From: Wenzhouxiangella sp. XN201
GTDB taxonomy: Bacteria; Pseudomonadota; Gammaproteobacteria; Xanthomonadales; Wenzhouxiangellaceae
Length of the DNA: 64,000 bases
Assembly (NCBI RefSeq): GCF_011008905.1
Contig: NZ_JAAIVI010000022.1
Coordinates: 1-64,000, forward strand
Reading direction: 5' to 3'
The position numbers and the translations under genes are program-made. The notes under the pieces were generated by a model. That model ran no database searches. It was not told the DNA's origin and worked only from the letters and a program-made list of their open reading frames with translations. Shown here piece by piece: positions 1 to 64,000 of the stretch (position 1 is the stretch's first letter; every line of letters starts with the position of its first letter).

Positions 1-8
1 TGTCTATT

Positions 9-37
9 GGTCGGAGGTTCGAATCGGAACTCCGGAT
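9..37 (+). other. T-arm-like tRNA fragment
   Basis: Positions 9-25 repeat, in inverted orientation, the 17 nt of variable-loop/T-arm sequence found in the tRNA-Arg at 78-154. The following bases fold back on it (GGA.GTTC with GAAC.TCC) but no acceptor stem or CCA follows. It looks like a decayed or displaced tRNA T-arm, or part of something cut by the window edge. Confidence 0.35.
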
Positions 38-40
38 ACG

Positions 41-65
41 AAAAAGCCCCGTCCGGGGACAGGGC
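41..65 (-). terminator. Rho-independent terminator of tRNA-Arg
   Basis: Read leftward, a hairpin with a GCCCTGTCC / GGACGGGGC stem (46-65) is followed by five T (41-45). It lies 13 bases past the CCA end of the tRNA-Arg gene. Confidence 0.8.
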
Positions 66-77
66 CTCTTCTCTGTT

Positions 78-154
78 TGGCGCGCCCGGAAGGATTCGAA
101 CCTCCGACCGCCTGGTTCGTAGCCAGGTACTCTATCCAGCTGAGCTACGGGCGC
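78..154 (-). tRNA. tRNA-Arg (anticodon ACG)
   Basis: On the minus strand a full 77-nt cloverleaf is present: acceptor GCGCCCG pairs with CGGGCGC, the anticodon loop is CTACGAA with ACG (A34, expected to become inosine and read CGN), and the T-loop is TTCGAAT. The 3' CCA is encoded. A terminator follows directly. The gene stands alone; the nearest gene, nirS, reads the other way. Confidence 0.96.
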
Positions 155-286
155 TTTGTGAAGCCGGGCATTATCGGGAACGGGCTTCGATGTGTCAAGT
201 CTGGTTCGCGAGAATCGCTATTGTGGCAGTATGGTGATAGGGGGCTTGGGTTACCGATCAGCAGCAATGCGCAAGAAGCTGCGTTT

Positions 287-2514
<2,228 letters not shown>

Positions 2515-2546
2515 TCGGGCGCGGAAGTTCAACTCTAAAGCTTAAC

Positions 2547-2577
2547 AGCGCCCCGGAATTCCGGGGCGCTCTTCATT
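2547..2577 (+). terminator. Terminator after nirS
   Basis: A perfect 24-nt palindrome (2547-2570, AGCGCCCCGG / CCGGGGCGCT around AATT) is followed by CTTCATT. The T-run is short. It lies 32 bp past the nirS stop, so nirS is probably its own transcription unit. Confidence 0.65.
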
Positions 2578-2590
2578 GAGCCCCCAATAC

Positions 2591-4774
2591 ATGTATAGAA
2601 ACAGCCTGATTTGCCTCACCATGATGTTGTCTTCCACGCTCGGCGCCCAAGCTGTCGATGAGGGCGATGAGCAGGAAAGTGACCGCGAGATCGATCGCAT
2701 CACGGTTGTCGCCCACCGCCAGCCCAGGCAGGTTTCCGAGGTGGCGGGTACCGTCACGGTCATCGACGAGGAACGCCTGGCTCGCGATATGGTGGTAGAC
2801 GCCGCCGACCTGGTGCGCTACGAACCCGGAGTCGCAATCGACGGCGGCGGAACGCGGTTTGGCTTCAACGGCTTCCGCATTCGCGGCATCGGCGGCAACC
2901 GCGCCGCTGTCGTGATCGATAACGTGCCAGTGGCCGACCAGTTCAGCGTTGGCAGCTTTGCCGATACCGGGCGCGGGTTACTCGAACTGGGTCTGACCCA
3001 GCGCGTGGAAATCCTGCGCGGCCCGGCCTCGACGCTGTACGGCTCGAAAGCGCTGGGCGGCGTGGTCGCGATCTCGACCCTGGACGCCGACGACATTATC
3101 GACAGCGGTCGGCACGGCACACGTGTCGGCCTACGCGCCGCCACCGACAGCGACCGGGCGCGTCTGATGGCTGCCCGGGCATTCCGCAAGGGCGATTTCG
3201 ATTTTCTGATTGCCGGCGCCGCGCAGCACGGCTCGGAAACCGAAGTGGCCGATCGTCCCGAAGCGACACCGCTGGACAGGCTCGAACGTGACCATCATGC
3301 AATCCTTCTCCGAAGCGGCCTGGAAACCGGGCTGGGACGGGTCCGGCTGACTCTCGATGGTATGCGGGAAACCCGGGACGCCGATATTCGCGCCATGATC
3401 GGCAGCGGCCGGCTCGCATTCACCGAGAAACTGCTCGGTAACGACCGCCGGCACCAGTGGCGAGTACTGCTCGATCAGGACCTGGCCGCGTTCGGTCCGG
3501 TCAGCCGCGGCCACTGGCGGCTGTGGCACCAGTTGACCGACGTGGTCCAGGAAACCGACGATCGGCGACCCAGTGCGCCCACGCCGGTCGAGGTTTTCCG
3601 GCGCTTCGAGTTCCAGCAGGAAACGACGGGACTGGGCACCGACCTGGAGTCCGGGTTCCGGGCGCTGGGTCTAGCGCACCGGCTGGGTTACGGCTTCGAA
3701 TTCAGCCGTTCGGAAGTCCGGGAAAAGCGAGACGGATTGCAGACCAACCTCACCACCGGCGAAACCACCAAGACCATCATCGGCGAAACTCTGCCGCTGC
3801 GCGATTTCCCGAGCACTCGTGTGGACGAGCTCGGCATTTACCTGCACGACGAAATCCGGCTCTGGCCGGGCGGGCCCACGCTCAGCCCGGGCATTCGCTA
3901 TGAATTCTATGACCTGTCGCTGCTCGACGATCCTCTGTTCGAAGCATCCTTCCCCGATGCGGACACGACTGAGCTGAGCAACAGCAGCTGGCTCCCCAAG
4001 CTGGGACTGGTCTGGCCGATGGGCGATTCGACGGAATTCTTCGCGCAATATGCGCGCGGCCTTCGGGCCCCGCCGTTCGGCGATGTCAATATCGGGCTGG
4101 AGTTGCCGCAGTTCCGGGTAAAGGCCATTGCCAATCCGGACCTCGAACCCGAGAAAGGTCGCACCGTGGAAGCTGGCCTGCGCTGGCGTGGTACGGCGTC
4201 CCGGGCCGAAGTCACGCTGTATCGCAATGACTACCGCAACTTCATCCAGACCCGTGCGCCGCTGGGCTTCGACCCGGCCAGCGGATTCCTCCTGTTCCAG
4301 TCGATCAATCGCGACCGTGTACGCATCGAGGGCGGCGAACTCAGGCTGCAGCAGCATTTAGGCGGCGGCTTCACGGCGGAACTGTCCGGCGAGTGGTCGC
4401 GCGGACAGGATCGCGACACCGGCCGCAACCTGCCCGGAATCTCGCCGCCGGCAGCGATCGGCGAGCTGTCCTGGCTGTCGGCTTCGGCCACGCTCGAGAC
4501 GCGTCTGGTCGCAACCGCCGTACGAGGCCAGCGCGAGCTCCTAGACGAGCAAGACGAGGCGCTGTTTTCGGCACCCGGCTATCTCACCGTCGACTGGCTG
4601 ACACGCTGGTTCCCGCGCCCCGACCTCGAAATCGGCCTGGGCCTTTTCAACCTGACCGACCGGCAATACTGGCGTAGCGGCAACGTCATCGGCCGCACCC
4701 CGGACGATCCGACCCTGCCGCTGCTGGCCGAACCGGGCCGCTGGGTGATGGCCAGCCTCACCTGGCATCATTAG
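2591..4774 (+). CDS. TonB-dependent outer-membrane receptor, haem/haemoglobin type
   Basis: A 727-residue outer-membrane porin-type receptor, probably for haem or a metal complex. It has an N-terminal signal sequence to about residue 22, a TonB-box-like stretch (RITVVA, about 37-42) and a plug domain (about 45-160) with ILRGPASTLYGSKALGG. A 22-strand barrel follows, with an FRAP-like RGLRAPPFGD and an NPDLEPE box, both seen in haem/haemoglobin receptors, and ends in aromatic residues WHH. I chose the ATG at 2591; a TTG at 2576 is also in frame but lies inside the nirS terminator tail. It sits between nirS and nirK, so it may supply haem or copper for the nitrite reductases (inference only). 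Exact substrate is not determined. Confidence 0.85.
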   Translation: MYRNSLICLTMMLSSTLGAQAVDEGDEQESDREIDRITVVAHRQPRQVSEVAGTVTVIDEERLARDMVVDAADLVRYEPGVAIDGGGTRFGFNGFRIRGIGGNRAAVVIDNVPVADQFSVGSFADTGRGLLELGLTQRVEILRGPASTLYGSKALGGVVAISTLDADDIIDSGRHGTRVGLRAATDSDRARLMAARAFRKGDFDFLIAGAAQHGSETEVADRPEATPLDRLERDHHAILLRSGLETGLGRVRLTLDGMRETRDADIRAMIGSGRLAFTEKLLGNDRRHQWRVLLDQDLAAFGPVSRGHWRLWHQLTDVVQETDDRRPSAPTPVEVFRRFEFQQETTGLGTDLESGFRALGLAHRLGYGFEFSRSEVREKRDGLQTNLTTGETTKTIIGETLPLRDFPSTRVDELGIYLHDEIRLWPGGPTLSPGIRYEFYDLSLLDDPLFEASFPDADTTELSNSSWLPKLGLVWPMGDSTEFFAQYARGLRAPPFGDVNIGLELPQFRVKAIANPDLEPEKGRTVEAGLRWRGTASRAEVTLYRNDYRNFIQTRAPLGFDPASGFLLFQSINRDRVRIEGGELRLQQHLGGGFTAELSGEWSRGQDRDTGRNLPGISPPAAIGELSWLSASATLETRLVATAVRGQRELLDEQDEALFSAPGYLTVDWLTRWFPRPDLEIGLGLFNLTDRQYWRSGNVIGRTPDDPTLPLLAEPGRWVMASLTWHH

Positions 4775-4819
4775 TAACGCGGTAAGCTGATCGCACGACC
4801 TGCATTTCGAGGGCTCGAC

Positions 4820-6232
4820 ATGCCGCATCATCGACTGATTATTCTCGGGGCCGGCACCGCCGGCCTCAGCGCCTGGAAACAGGCCGGCGACTTCACCGAC
4901 GAAATTGTCATGATCGACCCCGGTCCGCTGGGTACGACCTGTGCACGGGTCGGCTGTATGCCCTCCAAGGCCCTGCTGCAGATCGCCAAGGAAATACACC
5001 AGGCACGTCGGCTGCATGAGAATGGCTTGCTGACCGGACAAGCCGCTGAGGTTGACGGCGCGGCCGTGATGACGCGTGTGCGTGAACTGCGCGATCGTTT
5101 CACCGCCGGCCCGCTCAAGGCGGTCGACCGCATGGGCGAGCGCTATATCAATGGGCGGGCGCGTTTCACGGGGCCCGATTGCATCGAGGTCAATGGTGAA
5201 ACCCACAGCGCTGACGGCATCGTCGCAGCCATCGGCACCAAGCCCCTGGTCCCCGGAAACTGGCCCGACCTGGGCGAGCAGCTGCTGACCAGCGATTCCA
5301 TTTTCGAGATGGCCGATCTCCCCCGACGCGTCGGCGTGATCGGTGCCGGTGCGATCGGCTGCGAGCTCGGCCAGGCCCTGGCGATGCTCGGCTGCGAAGT
5401 CCACCTGTTCGGACGTGACCACCGCTTGGCCGGAACAGCCAGCGACGCCGTCAACGAGGTGATCGGGCAGGCCTTGTCCGATTCGCTGCATCTGCACCTG
5501 GGCGAGAACGCCGAACCGGTCAGGCTCGACGACGGCGTGGCCATACAGGTCGGCGATGAGCAAATCGAAGTGGATGCGGTCGTCGCCGCCATCGGCCGCC
5601 GACCGGTCATCGACGATCTCGGGCTCGAAGCACTGGGCGTGGCTCTCAACGAAAACGGCCTGCCCGAGATCGATCCGGTCAGCCTGCGGGCCGGCGATGC
5701 ACCCGTCTGGTTCGCCGGCGATATCAACGGTATTCGTCCGCTCATGCACGAAGCCGCCGACGAAGGCCGACTGGCAGCCTGGCACGCCCTGCATCCCGAT
5801 GCCGACTGTCTCGGCCGACGCACGCCAATGGCGATCGTCTTTACCGAACCGCAGGTTGCATGGGCCGGCCGGCGAAGCGGTGATCTGCCGGATGGGGCCA
5901 TCACCGGGCAAAGCGATTTCTCGCGCCAGGGCCGGGCGATCATCAAGGGCTACCAACACGGCCTGATGCAGATCCATGCCGAGGAGAACGGTCAGCTAAT
6001 CGGCGCCGAAATGGCCTGCGCCGGCGCCGAGCACCTGGCCCATGAACTGGCCTGGCTGATCCAGCAGGAGATGCACGTGATCGAGGCGCTGCAACTCCCC
6101 TTCTACCACCCGGTGCTGGAAGAGGGGCTGCGCACTGCCTTGCACGATATCCGGCGGCAGTTACCCGAGCGCGAGCGGCGACCGGACCTGCCCCTGTGTG
6201 ACGACGCCCCGGCATCCCTTCCGGGCACCTGA
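4820..6232 (+). CDS. Dihydrolipoamide-dehydrogenase-like pyridine nucleotide-disulfide oxidoreductase
   Basis: A 470-residue FAD/NAD(P) flavoprotein of the Lpd/glutathione-reductase family. The N-terminal FAD-binding GAGTAG lies at about 10-15 and the redox-active disulfide is C41-x4-C46. A second nucleotide-binding motif GAGAIGCELG occurs near 170-180, and the C-terminal interface has the family's HPxxEE pair (FYHPVLEE), so the catalytic His-Glu dyad is present. No 2-oxoacid dehydrogenase E1/E2 genes are adjacent, so it is unlikely to be the main E3 subunit. Its place between a receptor and nirK suggests an accessory redox role, which is inference. It starts at ATG 4820, 45 bp after the receptor gene, in a possible operon. 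Confidence 0.85.
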   Translation: MPHHRLIILGAGTAGLSAWKQAGDFTDEIVMIDPGPLGTTCARVGCMPSKALLQIAKEIHQARRLHENGLLTGQAAEVDGAAVMTRVRELRDRFTAGPLKAVDRMGERYINGRARFTGPDCIEVNGETHSADGIVAAIGTKPLVPGNWPDLGEQLLTSDSIFEMADLPRRVGVIGAGAIGCELGQALAMLGCEVHLFGRDHRLAGTASDAVNEVIGQALSDSLHLHLGENAEPVRLDDGVAIQVGDEQIEVDAVVAAIGRRPVIDDLGLEALGVALNENGLPEIDPVSLRAGDAPVWFAGDINGIRPLMHEAADEGRLAAWHALHPDADCLGRRTPMAIVFTEPQVAWAGRRSGDLPDGAITGQSDFSRQGRAIIKGYQHGLMQIHAEENGQLIGAEMACAGAEHLAHELAWLIQQEMHVIEALQLPFYHPVLEEGLRTALHDIRRQLPERERRPDLPLCDDAPASLPGT

Positions 6233-6291
6233 GTCCCCCGCCGGCTGCAGCGTCGAAAACATGGAAATCTGATCGAAAATCGACCGGCAAT

Positions 6292-6333
6292 TTGACCTCG
6301 CTCAAATAGCTGCCCATGGTGAAGCTTTAAGAT
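6292..6333 (+). promoter_or_regulatory. FNR/DNR-type box and -10 of nirK
   Basis: TTGAC-CTCG-CTCAA at 6292-6305 fits the FNR/DNR palindrome with a C in place of T at position 5. A -10-like TAAGAT lies at 6328-6333. The box centre would sit at about -41 from a start near 6340. The right half-site (CTCAA) is the same as in the nirS box. Confidence 0.7.
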
Positions 6334-6395
6334 GCACGCGAAATACATGTTAGGTATTTCAACTGTACAAATCAGCTCGCCAAAGGAGCAGCAAA

Positions 6396-7547
6396 ATGAT
6401 ACGCAGCAAGTCTACAACAGTCGCCGCCATGGCCCTGGCACTCAGCTTCGGCGCCGGCTCAGTTTCCGCCAACGACCGCCTCGTCCACGACGGCGAATTC
6501 ATGGTCGACGGCATGATCTTCGGCCTGCCCGAAGCCCGCGTCTACACCGAAGACTACAGCGGCCCGCCGGTGGTGGGCGACTACCTCACGGCCGTGCCCC
6601 ACCTGGCCGAACTCGACTACGACGGCAATCGCACGCACGAAGTGCGCATGGACGTGATTTCCCAGCAGATCGAGATTGCACCGGGCAAGTTCTACAATGC
6701 CTGGACCTTCGGCGGCAGCGTGCCCGGCCCGACCCTGCATGTGCGCGAAGGCGACCGCGTGGTGTTCACCATGAAGAACCGCTCGGACGAACCGGTGGTG
6801 ATCACCGAGCCGGTCGCAGGCGGCAGTCCCTTCTTCGGCCAGATCCGCGCCAACCCGATCCAGAACAACCAGCCGGCTGTCAGTGCGATGCCGCATTCGA
6901 TGGATTTTCACAGCGGCACCGTGGCCGCCGACGACAAGTGGCGGACCATTCCCCCGGGCGTGACCATCGAGTTCGAATGGGTCGCCAACTACCCCGGCGT
7001 GTACATGTACCACTGCGGCACTCCCAGCGTGCTGATGCACACCGCCCAGGGCCAGTACGGCGCCGTCGTGGTCTCGCCCAAGAACGGTTTTCCCACCGAT
7101 GACCAGGTCGACCGCGAGTATGTATTGGTGCAGTCGGAGTTCTACCTGACCGAGGACGAGTACAACGAAGGCTACCGCTACGACCACGAAGCGGCCATGG
7201 CCCGCAATCCCAGCCACGTGACCTTCAACGGGCACATCAACACCCTGCACGACCAGCCGCTGCGCGCCAACGCCGGTGAGCGGGTCCGCCTGTACGTGCT
7301 CAATGCCGGTCCCAGCGACACCTCCAGCTTCCACGTCATCGGCGCGATCTTCGACCGGGTCTGGTACGAAGGCAACGTCGAGAACGAATGGCGCGGCATG
7401 CAGACGGTTCTGCTCGGCGCCAGCAACGGTGCGGTAATGGACTTCATCGTGCCCGAGGAAGGCAGCTACAAGCTGGTCGACCACGAGTTCGCCGACGCCG
7501 AGCGCGGTGCCGCCGGCACGCTGATCGCCGGACCGCGCCAACAGTAG
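6396..7547 (+). CDS. nirK: Copper-containing nitrite reductase
   Basis: Periplasmic trimeric two-domain cupredoxin reducing nitrite to nitric oxide. 383 residues, with a cleavable signal peptide ending near SVSA-N (about 25). The type 2 copper ligands His172, His206 and His363 and the catalytic Asp170 and His313 are present, as are type 1 ligands His167, Cys207 and His215. The expected axial Met (HxxxxM, in the usual ...GMYG) is Gln220 (GQYG); the codon is CAG. Gln is the axial ligand in stellacyanin, where it lowers the potential. The sequence resembles the AniA-like class (FHVIG..FD, LVDHE). The ribosome site AAAGGAG is close upstream. It is followed by nirV and a SCO gene in the same direction. 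It lies in the same 8 kb as nirS, which is unusual. Confidence 0.95.
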   Translation: MIRSKSTTVAAMALALSFGAGSVSANDRLVHDGEFMVDGMIFGLPEARVYTEDYSGPPVVGDYLTAVPHLAELDYDGNRTHEVRMDVISQQIEIAPGKFYNAWTFGGSVPGPTLHVREGDRVVFTMKNRSDEPVVITEPVAGGSPFFGQIRANPIQNNQPAVSAMPHSMDFHSGTVAADDKWRTIPPGVTIEFEWVANYPGVYMYHCGTPSVLMHTAQGQYGAVVVSPKNGFPTDDQVDREYVLVQSEFYLTEDEYNEGYRYDHEAAMARNPSHVTFNGHINTLHDQPLRANAGERVRLYVLNAGPSDTSSFHVIGAIFDRVWYEGNVENEWRGMQTVLLGASNGAVMDFIVPEEGSYKLVDHEFADAERGAAGTLIAGPRQQ

Positions 7548-7582
7548 CCGCCATCCACTTTCCGGACCAGGGAGCCGCCGTC

Positions 7583-8356
7583 ATGCGCACCATGCTGATT
7601 GTCCTGGCGTTGAGTCTGTCCATGACAGCCTTGGCCGAGGAAACCGACATCGTGTTCATCGACGGCGGCGACTGGGAGCTGCCGATCGTGCGCGAAGACA
7701 CGGGCGGCCCAGGCAGGGTCGACGACTTCGCGCTCGATGCCCGCCAGGTGACCAACGCCGAGTTCCGCGAATTCGTCGCAGCCAATCCCGAATGGCGCCG
7801 CGACCGCGCCCCGGGCATCTTCCGCGACGACCGTTACCTGGCGCACTGGCCCGCAGCCGACGCCCTGGGCGAAGGCAATGCGGCCCCCGACCGGCCCGTG
7901 ACACGGGTGTCCTGGTACGCCGCCCGCGCCTACTGCAGGGAACTGGGCGGTCGGCTTCCGACCATGACCCAGTGGGAGTACGCCGCCGAACGCCAACGCG
8001 AGGCGCTGGGTGTGACTCCGGATGACTACGCCCGCAAGCTGTTCAGCTGGTACGCCAATCCCGGCGCGGGCGCGCTCTCGCCGGTCGCCCGGGGCAAGGC
8101 GCCCGGACTGGGGATCCACGACCTGCACGGCCTGGTACTCGAGTGGGTGGAAGACTTCCAGCTGGTGCTCGGCCGCGGCGACGACATCGACCTGCTGACC
8201 GGCTCCTGCGGCGACACGGCCCGCTTTCTGCCGGAGTTCGACCAGGCCCATTACGCCACCTTCCTGCGCTTCCAGTCGCGCAGCAACTACCGGCCCGAAA
8301 CCACGACCAGCACACTGGGCTTCCGGTGTGCATACGATCCCGGAGCAAGACCATGA
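7583..8356 (+). CDS. nirV: SUMF1/formylglycine-generating-enzyme-family protein, NirV-like
   Basis: A 257-residue exported protein (signal peptide MRTMLIVLALSLSMTALA) with the SUMF1 fold: DFALDARQVTNAEFREF near the N terminus, PVTRVSWYAARAYCRELGGRLPT in the middle, EWE-type and GLVLEWVEDF motifs, and a C-terminal GFRC. Members of this family follow nirK in several denitrifiers and are called NirV; their reaction is unknown. The start at ATG 7583 gives a proper signal peptide. The gene begins 35 bp after nirK and its TGA overlaps the ATG of the SCO gene, so the three are probably one transcript. It may help mature or assemble the copper nitrite reductase (inference from context). Confidence 0.85.
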   Translation: MRTMLIVLALSLSMTALAEETDIVFIDGGDWELPIVREDTGGPGRVDDFALDARQVTNAEFREFVAANPEWRRDRAPGIFRDDRYLAHWPAADALGEGNAAPDRPVTRVSWYAARAYCRELGGRLPTMTQWEYAAERQREALGVTPDDYARKLFSWYANPGAGALSPVARGKAPGLGIHDLHGLVLEWVEDFQLVLGRGDDIDLLTGSCGDTARFLPEFDQAHYATFLRFQSRSNYRPETTTSTLGFRCAYDPGARP

Positions 8357-8985
8357 ATACGCAAATCGCCCTCTTCCTGGCTGCCACCCTGATGGCCACA
8401 GCGGCCACTGCCAAAGAACCGCAGGCCGGAGAGCACGAGGGCCACGACGCCCATGCCCATCACACGCCGATGCACGCTGAAGCGGTAACGCACGACCACT
8501 CCCTGTTCCATCTAGACGCCGAATGGCGCACCCAGCAGGGAGAGCCCTTCCGGCTCGAACAGCTGGCCGGCAGGCCGACGGTCATCACCATGATCTACGG
8601 CTCGTGCACCACCGCCTGCCCGGTGCTGGTCAACGACGCGCGACGCATCGATCGCGCCGCGCCAGTTTCAATTCAGGACGACCTGCAAGTGGTCATCGTC
8701 AGCTTCGATCCGGCCCGCGACACGCCCGAACGCATGGCCGACTATGCCGATTCCTACGAAGTCGATGCCGAACGCTGGCATTTCCTGCACGGGGATCCGG
8801 CCGACATCCGCACCCTGGCAGCCGTGCTGGGCGTGCGCTATCGCGACAACGGCGACGGCACGTTCGACCACAGCAATCTGATCAGCCTGCTCGACACCAC
8901 TGGCCGGGTGGTACACCGCAGCGAGGGCCTGGCACGTCCGGTCGAGCCGGTCGTGGCTGCGCTCGAGCAGCTGCCTGAAAGCTAG
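8353..8985 (+). CDS. SCO1/SenC-family copper chaperone
   Basis: A 210-residue periplasmic thioredoxin-fold protein. After the signal peptide (1-20) comes a His-rich stretch (residues 30-49, eight His), then the SCO copper site C85-x3-C89 (GSCTTACP) and the third ligand in FDHSNL. The family delivers copper to CuA and similar sites. Coupled by ATGA overlap to nirV, so probably dedicated to loading NirK or a partner copper protein (inference). Its stop overlaps the stop of the aldolase gene on the other strand by 4 bp. Confidence 0.9.
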   Translation: MNTQIALFLAATLMATAATAKEPQAGEHEGHDAHAHHTPMHAEAVTHDHSLFHLDAEWRTQQGEPFRLEQLAGRPTVITMIYGSCTTACPVLVNDARRIDRAAPVSIQDDLQVVIVSFDPARDTPERMADYADSYEVDAERWHFLHGDPADIRTLAAVLGVRYRDNGDGTFDHSNLISLLDTTGRVVHRSEGLARPVEPVVAALEQLPES

Positions 8986-9617
8986 GCAGCCTTCACCGCA
9001 GCCAGCAATCGCCCGGCACGCGCCTCGATTGCCTCGAAATCGCCCGCGGCCACGAGCTGCGGGTCGAACAGCGGGGCCACGAATCCGATTGCATGCGCCC
9101 CGGCCGCCAGCCAGTCGGTAGCGTTGCCTTCCGTTACCCCGTGCGTCGGCACGATATTAAGAAACGGCATTGGACCCAGGCAGGCCTTGACGAAATCCGG
9201 GCCGATTCCCGGCGCCGGGAACAGCTTCTGCAACGGCGCACCGGCGCGATGGGCACGCAGCATTTCAGTCGGCGTGTGCGTGCCGGGCATGGCCGCCACA
9301 CCCAATCGATTGGCGGCATCGATTACCGCCTCGTCGGTAACCGGCGAGACCAGGAACTTCGCACCGGCCGCCACCGCTTGCTCGGCCTCGTCCGGTTCAA
9401 GCACCGTACCGGCACCGATTACCAGGTCGTCATGGCGCTTGCTGAAGTCGCGAATGATGTCGAACACATCGGGAATGGTCAGGGTGAACTCGCAGATTCG
9501 GAAACCGCCACGCACGGCCGCCTCCATGGCATGAACCGCGGCATCGGCGTCATGGGTGCGGAGGATGGCGGATGCCCGGGTGCGGCCGAGCAGTTGGACG
9601 AAGTCGGTGGGAGTCAT
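8982..9617 (-). CDS. eda: KDPG/KHG aldolase family
   Basis: A 211-residue class I aldolase that splits 2-keto-3-deoxy-6-phosphogluconate (and/or 4-hydroxy-2-oxoglutarate) to pyruvate plus an aldehyde. Family marks are all present: CEFTLT with the catalytic Glu, VIGAGTVLEPDEA, GAKFLVSP, PGTHTPTE and the Schiff-base lysine in QKLFPA. Normal length. No edd or other Entner-Doudoroff gene lies in the window, so the physiological substrate cannot be told from context. It converges on the SCO gene with a 4-bp overlap of stop codons. Confidence 0.93.
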   Translation of the reverse strand: MTPTDFVQLLGRTRASAILRTHDADAAVHAMEAAVRGGFRICEFTLTIPDVFDIIRDFSKRHDDLVIGAGTVLEPDEAEQAVAAGAKFLVSPVTDEAVIDAANRLGVAAMPGTHTPTEMLRAHRAGAPLQKLFPAPGIGPDFVKACLGPMPFLNIVPTHGVTEGNATDWLAAGAHAIGFVAPLFDPQLVAAGDFEAIEARAGRLLAAVKAA

Positions 9618-9630
9618 AGTGAAACCACAG

Positions 9631-9698
9631 TGTTAAGTGTCAAGTGTGAAGTGTAAAGAAAATCGCAACTCTCCACTTCACACTTCACACTTCACACT
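9631..9698. repeat. Inverted array of 7-nt repeats (island A)
   Basis: Left arm 9631-9658 reads NAAGTGT three times; right arm 9671-9698 is its inverse (CACTTCA units). The spacer is 12 nt, so a long hairpin could form. The right arm runs into the aminotransferase gene and supplies its last codons and stop. One of five such islands in this window (see 12423, 19273, 38949, 43233). Confidence 0.85.
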
Positions 9699-10793
9699 CT
9701 TGAGCCCATCCGAAACGCGCTCGATCTGTTCTTCCGTCATTTCCGGGAAGATCGGCACAGAGAGGCAGCGTTCGGCAACGGCCTCGCTATTGCCCAGGTC
9801 ACCGGCCTGGCGGCACTGCGCGAAGGCCGGCTGTCGATGCAAGGGGATCGGATAGTAGACGGCGCTGGCGATATCGTTTTCGCGCAGACTGGCTTGCAGG
9901 TGCTCACGCAAACCGTCAGGCACCAGCAGGGTGAACTGGTGGTAGACATGGCGACCGATGTGGTCTTCGTACGGCAATTCGAAGTCCGCAGTCTCAAGAC
10001 AACGCCGATAGCCGGCCGCCACGCGCCTGCGCTCGCGATTGAAGTCGTCAATGTAGCCCAGCTTGACCCGCAGGATGGCCGCCTGCAGCTCATCGAGGCG
10101 GCTGTTGTAGCCGATCACTTCATGCTCGTAGCCGTCGACACGGCGGCCATGGTTGCGCAGCATGCGAATCTCTTCGGCCAGTGCATCGTCGCTGGTAGCG
10201 ATCAGTCCGCCGTCACCGCAGCCGCCGAGGTTCTTGCTGGGGAAAAAGCTGAACGCGCCGGCCAGCCCGATCGACCCGGTCTGGCGGCCTTCGATCTCGG
10301 CGCCGAAGCTCTGTGCGCAGTCCTCGATCACCTTCAGGCCGTGACGGTCTGCGAGTGCCATCAGAGCAGTCATGTCGGCCGGCTGTCCGAACAGGTGGAC
10401 CGGCAGAATGGCGCGAGTTCGTTCATTCACTGCTGCTTCGACCCGCTCGGGATCGATGTTGAAGCTGCGCGGATCGATATCGACGAACACCGGCTCGGCG
10501 CCGCAGTAGCGAATGGCCTCGGCCGTCGCGATGAACGTGAATGGCGTGGTGATGACCTCATCGCCGGGACCGATTCCGGCGGCCCGCAGGGCCAGGTGCA
10601 AGGCATCGGTACCGGAAGCACAGCCGATCGCGTGCGAAACACCGAGATACCCGGCCAGTTCGTTCTCGAGAGCCTGCACTTCGGGGCCCAGGATGTAGCG
10701 GGTGCCGGCCATGACGCCGGAGATGGCCGCATCCAATTCAGATTTCAGGTGCTCATACTGAACACCCAGGTCGACCATGGGGATCGGATTCAT
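9678..10793 (-). CDS. DegT/DnrJ/EryC1-family sugar aminotransferase
   Basis: A 371-residue PLP enzyme that aminates a keto-sugar nucleotide. Visible motifs: GCASGTDALHLAL (phosphate site), D158 in EDCAQSFGA, and the PLP lysine K187 in FPSKNLGGCGDGG. Coupled by an ATGA overlap to the upstream Gfo/Idh oxidoreductase; such pairs make 3-amino sugars (WbpB/WbpE in O-antigen, GnnA/GnnB for 2,3-diaminoglucose in lipid A). The lone pair without other O-antigen genes fits GnnA/GnnB slightly better, but this is inference. The start is the ATG at 10793; the upstream in-frame extension lies inside the partner gene. Odd point: the last six residues (SVKCEV) and the stop come from the repeat array at 9671-9698. 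Confidence 0.88.
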   Translation of the reverse strand: MNPIPMVDLGVQYEHLKSELDAAISGVMAGTRYILGPEVQALENELAGYLGVSHAIGCASGTDALHLALRAAGIGPGDEVITTPFTFIATAEAIRYCGAEPVFVDIDPRSFNIDPERVEAAVNERTRAILPVHLFGQPADMTALMALADRHGLKVIEDCAQSFGAEIEGRQTGSIGLAGAFSFFPSKNLGGCGDGGLIATSDDALAEEIRMLRNHGRRVDGYEHEVIGYNSRLDELQAAILRVKLGYIDDFNRERRRVAAGYRRCLETADFELPYEDHIGRHVYHQFTLLVPDGLREHLQASLRENDIASAVYYPIPLHRQPAFAQCRQAGDLGNSEAVAERCLSVPIFPEMTEEQIERVSDGLKSVKCEV

Positions 10794-11755
10794 GCCGAGC
10801 GGGCATGCCCGGTCGAAGGGGCTGATTCGACCAGGGCGCTGATGCGCATGGCGGTTTCGAGTGCCAGCAGTCCGTCCTCGCCGGTAACCACCACCGGCGT
10901 GCCGTCGCGCAGGGCCGACAGGAAGGACTCGATCTCGCATTTGAGCGGATCGTTATTCTCGAAAGACGATTCCTCGCGCAGGATTTCCGGCACGCCGGGA
11001 AACATCTCCCGATCGCCGATGCGATGAATGGCCAGTCCGCAGTTCTGGAAATCGACCGAGATATAGGCCTCTGGCTGGAAGATACGCATGCGCCGCTCAG
11101 ACTTCACGCTGACCCGGCTGGATGTGACATTGGCTACGCAGCCGTTTTCGAACTCAAGCCGCGCATTGACGATATCGATATCGTCGGAAAGTACCGGCGT
11201 ACCGTTGGCCGCCAGCGAGCGCACCGGGCTCTTGACCATACCGAGAATCAGGTCGATGTCGTGAATCATCAAATCCAGCACCACGCTGACATCGGTGCCG
11301 CGCGGCTTGAAGGGGGCAACCCGATGCGATTCGATGAACAGGGGATTGAGTTCGAAACCGCCGAGATTGGCAAAAGCGGCGTTGAAACGCTCGAGATGAC
11401 CGATCTGGAACACCACGCCGCGCTCACGCGCCAACCGGGTCAATGTCCGGGCTTCGTCGAGTGTGCTGGCAATGGGTTTTTCCAGCAGGACGTGGACGCC
11501 GGCATCGAGGAAATCGCGGGCGATGTCGAAGTGCCGCACGGTTGGCACGGCTATCGAGACGGCATCCACCTGGCCGATCACATCACGATAATCAGTAACG
11601 GCACGGCAGCCGCAGTCCTGGGCCGACTGGCGGGCAGCCTGCTCGTCGATGTCGACCACAGCCACCAGTTCGGCGCCGGGAAGTTCGGCATACTTGCGGG
11701 CGTGGAAACGGCCCAGATAGCCCACGCCGATCACGGCGCATTGAGTCAGTTGCAT
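10790..11755 (-). CDS. Gfo/Idh/MocA-family sugar oxidoreductase
   Basis: A 321-residue NAD(P)-dependent oxidoreductase. The Rossmann motif GVGYLGRFHARKY lies at 10-22 and the family EKP signature at E92-K93-P94 (LLEKPIAS). The C-terminal domain has IHDIDLIL with the likely catalytic His. Start taken as ATG 11755, which puts the Rossmann fold at the usual distance from the N terminus. It would oxidise a UDP-sugar at C3 to the keto form used by the downstream aminotransferase, with which it overlaps by 4 nt (inference). Confidence 0.88.
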   Translation of the reverse strand: MQLTQCAVIGVGYLGRFHARKYAELPGAELVAVVDIDEQAARQSAQDCGCRAVTDYRDVIGQVDAVSIAVPTVRHFDIARDFLDAGVHVLLEKPIASTLDEARTLTRLARERGVVFQIGHLERFNAAFANLGGFELNPLFIESHRVAPFKPRGTDVSVVLDLMIHDIDLILGMVKSPVRSLAANGTPVLSDDIDIVNARLEFENGCVANVTSSRVSVKSERRMRIFQPEAYISVDFQNCGLAIHRIGDREMFPGVPEILREESSFENNDPLKCEIESFLSALRDGTPVVVTGEDGLLALETAMRISALVESAPSTGHARSA

Positions 11756-11857
11756 GGTGAACGGTCCGGCATGTAGTGCTCGAGGCCTGGTGGCCCGTCT
11801 CCCTTCGTTTCGGACCCGGCGATACCATCTGCGGGCATGGATCACGGCTGTAATGAG

Positions 11858-11957
11858 TGGCGGAGAGGGAGGGATTGCTGCGCCCGCTTCCGCGGGCTTG
11901 CCCTTCGGGCTGACGCTTCGCGTCAGCGAGCTCGCCTTCGGCTCGGTTCGATCCCTC
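11858..11957 (-). other. tRNA-Ser 3' remnant carrying a T-loop hairpin cassette
   Basis: Read leftward, this has T-stem GAGGG, then a 71-nt cassette (11876-11946), then the intact 3' half of tRNA-Ser (CCCTC, CCTCTCC, G, CCA). The 5' half of the tRNA is absent. The cassette begins CCGAGC, ends GCGCAGCA and folds into several short GC hairpins with GAAG-type loops (GACGC/GCGTC, GCCC/GGGC, CCCGC/GCGGG). The same cassette type with different stems interrupts the tRNA-Ser copy at 12185-12348. Just upstream (11961-11977) is another T-arm-like hairpin. Confidence 0.7.
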
Positions 11958-12022
11958 TGATCGGGTTCGAATCCCGAAGCGCCAGTAGCTCCTCTTCACG
12001 CGCCACAACGCTGTACTCTCAA

Positions 12023-12115
<93 letters not shown>

Positions 12116-12184
12116 GTATTGTCAGGCCCGCGAAATCCGCGGTGCCATTTCGAAACTTGCAGCCCGGGGCGGTCCTGCGGACCG

Positions 12185-12348
12185 CGAGAGGGAGGGATTA
12201 CTGCGCGACCTTCGGTCGCTTGCCCTCCGGGCTCGCCAGCCTATCGGCTGGCTCGTGAGCTCGCTGACGCTCGGTTCGAACCCTCGAACGGGGAGAACCC
12301 GTTACCGGTTTTCGAGACCGGCGCATTCAACCACTCTGCCACCTCTCC
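12185..12348 (-). pseudogene. tRNA-Ser (CGA) copy interrupted in the T-loop by a 76-nt cassette
   Basis: From the 5' end to the T-loop this copy is identical to the intact tRNA-Ser(CGA) downstream of it. After TTCGAA comes a 76-nt insert (12199-12274), then the T-stem 3' strand and an acceptor strand with one mismatch (CCTCTCG). The discriminator base and CCA are lost (CGGT instead of GCCA). The insert starts CCGAGC, ends GCGCAGTA and contains three stem-loops (CAGCC/GGCTG, GCCC/GGGC, GCGACC/GGTCGC). It is unlikely to give a functional tRNA unless the insert is removed. Confidence 0.8.
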
Positions 12349-12422
12349 GTGGAGCGCGCATTATACAGAACGAGGCAGAATTTCGCAGGCAGCGCTTTCG
12401 GTAACCGCAGTGCGATTTGGCC

Positions 12423-12578
12423 TCACGCCATGGCGCAAAGGCGCCAAGAACGCAAAGGAACTGCAACTAATGCACCCACGCTTTCCTGGAGGCTCAACTT
12501 CGCCGTGCTCGGCACGACCCGGAACAATTCGATTTTCTTTCCTCTTGGCGATCTTCGCGCCTTAGCGCCTTGGCGTGA
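12423..12578. repeat. Inverted array of 8-9-nt repeats (island B)
   Basis: Left arm 12423-12458 and right arm 12541-12578 are inverted copies built on CGCnAAGG units (TCACGCCA.GGCGC.AAGGCGC...). They flank about 80 nt of unrelated sequence. It lies between the 3' end of alaS and the interrupted tRNA-Ser. No gene is seen in it. Confidence 0.8.
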
Positions 12579-12599
12579 AACCCATCGGCAGCACGCTTT

Positions 12600-15233
12600 C
12601 TAAAGTCGCTCCCGCAGCCAGTCCGCCACCGAGTCCAGCGCCCCGGGCAGCGCCTTGGCATCGCTCCCCCCCGCCTGTGCAAAATCCGGCCGACCACCGC
12701 CCTTGCCGCCGACCTGGGTGGCCACATGGTTGACCAGCTCGCCGGCCTTGACCTTGCCCGTCAGGTCCTTGGTCACGCCAGCGACCAGGCGCACGCCGCC
12801 CCCGGCCGCCGTGCCGAGCACGATCACGCCCGAGCCGATCTTGTTCTTGAGCTGATCGACGGTGTCGCGCAGGCTGTTGGGGTCGATGCCGTCGAGCTGG
12901 GTGGCGATCAGCTTGACGCCACCGACCTCGACCGCCTGCGAGGCCAGGTCGGAGCCGGCCGCCGAGGCCAGTTTGCCCTTGAGCCGCTCAAGCTCCTTTT
13001 CGAGTTCGCGCGAGCGTCCCAGCAACTGCTCGATGCGCTCACCGAGCTGCTCCGGGCTGGCCTTGAGCCGGCCGGCCGCCTCGCGCACTTCGTGATCGAG
13101 CCTTTGCAGCCATTCGACCGCCACGCGCCCGGCCACCGCCTCGATCCGGCGCACACCCGCAGAAATCCCGGTCTCGGAGACAATCTTGAACAAGCCGATG
13201 TCGCCAACGCGGTCAACGTGCGTGCCGCCGCACAACTCCATCGAGAAATCGCCGAAGCGCATCACGCGCACCTCGTCGCCGTACTTCTCGTCGAAGAAGG
13301 CCAGCGCACCGGCTTCCAGCGCCTGGTCGAAGGACATCTCGCGCTCCTCGGCAGCAGCATTGGCCTGAATCTGATCATTGACCAGGCGCTCGATCCGCTG
13401 CAGTTCGTCCTCGGTGACGGGTGCATGATGTGAGAAGTCGAAGCGCAGGCGATCAGGCGCGACCAGCGAACCCTTCTGCTGGACGTGGTCACCCAGCACT
13501 TCGCGCAGCGCCGAATGCAGCAGATGCGTGGCCGAGTGATGGCGCACGATATCGGCGCGGCGCTTCGAGTCGATCCGTCCGGCCACCCGGTCGCCAAGCT
13601 TGAGTTCACCCGAGGCCAACTGGCCGACATGGCCGTGAAAAGCGCCGGCGAGCTTGCGCGTGTCCGTCACCTCGAATCGGCTGCCGTCGACTTCGAGCAC
13701 ACCGGTGTCGCCCACCTGACCACCGGACTCGGCGTAGAAAGGCGTCTGGTCAAGCACCAGCACTGCTTGCTGGCCGGCGCCGATCCGGTCGACGGGTTTT
13801 CCATCGACGAGGATGGATGCAACCTCAGCAGAATCAGTAGCATGGCGCTCATATCCGAGAAATTGCGTGACTGGCAGTTCCGAGATCAATTCGGCCGGAA
13901 TGCCGTCCGCGGCGGCGAACTTGCCGGCCGCCCTCGCCCGCTCGCGCTGGGCATTCATGGCCTGCTCGAAACCGGCCTCGTCGACCGTCAGATCGCGCTC
14001 GCGCGCGATGTCGCGGGTCAGGTCGATCGGAAAGCCAAAGGTGTCGTAGAGCTTGAAGGCCACGTCGCCGGGAATCTCACGCCCGTCGAGCTCGGCGATC
14101 ACGCCCTCGAGCAACTTCATGCCCTGGTCGAGGGTCTCGCCGAAGCGCCGCTCCTCGCGCTCGAGTACTTCGATGACGTGCGCCTGCATCTCGCGCAGTT
14201 CCGGGTAGGCGTCTCCCATGAGACCCGCCAGCGGCTCCACCATGCGGGCAAAGAACAAGTCCTTGCAGCCCAGCTTGTAGCCGTGGCGAATGGCGCGGCG
14301 GATGATGCGTCGAAGCACATAGCCGCGACCTTCGTTGGCCGGTAGTACACCGTCGACGATCAGAAAGGCGCAGGCGCGGATGTGATCGGCAATCACCTTG
14401 AGCGAAGCAGCCTCGCGGTCGTTTGTTCCGGTGAACTTCGCGGCCGCATCAATCAACACCTGGAACAGGTCGATCTCGTAATTGGAATGCACGCCCTGCA
14501 GAATCGCGGCCAGGCGTTCCAGGCCCATGCCGGTATCAACCGAAGGCGCCGGCAAAGGACTCATGCTGCCATCGGCAGCACGGTCGTACTGCATGAATAC
14601 CAGGTTCCAGACCTCGATATAGCGGTCGCCATCTTCCTCCGGCGATCCGGGAGGTCCGCCGGGCACTTCCGGCCCGTGGTCGTAGAAAATCTCCGAACAG
14701 GGCCCGCAGGGGCCGGTGTCACCCATCGCCCAGAAGTTGTCGCTTTCATAGCGCTTGCCTGGCTTGTCACCGATACGCGAAAAGCGCTCCGGATCAACGC
14801 CGATTTCGTTGAGCCAGATGTCGGCGGCCTCCTGGTCGTCCTCATAGACGGTCACCCATAGTTTCTCGGCCGGCAGGCCGCAGGTTTCCGTCAGGAATTC
14901 CCAAGCGTATTCAATGGCTTCGCGCTTGAAGTACTCACCGAAGCTGAAGTTGCCGAGCATCTCGAAGAAGGTGTGATGCCGGGCGGTGTAGCCGACATTC
15001 TCCAGATCGTTGTGCTTGCCACCGGCGCGCACGCAGCGCTGCGAACTGGTCGCACGCGAATAGGAGCGCTTGTCCGAACCGAGAAAGACATCCTTGAACT
15101 GCACCATGCCGGCGTTGGTGAACAGCAGGGTCGGATCGCTGGCCGGCACCAGCGAGCTAGACGGCACGATGCGATGGTCGCGCTCGGCAAAGAAATCGAG
15201 AAAGGCCTGGCGAATGTCGGCGGTGGTTTTCAT
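12600..15233 (-). CDS. alaS: Alanyl-tRNA synthetase
   Basis: An 877-residue class II synthetase charging tRNA-Ala and editing mischarged Ser/Gly. The catalytic domain (about 1-450) has [13 protein letters not shown] and the motif 2 region [10 protein letters not shown]. The editing domain has the zinc ligands HHSATH and CGGTH. The C-terminal DHHA1 domain ends [11 protein letters not shown]. Normal length. Start taken as ATG 15233 ([12 protein letters not shown], the usual N terminus); an in-frame alternative at 15266 adds 11 unlikely residues. recX and recA read in the same direction upstream, separated from it by the long-hairpin region, so alaS probably has its own promoter. Confidence 0.98.
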
Positions 15234-15282
15234 CAAGTCAGCTAATCCGGAAAGCGTAGGTGGCAAGTTCAGACATATAGTG

Positions 15283-15549
15283 TACTAATGAGGCCGCTAA
15301 TCAGCAGACATTCAGCTTGTCTCTCAGCATCCGTGGCAAGGCGTCGGGGCGCCGGTGTAGCAAAGTCTACATCAAGCGCCGAGAACGCAGTCCACGGACG
15401 CTGAGAGACAAGCCCTGCGGGAGATTCGGAGACGGCCACCGGCTGCGTTCCGCTCGCTTGAAATAGTCTGGCTATGTCTGCACTCACGCGCCTTGCCGGA
15501 GGCCGTCTCCGAAACTCTGAATGTCTGCTGATTAGCGACCTCATTAGTA
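15283..15549. repeat. Composite palindrome I: outer 33-bp inverted repeat enclosing two long hairpins
   Basis: Outer arms 15283-15315 and 15517-15549 pair over 33 bp with one mismatch. Inside lie two independent hairpins. Hairpin 1 has arms 15315-15336 and 15392-15413 (22 bp, one mismatch). Hairpin 2 has arms 15421-15443 and 15495-15517 (23 bp, two mismatches). The two cores are inverted relatives of each other: GGCAAGGCG ... TAGC-N-A ... TCAAGCG ... GAACGCAG. The strand could fold into a three-way junction. No protein-coding gene is supported here. Confidence 0.85.
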
Positions 15550-15604
15550 AGGCCTGCAGGGGCAAGGGGAAACGCGCCCGCGACCCAAGTCGACGATTCA
15601 CTAA

Positions 15605-15672
15605 GCCGGCGGGGTGTGTTTCGTGCGCGATTTCGGGTAACCGTATGAGCGCATGAAACACACCCCGCCGGC
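15605..15672. repeat. Long hairpin with conserved loop (copy 1)
   Basis: Arms GCCGGCGGGGTGTGTTTC (15605-15622) and its exact complement (15655-15672) form a perfect 18-bp stem, extended by TGCGC/GCGCA after a one-base break. The 20-nt loop (15629-15648) begins GATTTCG and ends CGTATGA, as in the hairpin at 15753-15832, while the stems are unrelated. Confidence 0.85.
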
Positions 15673-15752
15673 GTCCCGCTACGAACGAATCTTTGTGCAC
15701 GTTGATCGGCGAAGAAAGAGTGCTAGCGTCGACGGTGAGGCTCGCGGCGGGA

Positions 15753-15832
15753 TCCAGTGCCGGGTTGGGGCCTTCAACTCGCGATTTCGAGGGATCGTAT
15801 GAGCGAGTTGAAGGCCCCAACCCGGCACTGGA
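15753..15832. repeat. Perfect 30-bp hairpin with conserved loop (copy 2)
   Basis: Arms 15753-15782 and 15803-15832 are exact reverse complements over 30 bp. The 20-nt loop (15783-15802) is GATTTCGAGGGATCGTATGA, matching the loop of the hairpin at 15605-15672 in 16 of 20 positions. It ends 15 bp before the recX stop codon, so it might also act as a transcription barrier. Confidence 0.88.
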
Positions 15833-15847
15833 TTGCATTGAGTGCGA

Positions 15848-16293
15848 TTAATCGAGCAGCTCCCGAATATGCTCATGGGCGAAGCCGCGGCGGGCAAGGG
15901 CCTGCTGGCGGCGGGCCTTTTCCTTCAGGTCGGAAGGCGGCTCGCTGCCGTAGCGACGTTCGTACCAGCGCGCTGCCACGGCCTGCCAATCGGGCGCCTC
16001 GCTGGTCAGGGCGCGAGCAGCCAGACCCCGACCGATGCCGCGTTCGGCCAGCTCGGCCCGGATTCGCACCGGACCGTAGGCCTTGCCGACCCGCTGGCGC
16101 ACGAAACTTTCGGCGAAGCGCTCGTCGGACTGCAGGTTTTCGGCCGCCAGTTCGTCAATCACGGCCTCGGCATCAGCCCTGGGCCAACCGCGCCCGGTGA
16201 GCTTGCGCAAGAGCTCCTTGCACGAGTGTTCGCGCCGCGCCAGCAGGCGCATGGCGGCCTCGCGAAGCTGCACACGCTCCGACGGCGAAGGCA

Positions 16294-16294
<1 letters not shown>
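15848..16294 (-). CDS. recX: Regulatory protein RecX
   Basis: A 148-residue all-helical inhibitor/modulator of RecA filaments. Typical RecX features: AAMRLLARREHSCKELLRKL at the N terminus and ENLQSDERFAESFVRQRVGKAYGP in the middle, with normal length. The ATG at 16294 overlaps the recA TGA by one base (TGATG), giving translational coupling; a TTG one codon upstream is possible. Co-transcribed with recA, the usual gammaproteobacterial order. Confidence 0.95.
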
Positions 16295-17361
<1,067 letters not shown>

Positions 17362-17562
17362 GATAGATGTCCTCTCTTCTCGATTCGTTTCGGGGTGCCG
17401 CGATCGGTCCCGATTATCTCACAGCACCGTCGCGATCCAAGGCCGGCAGCCCGGATCACGGCCATTTCTTACACCGGAGTGCGACGCTGTCCTACATCAC
17501 ACGGGCCATGCTGCCTGAGTGCATTCTCAAAACCCGAGAAAGCCGGGCGGAAACCCGCTAGC

Positions 17563-18210
17563 ATGGCGATTTCCAGACCCGTGGACCCTGCCGTGATCGC
17601 TCGCTGCCCTTCAATATCGACCCGACTACTTGTCACGCTCGCGGCCCTGCTCTTGATCGCCGGTTGCGGACCGCAACCTTACGATCCGGGCTTGCTTCGT
17701 TCGCCCGGGTTCGGCACCGCAGAGGGCGAGCGGCGTTCCTGGACCTTCAGCCATCATGCCAGCACGGATTCCTACGAGCTGACCATCGACCAGGGTGTGG
17801 CCGCCATCCGCCGGGTCGGTCCCGAACCCTGGGCCTTTCTCGCGCAGATGCTCCCCGAGGGCTCGATTGAGCAACTGGCCGGCCGCCGACTGGTCTTTGC
17901 CGTCGAACTGCGTGGACAACTCGACACCACCGAATGGGGAAAGCCTTTCGAGCCGACCGGGCTGTTGGCAAAAATGTGGCACCGGCCGGGTGACGGGGCA
18001 CGCGGCGCCCATGCCCTGCTCGGGTCCGAGCGCGTTCACTCCGAGCGCTTACCCCTGCCCGGCGACGCCAGTTTGCCAGACTGGAAACGACACACGCTGG
18101 AATTCGACACGCCGGAAACCTTGTCGCGACTTCAGATCGCGATCGTCATGAGTACCGGCGGCACGCTGGAGATGCGCAATCCCTCGCTGCACATCGTCGA
18201 ACCGGACTAA
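17563..18210 (+). CDS. Predicted lipoprotein of unknown function
   Basis: A 215-residue protein with a signal sequence ending in a clear lipobox (LLLIAGC), so membrane-anchored. The rest is a soluble, probably beta-rich domain; I do not recognise a family. It starts at ATG 17563; a GTG at 17593 (VIARCPSIS...) is a possible shorter start that would still precede the lipobox. It converges on thpR with 10 bp between stops. It reads away from recA. Confidence 0.7.
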   Translation: MAISRPVDPAVIARCPSISTRLLVTLAALLLIAGCGPQPYDPGLLRSPGFGTAEGERRSWTFSHHASTDSYELTIDQGVAAIRRVGPEPWAFLAQMLPEGSIEQLAGRRLVFAVELRGQLDTTEWGKPFEPTGLLAKMWHRPGDGARGAHALLGSERVHSERLPLPGDASLPDWKRHTLEFDTPETLSRLQIAIVMSTGGTLEMRNPSLHIVEPD

Positions 18211-18220
18211 GCGAAACGCT

Positions 18221-18739
18221 TCAGTTCAGAGACCAGCTCTTCAGCACCCGGTAGGGCCGGCCGGGCACGGATTCGACCAACCCGAAGTGCTCGACCATCC
18301 AGGTCAACGGCTCTGGCCGGGGCAGTTCGGGGCGGCGAGCGACCTTGCGGAACAGGGTCACGTGCGGTCGCAAGGGCCGGCGATCCAATCGAATGCCGAG
18401 CCCGGTCACCGCCTCGAACAAGCCGGAATACAGGATCTGCATCGCAGCCGGCGCTTCACCGCCCAGCCACAGCACGCGGGCACCCGGGAACCAGCCGAAA
18501 CGATCGAGCACACAGGCAAACGGCCTGCCCTCGACGGCCGTGACGGCCGTCTCGATTGCCGCCATCTGATCGGCCGGCTGATCGCCCAGGAACAGCAGTG
18601 TCAAATGAAGATTGTGATCGGGCACCCTGCGCGGACCATCCGTTGTGCCCAGTGCCTCGCGGCGCGCCACGATCTCGGCCCGAATGCGCTCGTCGGGCCA
18701 GAGCGCAAGGAACAAACGCCGGGTATCGGCCTCGGACAT
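18221..18739 (-). CDS. thpR: RNA 2',3'-cyclic phosphodiesterase / 2'-5' RNA ligase family
   Basis: A 172-residue 2H phosphoesterase. Both HxTx motifs are present: NLHLTLLFLG and RPHVTLFRK. Normal length for ThpR/LigT. It follows the pncC gene with 13 bp between them, so the two are probably one transcript. Confidence 0.92.
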   Translation of the reverse strand: MSEADTRRLFLALWPDERIRAEIVARREALGTTDGPRRVPDHNLHLTLLFLGDQPADQMAAIETAVTAVEGRPFACVLDRFGWFPGARVLWLGGEAPAAMQILYSGLFEAVTGLGIRLDRRPLRPHVTLFRKVARRPELPRPEPLTWMVEHFGLVESVPGRPYRVLKSWSLN

Positions 18740-18752
18740 CGTGCACGTGCTC

Positions 18753-19253
18753 CTAGGTCAATCTCGACAGCAAGCCTTCCAGGGCGGTGGCCACACTCAC
18801 CCGACGAACATCCTCGCGTTCGCCCCCGAGGTAATGAATCTCGGTTTCGACCCGGTCATCCGGTAGCGCCCAACCGAAACAGACGGTGCCGACCGGCTTG
18901 TCGGGCGTGCCACCGTCGGGACCGGCGATACCGGAAACCGAGACAGCCACGTCGGCCCGGCTGTTCTCGACCGCACCGCGCGCCATGGCGGCCGCCACTT
19001 CCTCGCTTACGGCGCCAAAGCGGTGCAGATCACCGGGCTTGACCCCCAGCAGATCGATCTTGGCTTCGTTGGAATAGGTCACCAGCCCGCGCTCAAACCA
19101 TTCCGAGGAGCCCGGCAGATCGGTACAGACCTTGGCAATCCAGCCGCCGGTACAGGACTCGGCCGTGACCAGCCGGCGGCCCAGCATCTTCATCTCCGCT
19201 GCCAGGGCGGTGGCCAGCATCGCGAGCGCTTCGTCGTCGTGTCGGGTAGCCAT
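18753..19253 (-). CDS. pncC: Nicotinamide-nucleotide amidohydrolase (CinA C-terminal domain)
   Basis: A 166-residue enzyme hydrolysing NMN to NaMN and ammonia in pyridine-nucleotide salvage. Marks: LVTAESCTGGWIA with the catalytic Ser, GLVTYSNEAK, and SVSGIAGPDGG. It is the stand-alone short form without the N-terminal CinA domain. Upstream is the inverted repeat island C and then mutS reading the other way. Confidence 0.94.
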   Translation of the reverse strand: MATRHDDEALAMLATALAAEMKMLGRRLVTAESCTGGWIAKVCTDLPGSSEWFERGLVTYSNEAKIDLLGVKPGDLHRFGAVSEEVAAAMARGAVENSRADVAVSVSGIAGPDGGTPDKPVGTVCFGWALPDDRVETEIHYLGGEREDVRRVSVATALEGLLSRLT

Positions 19254-19272
19254 CTATCAAATCGAAGTTCGG

Positions 19273-19509
19273 GAAACCGCAGATTGCGCAGATTAACGCA
19301 GATTGATCAAAACAGAATCGTCAGTTTGCACAACTGGTTCCAACCGCAGATCAGGCAGGATCAACGTGCGACAAGACTTGGCTTGCCAATACTCCTGCTG
19401 TGCTGTGCCCGTCTGTTTGTAGTCCTCAATATAGTCCAGAAGCTGTGCTCATCTGTGAAACCTGTGGACACAAACCTCATCTGCGTTAATCTGCGCAATC
19501 TGCGGTTTC
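19273..19509. repeat. Perfect 31-bp inverted array of CGCAGATT repeats (island C)
   Basis: Arms 19273-19303 and 19479-19509 are exact reverse complements (GAAACCGCAGATTGCGCAGA... with CGCAGATT units every 9-10 nt). About 175 nt lie between them, with degenerate internal copies (AACCGCAGAT near 19350, CATCTGTG near 19450). It fills the spacer between pncC and mutS, ending 19 bp before the mutS start, so it lies in the mutS leader. Confidence 0.9.
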
Positions 19510-19528
19510 AAGAACGTCCTGCAATCCG

Positions 19529-22090
19529 ATGGCCGATACGAGCACCCAGCACACGCCCCTGATGCAGCAATACCTCCGGATCAAGGCCGACTATCCGGAC
19601 ATCCTGCTGTTTTTCCGCATGGGCGATTTCTACGAGCTGTTCTATGACGACGCGAGGCGTGCCGCCGGGTTACTCGATATCACGCTCACCCAGCGCGGCA
19701 AGTCGGCCGGCGAACCGATTCCGATGGCCGGGGTGCCCTACCACAGCGTCGACGGCTACCTGGCCCGGCTGCTCAAGAAGGGCGAATCGGTCGCAATCTG
19801 TGAGCAGATCGGCGACCCGGACACCGCCAAGGGGCCGGTCGAACGCAAGGTCGTTCGAATCGTCACCCCGGGTACGGTCACCGACGAATCGCTGCTGGAA
19901 GAGCGTGCCGAACGCCTGCTGGCGGCGATTTTGCCGGCCAGGGACGGCTTCGGCCTGGCCTGGCTGGACCTGGCCGGCGGGCGCCTGCGCTGCTGCGCGC
20001 TGGCTTCAGCGGCCGAGCTGACCGCCGAGCTAGAGCGTCTGCGGCCGGCCGAAATCCTGCTGCCGGAAGATACCGCCCTGCCGGTCAAGCGCGAAGGCGC
20101 GGCGGTGCGCGAGCACCCACCCTGGGCCTTCGACACCGAATCAGCCGAGCGCGAATTGTGCCGGCAGTTTCGCGTGCAGGATCTTTCGGGCTTCGGGATC
20201 GAGGGCCGTGGCCCGGAAGTCGGGGCCGCCGGTGCCCTGCTCGGCTATGCACGTGACATGCTCGCCGGCGAACTGCCGCATCTGGCCGGCATGCGCGCGG
20301 TGAGACCGGCCGAGCACCTGGTGCTGGACGCCGCCACCCGCCGGCACCTGGAAATCGACGTCCATCCCGACGGCCGCAGCGAACACACCCTGGTCGGCCT
20401 GATGGACACCGCGGCCACACCCATGGGCAGCCGCAAGCTCAAGCGCTGGCTCACCCACCCGCTGCGCGATCGCGCTGCGCTGGGAGCCCGTCACGAAGCC
20501 ATCACGGGCCTGCTGGAAACCCACACCCATCCCGATCTCAACGAGCAGCTGTCCGGCCTGGGCGATATCGAGCGCGTACTCACCCGCATCGCACTCAAGT
20601 CTGCAAGACCGCGCGACCTGGCCACCCTGCGCGAAGGCCTCGATCGGCTGCCCGCGCTGGGCGAGGCCCTGGAGCGCATCTCGGTCCCGCTGCTCGACGA
20701 ACTGCGCGATGACCTGGCCCCCTGCCCCGACCTCTTCGAGCTGCTGGAATCGGCCGTTGTCGAGCAACCGCCGATGGTCATTCGCGACGGCGGCGTGATC
20801 GCCGAAGGCTACGATGCCGAACTGGATGAATTGCGAAGCCTCAGCCGAAACGCCGGCGACTTCCTGGTCCGCTACGAGGAACAGGAACGCGAACGCACCG
20901 CCATCCAGACCCTCAAGGTCGGCTACAACCGCGTCCATGGCTACTACATCGAGATCGGCAAGACCCACGCCGACAAGGTGCCGACCGAGTACAGCCGCCG
21001 CCAGACGCTCAAAAACGCCGAGCGCTACATCACCGAGGAGCTGAAAGCCTTCGAGGACAAGGTGCTGTCGGCGCGCGAACGCGCCCTGGCCCGAGAAAAA
21101 GCGCTCTACGAAGAACTCATCGAACGCCTCAGCAAGGAACACGGCCGCCTGGCCATCATCGCTGCCGGCCTGGCCACGCTCGACGTACTGGCGACCTTCG
21201 CCGAGCGGTCCGAGACCCTGCGCTTCAGTACGCCCACACTCGACGACACGCCGGGCCTGGAAATTGTCGACGGCCGCCACCCGGTGGTCGAACGCGTCCA
21301 GGACGAAGCTTTCGTGCCCAACGACTGCCGGCTCGATCCCGAACGGCGCATGCTGGTGATCACCGGCCCCAACATGGGCGGAAAGTCCACCTACATGCGC
21401 CAGGCCGCACTGATCACGATCCTGGCTCACGCGGGAAGCTTTGTGCCGGCCAGTTCTGCCCGCATCGGCCCCATCGATCGCATCTTCTCGCGCATCGGCG
21501 CCGGCGACGATCTCACCCGGGGACGATCAACCTTCATGGTCGAGATGGTCGAGACGGCCAATATCCTGCACAACGCCACCGAGCACTCGCTGGTGCTGAT
21601 GGACGAGATCGGCCGCGGCACTTCGACCTTCGACGGCCTGGCCCTGGCCTGGGCGGTGGCGACCGAGCTGGCGCTGAACCTGCGCGCACTCACCCTGTTC
21701 GCCACGCACTACTTCGAACTCACCCGCCTGGCCGAAGACCACGCCGGTATCGCCAACGTGCATCTCGACGCACGAGAACACGGCGACGAGATCGTGTTTC
21801 TTCATTCAGTACGTGAAGGACCGGCCAGCCAGAGCTACGGCATCCAGGTCGCCCGCCTGGCCGGCGTGCCCAAGCCGGTGATCGCCCAGGCCAGAAAGCA
21901 TCTCGACCGTCTCGAGAACGAAGCCGCCGCGGCCAGTACGCCACAGTTGGGGCTGTTCAGCGCCCCGGCACGGGCCGAGGAATCGCCGGCCGACCCGCTA
22001 TGGGAAATGCTCGATGACATCGACCCCGACGATCTGAGCCCGCGCGAAGCGCTGGACTGGCTCTACAGACTCAAACGCACTCAGAAATAG
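19529..22090 (+). CDS. mutS: DNA mismatch repair protein MutS
   Basis: An 853-residue mismatch-recognition ATPase. The mismatch-binding Phe-x-Glu lies in [15 protein letters not shown] near residue 36, followed by connector, lever and clamp domains. The ATPase has Walker [14 protein letters not shown] and Walker [17 protein letters not shown]. The C-terminal segment with the dimerising tail is complete. Start ATG 19529 gives the usual N terminus ([18 protein letters not shown]-like). Its end overlaps the uppP stop by 10 bp. Confidence 0.99.
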
Positions 22091-22878
22091 AACGCCAGCA
22101 GAAGCAGCCCGAGGACCAGCCGATAGACCACGAAAGGCTGCATGCCGATGCGGCGGATGAAGGCCAGGAACCAGTGAATGCAGGCGTAGGTGCTGAGCGC
22201 CGATACGGCAAAACCCAGCGCGAGCAGGTCCCAGGGCGTTGCCGACTCGGCCGCCGCCAGGTCGGACAGGCCCAGCACGGTGGCGCCGGCGATGACGGGC
22301 ACCGACAGCAGAAAGGAAAAGCGCGCCGCCGCCTCGCGCGACAGGCCCAGGAACAGGGCCGCGGTCATGGTGATGCCCGAACGCGAAGTACCGGGCACCA
22401 GGGCCAGAACCTGGGCGAAACCGATGATCAGAATGTCGCGCAGCCCAAGCTCGTACTCATCGCGCTGCCCGCGAAAGCGCCAGTCGGCCCAGCCCAGGAC
22501 CAGGCCGAAGACGATCAGCGAAGTGGCCATGATCCAGATGGCGCGAAACTCCTGCTCGGCGATGTCCTTGAGCAGCAGGCCCATGACCACCGCCGGCAAC
22601 GTGCCGATCAACACCCACCAGGCCAGCCTGGAATCCCGGTCGGTACCGCGACCTGACAGCGAACCGATCCAGGATCGGCCCATGGCCATCAGCTCGCCCC
22701 GGAAATAGGCAACGACGGCGAGCAGCGAACCCGCATGCAGCACGATATCGAAGTCAAGACCCTGGTAGTCGCCGCCGCTGGCCCAGGCGTACAGCACCAG
22801 GTGTGCCTGGCTGGAGACCGGCAGGAACTCGGTCAGGCCCTGGATCAGGGCGATGATGACGGTATGCAGCCAGTCCAT
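22081..22878 (-). CDS. uppP: Undecaprenyl-diphosphate phosphatase
   Basis: A 265-residue polytopic inner-membrane enzyme recycling undecaprenyl pyrophosphate for cell-wall synthesis. Motifs: [16 protein letters not shown] near the N terminus and [31 protein letters not shown] in the middle. The ATG at 22878 ([14 protein letters not shown]) gives the normal length; the upstream in-frame extension lacks family similarity. Confidence 0.97.
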
Positions 22879-22993
22879 GCTTGCCGGGTAGCCCGTGGGA
22901 TATGTCGTTTGCCGCCGCCCCGTTCTGGACGAAGCGCTTGGTATGATACAGGCCGTTGCCGACAAAGTCCGCCGTTGTGGACCGGAGATCGCC

Positions 22994-23716
22994 ATGCAGT
23001 TCTTTCGTCTGTTTGTACTCGTCCTGGCCGTACTGGCCGCGCTCGCGCTGTTGGTCGCCGGACCCGGCACACGCCTCGAACTGTGGGATTTCCGCTTCGG
23101 TTTCACCCTGATGCGCTGGGCGCTCTACGGCGGGCTGGCGGCCGCCGGCCTGGCCGTGATCGTGCTGCTGATTCCGGGCGAACGCCGGGCCGGAGTGATG
23201 GGCCCGATTGCCGCGATCGTCATCGGTCTGGTCACCGCGGCCATCCCGTACCTGCAGGTCCAGAAAGCCCGCTCGGTGCCGCCCATCCACGACATCAGCA
23301 CCGATACCGTCGATCCGCCCGAATTCGTGGCCATTGCGCCATTGCGCGCCGACGCGCCCAACCCACCCGAATACGCCGGGCAGGAAACGGCACAGCAGCA
23401 GCGCGAGGCCTACCCGGACATCCAGACACTGGAGGTCGACAGCTGGCCGACGCTGGTGTTCGAAGATGCCCTCGAAACCGCCCGCGCCCAGGGCTGGGAG
23501 ATTGTCGAGGCGAGCGAAAGCGAAGGCCGGATCGAGGCGACGGCAACAACCCTCTGGTTCGGTTTCAAGGACGACGTCGTCATTCGTATCCGCGGCGACA
23601 ACGACGGCAGTGTGATCGACGTGCGCTCCAAGTCGCGCGTAGGCCGCAGTGATGTCGGCGCCAACGCCGCGCGCATTCAAGCCTACCTGGACAAGCTGAC
23701 CGAACGGCTGCAGTAG
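22994..23716 (+). CDS. DUF1499-family membrane protein
   Basis: A 240-residue protein with three hydrophobic segments in the first 100 residues and a C-terminal soluble DUF1499 domain (about 115-240; ARAQGWEIVEASESEGRIEATATT and DVVIRIR...VIDVRSKSRVG). Function of the family is unknown. The ATG at 22994 follows GGAGATCGCC. It reads away from uppP and converges with queG with 1 bp between stops. Confidence 0.85.
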   Translation: MQFFRLFVLVLAVLAALALLVAGPGTRLELWDFRFGFTLMRWALYGGLAAAGLAVIVLLIPGERRAGVMGPIAAIVIGLVTAAIPYLQVQKARSVPPIHDISTDTVDPPEFVAIAPLRADAPNPPEYAGQETAQQQREAYPDIQTLEVDSWPTLVFEDALETARAQGWEIVEASESEGRIEATATTLWFGFKDDVVIRIRGDNDGSVIDVRSKSRVGRSDVGANAARIQAYLDKLTERLQ

Positions 23717-23717
23717 C

Positions 23718-24791
23718 TCAGGCCACGCCATGGCGGGCCAGCGCCCAGGCGACGTGTTCGCACACCAGTTCGGAAGAATGCCCGCGCCGCGATTCAAGAG
23801 CTGCTACCACGCGGCTTGAAGTGGGGGCATTGCCCAGCGCCACGGCGAGATTTCTAAGCCAGCACTCGTAACCGGTGCGCCGAATGGGATTGCCTTCGGT
23901 ACGCTCCAAGAAGGTTTCTTCGTCCCAGCCGAACAGTTCGACCAGGTCGCCGGCGTCCAGGTCCTTGCGCGGTGCGAAGTCGGCCTCGCCGGTGTGCTGT
24001 GCATAGCGGTTCCAGGGGCAGACCATCTGGCAGTCGTCGCAGCCGAACACGCGGTTGCCCATCAACGGCCGCAGTTCCTCAGGAATCGAGCCCTTCAGTT
24101 CGATGGTCAGGTAGGAAATGCAGCGGCGCGCATCGAGCTTGAAAGGTGCGGTGATGGCCTGCGTCGGACAGACATCGATGCAGCGCCGGCAGCTGCCGCA
24201 GTGTTGCTTGATCGGCTCGTCGGGCGGCAGCTCCAGATCGGTGAAGATCTCGCCGAGAAAGAACCATGAGCCGGCCCGCCGATCGAGCAGGATGGTGTGT
24301 TTGCCGATCCAGCCGAGGCCGGCTTTTTCGGCCAGCGGCTTTTCCATCACCGGGGCCGAATCGGTGAAGACACGGTAGCCGAACGGACCGATCTCGGCTT
24401 CGATCCGCTCGGCCAGCTTCTTCAGCCGCTTGCGGATGAGCTTGTGATAGTCGCGGCCCAGGGCGTAGCGCGACACCACGGCCTTGTCGCCCTCGGCGAG
24501 CAACGCTTCAACCGGACGGGCCGATTCTGGCAGGTAGTCCATCCGCGTGACGATCACCGATCGGGTATCGGGGTGCAGCAGCGCCGGCCGCGTGCGCTTG
24601 CGCCCGTGCGCGGCCATCCAGTCCATCTCGCCGTGCAGACCTTCGTCCAGCCATTCATCCAGACGCGTTTCGTAGTCCGACAGGTCGGTATCGGCAAAAC
24701 CCACGGCCGAAAAACCCAACTCCCGGCCCCAGCCCCGGATTCGCTCGGTCAACCCGGCAGGATCGGGTCGGCTGTGCCTATAATCGCGCCC

Positions 24792-24800
<9 letters not shown>
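23718..24800 (-). CDS. queG: Epoxyqueuosine reductase
   Basis: A 360-residue cobalamin- and iron-sulfur enzyme carrying out the last step of queuosine synthesis in tRNA. Two [4Fe-4S] motifs are present: CGSCRRCIDVCPTQAI and CDDCQMVCPWN. The N-terminal substrate domain and C-terminal HEAT-like segment are normal. Start chosen at ATG 24800 (MSHGRDYRH...), with 24809 also possible. Its first codons overlap the divergent nnr start, so each gene's promoter must lie inside the other coding region. Confidence 0.95.
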
Positions 24801-26269
<1,469 letters not shown>

Positions 26270-26273
<4 letters not shown>

Positions 26274-26713
26274 GCGAGCCGGAGGCGTTCCACACCACAA
26301 CCGAAGCAGAGACACTCGCCCTGGGCAAGAAGCTGGCGGCCCGGCTGTCCGACGGCGGCATCGTGTATTTGTCCGGGGACCTGGGCGTGGGCAAGACCAC
26401 CCTGGTGCGCGGGCTGCTGCGCGCTCTCGGCTTCGCAGGGCGCGTCAAGAGCCCCAGCTACGGCCTGATCGAAAGCTACGAAGTCGACGGACTGGCCGTG
26501 CACCACCTGGATCTCTACCGACTCGGCCACGGCGAGGAGATTGCCTATCTCGGGCTCGAAGATCTCATCGATGAGGGGACCCTGTTGCTGATCGAATGGC
26601 CCGAGCGCGGCGAGGGCTGGCTGCCGACCGCCGACTGGCTGATCCACATCGACGACCACGCCGGCGAAGGCCAGCGCCGAATCCGTCTCGAAGCGAACGC
26701 CAGGTCCGACTGA
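26270..26713 (+). CDS. tsaE: tRNA t6A synthesis ATPase TsaE
   Basis: A 147-residue P-loop protein needed with TsaB/TsaC/TsaD for threonylcarbamoyl-adenosine in tRNA. Walker A GDLGVGKTT at about 36-44; HLDLYRLG and LLIEWPERG are typical. Translationally coupled to nnr. No amiB or mutL follows, unlike in enterobacteria. Confidence 0.96.
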
Positions 26714-26795
26714 GCCGGCGCGGAAGCTATTCGCTCTCGCGCTTGCTACAATAGCCGGTTTTCACGTGCATCGAGATTTTCCAAGGAGAACGCGT

Positions 26796-28298
26796 GTGAG
26801 CGTCATCAGCAAGCTGAACACCCTGCGCCAGCTCGGCGGCGAGTCCCTGACCACCGGCCTGACCGACGCGGTCATCGAGCGTTTTGCCGAGCGCGATCCC
26901 CGTCTCGGACAGGCCGTGGAAGACGCGCTGGGTGTACAGGAATGCTGGCGCGAGGCTTACCCCGAACTGATCGCCGCCGACGAAACCGAGCAGAAGAACG
27001 CGCTCCAGTCCGGCTACGTCAATTTCTATGCTGACGACTGCGTCAACCCTTACGTGGCGCTGGCCGCACGCGGTCCCTGGATCATCACCAGCAAGGGCGC
27101 GGTGCTGCACGATTCCGGCGGCTACGGCATGCTCGGCCTGGGCCATGGTCCCGAAGCCGTGCTGGCGGCCATGAACCAGCCGCACGTGATGGCCAACATC
27201 ATGACGCCGAGCTTCTCGCATCAGCGCTTCTTCGACGTACTCACTGCCGAAATCGGCAATCGTCGCGAAGACGGCTGTCCCTTCCATCGCTTCCTGTGCA
27301 TGAACTCCGGTTCCGAGGCGGTCACCGTTGCCGGCCGAATTTCCGATATCAACGCCAAGCAGATGACCGACCCGGGCGGTCCAAAGGCCGGCTACAAGCT
27401 CCATCGCCTGTCGCTGACCGGCAGTTTCCACGGCCGCACCGACCGGCCGGCACGTTTCTCCGATTCGACCCGCAAGACCTACACCCGGCACCTCGCGTCC
27501 TACCGCGACGAAGACACCCTGATCACGGTCGAGCCCAACAACATCGAGCAGCTGCAGCAGGTCTTCGACTGGGCCGACAAGAACAAGGTCTTTATCGAGG
27601 CGATGTTCATGGAGCCGGTGATGGGCGAAGGCAATCCCGGCATGGCCGTCACGCCCGAGTTCTACGCCGAGGCCCGGCGCCTGACGGCCGAGCACGGCAC
27701 CCTGCTGCTAATGGATTCCATCCAGGCCGGCCTGCGGACCCAGGGCGTGCTGTCGGTGGTCGACTACCCCGGCTTCGCAGACCTGGAAGCGCCCGACCTC
27801 GAAACCTATTCCAAGGCGCTCAATGCCGGCCAGTATCCACTGTCGGTTCTGGCGATGAATGACAAGGCGGCCGGCCTCTACCGCAAAGGCGTCTACGGCA
27901 ACACCATGACCGCCAACCCGCGCGCACTCGATGTGGGCACGGCGGTGCTGCGCGAGATCACACCCGAACTGCGCGAGAACATCGTCGAGCGCGGCCGGGA
28001 ATTCCTCGAGAAGTTCGGCCAACTGGCGGAAGAACTGGGTGGCCGAATCACCCGGGTGCAGGGCACCGGCCTGCTCTTTTCCATCGAACTCGACAGCAAG
28101 TCCTTCAAGGCTTACGGCGAGGGATCGACCGAGGAGTATCTGCGCATGCGCGGCATCAACGTCATCCACGGCGGCGCCAACTCCCTGCGCTACACACCCA
28201 GTTTCGGCATCACCTCGGAAGAAGTCGACTTGATCGTCGAACTGACCCGCGACGCCCTGGTCAACGGACCGGTCAGGCAATCCGAGCAGGCCGCCTGA
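26796..28298 (+). CDS. Class III PLP-dependent aminotransferase
   Basis: A 500-residue fold-type I aminotransferase. Motifs include MNSGSEAVTVAGRISD (cofactor phosphate site), SLTGSFHGRTDRPARFS, LLMDSIQAGLR (replacing the usual D-E-x-Q-x-G) and the PLP lysine K340 in YSKALNAGQYPLSVLAM. The unusual D-S-I-Q core separates it from acetylornithine/GABA aminotransferases; it is somewhat like lysine 6-aminotransferases, but I cannot name the substrate. The start is GTG 26796 with AAGGAG 8 nt upstream (26783-26788). An ATG at 26766 is in frame but precedes the ribosome site. It stands alone. Confidence 0.85.
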   Translation: MSVISKLNTLRQLGGESLTTGLTDAVIERFAERDPRLGQAVEDALGVQECWREAYPELIAADETEQKNALQSGYVNFYADDCVNPYVALAARGPWIITSKGAVLHDSGGYGMLGLGHGPEAVLAAMNQPHVMANIMTPSFSHQRFFDVLTAEIGNRREDGCPFHRFLCMNSGSEAVTVAGRISDINAKQMTDPGGPKAGYKLHRLSLTGSFHGRTDRPARFSDSTRKTYTRHLASYRDEDTLITVEPNNIEQLQQVFDWADKNKVFIEAMFMEPVMGEGNPGMAVTPEFYAEARRLTAEHGTLLLMDSIQAGLRTQGVLSVVDYPGFADLEAPDLETYSKALNAGQYPLSVLAMNDKAAGLYRKGVYGNTMTANPRALDVGTAVLREITPELRENIVERGREFLEKFGQLAEELGGRITRVQGTGLLFSIELDSKSFKAYGEGSTEEYLRMRGINVIHGGANSLRYTPSFGITSEEVDLIVELTRDALVNGPVRQSEQAA

Positions 28299-28321
28299 GC
28301 ACGACCGGTCCGGGAGGTTCC

Positions 28322-28492
28322 TTAACGAACCAGGCTTTCCAGGATCAGCAGGCCCAGGCCCAGGGAGAGTGCCAGACTGGCGAGCGCCAGCACATCGGCC
28401 CCAAGCCGGGCCAGAAGTCGGGCCTGTTCCAGCAGCCGGCGGCGGCGATTGATCCGCGGCCGGGCCTGATTCCATCGCACTGCAATCTGCAT
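28322..28492 (-). CDS. Small predicted membrane protein
   Basis: A 56-residue reading frame: a basic N-terminal half (RINRRRRLLEQARLLARL) followed by one hydrophobic segment (LALASLALSLGLGLLILESL). An AGGAG lies 7 nt before the ATG at 28492. Small size makes the call uncertain. It converges with the aminotransferase gene; no family recognised. Confidence 0.45.
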   Translation of the reverse strand: MQIAVRWNQARPRINRRRRLLEQARLLARLGADVLALASLALSLGLGLLILESLVR

Positions 28493-28578
28493 GTCCACGC
28501 TCCTGTCCATTCTGATCGTGGCGTTATTGCAGCACCCAGCCTTCTCAAAACCTGAGAACGCGGAGATGAAATCAGCTT

Positions 28579-28600
28579 GTGGGAGCGACGGTCCGTCGCG
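28579..28600. repeat. GTGG-type REP sequence
   Basis: GTGGGAGCGACGGTCCGTCGCG has the GTGG head and the GCGACG/CGTCGC palindrome of the REP elements common in Xanthomonadaceae. Such repeats are moved by RAYT (TnpA-REP) transposases; none is in the window. It lies between the small membrane protein and phoU. Confidence 0.65.
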
Positions 28601-28629
28601 GCAACAGCGCCGGGACCGTCAAAACACGG

Positions 28630-29355
28630 TCATTGCTCGCGACCTTCGCCGAGCTCACGCTCCATTTCCGCCAGCGAGGCGTGGCGCAGGTCCTTGCCCT
28701 CGACCAGGTAGACGATGTACTCGCCGATGTTCTTGGCGTGATCGCCGATACGTTCGATCGAACGCGCCACCCAGATGGCATCGATGATCCGTCGCGTATT
28801 GCGCGGCTCTTCGACCAGGTAAGTGTGGTACTGCCGCAGGATGGCTTCGTAGTCGGCATCGACCTTGTTGTCCTCGCGCACCAGCGCAACGGCGACATCC
28901 GGCGCCAGGCGAACGAAACCGTCGAGCGCGTCGTGCAGCATGCCGCGCACCGTCGTGCCCATGACCTCGAGTTCGCGGTAGTTGTTGCGCGGCCGGTCGG
29001 TCTCGGCCAGCCGGATGGCCATGCGGGCAATTTTCTCGGCTTCGTCACCGATACGCTCGAGATCATTGATGGTCTTGATGATGGCGACGACCAGGCGCAG
29101 ATCACTGGCGGTGGGATGGCGCCTGGCCAGGATCATGATGCAGCGCTCGTCGATCACTTTCTCCATGTCATTGACCCGGTCATCGGTCTCGATCACCTGC
29201 CGGGCCAGTTCGCTGTCACCCTCGACCAGGGCGCGAACGGCGTCGCCGATCATTTCCTCGGCCAGGCCGCCCATGTTCATGACGTGCTGGCGCAGCGATT
29301 CCAGCTCCTCGTTGAACTGGCGGGAAATATGTTTATCGAGATGCAGCTTGTCCAT
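28630..29355 (-). CDS. phoU: Phosphate signalling complex protein PhoU
   Basis: A 241-residue helical metal-binding protein that links the Pst transporter to PhoR and prevents toxic phosphate uptake. Two repeats with the family E-x3-D motifs (about 10-110 and 115-215): MGGLAEEMIGDAVRALVEGD and IGDEAEKIARMAIR / ERIGDHAKNIGEYIVYLVEG. It is last in the pst operon, 7 bp after pstB. Confidence 0.97.
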   Translation of the reverse strand: MDKLHLDKHISRQFNEELESLRQHVMNMGGLAEEMIGDAVRALVEGDSELARQVIETDDRVNDMEKVIDERCIMILARRHPTASDLRLVVAIIKTINDLERIGDEAEKIARMAIRLAETDRPRNNYRELEVMGTTVRGMLHDALDGFVRLAPDVAVALVREDNKVDADYEAILRQYHTYLVEEPRNTRRIIDAIWVARSIERIGDHAKNIGEYIVYLVEGKDLRHASLAEMERELGEGREQ

Positions 29356-29362
29356 GATTTGA

Positions 29363-30202
29363 TTATCCGTAACGGCCGGTGATGTAGTCTTCCGTCGCCT
29401 TCCGGCGCGGGTTTGTGAACAGGCGCGCGGTGTCGTCGAACTCCACCATCTCGCCCATGTACATGTAGGCAGTGAAGTCGGACACGCGTGCGGCCTGCTG
29501 CATGTTATGGGTCACGATGACAATGGTATAGCGCTCCTTGAGCTCGATGATCAACTCCTCGACCTTGGCCGTCGAGATCGGATCGAGCGCCGAACAGGGT
29601 TCGTCGAGCAGGATGACCTCCGGCTCGATGGCAATGGCGCGTGCGATCACCAGGCGCTGCTGCTGGCCGCCCGACAGACCGAAGGCGTTATCTTCGAGTC
29701 GGTCCTTGACTTCGTCCCAGAGTGCGGCCGCGCGCAGCGCCCGTTCCACCACTTCGGCCAGTCTCCGACGGTCGTTGACACCCTGCAGGCGAAGACCGTA
29801 GGCGACGTTCTCGAAAATCGACTTCGGAAACGGATTGGGCTTCTGGAAGACCATGCCGACACGGCGGCGATGTTCGGCCACATCGACGTCGCGATCGTGG
29901 ATGTTCTTGCCGTCGATCAGGATCTCGCCCTCGATTCGGCAGATGTCGATCAGGTCGTTCATGCGGTTGAAACAGCGCAGCAGCGTCGACTTGCCGCAGC
30001 CACTCGGTCCGATGAAGGCCGTGACGCGATTGCGCGGGATCCGCAGGCTGACATTCTTCAAGGCCTGATCGTCACCGTAGTACAGGTTGAGACCGCGTGT
30101 TTCAATGCAGATGTCCTCGCGCTCGATATTGAGCGTCCGGCGATCTGTATTGAGCGAAACACCGCTTGGAACCTGCGTCGGCTGTTGATTCTCTTCCATC
30201 AT
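29363..30202 (-). CDS. pstB: Phosphate ABC transporter ATP-binding protein
   Basis: A 279-residue cytoplasmic ATPase. Walker [13 protein letters not shown] signature LSGGQQQR and Walker B VILLDEP are intact, with the PstB-specific [11 protein letters not shown] and [10 protein letters not shown]. About 30 extra residues at the N terminus precede the ABC domain, and ATG 30199 is an equally good start. Part of pstSCAB-phoU. Confidence 0.98.
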
Positions 30203-30281
30203 CGACTGCTCGACTCTCGTATGAACTGTAACCGGGAACCACGGAAATCACGTGTGTTCCGTACATTCCGTGGCTCCATAA

Positions 30282-31949
30282 TCAATCACTCTCCGAGCGA
30301 TATTTCTCGCGCAGGCGATTGCGGATGGCGATCGCCGTCAGGTTCAGAATCAGGATCAGCACCACCAGGGTCAAGGCCGTTGCATAGACCAGCGGTCGGG
30401 CCGCTTCCACGTTCGGGCTCTGGAAGCCGACATCATAGATGTGAAAGCCCAGGTGCATGATCTTGCGCTCGAGGTGAACATAGGGAAACTCCCCGTCGAC
30501 CGGCAGGCTCGGCGCCAGTTTGACCACGCCGACCAGCATCAGCGGCGCCACTTCGCCGGCGGCGCGCGCCACCGCCAGGATCAGCCCGGTCATCATCGCC
30601 GGGGCCGACAGGGGCACGACTACTTTCCACAGGGTTTCCCACTTGGTCGCACCGAGCGCCAGGGAACCTTCCCGCACCGTGCGCGGAATGCGCGCCAGAC
30701 CTTCCTCGGTCGACACAATCACCACCGGAAGGGTCAACAGGGCCAGGGTCAACGAGGCCCAGAACAATCCCGGCGTACCGAAAGTCGGCGCCGGCAATCG
30801 CTCCGGGAAGAACAAATCGTCGATGCTGCCGCCGACCAGGTAAACGAAGAAGCCCAGCCCGAAAACGCCGAACACGATCGACGGCACACCGGCCAGATTG
30901 TAGACCGACACCCGGATCATCTTCAGGATCGGTCCCTGGCGTGCATACTCGCGCAGGTAGATAGCGGCGAGCACGCCGAATGGCGTGACAAGCACGGACA
31001 TGATCAGCACCATGGTCACGGTCCCGAAGATGGCCGGAAAGATACCGCCCTCGGTATTGGCCTCGCGCGGATAGCCGCTGATGAAGTCGGAGATGCGATG
31101 CCAGTAAAAGGCCAGTTTGCCGCCGAGGCCCAGCGCATTGTTGCGCGAGGCCATGACGATCTGCGACAGGTCGATGGCCACTTCCTGTCCCGAGGCCGTG
31201 CGCGCATGCAGCACGTCGCGGCGGGCCTGCTCCTGAAGCTCGTTACGCTGATTGCGAAGTGCCTCGTATTGTTCTTCCAGTTGTGCCCGCCGCGCGTTCA
31301 GGTCGGCCATGGCCGCCTCGCGCTCAGCCCCAGTCACGTTGCGGTGGTCGAGACTGCGCTCTTGCAGCCGGATGTCCTCGAGCTGTCCGTTGATGGCGCC
31401 GATATCGTATCGTTCGATACGCTTGATCTCGGCATGCAGTGCATTCGCGCGCGCGATTCGTGATTGCAGCTCGGGCCAGAGTTGCTCGCCCTCGGCCACC
31501 ACCTCACCCGCTTCTTCAAGGCGAAGCGGGTAGCCGTAGAAATTGCCCCATTCACGCCGCTCGACCATCATGGCGCCTTCCGGGTAGCTTCGCTCGCCCA
31601 GGGCCGCATCCAGGTGCCAGACGAAATCGCGGCCGCCAAGGTCCCGGTTGCCGACCTTGAACAGATGGCGGGTGACGACCTGCGCGTTCTCGTCAATCAG
31701 CCCACCGGCCTCGCGCACACGGTCGGCCGGCAGCGTTTCGCTTTCCACGCGCTCGCCGAGAAGCACCGACTCGCTGCCGTCGGCTGCCGTCACCGTCGTT
31801 TCGACCAGCGATGCCGGCCAGAAATGGCCGAAGCCGCGCACCGCGATTAGCAGCAGCAGGCCGACGACCATGATCAGCGAGATGCTCAGCGCCCCGCCGA
31901 TCATCCAGATCCACGGATCGCCCGACTTGAACCATGACTTCACTCGCAT
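30282..31949 (-). CDS. pstA: Phosphate ABC transporter permease PstA, long form
   Basis: A 555-residue inner-membrane permease, against about 290 for enterobacterial PstA. A first transmembrane segment (about 14-37) is followed by a periplasmic region of about 240 residues with a predicted coiled coil (RSLDHRNVTGAEREAAMADL and following, about 190-245). The C-terminal half (about 300-545) is the standard six-helix permease with the EAA-like SLALGATKWETLWKVVVP. Long PstA and PstC occur together in Pseudomonas and Xanthomonas relatives. 10 bp after pstC. Confidence 0.95.
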   Translation of the reverse strand: MRVKSWFKSGDPWIWMIGGALSISLIMVVGLLLLIAVRGFGHFWPASLVETTVTAADGSESVLLGERVESETLPADRVREAGGLIDENAQVVTRHLFKVGNRDLGGRDFVWHLDAALGERSYPEGAMMVERREWGNFYGYPLRLEEAGEVVAEGEQLWPELQSRIARANALHAEIKRIERYDIGAINGQLEDIRLQERSLDHRNVTGAEREAAMADLNARRAQLEEQYEALRNQRNELQEQARRDVLHARTASGQEVAIDLSQIVMASRNNALGLGGKLAFYWHRISDFISGYPREANTEGGIFPAIFGTVTMVLIMSVLVTPFGVLAAIYLREYARQGPILKMIRVSVYNLAGVPSIVFGVFGLGFFVYLVGGSIDDLFFPERLPAPTFGTPGLFWASLTLALLTLPVVIVSTEEGLARIPRTVREGSLALGATKWETLWKVVVPLSAPAMMTGLILAVARAAGEVAPLMLVGVVKLAPSLPVDGEFPYVHLERKIMHLGFHIYDVGFQSPNVEAARPLVYATALTLVVLILILNLTAIAIRNRLREKYRSESD

Positions 31950-31959
31950 GACCGCGACC

Positions 31960-34263
31960 TCACAAATTACTGTATCGCGCGCGCAGTCGCTGGCGCACGA
32001 TCTCGGCGATGGTATTGACGGTGAAGGTCATGGCGAACAAGACCAGGCCGGCCAGGAACAGGATGCGGAAGTGCGTGGAATTGACAGCCGTTTCGGGCAA
32101 CTCCACCGCGATGTTGGCCGACAGGGTGCGCATGCCCTCGAAAATGTTGAAATTGACCACCGGGCTGTTGCCGGTCGCCATAAGAACGATCATCGTCTCG
32201 CCCACGGCCCGACCGAAACCGATCATCACGGCCGAGAAGATGCCCGGGCTGGCGGTCAGGAGAATGACACGCGTCACGGTCTGCCAGGGCGTCGCGCCGA
32301 GCGCCAGCGACCCCTGGGTGAGATGCTTCGGCACGGTAAACACTGCGTCTTCCGCAATCGAGAAGATGGTCGGGATAACGGCAAACCCCATGGCGATGCC
32401 CACGACCAGGGCGTTGCGCTGATCGTAGGTAATGCCCATGTCGGTAAACCACTGTCGCATCGACCCGTCGAAAAACCAGATCTCGATCAGCGGGGACAGC
32501 GCGACCATGCCCCAGACCAGCAGGCAGACCACCGGCATCAGGATGACCGCCTCCCAGCCGCCCGGCAGGCGGTTGCGCAACTCGCGCGGCAGCTGCGCCC
32601 AGGCCAGCGCCACCAGGATAAATGCCAGCGGCAGACCCACCAGTACCGTAAAGACCACCGGGATATGGTTTTCCAGGAAAGGTGCCAGCCACAGCCCCGC
32701 CAGGAAGCCGAGAATGACGGTCGGCAACGCCTCCATGACCTCGATGGTCGGCTTGACGTAACCGCGCAGCTTCGGCGACATGAAGTAGGCGGTGTAGATC
32801 GCTCCGGCGATCGCCAGCGGCATGGCGAACAGCATGGCGAAGAAGGCCGCCTTGAGCGTACCGACTGTCAGCGGCACCATCGAATACTTGGGCTCGAAAC
32901 TGTCGCTGCCCGACGACGCCTGCCAGACGTATTCGGGATCGGAGCGGCCCTCGTACCAGACCTTGCTCCACAGCGCCCTGAAAGATGACTCGGGATGCTC
33001 ATTCCACAGATCGAGTTCCTGAATACGGCCGGTACTGTCCTCGACCAGGATGCGCTCGTTGACCGGCGAGACGGCCACGCCCACCAGCGGCTCGTCGGAA
33101 ACACGATCGAGATACAGCGTGCGTGCCGAAGTCCCGTAGTGAATGCCCAGGAAACCGGCGTCGTCGACCGCGACGAACCCCTTGCGCGAGTACTCCGGCT
33201 GGATGGCCGTGATCGCTCCCGGATGCTGTTCAAAATCGCGGGCCCGGGCGAGGTAAAAGATGTTGTCGCCGGCATCCTCGGTCTCGTCGCGCACCAGGAA
33301 CCACTGCGACAGCTTGCCGCTCGATGTTCCGACCACGGCCGAAAAGGTGCCGTTGAGATACTGCAGGCTGGTGATCGATTCAGCCGGACCGTCGACCACC
33401 TGGCGCCGGTCACGCACCACCGCCTCGTCGGGACGGGCAATGTCCCAGTAGACCAGGTTGCCGGCGGCATCTGCAGCCAGCAGATTCCACAGGTTGGCAC
33501 TGAGCTGCAAGTGGATCGCCGCACCCGGCGTTGCCGGCAGCGTGTGATCTTCCCGATTGATCTCGGTTTCGCCGGTCAGGAAGCCGGTGCGCACCCGGTA
33601 ACGCACAAACAGCATGCGCCCGTCGGCAGTTTGCGCCGCCACGCCGGTATCGTCGCGGGACTTCTGCACGGCGATGGCGTTGAGCGCCTGACCCTGTTCA
33701 TCGACCACAACCGGCTCGCGACCGACCGGGAACTCCGGATCGGGCACGACGTTGCGTACGCCGGCCTCGGGAAATTCGAGTTCGAATCCGTGCTCAAGGA
33801 TGATCGCCGTGCCATCGCTGAGCCCGAAAGCCACGCGCTTGGCCCGCGGCTCGCCGTTGCCGACACTGGTCACGCTCACACCCTCGGGTATGGGCAGTTC
33901 GATACGGCGGATGACTTCCCCGTCGCCCAGCCGGAAATACACCAGCTCGCCGCTGCGGCTGTAGCGCATGCCGATTTCGCCGTAACGCTCGAGCGCCAGC
34001 CGGGCCGGGTCCGTGGCATCCGAATCGGCCGTCACGTAATGTCTGCCCGGATCGACCGTGGCACCGCGCAACAGCGGAAAGACTTCGCTAAAAAGGTAGA
34101 CGAAAATCAGCGCCAGGGCCACGACCACCCCGCCGCCACCAGCCCGCACCATCCAGCGGGCGGCGCCATCGGCCAGATAGCGGCGGCGACGGCGCCGTGC
34201 CATCGCCTCGGGCGGCGGCAGAGACGACGATTGTGCCGGGTCGTGGTCTGGCAGCTGGCTCAT
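31960..34263 (-). CDS. pstC: Phosphate ABC transporter permease PstC, long form
   Basis: A 767-residue permease, about 450 longer than E. coli PstC. One transmembrane helix (about 33-58) is followed by a large periplasmic domain (about 60-440) with repeated beta-rich, WD-like segments (NLVYWDIARPDEAV, ITSLQYLNGTFSAVVG), then the permease core (about 455-760) with SLALGATPWQTVTRVILL. The function of the periplasmic domain is unknown; it may contact PstS or sense phosphate. It follows pstS after 116 bp containing a hairpin. Confidence 0.95.
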   Translation of the reverse strand: MSQLPDHDPAQSSSLPPPEAMARRRRRRYLADGAARWMVRAGGGGVVVALALIFVYLFSEVFPLLRGATVDPGRHYVTADSDATDPARLALERYGEIGMRYSRSGELVYFRLGDGEVIRRIELPIPEGVSVTSVGNGEPRAKRVAFGLSDGTAIILEHGFELEFPEAGVRNVVPDPEFPVGREPVVVDEQGQALNAIAVQKSRDDTGVAAQTADGRMLFVRYRVRTGFLTGETEINREDHTLPATPGAAIHLQLSANLWNLLAADAAGNLVYWDIARPDEAVVRDRRQVVDGPAESITSLQYLNGTFSAVVGTSSGKLSQWFLVRDETEDAGDNIFYLARARDFEQHPGAITAIQPEYSRKGFVAVDDAGFLGIHYGTSARTLYLDRVSDEPLVGVAVSPVNERILVEDSTGRIQELDLWNEHPESSFRALWSKVWYEGRSDPEYVWQASSGSDSFEPKYSMVPLTVGTLKAAFFAMLFAMPLAIAGAIYTAYFMSPKLRGYVKPTIEVMEALPTVILGFLAGLWLAPFLENHIPVVFTVLVGLPLAFILVALAWAQLPRELRNRLPGGWEAVILMPVVCLLVWGMVALSPLIEIWFFDGSMRQWFTDMGITYDQRNALVVGIAMGFAVIPTIFSIAEDAVFTVPKHLTQGSLALGATPWQTVTRVILLTASPGIFSAVMIGFGRAVGETMIVLMATGNSPVVNFNIFEGMRTLSANIAVELPETAVNSTHFRILFLAGLVLFAMTFTVNTIAEIVRQRLRARYSNL

Positions 34264-34326
34264 CGGGACACTCTACAATACGCTGATTGAAATTCGCTGA
34301 CTGGACGCGCCGGGCGCGTAAACAAC

Positions 34327-34350
34327 CGGCCCCGCTTGCTTTCGGGGCCG
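34327..34350 (-). terminator. Hairpin between pstS and pstC
   Basis: On the transcribed (minus) strand, CGGCCCCG and CGGGGCCG form an 8-bp stem with an 8-nt loop, followed by GGTTGTTTAC. The T-run is weak, so partial termination or 3'-end protection of the pstS message is more likely than full stop. That would give more PstS than permease. Confidence 0.5.
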
Positions 34351-34379
34351 ACCTGTCCGTCTGCCGGGCATCGAGGTGA

Positions 34380-35351
34380 CTACAGTCCCAGCTCGGCGCG
34401 AATGCGCTCGGCAGCGGAAGCCGGCAGCGGAATATAGCCGTCACGCACGACCACTTCCTGACCCTGTCGGGACAGCACCAGCCGGAAGAACTCGCGCTCG
34501 AGCGGCGACAGGTCACGGTTCGGGTTCTTGTTGACGTAGACCAGCAGCAAGCGCGCCAGCGGATACTCGCCGTTGGCACCGGTTTCGGCGTTCGGCGCAA
34601 TGCAGCGATCACTGCCCACATCGGTCAACTCGATCGCCTTGACGCCCGACGTGTTGTAGCCGATGCCCGAATAGCCAATGCCGTTGAGCGACTCGGACAC
34701 GCCCTGCACGACCGAGGCCGAACCCGGCTGCTCGTTGATCGACGACTTGTAATCGCCACCACACAGCGCGTTGTCCTTGAAGAACCCGTAAGTGCCGGAT
34801 ACGGCATTGCGGCTGTAGATGGTGAAATCCCGATTGCTCCAGTCGCCCTCCAGACCGAGCTGACCCCAGCGCGTGATGTCATCAGCCGCGCCGCAGCGAC
34901 GGCCCTCGGAGAAGATCGCATCGACCTGCTCCATGGTCAGACACTCGACCGGGTTGTCCTTGTTGACATACACGGCCAACACGTCAATGGCCGTGCCCAC
35001 GGCAGTCGGCGGATAGCCGTGTTTCTCCTCGAAACTCTGGATCTCGGACGAACGCATCGGCCGGCTCATCGGTCCGAAATTGGCAGTGCCCTCGGTCAGC
35101 GCCGGCGGTGCGGTCGAGGAACCGGCGCCCTGGATCTGAATGTTGACGTTGGGATAAATGCTCTGGAACTCTTCAGCCCACAGCGTCATCAGGTTGTTGA
35201 GAGTGTCCGAACCGATCGAGGACAGGTTGCCGGAGATTCCGGAAACCGGCTCGTATTCGGGCAGCCCGGGATCAACCTCGGTCTGGGCAAGCAGCGGCGT
35301 GACAGCCAGCAGGGCGGCACAGGCATTGAGTTTGAGTACTTGCTTGATCAT
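34380..35351 (-). CDS. pstS: Periplasmic phosphate-binding protein PstS
   Basis: A 323-residue high-affinity phosphate-binding protein. Signal peptide 1-22 ([10 protein letters not shown]). Phosphate-site segments: [36 protein letters not shown], and [17 protein letters not shown] 35351 is preceded by AAGGAG. First gene of the pst unit, with a triple Pho box directly upstream. Confidence 0.96.
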
Positions 35352-35382
35352 CTTTGAGGAACTCCTTGGCGACTCGCTCGGC

Positions 35383-35416
35383 ATTCTATGACTGGAACAT
35401 GACAAATCGGTTACAG
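35383..35416 (-). promoter_or_regulatory. Triple Pho box and -10 of pstS
   Basis: Read leftward, three 7-mers with 11-bp period: CTGTAAC-CGAT-TTGTCAT-GTTC-CAGTCAT (35388-35416). This matches the PhoB direct-repeat consensus CTGTCAT-N4-CTGTCAT. A -10-like TAGAAT is at 35383-35388, 10 bp past the second 7-mer. The box overlaps the last codons of phoR. It predicts phosphate-starvation induction of pst by PhoB. Confidence 0.85.
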
Positions 35417-36727
35417 CCTGTCCTGCTCGCGGCCGCGGGTCGAACAGACACGTTCGGCCGGAAAGTGACAGCGAAACAGACTGCCCTCACCCGGCTCGGA
35501 TTCAACGTCCAGCCTGGCGCCGTGGCGCTTGAGCACATGCTTGACGATGGCCAGGCCGAGCCCGGTGCCGCCGCTCGCCCGGCTGTGGGAGCTGTCCACA
35601 CGGTAGAAGCGCTGGGTGATGAATGGCAGGTGCCGCCGATCGATGCCGACGCCCTGGTCGACCACGGTGAAGCAGGCGCCGCCGTCGGCTTCATCTCGCC
35701 AGGTCACGCGCACCGGACGGCCCTCCGGGCTGTAGCGGAAGGCATTGTTTACCAAGTTCGAAAGTGCGCTGTAGAGTTCGTTTTCCACGCCCAGCAAGCC
35801 GTGTTCGCTCTCGATCGCGATCTCGAGCGGGTGGGCATCGGCATCCGCCAGGACCGTGTCCCGGCCCAGGCGACGGATCAGGGCCGGCATGTCGACCGGA
35901 TCGTCCATCGGGGCGTCCGTTTCCTCGGTTTCCAGGCGCGATAGCTCAAGCAGGTCGTTGACCAGATTATTCATGCGCTGGCACTGGGCCTGCATCTGAC
36001 GTACCGGCCGGCGCCAGGCCGGATCGAGATCTCGGTCGTCGGCCATGGAATCGAGGTAGCCGCCGAGCACGGTCAGCGGTGAGCGCAACTCGTGCGAAGC
36101 ATTGGCGACGAAATCACGCCGCATGGCCTGCAGGCGGTGCAGCCGGGTCACGTCACGAATCATCAGCAGGTATTGTTCGTTACCGTAAGGCACCAGCCGT
36201 AGCATCAGGCGACGGCTCTGATCGATCGGAGAGCGGATCTCCACGGCGGTGTCGTAGTCTCCAGACTCCAGATAGGCGACGAAACGTGGGCTGCGGACCA
36301 GGTTGCTGACCGGTTGTCCGAAGTCGCTGCGGTTGGTCAGGCGAATCAGTTCGACGGCCGCGTTATTGCACCAGAGGATACGGAATTCACGGTCGAGCAC
36401 CAGCGTGCCATCGGGCATCGCCGCCGTGGCTTCGCGAAATTCACGAATCACGGCCGCCAGGCGCTTCTTGCTCTCGTTATGGCGGCGGCGCAAACGATAG
36501 TAATCGTCGAACAGATGGCCCCAGATGCCCCAGGACGCCGGTGGATCGCGCCGGCGCGATCGCAGCCAGCGATCCAGGCGCACGAGTTGAACCGACCAGC
36601 GCGCCAGGAACAAGACCAGCGCCAGAAGCAACATCCAGGCCAGGTGCCCGAACAACAGTGCCGCGAGAACCGCACCGAGAAGCAGCGCGGCCAGGGCGAG
36701 CAGTTCGCTGATCCAGGCGCGTGACAT
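35411..36727 (-). CDS. phoR: Phosphate-regulon sensor histidine kinase PhoR
   Basis: A 438-residue membrane kinase. Two transmembrane segments lie within residues 5-45, a linker follows, a PAS domain spans about 95-195, and HisKA has the phosphorylated His212 in [15 protein letters not shown]. The ATPase domain has [19 protein letters not shown] and [12 protein letters not shown]. Coupled to phoB by a TGATG overlap. Standard PhoB-PhoR pair. Confidence 0.97.
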
Positions 36728-37425
36728 CAGTCCGGGTGAACCGCCGAAAAACGATAGCCGGCACCGCGAACGGTCTGGATGTAGCGGTCGAAACCCAGCG
36801 GCGCCAGGGCCTTTCGCAGGCGAAGCACATGCACGTCGACGGTCCGTTCCTCGATATAGACGCCGCCGCCCCAGACATAATCGAGCAGTTGCGTCCTGGA
36901 ATAGACACGGTCGGGGTGGCTCATGAAGAAGCGCAGCATCCGGAACTCGGTTGGACCCAGCTCGATCGGCCGGCCCTTGCCGGTCACCCGATGGCTGGCG
37001 ACATTGATCACCAGACCGTCGACCTCGATGGTGTCGTCGGCGCCACCCGGCGCGGAGCGCCTGAGCAACGCATTGATGCGGGCGATCAACTCGCGCGCGC
37101 CGAAGGGCTTGGTGACGTAGTCGTCAGCGCCACTGTCGAGGCCGCGCACCTTGTCGTCTTCCAGGGTGCGCGCGGTCAGCATGATGATCGGCAGTTCACT
37201 CGTCATCTCGTCGCGTCGCAGGCTACGTGCCAGCTCCACGCCCGAGCTATCGGGCAGCATCCAGTCGAGCAGAATCAGATCGGGGAGATCATCGGCGATG
37301 CGCACCCGGGCCGTCTGACAGTCTCCCGCCTCGACCACGCGGAATCCGGCTCGCTCCAGGTTGAAGACGATCATGTCGCGAATCGCCTCGTCATCCTCCA
37401 CGACCAGGACGGTCTGGGTATTCAT
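36727..37425 (-). CDS. phoB: Phosphate-regulon response regulator PhoB
   Basis: A 232-residue OmpR-type regulator. Receiver with the acidic pair E10/D11, phosphoacceptor D54 (ILLDWMLPD) and K in DDYVTKPF. The C-terminal winged helix has GPTEFRMLRFFMSHPDRVYSR and ERTVDVHVLRLRKAL. It activates genes with Pho boxes, here phoB itself and pstS. Confidence 0.98.
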   Translation of the reverse strand: MNTQTVLVVEDDEAIRDMIVFNLERAGFRVVEAGDCQTARVRIADDLPDLILLDWMLPDSSGVELARSLRRDEMTSELPIIMLTARTLEDDKVRGLDSGADDYVTKPFGARELIARINALLRRSAPGGADDTIEVDGLVINVASHRVTGKGRPIELGPTEFRMLRFFMSHPDRVYSRTQLLDYVWGGGVYIEERTVDVHVLRLRKALAPLGFDRYIQTVRGAGYRFSAVHPD

Positions 37426-37468
37426 GCTAGTGCCTTGCTGTGGCCTTGCAATATTGCAACAGCGTCAT

Positions 37469-37497
37469 GTGACATTTCCATGACGGCCCGATTACAG
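37469..37497 (-). promoter_or_regulatory. Triple Pho box upstream of phoB
   Basis: Read leftward: CTGTAAT-CGGG-CCGTCAT-GGAA-ATGTCAC, three 7-mers at 11-bp period, 44 bp upstream of the phoB ATG. It starts 2 bp from the stop of the WYL gene. A 14-bp palindrome TTGCAATATTGCAA (37446-37459) lies between the box and the start and may contain the -10. This predicts phoB autoregulation. Confidence 0.82.
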
Positions 37498-37498
37498 G

Positions 37499-38467
37499 CT
37501 ATTGATATTTTGCCAGCGCGTCCTCGAGCTGGCTGGCGACGGCCTCACGCAAAAAAGGCGGCGAGATCACCTCCACATCCGGGCCATAGCGCAGGATTTC
37601 CATCACCAGCTCCCGGCTGCGTCCGAAGGGCACGGTCAATTCGAAGCGGCCGTCGTCAAGCCAGCTGTTCTTCTGCTCCGGGTGCCAGACCTCGTCGGCC
37701 GCCCAACGTGCCGACTCGGCCCCGAAACGCAATACGGCATCGTGCTCGACCGGGCCGGAAAAGATGCCGAAAGCCTGATCGAAATGGCGCGCCAGCTCCT
37801 CGTCGGGCAGATCGATGCTGGTCTCTTCGAGGCGTCGAATATTGCGGATGCGCTCGAGCGCGAAGCTGCGCAGACCTTCGGAGCGGTGGCACCAGGCATC
37901 GAGATACCAGCGGTCGCGGTAACTGGTCAGACGTTGCGCCGAAATCTCGCGCTCACTGACGTCGTCGCGGCGCCGGCCGTGGTAGGTGATGACCAGGCGC
38001 TCGCGCTTGAACAGAGCTTGCAGCACATCCTCGAACAACTCGGCCGGCACCGGTCGACCGGCATCGTGGCGGATGTTGATGCGGCCCGGCTGGGTGGAAA
38101 AGTCCAGACCCTGGGCATCCAGTAGCTGATTGATGCGCTGCTGCACGCCCTCGAGCTCATCCTCGAGCAGGCCGGGCTGGACGTTGCCGAGCACATGGCG
38201 GGCAGTCAGCAGAGCCTGCAGTTCGTCCGGGCTGATCCACAGGCCCGGCAACTCGAAGCTGCCGGCCAGGCTGCGGTCGTAATAGAAGCCCCGACCATCG
38301 GCATCCTGCTCCAGCGGAGCACCGAGATGATCGCGCAGTTCATTGATCAGGCGATACAGGGTCGCCTGGCTGCAGCCGAGCTCTTCCATCAGGTCCTGAC
38401 GGGAAATCGGGGTGCGCCGCTGGCGCAGGATGTCGTGCAAGTGATAGAGACGTTCGCGGCGACTCAC
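37499..38467 (-). CDS. HTH-WYL domain transcriptional regulator
   Basis: A 322-residue regulator. N-terminal winged helix-turn-helix (about 1-60; SRQDLMEELGCSQATLYRLINEL), then a WYL ligand-sensing domain (about 140-220; RLTSYRDRWYLDAWCHR) and a C-terminal WCX domain. The WYL class binds nucleotides or nucleic acid. The start is GTG 38467, overlapping the Zur-like stop by 4 nt, so the two regulators are co-transcribed. Target unknown. Confidence 0.9.
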   Translation of the reverse strand: MSRRERLYHLHDILRQRRTPISRQDLMEELGCSQATLYRLINELRDHLGAPLEQDADGRGFYYDRSLAGSFELPGLWISPDELQALLTARHVLGNVQPGLLEDELEGVQQRINQLLDAQGLDFSTQPGRINIRHDAGRPVPAELFEDVLQALFKRERLVITYHGRRRDDVSEREISAQRLTSYRDRWYLDAWCHRSEGLRSFALERIRNIRRLEETSIDLPDEELARHFDQAFGIFSGPVEHDAVLRFGAESARWAADEVWHPEQKNSWLDDGRFELTVPFGRSRELVMEILRYGPDVEVISPPFLREAVASQLEDALAKYQ

Positions 38468-38910
38468 CCGTGCTCGGCCTCGTAGCAGTCGTCACACAGA
38501 CCGTAGATTTCGAGCACCTGGCGACTGGGGTGAAAAGCCTTGTGCTCGGCCGCAGCATGCAGCTTGCTGGTCAGCGCCGGGTCGTGAATTTCGGTCACCG
38601 TCTGGCATTCATCGCAGATCAGGAACTGGCCCTGGTGGGACTCGGCCGGATGGAAGCAGCTGACGAAAGCGTTGAGTGACTCGAGACGGTGTATGAAGTG
38701 GTTATCGAGCAGGAATTCAAGCGCCCGGTAGACCGTTGGTGGGGCCGCGTTGGGCTGCTCGGCCTTGAGCTGATCGAGCAGATCGTAGGCCTTGACCGGC
38801 CCCTCGGCCGATAGCACCAGTTCCAGCACCCGCCGCCGCGTGGGCGTCAGTCGAAGCCCACGTTGCCGACAACGCTGCTCGACCTCACGAATGACCTGGC
38901 TGGAGTCCAT
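38464..38910 (-). CDS. Fur-family regulator, Zur-like
   Basis: A 148-residue metalloregulator. N-terminal DNA-binding domain with LTPTRRRVLELVLSAEGPVKAYDLLDQL and PPTVYRALEFLLDNHFIHR, then a metal domain with HPAESHQGQFLICDECQ and a second CxxC in LCDDCYE. The four-Cys structural zinc site and the lack of the Fur HHDH pattern favour Zur (zinc uptake control). No zinc transporter genes are adjacent, so this stays a family-level call. Confidence 0.85.
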   Translation of the reverse strand: MDSSQVIREVEQRCRQRGLRLTPTRRRVLELVLSAEGPVKAYDLLDQLKAEQPNAAPPTVYRALEFLLDNHFIHRLESLNAFVSCFHPAESHQGQFLICDECQTVTEIHDPALTSKLHAAAEHKAFHPSRQVLEIYGLCDDCYEAEHG

Positions 38911-38948
38911 GTCGTCATTCTATCAGGCAGGGTGGGCAAAAACCTTTG

Positions 38949-39120
38949 AAACGCAAAGACGCAAAGCAGCAAAGAACGCTAAGAAAGAAAAGCAATAAGG
39001 CAGGTAACCACGGAAGTTACTGAGAGGCTGGAGTTAACCCAGTTCACTCTTTAGTTGGCCTATTTTCCTTCAACTTTTTGATTTTCTTTGCGTCCTTTGC
39101 TGCTTTGCGTCTTTGCGTTT
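38949..39120. repeat. Inverted array of GCAAAG repeats (island D)
   Basis: Arms 38949-38986 and 39083-39120 are reverse complements in 36 of 38 positions (AAACGCAAAGACGCAAAGCA...). Short extensions also pair (ACCTTTGAA on the left, GGTTTTCAAAG on the right). The 96-nt middle shows no gene. It fills the spacer between the Zur-like gene and the 3' end of gltX. Confidence 0.88.
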
Positions 39121-39153
39121 ATAAGGTTTTCAAAGGGCTATAGCCCCCCAATC

Positions 39154-40584
39154 TCAGCTCTGGGCAGCAGCACGGTCGGCAATGTAGGCCAGGGCGCGGT
39201 CGATGCGCGCCAGGGTGCGCTCGCGTCCCATCAGCCACAGGGTCTTGTCGATCGACGGCGATTCGCCGTGACCCATCAGCGCGACCCTGAGCGGCATGCC
39301 GATCTTGCCGAAGCCGATCTCGAGCTCGTCAACGGTTGCCTGAACCGCACCCTGTAGATTCTCCGGGGCCCAGTCCTCCAGATCGGAAAGCCGGCCCCGC
39401 AACACCTCGAGGGGCTCGCCGGCCACCGGCCGAAGATGTTTCTTGGCTGCACCGGGCTCGTAGTCGGAGAAATCCTCGAAGAACGGCCGGCTGCGTTCGA
39501 CCAGTTCAACCAGGGTCTCGACACGCTCGGCCTGGACCGGGATCAGGTCGGCCAGCGGCGGGCCGCTTTCGGCGTGCAGCCCGGCACGTTGAAGATGCCA
39601 GACCAGTTCGGCGTGCACCTGATCGCGGTCGCCTTCACGCATGTAGTGCTGATTGAGCCAGTTGAGCTTCATGGTGTCGAAACGCGAGGCTTTGTGGTTG
39701 ACATCGGCGATGTCGAACAGCTCGATCAGTTCCGCCCGCGAAAACACTTCCTGATCGCCGTGCGACCAGCCCAGCCGGGCCAGGTAGTTGATCATGGCCT
39801 CGGGCAGGTAGCCCTGCTCACGCCAGGCCATGACACTGACCGCGCCGTGACGCTTGGAAAGCCGCGCGCCGTCATCACCGAGGATCATCGGCACGTGCGC
39901 AAACTCCGGGGCTTCCGCCTCGAGCGCACGGTAGATGTTGATCTGCCGCGGCGTGTTGTTGATGTGATCGTCGCCGCGAATGACCAGGTTGATGTTCATA
40001 TCCAGGTCATCGATGACCACGGCGAAATTGTAGGTCGGTGAACCGTCGGTGCGCATGATGACCAGGTCATCGAGCTCGCCATTGGACACCTCGATGCGGC
40101 CACGTACCCGATCGTCGAAGGCCACCGTTCCATCGAGCGGATTGCGGAACCGAATCACGGGCTCGACCCCTTCCGGCGCTTCGGCCAGATCGCGGCAGTG
40201 GCCGTCGTACCGGGGCTTCTCGCCGGCATTCATGGCTTTTTCGCGCAGCGTCTCCAGCCGCTCCTTGGAGCAGTAGCAGCGATAGGCCTGACCGCTTTCG
40301 AGCAAGCGGTCGACCACCTCGCGGTAGCGGTCCATGCGTTCGCTCTGGAAGTAAGGCCCTTCATCGGCATCCAGTTCCAGCCAGGCCATGCCATCGAGAA
40401 TCGCCTGTACCGACTCGGCGGTGGAGCGCTCACGATCAGTATCCTCGATGCGCAGCACGAACTGCCCGCCCGTGGCGCGCGCCGCCAGCCAGCAGAACAG
40501 GGCCGTGCGTGCACCGCCAATGTGCAGGAATCCGGTGGGAGACGGGGCAAATCGGGTGCGAATCGCTTGGGTGTCGCGGGCCAT
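39154..40584 (-). CDS. gltX: Glutamyl-tRNA synthetase
   Basis: A 476-residue class I synthetase charging tRNA-Glu. The HIGH motif is [16 protein letters not shown] and the KMSKS equivalent is [10 protein letters not shown]. The anticodon-binding C-terminal domain is complete. Start ATG 40584 ([18 protein letters not shown]). The mltF gene reads away on the other strand. Confidence 0.98.
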
Positions 40585-40744
40585 GGCCAGGTCGCTCGAG
40601 GGGGGAGAAAAGCCGGGTATTCTAGCAGACAAGGGCGGCTTAATCGCGGCGCCCAAATCCGCTATAAAGGGGCGGTATGCATTGCCTCGACCTCCGCAAG
40701 AAGACCCGCCCGAATTCCATCGCGGTTCGCTGTCGGCACCCTCA

Positions 40745-42214
40745 GTGACCGGCACCGAACCACAATCGGGGGGCTGGCGCGCGGGCCTGGCGCTCCGCCT
40801 TCGCGCCCTGCTGCGCTGGCTGGTTCTGGCGGCGGTGATCGCGATGATCGCGATTTCGGGGGATGACCGACTGACCCAGGTCGAGCGCATCGAGGCGCGC
40901 GGCAGCCTCGTCATGCTGACGGTCAACGGCGCGTCCACCTACTATCTGGGCCCGGAAGGCGAAACCGGCTACGAGTACAGGCTCGCGCAGCGCTTTGCCC
41001 GCTATCTTGGCGTTCCGCTACAGGTCGTGACCGTCGACAGCGTCGGCAACCTGATTCCCGAGCTGCTGGCCGGAAACGGCGATTTCGTAGCCGCCAACCT
41101 GACCCGAACACCGAACCGCCAGCGTGAATTGCGCTTCGGCCCGGCCTACGAGTTCGTTGTACCCACCGTGGTCTACCGCCGCGGCTCACCCCGCCCCCGC
41201 TCGATCGAGGACCTGGCAGACGGCAGGCTGGGCCTGATCGACGGTACGGTATACGAGTCCCTGCTCGCCGACAGTGAGGTCCGGATCGAGCCGGACATAC
41301 GCCCGGAAGCCAGCATCGAGGACCTGTTCGAAGCGATCACCAACGAGGAAATCGACTACACCATCATCGATTCGAACATCCTGGAACTGAATCGGCGCTT
41401 CTTTCCCGCCATTCGACCGGCCTTCGAGCTGGGCGAACCCCAACCGCTGGCCTGGGCCACGCGCCGCTCCAACGATGACTCGCTAGTTCAGCTCATGCGC
41501 GAGTTCTTCCTGGTGGCCGGGGAACGAGAGGTGCTGGCCGAACTACGCCAGCAGTATTACGGCCACATCGACAATTACGAACCCGTCGGTACCTTCACGT
41601 TCATGCGCCAGATCCGCGAGCGCCTGCCCGCGCTGCGTGCCTATTTCGAGCAGGCCGCCGAACGCTACGATCTGGACTGGCGCCTGCTCGCCGCGGTCGG
41701 CTACCAGGAGTCGCACTGGAACCCGGCGGCGGTATCACACACCGGAGTTCGCGGCATCATGATGCTGACGCGCCGCACCGCCGGCCAGCTCGGGATCGAA
41801 AATCGCATCGACCCGCAGCAGAGCATCATGGGCGGTGCCCGTTACCTCAAGTCCATGATCGAGCGTATCCCCGAACGGATCGAAAACCCGGATCGTCTGT
41901 GGCTCGCCCTGGCGGCCTACAACATCGGTTACGGACACCTGGAGGATGCCCGCGTCATCACCCAGCGCCGCGGCGGCGACCCGGACCGCTGGGTGGACGT
42001 GCGCGAGAACCTGCCGCTGCTCACCCAGGAGCGTTGGTACAGCCAGACACGCTTCGGCTACGCCCGAGGTTACGAGCCGGTGCAGTACGTGGAGAATGTG
42101 CGTACCTTCTTCGAGATTCTGACCTGGCTCGAGGGCCGTGAGCACCCCGCACTGGTCTCGAGTGATTCGGATTCACCGGACAGTGAAGGCGAGGACACCG
42201 AGCCGGATAATTAA
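40745..42214 (+). CDS. mltF: Membrane-bound lytic murein transglycosylase F
   Basis: About 489 residues. A membrane anchor (about 25-40; [19 protein letters not shown]) is followed by a solute-binding-like domain (about 50-285; [20 protein letters not shown]) and a C-terminal SLT catalytic domain (about 300-460) with the catalytic Glu in [23 protein letters not shown] and [14 protein letters not shown]. No in-frame ATG lies near the expected N terminus; I chose GTG 40745. The TAA stop lies inside the outer arm of composite palindrome II. Confidence 0.9.
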
Positions 42215-42490
42215 GGAGCCTTTGAACAACTCTGCACGGAGCGCGTTTTGACGGAGAAGCCGCAGATCGTGTGGTGCGGCGCGAGTGACAGTAGCCGTAG
42301 CTACGGCCGAGTGGCGCAACGCGCGAGATGCGGCTTCTCCGTCAAAACCCTTCGGGACGGGCCTTTGCGGGGTCTCCGATCCGTTTCGGCTCACTCATTT
42401 GGAATGACCAAACCACGCTCGCCGAAGCCGGAACGGAGCCTCCCGCAAAGACCCGTCGCGCCCGCGCAGAGTTGTTCAGAGGCTCCTTAA
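42211..42490. repeat. Composite palindrome II: outer 25-bp inverted repeat enclosing two long hairpins
   Basis: Outer arms 42211-42235 and 42466-42490 pair over 25 bp with one mismatch. Hairpin 1 has a perfect 20-bp stem (42245-42264 with 42329-42348). Hairpin 2 has a stem of about 23 bp with a few differences (42356-42378 with 42434-42457). Cores: GGCGCGAGTG ... GTAGC/GCTAC ... GAGTGGCGCAACGC in hairpin 1, and a related inverted form with TTTGG/CCAAA in hairpin 2. The plan is the same as at 15283-15549, with unrelated stems. The whole mltF-dnaQ spacer is taken up by it. Confidence 0.85.
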
Positions 42491-42504
42491 GCAACCGCCC
42501 TCAG

Positions 42505-43215
42505 CTACTGCTCCTCCAGATCCAGCCACAGGCACTTCCCCGAGCTCTCGCGAATGGCCGCCAGGCGCTGACGATGGGCATTCAGCTCCCCGGCATCCGG
42601 CTCACGAGCCACCAACTTGCCCAGATCGAGGTTACTGACCACCTCGCCGGCAGCTGAGTCGCGCTCCTCGCCACTCGACAGGTCCAGCGCCAGGTCGACC
42701 TGACCGCCGGTCATGGCCAGGTAGACCTCCGCCAGCAGCTCGGCATCGAGCAGGGCGCCGTGCAGGTCTCGACCGGAATTATCCACCTCGTAGCGTTTGC
42801 ACAGCGCATCCAGGCTCACGCGCTGGCCCGGGTGAAGCTCGCGCGCCAGCATCAGGGTATCGAGAATGGTGGCGTGATCCTCGACGCAGGTCGACTGCTC
42901 GAGTCGCGCCAGTTCGGCATTCAGGAACCCGACGTCGAAGGGCGCGTTGTGAATGATCAGCTCGGCATCACGGATAAAGTCGAGGAAATCATCGGCCAGA
43001 TCGGAAAAGCGCGGCTTGTCGGTCAGAAATTCATTGGTGATGCCGTGAACGGCCAGCGCGCCGTCTTCGACGTCACGCTCGGGATTGACGTAAACATGGA
43101 AGCTGCGCCCGGTCTGGCGTCGCTCGATCATCTCGAGACAGCCGATCTCGATGATGCGGTGCCCTTCCTCGGGTTCCAGGCCGGTGGTTTCCGTATCAAG
43201 AACAATCTGTCTCAT
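42505..43215 (-). CDS. dnaQ: DNA polymerase III epsilon subunit (3'-5' proofreading exonuclease)
   Basis: A 236-residue DEDDh exonuclease. Exo I D7-T-E9 in VLDTETTGLEPEEGHRIIEIG, Exo II HNAPFDVGFLNAEL, and Exo III H-x4-D in HGALLDAELLAEVYL. The C-terminal tail (about 185-236) carries the clamp/polymerase-binding segment. Start ATG 43215 (MRQIVLDTETTG); the longer in-frame version would use repeat sequence. rnhA lies upstream in the same direction, but repeat island E separates them. Confidence 0.97.
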   Translation of the reverse strand: MRQIVLDTETTGLEPEEGHRIIEIGCLEMIERRQTGRSFHVYVNPERDVEDGALAVHGITNEFLTDKPRFSDLADDFLDFIRDAELIIHNAPFDVGFLNAELARLEQSTCVEDHATILDTLMLARELHPGQRVSLDALCKRYEVDNSGRDLHGALLDAELLAEVYLAMTGGQVDLALDLSSGEERDSAAGEVVSNLDLGKLVAREPDAGELNAHRQRLAAIRESSGKCLWLDLEEQ

Positions 43216-43232
43216 GAAAAGACCTTTATATT

Positions 43233-43395
43233 TGTCCACAGATGAACACAGATATACACAGATAAAGAATCTAAAAACAGGTCATTACGATTCTTGATGG
43301 GCAAGTTTCGAAATCAAACCATCGGTCAACGAACACAGCGATGAATTGTCTTTCTGTTTCTTAAATCTGTGTTCATCTGTGTTCATCTGTGGACA
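43233..43395. repeat. Inverted array of CACAGATGAA repeats (island E)
   Basis: Arms 43233-43263 and 43365-43395 are reverse complements in 29 of 31 positions (TGTCCACAGATGAACACAGA...), built on a 10-nt unit. About 100 nt lie between. It fills the rnhA-dnaQ spacer, 17 bp upstream of the dnaQ start and 10 bp from the rnhA stop. Confidence 0.88.
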
Positions 43396-43405
43396 TAATG
43401 ATTTT

Positions 43406-43843
43406 TTACTGTTGTCCCTTGGCCGCCAAACTTGCCAGTTCGTCGGCGCGTTCGTTTTCCGGGTGGCCGCTGTGGCCCTTGACCCAGTCCCACTGGACCT
43501 CGTGGCGTTCGCGTGCCTTGTCGAGGCGCTGCCACAGTTCGGCGTTCTTGACCGGCTTTTTCGACGCCGCTTTCCAGCCATTCCGCTTCCAGTTGACCAT
43601 CCACTCGGTGATGCCCTTGCGCACATACTGTGAATCGGTGGTCAGGACCACGCGACAGGAGCGTCTGAGCGATTCCAGGGCCTGAATGGCGGCCATCAAT
43701 TCCATGCGATTGTTGGTTGTTTCCGGTTCGCCGCCGGAGAGCTCGCGTTCGTGGCCATTCCAGCGCAACAGCGCGCCCCAGCCACCGGGGCCGGGGTTGC
43801 CCAGGCAAGCGCCATCAGTCCAGATATGCACGGGCTTGCTCAT
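43406..43843 (-). CDS. rnhA: Ribonuclease HI
   Basis: A 145-residue enzyme cutting RNA in RNA-DNA hybrids. The full catalytic set D10, E48, D70, H124 and D134 is present at the same numbering as E. coli, with the basic handle [16 protein letters not shown]. Start ATG 43843; the gene overlaps the upstream methyltransferase stop by ATGA. Confidence 0.98.
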
Positions 43844-44439
43844 GCCGCGCGGCACTGGCTGGGTACGGCTGAGCCGGCGGCAACCTGCGGCTGACGAAAT
43901 CGCACCGGTTCGATGCGGGCCGGCTCGGCCGGCTTGCGTGCCACGACCGCCAGCACCGGAAAGAGCCCCGGCACTAATCCGCGTAACTGGACATTGGCCG
44001 AGATCGACAATTGCAGGTTGCAGCGCGCGTGCATCAGCTGGAACTGCGGCCAGCTCGGCAAGCGCATGGCCGATCGCCCCAGTTCCTGCCAGGCCATACG
44101 ATGCCAGGGGTTGGCCGACACCGAAACCAGCACACCCCCGGGCTTGAGCACGCGCGTCGCCTCGGCCAGCAGGTTGCCGCGGACGGCCGGTTGCCAGACG
44201 TGGCGCATCAGCACACCCGGCACGCTGTCATCGTCCAGCGGCCAGCATTCCAGTTCGGCCCGGAACGGCCAGCAGCAAGAATCGGCATCGACCAGCACCC
44301 GGCTCTTGTTCAGGTCGGTCTGCGGCGAGGCGCTGGCCGTGGGTGCGACCTCAAGAATCCAGCGCGGACGCGGATGGGCAAAGCCGGCTTCCACCAGCCG
44401 GGCTTCCAGAGTCTGCAAGCCGGAAAACCCGGCCGGCAT
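43840..44439 (-). CDS. Class I SAM-dependent methyltransferase-like protein
   Basis: A 199-residue protein with a partial methyltransferase fold: the acidic loop and [16 protein letters not shown] (motif II region), then [23 protein letters not shown] (motif III). The usual glycine-rich motif I is weak ([10 protein letters not shown]). It resembles the small methyltransferase found between gloB and rnhA in many gammaproteobacteria, divergent from gloB. Start is probably ATG 44439. Substrate unknown. Confidence 0.75.
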
Positions 44440-44497
44440 GCGACGCGCGTTAGAATGCTTCTCGGACACGCGAAAAGCATACCAGACGGAGCCCCCG

Positions 44498-45265
44498 ATG
44501 CCGCTGTCGATCGACGCCATCCCAACCCTCGAGACCAACTACGTCTGGGCCCTGCACGACGGTCGCCACGCCCTGTTGGTCGATCCCGGTGAAGCCGGGC
44601 CGCCGCTGGCCTGGCTGGCCGAAAACGAGCTGCAGCTTGCCGCGCTGCTGATCACGCATCACCACTGGGACCACACCGACGGCATCGACGACATCATCGC
44701 CCGGCACCCGGTGCCGGTCTACGGACCCGACGACCTGCGCATCCCGCAGGTCGACCACCCCTTGCGGGAAGGCGATCACGTTGAAATCGATTCTCCCCGT
44801 TCCCGCTTCGAAATCCTCAGCGTACCCGGCCACACCAGCATACACCTGGCCTACTTCGGCCATCGCCTGGTGCTGTGCGGCGACACCCTTTTCTCGGCCG
44901 GCTGCGGACGCCTGTTCGAGGGCACACCGGAACAGATGCTGGCCTCGCTCGACAAACTGGCCGACCTGCCGGGCGACACGCGGGTGTTCTGTGCCCACGA
45001 GTACACCGTGGCCAACTGCCGCTTCGCCCTGGCGGTCGAACCCGACAACCAGGATCTGAAAGAACGCTTGCACGAAGTCGAGACCCTGCGCGAGAACGGC
45101 AAAATCACCCTGCCTTCCAATATCGGTGCCGAACGCCGTTTCAATCCGTTCTTGCGCGCACGCGAACCGGGCGTGATCAAGGCCGTGCAAGAGCACGATC
45201 CGGGCTGCGGCACGGAACCGGTCGAGATCTTTGCCGCCCTGCGCCGCTGGAAAGATAATTTCTAG
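44498..45265 (+). CDS. gloB: Hydroxyacylglutathione hydrolase (glyoxalase II)
   Basis: A 255-residue metallo-beta-lactamase-fold enzyme releasing D-lactate and glutathione from S-lactoylglutathione. Zinc motif THHHWDHTDG, then VPGHTSIHLAY, GDTLFSAGCGRLFEGT and FCAHEYTVANCRFA. The C-terminal helical domain ends in the usual W. ATG 44498. Confidence 0.97.
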   Translation: MPLSIDAIPTLETNYVWALHDGRHALLVDPGEAGPPLAWLAENELQLAALLITHHHWDHTDGIDDIIARHPVPVYGPDDLRIPQVDHPLREGDHVEIDSPRSRFEILSVPGHTSIHLAYFGHRLVLCGDTLFSAGCGRLFEGTPEQMLASLDKLADLPGDTRVFCAHEYTVANCRFALAVEPDNQDLKERLHEVETLRENGKITLPSNIGAERRFNPFLRAREPGVIKAVQEHDPGCGTEPVEIFAALRRWKDNF

Positions 45266-45267
45266 CC

Positions 45268-46149
45268 ATGGTTGCCCTCTCCCCGGTTGAACAAGTCGAT
45301 GAAGTCGATGCCACGACTTTCCAGGCCGAATACAAGCGGCCGGCCCGTCCGGTCATCATCAAACGCCTGACCGAGTCCTGGCCGGCGCGCCGGAAGTGGA
45401 CGGTGGCACACCTGAAGGAACGCGCCGGCCACGTGGTCGTGCCGCTTTACGACAGCCAGCCCTCGCGTGATCACAAGCACCAGCACGCACCGGCCGCGCG
45501 CATGCCGCTGGGCGAGTACATGGATCGGCTGGAACAGGGCGAGAACGACCTGCGCTTGTTCTTCTTCAACTTCTTCAACACCATCCCGGACCTCACCCGG
45601 GATTTCGACTATCCGGACGTCGGACTGAAGTTTTTCAGAAAGCTTCCCGTGCTGTTCATGGGCGGCAAGGGCTCGCGCGTACAGCTCCACTTCGACATCG
45701 ACCTGGCCGACATCATGCTCTGTCACTTCGGCGGCCCCAAACGGGTGTTGCTGTTCGCACCCGACCAGACGCCCTGGCTCTACCGCGTGCCGTTTTCCTT
45801 CAGCGCCCTGTTCGACGCCCGCGTCGATCAACCCGACTACGACAAGTATCCCGCGCTCAGAAAAGTCCATGGCCAGGTCGCCGAGCTGGAGCACGGCGAC
45901 GTACTCTACATCCCGCCCGGTTACTGGCATTTCGTCAAGTACCACGACATCGGTTTTTCGATGTCGCTACGCGCCTTCCCGCGCACGCCGGGCAACATGG
46001 CACGCATGCTCTATAACCTGCTGATATTGCGCAGCATCGACGGGTTGATGCGCAAGACCATCGGCCAGCCCTGGAACGACCGCAACGAGCGCCGTGCCCG
46101 CAGCAAGACCCATAAACGCCTCCAGTCAGCGTCTGGACAGGCGGGTTAG
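45268..46149 (+). CDS. Cupin-like / JmjC-domain oxygenase-family protein
   Basis: A 293-residue Cupin_8 protein, a family of Fe(II)/2-oxoglutarate oxygenases such as hydroxylases. HxD in LHFDIDLAD (about 140-145), a central DVLYIPPGYWHFVKYH with the distal His, and FSMSLRAF. All metal ligands appear present. It begins 2 bp after the gloB stop, so it is probably co-transcribed. Substrate unknown. The C-terminal 30 residues are highly basic. Confidence 0.85.
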   Translation: MVALSPVEQVDEVDATTFQAEYKRPARPVIIKRLTESWPARRKWTVAHLKERAGHVVVPLYDSQPSRDHKHQHAPAARMPLGEYMDRLEQGENDLRLFFFNFFNTIPDLTRDFDYPDVGLKFFRKLPVLFMGGKGSRVQLHFDIDLADIMLCHFGGPKRVLLFAPDQTPWLYRVPFSFSALFDARVDQPDYDKYPALRKVHGQVAELEHGDVLYIPPGYWHFVKYHDIGFSMSLRAFPRTPGNMARMLYNLLILRSIDGLMRKTIGQPWNDRNERRARSKTHKRLQSASGQAG

Positions 46150-46301
46150 AAGATCCGGTTTCCTGGCGTAAACCCGCGGTGTGACGGGCGAAAATCGGGA
46201 TTGACGTACAATCGGGCCGGTAATCCGGGCCTTCAACACCGGGGATTTGGTGCCCCGATAGCTCGGAAACGGCGATTTTCGCTGACTCAGGAGCAAAACG
46301 C

Positions 46302-47255
46302 ATGCCTGACCGAATCGTCCTCGTCTGTGCGGCCGCCCTGCTGATCGGTGCCTGTACGCAGCCGGAAGAGCCGATCCGGATCGGTGTGTTGCTGTGGCCG
46401 CCCTATGAACTCGCGCATCTGGCCGAAGCAGAAGGCTTGATGCCACCGGGGCGAATTCGCCTGATCGACTACCAGACCCCCGCCGAAGTCGTTCGCGCCT
46501 ACCGAAACGGCCTGATCGACGGCCTGTTCCTGACGACGCAGTATGCCCTGAGTGACTATCCGGATCGCCCGGGGACCCGCATCATCTACGCCATCAACGA
46601 GTCCAAAGGCGGAGACAGCCTGCTGACACGGCCGGGCCTGGACTCGTTCGAGGACTTGAAAGGAAAGACGGTTGCCCTGGAGGCCGGCCCACTCGGTGCC
46701 TACATACTCCAGCGCGTACTGGATCTCAGCAAGCTCGAGCGCGGCGATCTCAAGCTTCGCTTCATTGACACCCCCGGACACGTCGACGCCTATACCAGCG
46801 GTGAGGTCGACGCCGTCATTACCTACGAGCCGTTTCGCTCGCATGTGCTGGAAGCTGGTGCAACCGAACTGTTCAGCAGCCGTGACATCCCCGGCGAGAT
46901 CATCGATGTCCTTTATGTCTCCGGCCAGTTGCTCGAGAACCGCTCCGAAGACCTGGTGCAGTTTATTCGCGCTCTCGATGAAGCTCGCCGCCTGCTTGAA
47001 ACTCGGCCCGAACAGGCGCTTCCCGTCATGGCCCAGAGGCACCAAATGGCACCGGAAGCCTTTGCGGGGGCATTGGCCGGTGCTTCCCTGTTCAACCTTG
47101 AAGAGAACATGAAGCTGTTGGGCGGAGAGCGGCCTGTGCTGGCCGAGAAGACACGCAGCCAGTTCGAAGTCTTCCGGCGTGCCGGCATGCAGCAGTCCGA
47201 AAGCATGGACTTCGCCGAGCCGGATGCACGCATCGTGCGCAAGGTGATGCCGTGA
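46302..47255 (+). CDS. Periplasmic substrate-binding lipoprotein (NMT1/SsuA/ThiY-like)
   Basis: A 317-residue type 2 solute-binding fold. Lipobox IGAC at Cys18. Family-like stretches are IGVLLWPPYELAHLAEAEGLM, LIDGLFLTTQYAL, FEDLKGKTVALEAGPLGAYIL and GEVDAVITYEPFRSHVL. There is no ABC permease or ATPase next to it; instead its stop overlaps the start of a GGDEF-EAL gene (GTGA). This is the layout of NspS-MbaA in Vibrio cholerae, where a solute-binding protein acts as the sensor for the membrane enzyme. Ribosome site AGGAG, 8 nt. Confidence 0.88.
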   Translation: MPDRIVLVCAAALLIGACTQPEEPIRIGVLLWPPYELAHLAEAEGLMPPGRIRLIDYQTPAEVVRAYRNGLIDGLFLTTQYALSDYPDRPGTRIIYAINESKGGDSLLTRPGLDSFEDLKGKTVALEAGPLGAYILQRVLDLSKLERGDLKLRFIDTPGHVDAYTSGEVDAVITYEPFRSHVLEAGATELFSSRDIPGEIIDVLYVSGQLLENRSEDLVQFIRALDEARRLLETRPEQALPVMAQRHQMAPEAFAGALAGASLFNLEENMKLLGGERPVLAEKTRSQFEVFRRAGMQQSESMDFAEPDARIVRKVMP

Positions 47256-49342
47256 TTCGACGACGACTTTCGCTGCGATACCTGATTCCGCTCTTTATCC
47301 TGGCGCTCGGATTGGTGGCACTGGGCACGACCTACGTGCTGAATATCCGACACGCGGTACAACAGCTTGAGCGCAATGCCGAAGACACCATGCGCACCCT
47401 GGCGACCGTCACGGCCGGCACACTCGAGGCCGCCTATCGCGGCGATGACACTGATCAGGCTCGTGCCGCCATCGAGCGCCTGGCCGGCCACCGAAGGATC
47501 CACCATGCGCTGATGGTCAATCCGGATGGCATGGTTGAACATGCCACCCGTGTGCGATGGCTGAACGCACCAGTCTCCGAGCTTGAACACGGTGTTCCGG
47601 CCACCCTGGTGGCCCACCTCACGACGTCCCGCTCGGCCCGGATCGAGTTCGGTCCGCAGCGCTCGGTCCTGCATGGCGCCTTTCCGATCAGGATTCGGGG
47701 AATGGCCGAAACCTTCGTGCCCGAAACCCGGGCCTGGCTGATGATGGCTTTCGACCTCACCGAAGCGAAAACCGCGTTGCGGCGGGATACGCTAGCCCGT
47801 CTTGCGATCTGGGCACTGCTGCTCCTGCTGGGTTGCGCCGTCCTTTATCTGTTCCTGCGCCGCACCGTCCTGACCCGAATCGTGAAACTGCGGGCCGCTA
47901 CCCGCGCGGTAGCCACCGGCGATTTCAGCTCCCAACCGAGCATCCGGGGCACTGACGAAATTGCCGATCTGGCCGAGGATTTCCGGACCATGACGCGCAA
48001 TCTGCGGAGCTACCAGGATCGCTTCCAGGCACTCAACTTCCGGGACGCCCAGACCGGGCTGTACAACCGCCACGGGCTTGAACGGCACCTGTCGCAGGCC
48101 CTGGCGGACGCGCATGATTCGAACCGACCCTGGTTACTCTGCAATTTCGACATCGAGGGCATCAAGGTCATCAATAGCACGCGCGGCCATGCTGCCGGCG
48201 ACGCGCTGTTGGCACAGGTCGCCGAGCACCTGGAGAAAATGTCATTAGATAAAGGGATTCCGGCCCGCATCGTCGGCGACGAATTTGCCTTGTTAACTCC
48301 CGTGCAGGGACGTAAGACCGAGGAACTTGTGCACGACATTCACGCCTCCCTGGAGTCGTTGCGATTCCAGTGGGAGGAGTCCTCACAGCCAGTGCGCATC
48401 AATCTCGGCGCAGTGGTTATCGATCAATCCATCGACGAAGTCGAAACTGCAACCAGTCTTGCCAACGCGGCGCGCCTGGCGGCGAAGGATGCAAGCTACG
48501 AGCGGGTGCGCATCGGGCGCAAGGATGATCCGGACCTCGACCTCTCGACTGCGCCCATGCGCTGGGTCGGTTCAATTACTGCAGCGCTCGAATCCGATCG
48601 ATTCGAATTGTTCGCACAGGAGATTCAGCCCAGCCGCCTGGGGTCCGAGCCGGGGCTCTTCTTCGAAGTGCTGGTGCGATTGCGTCAACCGGATGGTGAA
48701 TTGATATCACCTGGCATGTTCCTCCCGGCCGCCGAAAAGTACCGACTGGCCGGTCGCATCGACCTTTGGGTCATCAAGCATTTGTTTGAGTTCTTCAATG
48801 CCGAGCCCGAACATCTCAAGAGGATATCTCTGTGTTCAATCAACCTGTCGGGGCTCAGCCTCGGCAGCGAACAGATCATCGACCTGGTCTCGGACGAGCT
48901 AAAAAGGGGCGCCCTGCGGGCCGACCAGCTCTGTTTCGAGATCACCGAAACCGCTGCCATCACCAACCTGTCCGCCGCTACCGCCTTCATTGCGAGGTTG
49001 CGCGGACTCGGATGCCGTTTTGCACTCGACGATTTCGGCAGCGGCGTGTCCTCCTTCGGCTACCTCAAGAGCCTGGAGGTCGACTTTCTCAAAATGGACG
49101 GCATGTTCGTCCGTGGCATCGGCGATGACCGCACGGACCGGGCGATCGTCAAGTCAATCAATGAAATCGGTCACCAGACAGGCAAGCAGACGATCGCCGA
49201 GTTCGTCGAAACCAGTGAAGTGGCCGACATCCTGCGCAAGATCGGCGTGGACTACCTGCAGGGCTACGGCATCGGGCGGCCCATGACGCTCGAGAAAATG
49301 CTCCGCCGTTCGACCCGGCGTGGGCGCAGCGCCCTCGGATGA
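47252..49342 (+). CDS. Membrane GGDEF-EAL protein with HAMP domain
   Basis: A 696-residue inner-membrane protein for cyclic di-GMP turnover. Transmembrane helix (about 8-30), periplasmic sensor (about 31-175), second helix (about 180-203), HAMP (about 205-260), GGDEF domain (about 265-420) with the active site changed to VGDEF (about 341-345), and EAL domain (about 435-690) with EVL for EAL but intact NLSG, ITET, DDFGSG, K-M-D and QGYGIG. The cyclase is probably inactive or only GTP-binding; the phosphodiesterase is plausibly active. The start is GTG 47252, coupled to the binding lipoprotein, which is likely its ligand-sensing partner (inference). Confidence 0.92.
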   Translation: MIRRRLSLRYLIPLFILALGLVALGTTYVLNIRHAVQQLERNAEDTMRTLATVTAGTLEAAYRGDDTDQARAAIERLAGHRRIHHALMVNPDGMVEHATRVRWLNAPVSELEHGVPATLVAHLTTSRSARIEFGPQRSVLHGAFPIRIRGMAETFVPETRAWLMMAFDLTEAKTALRRDTLARLAIWALLLLLGCAVLYLFLRRTVLTRIVKLRAATRAVATGDFSSQPSIRGTDEIADLAEDFRTMTRNLRSYQDRFQALNFRDAQTGLYNRHGLERHLSQALADAHDSNRPWLLCNFDIEGIKVINSTRGHAAGDALLAQVAEHLEKMSLDKGIPARIVGDEFALLTPVQGRKTEELVHDIHASLESLRFQWEESSQPVRINLGAVVIDQSIDEVETATSLANAARLAAKDASYERVRIGRKDDPDLDLSTAPMRWVGSITAALESDRFELFAQEIQPSRLGSEPGLFFEVLVRLRQPDGELISPGMFLPAAEKYRLAGRIDLWVIKHLFEFFNAEPEHLKRISLCSINLSGLSLGSEQIIDLVSDELKRGALRADQLCFEITETAAITNLSAATAFIARLRGLGCRFALDDFGSGVSSFGYLKSLEVDFLKMDGMFVRGIGDDRTDRAIVKSINEIGHQTGKQTIAEFVETSEVADILRKIGVDYLQGYGIGRPMTLEKMLRRSTRRGRSALG

Positions 49343-49437
49343 GGACGACCCGACCGAAGATCCCTGCTCGCACATCCGACACCACCTGATTTTCGAATGC
49401 CACGGGCGCTTGAAAGCCCCTTGCGTTCAGGCTAGGC

Positions 49438-49473
49438 TATACTATATCTCTCAATCGCGATAAAAGGATATAG
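49438..49473 (+). promoter_or_regulatory. Possible operator/promoter of the SahR-like-metH operon
   Basis: TATACT (49438-49443) is a -10 candidate. A perfect inverted repeat CTATATC (49442-49448) and GATATAG (49467-49473) surrounds the ribosome site AAAAGGA. Its position over the leader suggests autoregulation by the ArsR-type protein encoded next. No confirmed binding motif was compared. Confidence 0.4.
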
Positions 49474-49490
49474 TTATCGACCTGGACCGT

Positions 49491-50405
49491 GTGGGCCGGC
49501 ACTGCAGCCTGCTGGGAGATGCCACCCGGCTGAGGCTGCTGGCGCTGCTCGAAACCGAGGAGTTGACGGTGGCCGAACTGGCGCAGGTCACACGCCTGGC
49601 ACAACCGCGCGTGTCCACGCATTTGGCACGACTGCGTGAAGCCGGGCTGGTGGTCGATCGACGCGACGGCGTATCCGTGTATTACCGTCTGGGCAACCCC
49701 GAGGAAAATCCCGAACTGCACCAACTCTGGGCCCTGTTCCGCGACGACCTCGACGATGCGATCGTCGCTGCCGATGCGGAGCGCCTGCCCGGAATCATGG
49801 CCCAGCGTGCCACCGGCCGCAACTGGCCGGACACGGTCGCCGGCGACATGGAGCGCCACTATTCACCGGGCCGGACCTGGGAAGCGACCGCGCGCGCCCT
49901 GGTGCAGCTGCTCTCGCTCGGGCGCGTACTCGACATCGCTTCGGGCGACGGCGTGATGGGTGAACTGCTGGCCCGGCAGGCCCGGTCGATCGATTGCATC
50001 GACGTATCCGAAAAAGTCGTCGCCGCCGGTCGCGAGCGCGTCAAGCCCTTCGACAATGTAGCGTTTCATCTCGGCGACATGCACGCCCTGCCCTTCGAAG
50101 ACAATCGCTTCGACAGCGTGCTGATGATGCATGCGCTGACCTACAGCGAGCGGCCGCAACAGGCCCTGGCCGAAGCGGCGCGAACACTGAAGTCCGGCGG
50201 CCGCCTGGTGGGTGCGACACTCAGGAAGCACCGCCACAGCGCCCATGTGAAGAACTTCGGCCATGCCAACAACGGTTTCACCCCGAAACAATTGACTGCT
50301 CTGCTGGACAAGGCCGGGCTGCAGACCGAACTGTGCGACGTAACTTCGATCGAGCGCCGAACCCCGAATTTCGAAATCATCACTTTTCTCGCGGAGAAAT
50401 CATGA
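49491..50405 (+). CDS. ArsR-type HTH fused to SAM-dependent methyltransferase domain (SahR-like)
   Basis: At least 304 residues. N-terminal ArsR winged helix (about 1-75; [48 protein letters not shown]) and C-terminal class I methyltransferase fold (about 125-300; [16 protein letters not shown]). Fused regulators of this kind next to metH include SahR, which senses S-adenosylhomocysteine and represses methionine-cycle genes; that role is inferred here. The start is doubtful: GTG 49491 is the first standard codon, but the frame is open upstream and reads VIDLDR, typical for the family. AAAAGGA sits only 4 nt from that GTT. Coupled to metH by ATGA. Confidence 0.85.
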
Positions 50406-51435
50406 ACCGGTTGCCATGGCACGACCCAGCAAGCGTCGAACAACTATGCGGCGCACTCGAAGAGCGCATCCTGCTGCTCGACGGCGCCATGGGCACGATG
50501 ATCCAGAATGAACAGCTCGACGAGGCCGCATTTCGCGGAGAACGTTTCACGGACCACAGCGATGACCTCAAGGGTAACAATGACCTGCTCACGCTGACCC
50601 GGCCGGAGTTGATCACACGCATCCACCGCGACTTCATCGAGGTGGGCTGCGACCTGATCGAGACCAACACCTTCAATGCCAACTGCATCAGCCAGGCCGA
50701 TTACGCGCTGGAAGATCTGTCGGAGGAGATCAACCGCGAAGCCGCATTGCTGGCCCGACAGGCTTGTGACGAAGCCGTTGAACGAACCGGCCGGCCGCGC
50801 TGGGTGGTGGGCGTGATCGGGCCGACCAATCGCACGGCGTCGATTTCTCCAGACGTGGTCAGTCCCGGCTATCGCAATATCGATTTCGCCACCCTGGTGG
50901 AAGCCTACACGGAAGCCACACGCGGCCTGCTCGACGGCGGCAGCGACCTGATCCTGATCGAAACCATATTCGACACGCTAAACGCCAAGGCGGCCATCTA
51001 TGCCGTTTACGAAGAGTTCGAGCGGCGCGGTGAACGTTGGCCACTGATGATTTCGGGCACCATCACCGACGCCTCGGGTCGCACTCTGTCGGGCCAGACC
51101 CCCGAAGCTTTCTGTTATTCCATCGAGCACGCCGAGCCCTTCTCGGTCGGCTTCAACTGTGCCCTGGGCGCCGACCAGCTCAAGCCGCACATCAAGGCAC
51201 TGTCGCGCATTGCTGACTGCCTGGTCTCGGCCCACCCCAATGCCGGCCTGCCCAATGAGTTTGGCGAGTATGACCAGGGCCCCGATGAAATGGCGGAGAT
51301 CATCGAAGGCTATGCCCGCGACGGCCTGGTCAATATCATCGGCGGCTGCTGCGGCACAACGCCCGAGCACCTGGCTGCGATCGCGCAGGTCATCGAAGGT
51401 CGAGCACCCCGCCCCGTTCAACGGCAGCAGGCGGC

Positions 51436-51439
<4 letters not shown>
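50402..51439 (+). CDS. metH: Methionine synthase, homocysteine-binding subunit (MetH N-terminal module)
   Basis: 345 residues corresponding to the zinc/homocysteine module of cobalamin-dependent methionine synthase. [12 protein letters not shown] at the N terminus, [11 protein letters not shown], and the zinc cysteines in GFNCALGA and [10 protein letters not shown] are present. The stop TGA overlaps the ATG of the second metH gene, so the enzyme is made as two coupled chains. Split MetH is known from Xanthomonadales relatives. Confidence 0.95.
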
Positions 51440-54105
<2,666 letters not shown>

Positions 54106-54141
54106 GGGACGGCTGCACCGGCCGGACACAGAGCCAGGCAC

Positions 54142-54170
54142 TTCCAAAAGCGTGATGCAGTTCATATAAT
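54142..54170 (+). promoter_or_regulatory. Sigma-70 promoter of the TolB/TPR gene
   Basis: TTCCAA (54142-54147), a 17-bp spacer and a perfect TATAAT (54165-54170). It would start transcription near 54177, giving a leader of about 83 nt. Confidence 0.6.
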
Positions 54171-54259
54171 GCCTGATCGGGGCTTGCGATCAATTCTGGT
54201 CGGGCGCCCCGTTTACCGTGATCGCCTGTATGTCATCGGGCGAGCACAAGGAGCGGGCC

Positions 54260-56251
54260 ATGTCGAATCGGCTGGCAAGACTGAATCGTGCGCTGCTGGA
54301 GCTGCGGCGCCGACACGTCTTTCGCATGGCCGGCGGATACATGGTTGTCGCCTGGGTCTTTCTGCAGGTCGCCGACATTCTGCTTCCGGCTTTCATGGCA
54401 CCGGACTGGGTGATGTCGATCCTGGTCGTTCTGGCGGTCATGGGCATGCCCGTCGTTGTCGTCCTGACCTGGCTCTACGATCTCACACCCCAGGGGATTG
54501 AACGCACCCTGCCGGACCACACCGGCAGCGCCACGGCCTCCGGCCGGTCCTGGAACTGGCGCTGGATCGACTATCTCATCATCGCCGTACTGGCCACCAT
54601 CCTGCTGGTGGTACTGGCGCGCGAAGATTCTTCCGGGCCGGCACAGGGAAGCGAGGCCCGAACCGGGTCGGTTGCCGTCCTGCCCTTCGCCGACCTGAGC
54701 CCGCAGGGCGACCAGCGCTACTTCAGCGACGGTCTGTCCGAGGCCCTGATGGACGGCCTGGCCAACATTCCCGGCCTTCAGGTAGCCGCGCGAACCTCGT
54801 CGTTCACCTTTCGGGAGACCAAACAGGATGCACCCTCGGTCGCACGCGCCCTGAACGTCGACGCCCTGCTCGAAGGCTCGGTCCGCAAATCCGGCGAGCA
54901 GTTGCGCATCAGCGTCCGACTGATCGACGGCAGCAGCGGGCGCCGCCTGTGGAACGAGACTTTCGCGGCCACCGCCGACGACATCTTCGTGCTACAGGAT
55001 TCAATCGCGCGCGCCGTAGCCACATCGTTCGAAATACGACATCTGGGCGATCTCGAGAGTGTGCTTACTCCGACTCACAGCCAGGCCGCCTATGACCAGT
55101 ACCTGCAGGGTCGCGGTCAGCTTCGCCAGGCCTCGACCGCGGAGGGCATCGACGGGGCGCTGGCCCATTTCAAACAGGCACTGGAGATCGATCCCGACTT
55201 CATGCTGGCCAGTGCCGGGCTCTGCCAGGCGCACTGGATGAAGTACACGGCCACCCTCGAGTCCGAACAGGCCCAGGCAGCGTTCAGCGCCTGCAACCGT
55301 GCCGAAAGCCAGAACCCCGACCACATCGAAACCCTGGTTGCCCTGGGCCAGTTATATCGCGGCACCGGCGAGATTGATCGCTCGTTCGAAAAGCTCCGGC
55401 AGGCGCTGGACATCGCCCCCAACGACGAACAAGTCCACGCCGCACTGGGTGAAACCCATCGAGTGGCCGGACAGATGGAGGAGGCCGAACAGAGCTTCCG
55501 GACCGCCATTCGCCTCGACCCGGCTTATTGGCGCAACTACTGGGCGCTCGGCCGCGTCCTGGCCGAGACAGGACGGCTCGAGGAAGCGGCCGACTTCGTG
55601 CGCCGCGCAATTGAACTGGAACCCGAAAACGCCGCGGCCTGGTCCACGCTCGGCGGCATCTACTTTTACCAGAGCGAGTTCATACAGGCGGCCGACGCCT
55701 TCCGGCAGTCAATCGGCAGCCACCCCACACCGCAGGCCTATGCCAATGCCGGTACGCAGTATTTCTACGGCGGCGATTTCACCCGGGCGCGCGCGATGTT
55801 CGAGCAGGCGGTGTCGCTCAGCCCGGCTGACTTCCGATACCACGGATTTCTCGCCGAATGCATCCTGCTCGAGGACGGTGGCGGGCTCGATGCCGCCCGC
55901 CCCCATTTCGAGCGAGCCGTGGAACTGGCCCGGGAAACGCTGGCCATCAACGCCGAGGACCCGCTCACGCGCGCTGCCCTGGCCGCCTATCTGGCCACCC
56001 TGGGCGAACTGGCCGATGCGCAGCAGCAACTGGAACGCCTGGAAGCCGATCCTTCTACCGACATGCGGGCACTGCACACCATGGGCATGGCGCGCCTGGT
56101 CATGGGACAAACCGACCGCGCGCTTGCGCACTTCCATGCCGCCATGGAGCTCGGCTATCCGCAACGCATGCTGCAAAGTGATCCCCGCACCCGCGCGCTT
56201 TTTGGGCAGCCGGCAGAAAATCCGGTCGCCGAATCCACGCAAACTCAGTGA
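54260..56251 (+). CDS. Membrane-anchored TolB-like/TPR repeat protein
   Basis: A 663-residue protein. Two hydrophobic segments at about 28-48 and 52-75 and a third at about 107-125 anchor it. Next comes a TolB/FlgO-like domain (about 140-265; SVAVLPFADLSPQGDQRYFSDGLSEALMDGLANI and ALLEGSVRKSGEQLRISVRLIDG). The C-terminal half is TPR repeats (about 290-640; FKQALEIDPDFM, LRQALDIAPNDEQV, VRRAIELEPENAAA). Such proteins are frequent in Xanthomonadales-type genomes, often after a winged-helix or cyclase domain, which is lacking here. Role unknown. ATG 54260 with AAGGAG upstream. Confidence 0.85.
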   Translation: MSNRLARLNRALLELRRRHVFRMAGGYMVVAWVFLQVADILLPAFMAPDWVMSILVVLAVMGMPVVVVLTWLYDLTPQGIERTLPDHTGSATASGRSWNWRWIDYLIIAVLATILLVVLAREDSSGPAQGSEARTGSVAVLPFADLSPQGDQRYFSDGLSEALMDGLANIPGLQVAARTSSFTFRETKQDAPSVARALNVDALLEGSVRKSGEQLRISVRLIDGSSGRRLWNETFAATADDIFVLQDSIARAVATSFEIRHLGDLESVLTPTHSQAAYDQYLQGRGQLRQASTAEGIDGALAHFKQALEIDPDFMLASAGLCQAHWMKYTATLESEQAQAAFSACNRAESQNPDHIETLVALGQLYRGTGEIDRSFEKLRQALDIAPNDEQVHAALGETHRVAGQMEEAEQSFRTAIRLDPAYWRNYWALGRVLAETGRLEEAADFVRRAIELEPENAAAWSTLGGIYFYQSEFIQAADAFRQSIGSHPTPQAYANAGTQYFYGGDFTRARAMFEQAVSLSPADFRYHGFLAECILLEDGGGLDAARPHFERAVELARETLAINAEDPLTRAALAAYLATLGELADAQQQLERLEADPSTDMRALHTMGMARLVMGQTDRALAHFHAAMELGYPQRMLQSDPRTRALFGQPAENPVAESTQTQ

Positions 56252-56271
56252 GACCCCGAGGAGGGCTTGCC

Positions 56272-56736
56272 ATGAAATCAATTGCCTTGACCATTGCCAT
56301 TCCACTCGCCGCTCTTGCAGTCGCAACAGGCTGTCAGGACCGGGAAGCCGCCGATGTCTGCCGAGAGGACTGTCGCCTGACCGTCACCCTGCCCGACAAC
56401 GTGGCAGAACCACCGGACGTATCCAGCGAGCACCTGCACCTGGCCGCGGACGGCCAGCTCGATGTCCTGCTCGAAGGCGGCAGTGCCGGAAATCAGGCCA
56501 CCCAGCTACGATTCTTCCGCCCCGGCGAACATGAGGACTCGGGAACACCTTTCGTGAATCGAAACGGACAGCCCATGTACCGGGTCAATCTCAATGCCGG
56601 CGATAACAATGGCCTGCAGATCCGCCCCTGGGACGACGGGGTCTGTCATGCGCCAAAGGGCTGCAAATATGACGTCGTCAACAATGGCAACCCGGACCGG
56701 CCGACGCGCGATCCCTGGATCATTCTCTACCAGTAA
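56272..56736 (+). CDS. Small lipoprotein of unknown function
   Basis: 154 residues with a signal sequence and lipobox (AVATGC). Six cysteines, besides the lipid one only four in the mature part near VCREDC and VCHAPKGC, could form two disulfides. I recognise no family. It follows the TolB/TPR gene by 20 bp with a GAGGAGGG ribosome site, so the two are probably one operon. Confidence 0.7.
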   Translation: MKSIALTIAIPLAALAVATGCQDREAADVCREDCRLTVTLPDNVAEPPDVSSEHLHLAADGQLDVLLEGGSAGNQATQLRFFRPGEHEDSGTPFVNRNGQPMYRVNLNAGDNNGLQIRPWDDGVCHAPKGCKYDVVNNGNPDRPTRDPWIILYQ

Positions 56737-56802
56737 GCCGGCAAAGCGGCCCGCGCAGGTCGGGGTGACATCCCCGACCGACGAGCCTCCCGAACCCGCG
56801 CG

Positions 56803-57387
56803 CTACCACACGAGGTCGTCGGGCACCGGGGGGTAATGGCTGCCGTCGTCCTCGGGTTCCTCGCGGCCTTCCAGGCCGGGGACCAGGTCGGGAGCCAGCT
56901 CGCGGTATTGCTCGAGGGTCTCTAGTGAGACGAGCAGGTAGGATCCGCGCAGGTTGACCACGCCGATCTCGCCGCGATTGAGTTGCTCGCGCTGCTCGGG
57001 GGTACACAGGACGCGGCGAATACGACCCATGTGCTCGAAGTAGCGCGGGATCTCGGCGTCCTTGCGATTGAGGGTGTTGCCCTTGATGATTTCATCGAGC
57101 TGGAGATTGCGCCTGCGGCGCTCTTCCTGTTCGGCCACGCGGCGCTGCTTTTCGGCCTCCTTCTCATTCGCTTCGGCCTTTCGGCGGGCTGCGTATGCAC
57201 GCGCCAGATCCGAATCAGCACCCGTTTTCTTGCGCGCCGGGCGCTTTTTATGACCGGCCGCACCATTGGCGCGGGCCTTCTTCGAGCCGGAATCCCCGGC
57301 ACCGGGCTTGCCCCGGCGCCGAGGCTTCTCAGCCTGCTTTTCGTCGGCCAGCCCTGCCTTGAGCAGGGCATCTTGCAGTGTCCCCAT
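56803..57387 (-). CDS. DUF2058 (YaiL-like) family protein
   Basis: 194 residues. The N terminus MGTLQDALLKAGL and the C-terminal segment IPRYFEHMGRIRRVLCTPEQREQLNRGEIGVVNLRGSYLLV are family marks. Residues about 20-95 are a Lys/Arg/Ala-rich, probably helical nucleic-acid-binding stretch. Function unknown. It lies 21 bp after the FKBP gene in the same direction. Confidence 0.88.
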   Translation of the reverse strand: MGTLQDALLKAGLADEKQAEKPRRRGKPGAGDSGSKKARANGAAGHKKRPARKKTGADSDLARAYAARRKAEANEKEAEKQRRVAEQEERRRRNLQLDEIIKGNTLNRKDAEIPRYFEHMGRIRRVLCTPEQREQLNRGEIGVVNLRGSYLLVSLETLEQYRELAPDLVPGLEGREEPEDDGSHYPPVPDDLVW

Positions 57388-57408
57388 GGCTGTGATTGTC
57401 GTCGCTGA

Positions 57409-58116
57409 CTATTCCTGGGACTCGCCGTCGCCCACTTCCAGCAGTTCGACTTCGAAGATCAGGGTCGAATTGGGACCGATGGGACCCGGACGGCCCTGCT
57501 CTCCGTAGGCCAGCTCGGAAGGAACGAAGAATTCATACTTGGCGCCTTCCTTCATCAGCTGCACACCTTCGGTCCAGCCGGGAATGACCTGGTTGAGGGC
57601 AAAGGTGGCCGGCTCGCCGCGATCGTAGGAACTGTCGAACACGGTACCGTCGATCAGGGTGCCCTTGTAATGAACGGTCACGCGATCCTCGGCGGTCGGG
57701 CTGGCGCCTTCGCCTTCTTCGATCACGCGGTACTGCAGACCGGATTCGGTCACGCTAATACCTTCGCGCTCGGCGTTCTCGGCCAGGAAGGCTTCGCCTT
57801 CTTCGAGATTGACGGAGGCTTCCTGCGCACGCTCGACCTCCATCTGCTGCTGGCGGCGCTGCATGAACGCGTCGCGCTCGGCCAGGGCCTCTTCTTCGGT
57901 CAGGCGGGTTTCTTCGCCGTTATAGCTTGCGCGCAAGGCTTCGACGAGCAGATCCATATCCAGGTCGATATCCTGCTCAGCCAGCGAGCCACCGATGTCC
58001 ATGCCAATGGTGTAGCTCAGACGCTCTTCGGGCGTTTCGAGTTCTTCCTGGGCCAGGGCAACGGTCGAAACACTCGCAGCCAGCACGGAGCCGGCCAGAA
58101 TTCGGACGATCTTCAT
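57409..58116 (-). CDS. FKBP-type peptidyl-prolyl cis-trans isomerase, Mip/FkpA-like
   Basis: A 235-residue periplasmic folding factor. Signal peptide 1-22, an N-terminal dimerisation domain (about 25-120; LSYTIGMDIGGSL) and the FKBP domain (about 128-228; VHYKGTLIDGTVFDSSYDRG, VIPGWTEGVQLMKEGAKYEFFVPSELAYG). Start ATG 58116, AAGGAG 8 nt upstream. Confidence 0.94.
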   Translation of the reverse strand: MKIVRILAGSVLAASVSTVALAQEELETPEERLSYTIGMDIGGSLAEQDIDLDMDLLVEALRASYNGEETRLTEEEALAERDAFMQRRQQQMEVERAQEASVNLEEGEAFLAENAEREGISVTESGLQYRVIEEGEGASPTAEDRVTVHYKGTLIDGTVFDSSYDRGEPATFALNQVIPGWTEGVQLMKEGAKYEFFVPSELAYGEQGRPGPIGPNSTLIFEVELLEVGDGESQE

Positions 58117-58261
58117 TGGTGAAACTCCTTGGGAATGGGGTTTTCGAGTATCGCGTGAGACCACCGCGAGGGGTGTCAGTTCAATGCTCTGCAGTCTACC
58201 AGATTGCTGGCGGCGCCTGAACGCTCGCGCAGGTACGATGTATTGCCTGTGAAAAAAGGGC

Positions 58262-58297
58262 TTGACTCTGTAGTGGTGTTCTACTAGACTAATACAC
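58262..58297 (+). promoter_or_regulatory. Promoter with YtrA-type operator
   Basis: TTGACT (58262-58267), 17 bp, TAGACT (58285-58290). Over the -10 lies an inverted repeat GTGTTCTA-N6-TAATACAC (58276-58297), matching the GTGTANTA/TANTACAC half-sites of YtrA-type GntR repressors. The second downstream gene encodes such a regulator, so autorepression is likely. Confidence 0.7.
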
Positions 58298-58324
58298 CAA
58301 CACGACAGCCAACAGGAGCTGACC

Positions 58325-58594
58325 ATGTTGCCGATCACACGACATCGAACACTCGCCATCCCGCATCGGCTGGCCCTGGTGGCTGCAGCCGTCTGCCTGG
58401 TGCTGGCCTTCACCGTCGATCAGTCGACGCTGGACGAGCAACTTCAGGCCCGCCAGGTCGATCGGGTACAGGACGAACCGAAAGAAGAAGCAACGCTGGA
58501 GGCGGTCACTCCGAAGGAGCAGGTCAGCGCAGGCAAGAGCGGCCGTTCCGGCCGGCTGGAGCTGTCGCCCTGGTTCTCGGGGCTGACCCACTGA
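58325..58594 (+). CDS. Small exported or membrane-anchored protein of unknown function
   Basis: 89 residues with one N-terminal hydrophobic segment (LALVAAAVCLVLAFTV) after a basic start, then a charged tail. AGGAG lies 7 nt before ATG 58325. It is the first gene of the GntR-ABC operon (2 bp before the GntR start), so it probably shares the envelope-stress or export role. No family recognised. Confidence 0.65.
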   Translation: MLPITRHRTLAIPHRLALVAAAVCLVLAFTVDQSTLDEQLQARQVDRVQDEPKEEATLEAVTPKEQVSAGKSGRSGRLELSPWFSGLTH

Positions 58595-58596
58595 TC

Positions 58597-58965
58597 ATGG
58601 AAGCACGCTGGGACGATAACCAGCCGATTTACTGGCAGTTGCGCGAAAAAACGATCGCCGCGATTCTCGACGGCACGTTGCGCGAAGGCCAGCCCCTGCC
58701 GTCGGTACGGCAAGTGGCGGTTGATTTCCAGATCAATCCGCTGACGGTTTCCAAGTCTTACCAGTCGCTGGTGGACGATGAACTGGTTGAAAAGCGCCGC
58801 GGGGTCGGTATGTTTGTCTGCGAAGGCGCTCGCGCCAGGCTGCTGGAGAGCGAACGCGAACGATTTCTCAACGAGGAATGGCCGCGTCTGGCGGAACGCA
58901 TCGAACAACTCGGGCTGTCGCTTGAGAGCCTCATGGCGGCACGAAACAAAAAGGAGAAGAACTGA
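58597..58965 (+). CDS. GntR-family regulator, YtrA subfamily
   Basis: 122 residues: the winged helix (PIYWQLREKTIAAILDGTLREGQPLPSVRQVAVDFQINPLTVSKSYQSLVDDELVEKRRG is spread over about 10-70) and a short helical dimerisation tail typical of YtrA. These repress ABC transporter operons they belong to. Its TGA overlaps the ATG of the ATPase gene (TGATG). Confidence 0.92.
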   Translation: MEARWDDNQPIYWQLREKTIAAILDGTLREGQPLPSVRQVAVDFQINPLTVSKSYQSLVDDELVEKRRGVGMFVCEGARARLLESERERFLNEEWPRLAERIEQLGLSLESLMAARNKKEKN

Positions 58966-59849
58966 TGAGCCTGACCATTCATGCCCGCAACCTGAAACGC
59001 TACTACGGTAGCAATCATGCGGTTGACGGCATCGACCTGGAGGTCCCCTCGGGCCGCATCGTCGGCCTGATTGGTCCCAATGGTGCCGGCAAGACTACGG
59101 CACTCAAGGCGATCCTGGGCCTGACCAGCTTCGACGGTGAACTCGAAGTGCTCGGCCGCAGGCCGGACAAGGACCGCGACGAACTGATGAAGGACGTCTG
59201 CTTCATTGCCGACGTAGCGGTACTGCCGCGCTGGGCCCGGGTCTGGCAAGTAATCGAACTGACCGAGCGCCTGCATCCGCGCTTTTCGCGGGAACGCTGC
59301 CTGCACTATCTGAAGAACACCAAGGTGCGGCAGAACGCCAAGGTCAAGTCGCTCTCCAAGGGCATGGTCGTCCAACTGCACCTGGCGCTGGTCATGGCCA
59401 TCGACGCCAAGCTCCTGGTCCTCGACGAACCCACCCTTGGGCTCGATATCCTGTTTCGCAAGCGCTTCTATTCCAATCTCCTCAATGAGTATTTCGACGA
59501 GGAGCGCACCATCCTGATCACCACCCATCAGGTCGAGGAAGTCGAGCATATTCTCACCGACCTGATGTTCATCAAGGACGGCAAACTGGTACTCAACGCC
59601 ACCATGGATGCAGTTCACGAGCGCTTTTGCGAGGTCATGGTCCAGGCTGACCGGGTCGAAGAAGCGCGTGCGATGAACCCCATCCACGAGCGCGTCCTGT
59701 TCGGCCGCCACATTTTCCTGTTCGACCGTGCCGACGCATCGCGACTGCGTGACATGGGTGAGTTGCACCGCCCCAGCGTGGCCGACCTGTTCGTGGCACT
59801 GATGGGCGACGAGTATGAAAATGATGAGCCCCGGGAGGAAGCGGCATGA
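58965..59849 (+). CDS. ABC transporter ATP-binding protein
   Basis: 294 residues. Walker A GPNGAGKTT, signature SLSKGM (variant LSKGM), Walker B LLVLDEPTLGLD and switch His in TTHQVEEVE. A C-terminal extension follows. Paired with the permease next to it by an ATGA overlap. With the YtrA regulator this resembles envelope-stress or peptide-antibiotic resistance exporters; substrate unknown. Confidence 0.93.
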   Translation: MSLTIHARNLKRYYGSNHAVDGIDLEVPSGRIVGLIGPNGAGKTTALKAILGLTSFDGELEVLGRRPDKDRDELMKDVCFIADVAVLPRWARVWQVIELTERLHPRFSRERCLHYLKNTKVRQNAKVKSLSKGMVVQLHLALVMAIDAKLLVLDEPTLGLDILFRKRFYSNLLNEYFDEERTILITTHQVEEVEHILTDLMFIKDGKLVLNATMDAVHERFCEVMVQADRVEEARAMNPIHERVLFGRHIFLFDRADASRLRDMGELHRPSVADLFVALMGDEYENDEPREEAA

Positions 59850-60808
59850 ATACCATTCATACCCTCTGGACTCTGATGCGCCGCGAGCTGTGGGAAAGCC
59901 CGGGTGCATTCAAGTGGACCCCTGTCGTACTGATCGGCCTGACCCTGTTCTTTACCGTATTCGGCCTCATTCTCGGCTCGCGCTTCGACAACGAAATGGC
60001 GTTCACTTTCGATGCCATCCGACAGTTCGCCGAGGCACCGGGCGATCAGCGCCGCATGTTCATGACCGGCGCCCTGTTTGCCTCGTCCACCCTGTTCTTC
60101 CAGATACTGATCCTGGTCGTCATCTTTTATCTGTCCAGCTGTCTGTACGACGAGCGCAAGGACCGGTCGATCCTGTTCTGGAAATCGCTACCCGTTTCCG
60201 ATCGGACGACGGTGGCTTCGAAAGTGCTCACTGCCTGTCTGCTGGCACCCGCCATCTATCTGGTCGCGGTGATCATCACCCAGTTGGTCCTGCTTTCAAT
60301 CGCATCGGTTTACGGCCTGATGGCCGGGGTCAATCCATTCACCACCTTCTGGCTGCCTGCCTCGCTGCCGAAACTGTGGTCGGTGATGTCCGTCGGCATC
60401 GTGATTCAGGCCCTGTGGCTTCTGCCGATCTACGCCTGGCTGGTGTTCTGCTCATCGTGGGCGCCGCGCGTCCCCATCCTGGTTGCCATCGCCATTCCCG
60501 CCGGTGCCGCGCTGTTGCAGCACACCTGGAGTCTGCTGACCAGTTTCACCATGCCGGACTTCAATATCGGCATGATCATTCTCATGCGCCTGGGCAGCGG
60601 GATCCTGCCGACCAACGTGAACTTCAACATCAACTCAAACGGCGGCACGACGGACTTTACCGACGTCCGATTCGGCGACGACCTGTTCATGAGCTTCGGG
60701 AACAGTTTCGAATACCTGACCCGTCCGGCCATGTGGATCGGCCTGGCCATCGCCTTCGTGCTGTTGGCCGCCGCGGTCTGGTTCCGCCGCCGGGCCACCG
60801 ACAACTGA
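59846..60808 (+). CDS. ABC-2-type permease
   Basis: 320 residues with about six transmembrane segments, including VVLIGLTLFFTVFGLILG near 27-44, the helices at about 80-100 and 130-160, and a C-terminal one before the Arg-rich tail. It contains YDERKDRSILFWKSLPVSDRTTV, typical of this ABC-2 class. Partner of the upstream ATPase. Confidence 0.9.
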   Translation: MNTIHTLWTLMRRELWESPGAFKWTPVVLIGLTLFFTVFGLILGSRFDNEMAFTFDAIRQFAEAPGDQRRMFMTGALFASSTLFFQILILVVIFYLSSCLYDERKDRSILFWKSLPVSDRTTVASKVLTACLLAPAIYLVAVIITQLVLLSIASVYGLMAGVNPFTTFWLPASLPKLWSVMSVGIVIQALWLLPIYAWLVFCSSWAPRVPILVAIAIPAGAALLQHTWSLLTSFTMPDFNIGMIILMRLGSGILPTNVNFNINSNGGTTDFTDVRFGDDLFMSFGNSFEYLTRPAMWIGLAIAFVLLAAAVWFRRRATDN

Positions 60809-61182
60809 TGCGACACCTTCCGGTCATCCTGCTGTTGACAGCCCTGGCTGCCGCTGCAGGCGTGGCCGGCTGGCAGTCGGCACCCTGGCTGTTCACAGCG
60901 GGATTGGCGCTGGCTGCAGGGGCGCCGCTGTTCTTCATCGCGCATCATGCCCTGGTCGGCGGATCACGACCCCTGCTCTACCACCCCCTGGGCATTTCCA
61001 TTGCCGCCGGCCTGGGCTGCGTGATGACCCTGGCCGGGCAGTACCGGTTCGGGCGCTTCAACTGGGTGGTTGGCTGTGCCGTTCTGGCCCTGGTGGCCTG
61101 GATGCTGTGGCAACGTTACATGCGCTCGAGTCTGCCCGGCAAAGCGTCTAGAATCGACAGCCGTAGCCAACAAGATTCCTGA
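60808..61182 (+). CDS. Small polytopic membrane protein
   Basis: 124 residues, about four hydrophobic segments (VILLLTALAAAAGVAG, LFTAGLALAAGAPLFFIA, LGISIAAGLGCVMTLAG, WVVGCAVLALVAWMLW). ATG 60808 overlaps the permease stop (TGATG), so it belongs to the same operon. Family not recognised. Confidence 0.7.
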   Translation: MRHLPVILLLTALAAAAGVAGWQSAPWLFTAGLALAAGAPLFFIAHHALVGGSRPLLYHPLGISIAAGLGCVMTLAGQYRFGRFNWVVGCAVLALVAWMLWQRYMRSSLPGKASRIDSRSQQDS

Positions 61183-61185
61183 GCC

Positions 61186-61503
61186 ATGATCAGACCAGCC
61201 CTCCTAGCTGTATTCGTGACGGTCCTGCTCGCCGGCTGCAGCTGGGTCGACCTCAAACCTGGTGCGGACCGGGTCAACCTGCGTAGTTCCTCCCAGGTCC
61301 ACAGCTGCGAGCGGCTGGGCGCGACCACCACCTCGGTCCGCGACCGGGTCGGCTTCTATAACCGCAATTCCGACAAGGTTGGCGAAGAACTGGCCGACCT
61401 GGCGCGCAACAGCGCCCTGGAACTGGGTGGCGACACAATCGTGCCGGACGGCCCGATCGACGACGGCGAGCGCCGCTTCATCATCTATCGCTGCCTGCGC
61501 TAG
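61186..61503 (+). CDS. DUF4156-family lipoprotein
   Basis: 105 residues, lipobox VLLAGC. The mature part has the DUF4156 pattern with a Cys pair (HSCERLGATTTSVRD ... IYRC). Function unknown. It starts 3 bp after the preceding small membrane protein gene. A CACGGGC/GCCCGTG hairpin (61560-61586) downstream may end the transcript. Confidence 0.8.
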   Translation: MIRPALLAVFVTVLLAGCSWVDLKPGADRVNLRSSSQVHSCERLGATTTSVRDRVGFYNRNSDKVGEELADLARNSALELGGDTIVPDGPIDDGERRFIIYRCLR

Positions 61504-61617
61504 AAGAACCCCAACAGTCCTGCCGGGCCGCACCAGTAGCCCCTGAACCCCGGCAATGCCCACGGGCAGCCTGCATGCCGCCCGTGAACTGTGATTCACC
61601 CTTTTTGTGAAATTGTG

Positions 61618-61647
61618 TTGCAGATGATAATGATTTGCGTTTAGAAT
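61618..61647 (+). promoter_or_regulatory. Fur-box-like site and promoter of the FecA-like receptor
   Basis: TTGCAG (61618-61623), an 18-bp spacer and TAGAAT (61642-61647). GATGATAATGAT (61623-61634) between them matches the NAT-repeat core of Fur boxes. It predicts iron repression of the receptor. Confidence 0.6.
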
Positions 61648-61695
61648 TGCGCCGAATTATTCATCCACTCACGCAACACGCAGGACATTTCAACA

Positions 61696-63891
61696 ATGAA
61701 ACACGCATTGATCTTCGCCCTGTCGTTCACTCTGGCTACCGGCGCCGGCGCCCAGAACAGCGATGACGAGTCGAAGAATGACGAACGCGAACAAGCTGGG
61801 CGGGCGCTCGCACAGAACACCCTGAACGACTGGGGTCTGATTATCGACCGGATACGCATCGTCGGCAGCCGCGAGGACGCTCGCCGCCTTTCAGGCACCG
61901 GCGCCGTCATCGATTCCGAACAGATGCAAATCGAGGCCCGCACCGACATCAACCAGCTGCTCAAGACCGTTCCCGGTGTGTATATCCGAGAAGAGGACGG
62001 CGAAGGCCTGCGCCCCAACATCGGCATTCGCGCCGCCGCCGGCGGTCGTTCCAGCAAGGTCACTCTGCTCGAAGACGGCGTGCTGATTGCACCAGCGCCC
62101 TATTCCAACCCGGCCGCCTACTACTTTCCCGAAGCTTTCCAGATGCAGGCGGTGGAAGTCATCAAGGGTGCCCCGCTGCTGCGCTATGGCCCGCAGACCA
62201 CCGGCGGCGTGATCAACCTGGTTACCACGCCGATTCCAGCCGAGAACAGCGGTCGGGTTCTCACCACCCTGGGCGAGAACAGCGAACACAATACGCACGC
62301 CTGGTACGGCGGAACCCAGGGCAACTTCGGCTTTCTGGTCGACGCCGTTTACCGCAACACCGACGGCTTCAAGGACATCGACCGCAGCAATCGCGATGCC
62401 GGCTTCGATATCCAGAGCTACCTGGTCAAGCTCGGCTGGAGCAGCGGCCGCCACAGCCTGCTGGCCAAGGCGAAGTATTCCGAGCAGACCTCGAACGAGA
62501 CCTATGCCGGCCTGACCGACGCCGACTTCGCCCGCGATCCCAACCGTCGATATGGACTGTCCGAGATCGACCAGATGAACAACGACCACCAGGGCTTTTC
62601 CCTGAACTGGGCGCTCGACTTGACCGATCGGGTATCCCTGACCGCCCTGGCCTATTACAACGAGTTCGCCCGCGACTGGTTCAAGGGCAGCTTCGGGTCT
62701 CTCATCGACGCTGCCAATGCCGGTGACACCGACGCCCTGGCCGTGCTGCACGGCGAGCAGGATATCGAAGGGCTCGACTACAAGCACAACAACCGTGAGT
62801 ACGAATCCTACGGCATCGAGTTCGGCGCCAATGCCGAAATCGGCAACCACCGCCTGCAGGTCGGTGCGCGTGACCACAGCGACCGCATGGACCGCTTTCA
62901 GCCGGTCGAAGTCTACGACCAGATCAACGGCAGCCTGGTCTTCCGGGACACCGTCGCGCCCACCGGCGGCAACAATCGCCTCGAGGGTGCCGACGCCCTC
63001 GCATTCTGGGCGGTCGACGAATGGCGAGTCACCCGGGACTTCAAGCTCGACCTGGCCCTGCGCTACGAGGATGCGGACACCTACCGCCGCCAGTTCAGCA
63101 CGACCGACCGCTCCGATGAACCGTCGCGGCGCTCGAGCACGGCGAGCGAATGGCTGCCTGGCGCATCCTTTACCTGGGACATGAACGACCAGTTCCAGAT
63201 GCTCGGCGGCGTGCATCGCGGCTTCGCGCCCCTCAGCGGCGGCGCCACCGAAAACGACGAGCCGGAGACCAGCGTCAACTACGAGTTCGGCTTCCGCTAC
63301 CGCCAGGCCGACAGCTTTCTCGAACTGGTCGGCTTCCGCAGCGACTTTCAGAACCAGGCCGAAGTTTGCTCGGTTGCAACGCCGTGCAGCAACGGCGCGA
63401 CCAGCGGCAACTTCGTCACCGGCGAGGCGATCGTTCAGGGCGTCGAATTCCAGTTCGCCCGCGAGTGGTACACCGACAGCCTGCACATTCCGCTGAGCTT
63501 CAACTACACCTGGACACAGGCCGAAATCAGCGAGAGCAACCCCGTCACCGGCGTATCCGACGGCGACGAACTGGCCGACATTCCGGACAACCTCTTCAGC
63601 CTGCGTCTGGGGCTCGAACACACCAGCGGCTGGGACAACCATTTCGTTGCCAAGTACATGGCCGAGACCTGCGTCCAGGTCGGCTGCAACCGCGCCGACG
63701 AGCCCTTTGACCGGACCGAGTCCCTGTTCGTCGTCGACTGGATCTCGCGCTATGCACTGACCGAGGCAATGACCGTCTTCGTCAAGGTCGACAACCTGTT
63801 CGACGAACAAGTGATTGTTTCCCGTCTTCCGGACGGCGCGCGCCCCAACAAGCCGCGCACCGGCTCTGTCGGGCTCGACTACCGCTTCTGA
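61696..63891 (+). CDS. TonB-dependent receptor, FecA-like
   Basis: 731 residues. Signal peptide 1-20 (AGA-QN). A TonB-box-like IIDRIRIVGSRED, a plug with NIGIRAAAGGRSSKVTLLEDGVLIAPAPYSNPAAYYFP and EVIKGAPLLRYGPQTTGGVINL (about 90-175), then the barrel ending in LDYRF. Plug features match ferric-dicitrate receptors. There is no FecIR pair adjacent; the Fur-like site upstream suggests iron control. Two cysteine pairs are present (EVCSVATPC, ETCVQVGC). Confidence 0.88.
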   Translation: MKHALIFALSFTLATGAGAQNSDDESKNDEREQAGRALAQNTLNDWGLIIDRIRIVGSREDARRLSGTGAVIDSEQMQIEARTDINQLLKTVPGVYIREEDGEGLRPNIGIRAAAGGRSSKVTLLEDGVLIAPAPYSNPAAYYFPEAFQMQAVEVIKGAPLLRYGPQTTGGVINLVTTPIPAENSGRVLTTLGENSEHNTHAWYGGTQGNFGFLVDAVYRNTDGFKDIDRSNRDAGFDIQSYLVKLGWSSGRHSLLAKAKYSEQTSNETYAGLTDADFARDPNRRYGLSEIDQMNNDHQGFSLNWALDLTDRVSLTALAYYNEFARDWFKGSFGSLIDAANAGDTDALAVLHGEQDIEGLDYKHNNREYESYGIEFGANAEIGNHRLQVGARDHSDRMDRFQPVEVYDQINGSLVFRDTVAPTGGNNRLEGADALAFWAVDEWRVTRDFKLDLALRYEDADTYRRQFSTTDRSDEPSRRSSTASEWLPGASFTWDMNDQFQMLGGVHRGFAPLSGGATENDEPETSVNYEFGFRYRQADSFLELVGFRSDFQNQAEVCSVATPCSNGATSGNFVTGEAIVQGVEFQFAREWYTDSLHIPLSFNYTWTQAEISESNPVTGVSDGDELADIPDNLFSLRLGLEHTSGWDNHFVAKYMAETCVQVGCNRADEPFDRTESLFVVDWISRYALTEAMTVFVKVDNLFDEQVIVSRLPDGARPNKPRTGSVGLDYRF

Positions 63892-63904
63892 TCCTGCCAC
63901 ACCC

Positions 63905-63929
63905 GCGGGCCGGCCACCGGCCGGCCCGC
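63905..63929. terminator. GC-rich hairpin between converging genes
   Basis: An 11-bp perfect stem GCGGGCCGGCC / GGCCGGCCCGC with a 3-nt loop lies 14 bp after the receptor stop. No T-run, so it is a weak terminator candidate for either direction. Confidence 0.45.
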
Positions 63930-63930
63930 A

Positions 63931-64000
63931 TCATCCGGCCAGGCGCAGAGCCCCCGGCAGGATATCTACTTCGACTTCGACTGCGTTTCGGGCGAGCAAC
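63931..64000 (-). CDS. Partial gene at window edge (C-terminal end only)
   Basis: Read leftward from the edge, an open frame LLARNAVEVEVDILPGALR continues to LAG and a TGA at 63931-63933. It lies convergent to the receptor, behind a hairpin. Too short for assignment. Confidence 0.35.
   Translation of the reverse strand, partial: LLARNAVEVEVDILPGALRLAG

What the first reader, a model, noticed from the sequence alone, without database searches (positions are those of the whole stretch)
38949..39120. Five intergenic islands with the same plan: paired inverted arrays of 7-10-nt repeats, each with its own unit
Islands at 9631-9698 (NAAGTGT), 12423-12578 (CGCNAAGG), 19273-19509 (CGCAGATTnn), 38949-39120 (GCAAAGnC) and 43233-43395 (CACAGATGAA) each have two inverted arrays flanking 12-175 nt. 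Arms are 27-38 nt and often near perfect, while units differ between islands. From memory, similar A/G-rich arrays occur in unrelated environmental bacteria, but I know of no accepted function or mobilising enzyme. Design constant, sequence variable: a possible undescribed small element class.
Basis: partly seen in the sequence, partly recalled or inferred. Interest (0 to 1): 0.85.

Follow-up and report, generated by a model that had tools for sequence, protein, structure and literature searches.

The report
Gene-less inverted-array mobile elements
The five odd repeat islands look like gene-less copies of small mobile DNA elements whose full versions carry, between the same inverted repeat arrays, one tiny gene for a nuclease-like or a four-helix-bundle protein, and a known insert in ribosomal RNA genes appears to belong to the same kind.

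Summary
In detail: all five islands are paired inverted arrays, far beyond chance. They look like gene-less members of two linked element classes. Class A: GxxExxY genes (PF13366/TIGR04256, Cas4-like PD-(D/E)xK fold) lie between inverted arrays of 8-10-nt units: 12 of 12 genus loci, 56 of 79 loci from many phyla, 25 of 29 further loci. Shifted placements gave 0 of 274 and 0 of 114; 9 of 432 ORFs in array-rich stretches pass, one being a GxxExxY gene. Class B: four-helix-bundle 'IVP' genes (PF05635) lie between arrays of mostly 7-nt units (18 of 30; 22 of 28). Each window island's unit occurs around such a gene in this genus. A class-B element with heptamer arms sits inside 23S rRNA genes of another family, and a congeneric genome lacks it there, so at least this rRNA intervening sequence belongs here. 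Islands come, go and change type between species at one spacer, and one inverted. No target duplication, Y1 transposase or coding-strand RNA-pairing signal was found. Mobility is inferred; nuclease-driven movement is a hypothesis.

The parts
9629..9653 (+). I1 left array, AAGTGTN units (class B, 7 nt)
   Evidence: same unit flanks IVP genes L318 and L321
9674..9698 (-). I1 right array, inverted
12423..12459 (+). I2 left array, CGCNAAGG-type units (class A, 8 nt)
   Evidence: read from sequence; arms most like those of GxxExxY elements L053 and L054 among 13 compared
12537..12578 (-). I2 right array, inverted
   Evidence: read from sequence
19273..19303 (+). I3 left array, CGCAGATTNN units (class A, 10 nt)
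   Evidence: matches arms of GxxExxY element L047
19479..19509 (-). I3 right array, 31 of 31 complementary
38939..38986 (+). I4 left terminal sequence: AAAACCTTT end plus four GCAAAG-type units (class A, 8 nt)
   Evidence: matches arms of GxxExxY elements L052 and L055
38987..39082 (.). I4 interior, no gene remnant; homologous to the G011 interior only as reverse complement
   Evidence: alignment score 56 inverted, 9.5 direct, 300 shuffles at most 12.5
39083..39130 (-). I4 right terminal sequence, inverted
43233..43263 (+). I5 left array, CACAGATGAA units (class A, 10 nt)
   Evidence: matches arms of GxxExxY elements L046 and L056 (truncated gene)
43365..43395 (-). I5 right array, inverted

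Best explanation
The islands are non-autonomous copies of small DNA elements that have multi-site terminal inverted repeats and no transposase gene between them. A full class A element is about 430-510 bp in the five intact genus cases measured: an inverted terminal repeat made of a few short units, one small gene, and the repeat again. SHOWN: GxxExxY genes sit between 8-10-nt-unit arrays and IVP genes between mostly 7-nt-unit arrays; the units of all five islands match gene-bearing elements of the genus; arrays and gene co-occur across genomes; gene and unit type go together; element ends are fixed in sequence and register at dispersed loci (38949 type); sites are filled, short or differently occupied between species; one such element lies in 23S rRNA genes with an element-free counterpart in the same genus. 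INFERRED: the encoded protein recognises the units as repeated binding sites on DNA and acts in trans on gene-less copies; the PD-(D/E)xK protein nicks or cuts at the arrays or their extruded hairpins, and replication or recombination repair copies the element into hairpin-like or intergenic targets, often replacing local sequence, hence no target duplication seen and the one inversion. For class B the four-helix-bundle protein would be a nucleic-acid-binding partner using a host nuclease. Rough odds: element and derivative relationship 0.85; protein acts on the arrays 0.6; this repair-based mechanism 0.35.
For: Inverted arrays flank GxxExxY genes at 12 of 12 genus loci, 56 of 79 genome-contig loci (0 of 274 shifted controls) and 25 of 29 further loci (0 of 114). 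They flank IVP genes at 18 of 30 (0 of 116) and 22 of 28 (1 of 101). Gene-boundary control: 9 of 432 ORFs in array-rich stretches reach the cut-off, one of them the GxxExxY gene itself. Unit length separates the classes: best period 8-10 in 57 of 64 class A elements with arms at the cut-off, best period 7 in 16 of 18 such class B loci. Co-occurrence: array pattern in 25 and gene in 37 of 299 genomes, both in 21 (Fisher p 1.4e-18; within family f44 p 7e-5). Protein identity and arm similarity correlate (76 elements, rho 0.31, 0 of 2000 permutations; 10 genus elements, rho 0.57, 16 of 5000). Nine 38949-type islands at seven loci in three species share a register-locked terminal sequence of up to 46 nt. 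D70, E80 and K82 are kept in 87 of 87 proteins without internal stops (2 of 89 dropped); confident model (pLDDT 94.8) nearest Cas4 and lambda-exonuclease-like nucleases. Element-free and filled 23S rRNA sites with 99-100% identical flanks. Site turnover.
Against: No movement was observed and no target duplication resolved. Gene-less interiors carry no recognisable GxxExxY remnant (five window islands, nine other islands and one inter-island stretch; the only hit was an 11-residue match in that stretch), so simple internal deletion is not shown. Four of 25 array-bearing genomes lack the gene. With one query each, GxxExxY is rare on plasmids (8 of 72,556 records) and was not found in phages (0 of 50,697), unusual for an aggressive mobile element. 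The protein-unit correlation can arise from gene and arms being inherited together, without recognition. Below the arm cut-off fall 23 of 79 and 4 of 29 GxxExxY genes and 12 of 30 and 6 of 28 IVP genes. The nearest solved folds are distant (one match with E below 0.001, TM-scores at most 0.57). No biochemical evidence exists here that GxxExxY cuts anything.
Confidence: 0.65

Rival explanations
1. Homing-parasite model: the arrays spread or are maintained by something else, and GxxExxY and IVP genes are passengers or homing endonuclease-like parasites that settle inside arrays they recognise.
For: Gene-less islands far outnumber genes: about 15 islands (one with a gene) in 164 contiguous kb against 5 GxxExxY matches, one truncated, and 1 IVP gene in the whole genome. 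Of 30 places found by array pattern alone, 12 had a strict inward partner, and none of these 12 interiors (20-160 nt) held an ORF of 70 aa. Two unrelated gene families share one plan. Island interiors have no gene remnants. Four of 25 array genomes lack the gene.
Against: Arrays and gene co-occur tightly (21 of 25); unit length is specific to the gene family; no other enzyme was found linked, though only Y1 transposase was searched in the genome.
Confidence: 0.2
2. RNA-level model: the islands act, or move, as long RNA hairpins (RNase III sites, terminators, or RNA copied back into DNA), as rRNA intervening sequences are cut out of rRNA.
For: Very stable folds (I4 minus strand -90.8 kcal/mol, z -10.2; I3 -107.8, z -7.8). 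One class-B element lies in 23S rRNA. Published IVS are cut by RNase III (PMC4990558, passages read).
Against: Arm mismatches on the coding strand are not biased to G.U over A.C: 157 to 137 in class A (p 0.27) and 29 to 45 in class B (p 0.08); with the strictest arm cut-off class B leans the other way, 11 to 31 (p 0.003), which would fit pairing on the opposite strand or composition, not the gene's RNA. I3 lies between divergent genes. No Rfam family at the islands.
Confidence: 0.12
3. In-place origin: the islands are slippage- and template-switch-made quasi-palindromes that never move.
For: Array parts of the arms within an island are more alike than between islands (0.912 vs 0.861; 51 of 10,000 permutations reach it), as template switching would give, though the outer 12 nt are not (0.750 vs 0.756); some class-B arrays are long simple tandem runs (G035).
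Against: The same terminal sequence in fixed register, including distinct AAAACCTTT and AAAATCTTT ends in 7 of 9 islands, at dispersed loci and in three species; specific genes inside.
Confidence: 0.03

Closest known systems
REPIN / REP elements with RAYT (TnpA-REP)
   Same: Two short inverted repeats around a spacer, hairpin-forming, intergenic, widely repeated, with an associated single-gene enzyme thought to serve non-autonomous copies (PMC3116915 and PMC8266576, abstracts read).
   Different: No Y1/HUH transposase in this genome. Repeats are multi-unit arrays of 7-10 nt, not single palindromic REPs, and the linked proteins are a PD-(D/E)xK-fold protein or a four-helix-bundle protein.
23S rRNA intervening sequences (IVS) with S23/IVP gene
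   Same: A PF05635 gene between inverted repeats; class B shares this plan, and an IVS in G222 has heptamer arms of the type found intergenically in the same genome.
   Different: The window islands lie in intergenic spacers and carry no gene. Of 60 other IVP loci scanned, none overlaps rRNA. Class A carries another gene family.
MITEs of DDE transposons
   Same: Short, gene-less, terminal inverted repeats, dispersed intergenic copies.
   Different: No target duplication resolved; the gene-bearing elements seen carry GxxExxY or IVP. DDE transposases were not searched.
Homing endonuclease genes and Cas4/lambda-exonuclease-like nucleases
   Same: GxxExxY model nearest Cas4 SSO0001 (4ic1, E 6e-4), LHK-Exo (3syy), Cas4 Pcal_0546 (4r5q) and lambda exonuclease; weak match to the homing endonuclease domain I-Bth0305I (E 0.21).
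   Different: Smaller (about 128 aa) and encoded between inverted arrays; partner genes were not searched.
Heptamer repeats of cyanobacteria (STRR) and TAACTGA repeats of Beggiatoaceae
   Same: Short-unit tandem repeats in intergenic DNA (STRR recalled; Beggiatoaceae paper PMC4679880 seen in search listing only).
   Different: By the listing the latter are almost all direct repeats, with no paired inverted arms and no linked gene mentioned.

Membership tests
REPIN/RAYT | cognate Y1/HUH transposase (PF01797) in the genome | tested here: not met
   0 matches in G000 (97.9% complete); the same search found it in 5 of 14 control genomes
REPIN/RAYT | paired inverted short repeats around a spacer, many intergenic copies | tested here: met
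MITE of a DDE transposon | target-site duplication | tested here: inconclusive
   no clean duplication in the filled/empty pairs, but intergenic divergence is high; the rRNA site shows replacement of 15 nt instead
MITE of a DDE transposon | parent element with a transposase sharing the terminal repeats | tested here: inconclusive
   the gene-bearing elements examined were found through GxxExxY and IVP; copies carrying a DDE transposase were not searched for
23S rRNA intervening sequence | located inside an rRNA gene | tested here: not met
   no rRNA in the window
23S rRNA intervening sequence | S23/IVP gene between inverted repeats | tested here: not met
   no gene in any of the five islands; the gene-bearing counterparts of I1 have one (L318, L321), those of I2-I5 have GxxExxY instead
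GxxExxY / PD-(D/E)xK nuclease (partner protein) | D, ExK and QxxxY motif residues | tested here: met
   D70, E80, K82 in 87 of 87, Q94 in 86, Y98 in 83; nuclease activity itself not testable here
CRISPR array | identical direct repeats with unique spacers beside cas genes | tested here: not met
   units are 7-10 nt, in inverted pairs; cas genes were not searched

The most novel reading that the evidence does not exclude
A separate order of mobile DNA spread through bacterial and archaeal phyla: elements with inverted arrays of short protein-binding units, moved by a minimal Cas4-like PD-(D/E)xK nuclease (class A) or with a four-helix-bundle protein (class B), with no transposase, recombinase or reverse transcriptase of their own. 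The 23S rRNA intervening sequences would be its only previously recognised members, and the many gene-less copies per genome its miniature form.
Probability: 0.45. Interest if true: 0.93.

Novelty: categorically new. Interest (0 to 1): 0.88.

Why it matters
Two widespread but unexplained small gene families (GxxExxY and 'four helix bundle protein') get a shared genomic context and a testable role. Origin and mobility of 23S rRNA intervening sequences, described as still unclear in PMC4990558 (passages), become directly testable: the rRNA copies look like rare landings of an element class that mostly sits elsewhere. If the nuclease moves the islands, it would be a DNA mobility system with a very small enzyme and simple, swappable recognition units. 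It also warns annotators that such arrays can resemble CRISPR arrays: a figure legend of a CRISPR discovery paper lists '23S rRNA IVP' (PMC10910872, one passage seen), possibly for that reason (inference).

Tried and rejected
REPIN/RAYT in trans: rejected, no Y1 transposase found in the genome. Selection for pairing of the gene's RNA: tested by G.U against A.C mismatches, no signal for it. Decayed GxxExxY inside gene-less islands: none found; IVP remnants were not tested. Target duplication: looked for at the dnaQ/rnhA spacer, in filled/empty pairs from synteny and by eye in aligned outer ends; nothing consistent. A candidate GTT/CCGTT repeat at the dnaQ/rnhA site (G010 vs G033) did not recur. 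Recent gene-bearing duplicates: the two identical IVP copies of G222 proved to lie in a 5.9-kb identical rRNA operon repeat, which gave the rRNA link instead; the G035 copies shared no element-wide duplicate and two G087 copies only 72% over about 300 nt. Defence system: only a weak PADLOC hit (RTasPDDEXK, E 1.7e-4, 1 of 5 proteins). Phage origin: no PHROGs hit for 5 proteins, no phage record with one query. VIA-align library was not available. Papers: 'GxxExxY' occurs in one paper of the library, in a gene table of an algal virus; six Pfam/TIGR names of the two families occur in three papers; the other searches listed none that by title or abstract start describes this class. The library lacks most subscription journals and preprints, so absence from print is not proven.

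Full report
OBSERVATION. The five islands were read directly and confirmed as inverted repeats built of short units. In the whole window, inverted pairs of 20 nt or more with a 12-nt seed were found at four of the five (all but the less perfect 12423 island) and at some unrelated places; five Markov-shuffled windows gave none. Island by island, 0 of 300 shuffles reached the observed score. Neighbouring genes by Pfam: I1 between an aldolase-family and a DegT-family gene; I2 beside an alanyl-tRNA synthetase-like gene; I3 between a CinA-domain gene and mutS; I4 between a class I tRNA synthetase gene (E/Q type) and a FUR-family gene; I5 between an exonuclease-domain gene and RNase H.

THE SAME SPACERS IN RELATIVES. 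The window is contig C22:1-64000 of a 3.13-Mb genome, G000. At the I4 spacer, of 14 genomes extracted, four (G000, G011, G003, G010) have the GCAAAG-unit island, G006 and G012 carry arrays of other units, G009 another repeat, four have 33-57 nt with no array (G001, G002, G005, G007), and three from other families have 73-103 nt. G010 carries a second inverted array nested inside. The I4 interior of G000 matches that of G011 only as reverse complement (score 56 against 9.5 direct, 300 shuffles at most 12.5); this is the one inversion seen. At the I5 spacer, of 26 spacers extracted from 27 loci (two from G010), by eye 11 hold array units of several types and 15 are 20-73 nt without one; at the I3 spacer, of 18 extracted from 24 loci, the unit types again differ (G000, G011 and G003 all differ) and five are only 36-60 nt. 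So the arms are not conserved regulatory DNA; islands come, go, nest and are replaced by other types at the same place.

GENE-BEARING COUNTERPARTS, CLASS A. From memory I suspected GxxExxY and four-helix-bundle genes, and tested both. Of 15 genomes (own, nine of the genus, five of the order), 6 have PF13366 matches, 12 in all, all in the genus. All 12 lie between inverted arrays, two of them around truncated genes (L050, L056), and the arms match window islands: L047 with I3, L046 and L056 with I5, L052 and L055 with I4, L053 and L054 with I2. The three proteins scanned are NCBIfam TIGR04256 and Pfam PDDEXK_3. With a local alignment of the two flanks, 56 of 79 (one dropped at a contig edge) reach score 14, against 0 of 274 placements shifted within the same loci; at 12 it is 69 against 3. 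A second set, the 29 new loci returned out of 65 matches in 299 genomes of the phylum, gives 25 of 29 against 0 of 114 (at 12: 27 against 1). The shifted controls often fall inside genes, so I also tested ORF boundaries in array-rich stretches of three species: 9 of 432 reach the cut-off, one being the GxxExxY gene itself; by their array-like arms five of the other eight appear to be ordinary ORFs lying between two separate islands.

CLASS B. Four-helix-bundle IVP genes (PF05635, TIGR02436) occur in 52 of 299 phylum genomes. Of the 30 loci returned and examined, 18 lie between inverted arrays (0 of 116 controls; at 12: 20 against 4), and in 16 of the 18 the best period is 7. In the genus, 22 of 28 (1 of 101 controls), including L318 and L321 with AAGTGTG arms, the unit of I1. 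In class A the best period is 8-10 in 57 of 64. Unit length thus follows the gene family. Misses are real: 23 of 79, 4 of 29, 12 of 30 and 6 of 28 fall below the cut-off, and a few IVP arms are not heptameric.

LINKAGE. In the same 299 genomes, a three-unit CGCARAG pattern is found in 25 (the reversed control pattern in 1), the GxxExxY gene in 37, both in 21. Fisher p is 1.4e-18 overall and 7e-5 within family f44, where 17 of 22 gene-bearing and 2 of 17 gene-free genomes have arrays; genomes are related and a few gene matches are partial, so these are guides. Protein identity and arm similarity correlate: for instance CGCAGATGAA units go with similar proteins in G000 and G002, while G000 itself holds several proteins with different units. 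Inheritance as one unit explains this; it does not prove recognition.

ENDS. Nine GCAAAG-type islands at seven loci in three species share up to 46 nt in one register (about 38 in the G003 copy at the I4 site), with AAAACCTTT at one end and AAAATCTTT at the other in 7 of 9, allowing small variants. Array parts within an island agree better than between islands (0.912 against 0.861; 51 of 10,000 permutations); the outer 12 nt do not (0.750 against 0.756). So these are dispersed elements with defined ends, not freely expanding arrays.

THE PROTEIN. The predicted structure of the L055 protein is confident (pLDDT 94.8); nearest solved folds are Cas4 and lambda-exonuclease-like nucleases, at a distance (best E 6e-4, TM-scores up to 0.57); a sequence search of the PDB gave no meaningful relative (two chance-level serpin hits). 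D70, E80 and K82 are kept in 87 of 87 proteins, Q94 in 86 and Y98 in 83; two sequences with internal stops were left out, and the fetching pattern covered only residues 24-33. IVP resembles the DGR protein Avd (PMC10053308, passages); a relative forms an assembly of five four-helix bundles (title in that paper's reference list).

THE rRNA LINK. Two identical IVP genes of G222 lie in 23S rRNA genes within a 5.9-kb identical repeat (Rfam was run on one copy). The arms there are heptamers of GGAATCA type on both sides, and G222 (two places read) and a related genome (L342) have short intergenic islands of the same unit. G356, of the same genus, has the same rRNA site without the element, flanks 99 and 100% identical: a 15-nt perfect hairpin tip stands where G222 has the element. 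The position fits helix 45 (recalled). None of 60 other IVP loci scanned overlaps rRNA, nor do 20 GxxExxY loci. PMC4990558 (passages) says functionality and origin of these sequences remain unclear, and that mobility was proposed long ago.

MECHANISM. Two islands were folded and form very stable hairpins, but arm mismatches show no excess of G.U on the coding strand (157 to 137 in class A; 29 to 45 in class B, and 11 to 31 at the strictest cut-off, which leans the other way). This favours a role of the arms as DNA, or at least not as pairing arms of the gene's own RNA. There is no Y1 transposase match in the genome, and with one query each plasmids (8 of 72,556) and phages (0 of 50,697) hardly carry GxxExxY. 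I therefore favour nuclease-started copying or recombination at arrays, acting on gene-less copies in trans. That step is inference; the homing-parasite reading is the main rival.

LIMITS. No two strains of one species could be compared, target duplications stay unresolved, other mobility enzymes were not searched in the genome, and nothing was tested at the bench. The open-access library searched shows no description of this class, but most subscription journals and all preprints are missing.

Noticed in passing
window 15283-15833: 551 bp with several nested inverted repeats of 22-33 nt and no array plan; the syntenic site of G011 has 30 nt there. Looks like another, separate inverted-repeat element.
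   Followed up: partly
window 42211-42490: 280-bp element with inverted ends AAGGAGCCT(T/C)TGAA; related-looking ends at G000 C17:441629-441774 and 442654-442863, perhaps a second hairpin-element family in this genome.
   Followed up: partly
L022 (G009) and L145 (G034) spacers: A third repeat type, GTAGGTCGGGGCTACGTCCCCGACGG-like, occupies the I4 and I3 spacers in these relatives.
   Followed up: no
G000 C17:479765-480622 (L016): Two GCAAAG islands flank an ordinary ORF in inverted orientation, a composite-transposon-like arrangement; arms of L082 and L139 look like island-gene-island layouts.
   Followed up: partly
L053 protein: Weak match to a reverse-transcriptase-associated PDDEXK defence model in PADLOC (E 1.7e-4).
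   Followed up: no
window 9678-9698: The right arm of I1 appears to supply the last codons and stop of the DegT-family ORF (9678-10940, minus strand).
   Followed up: no
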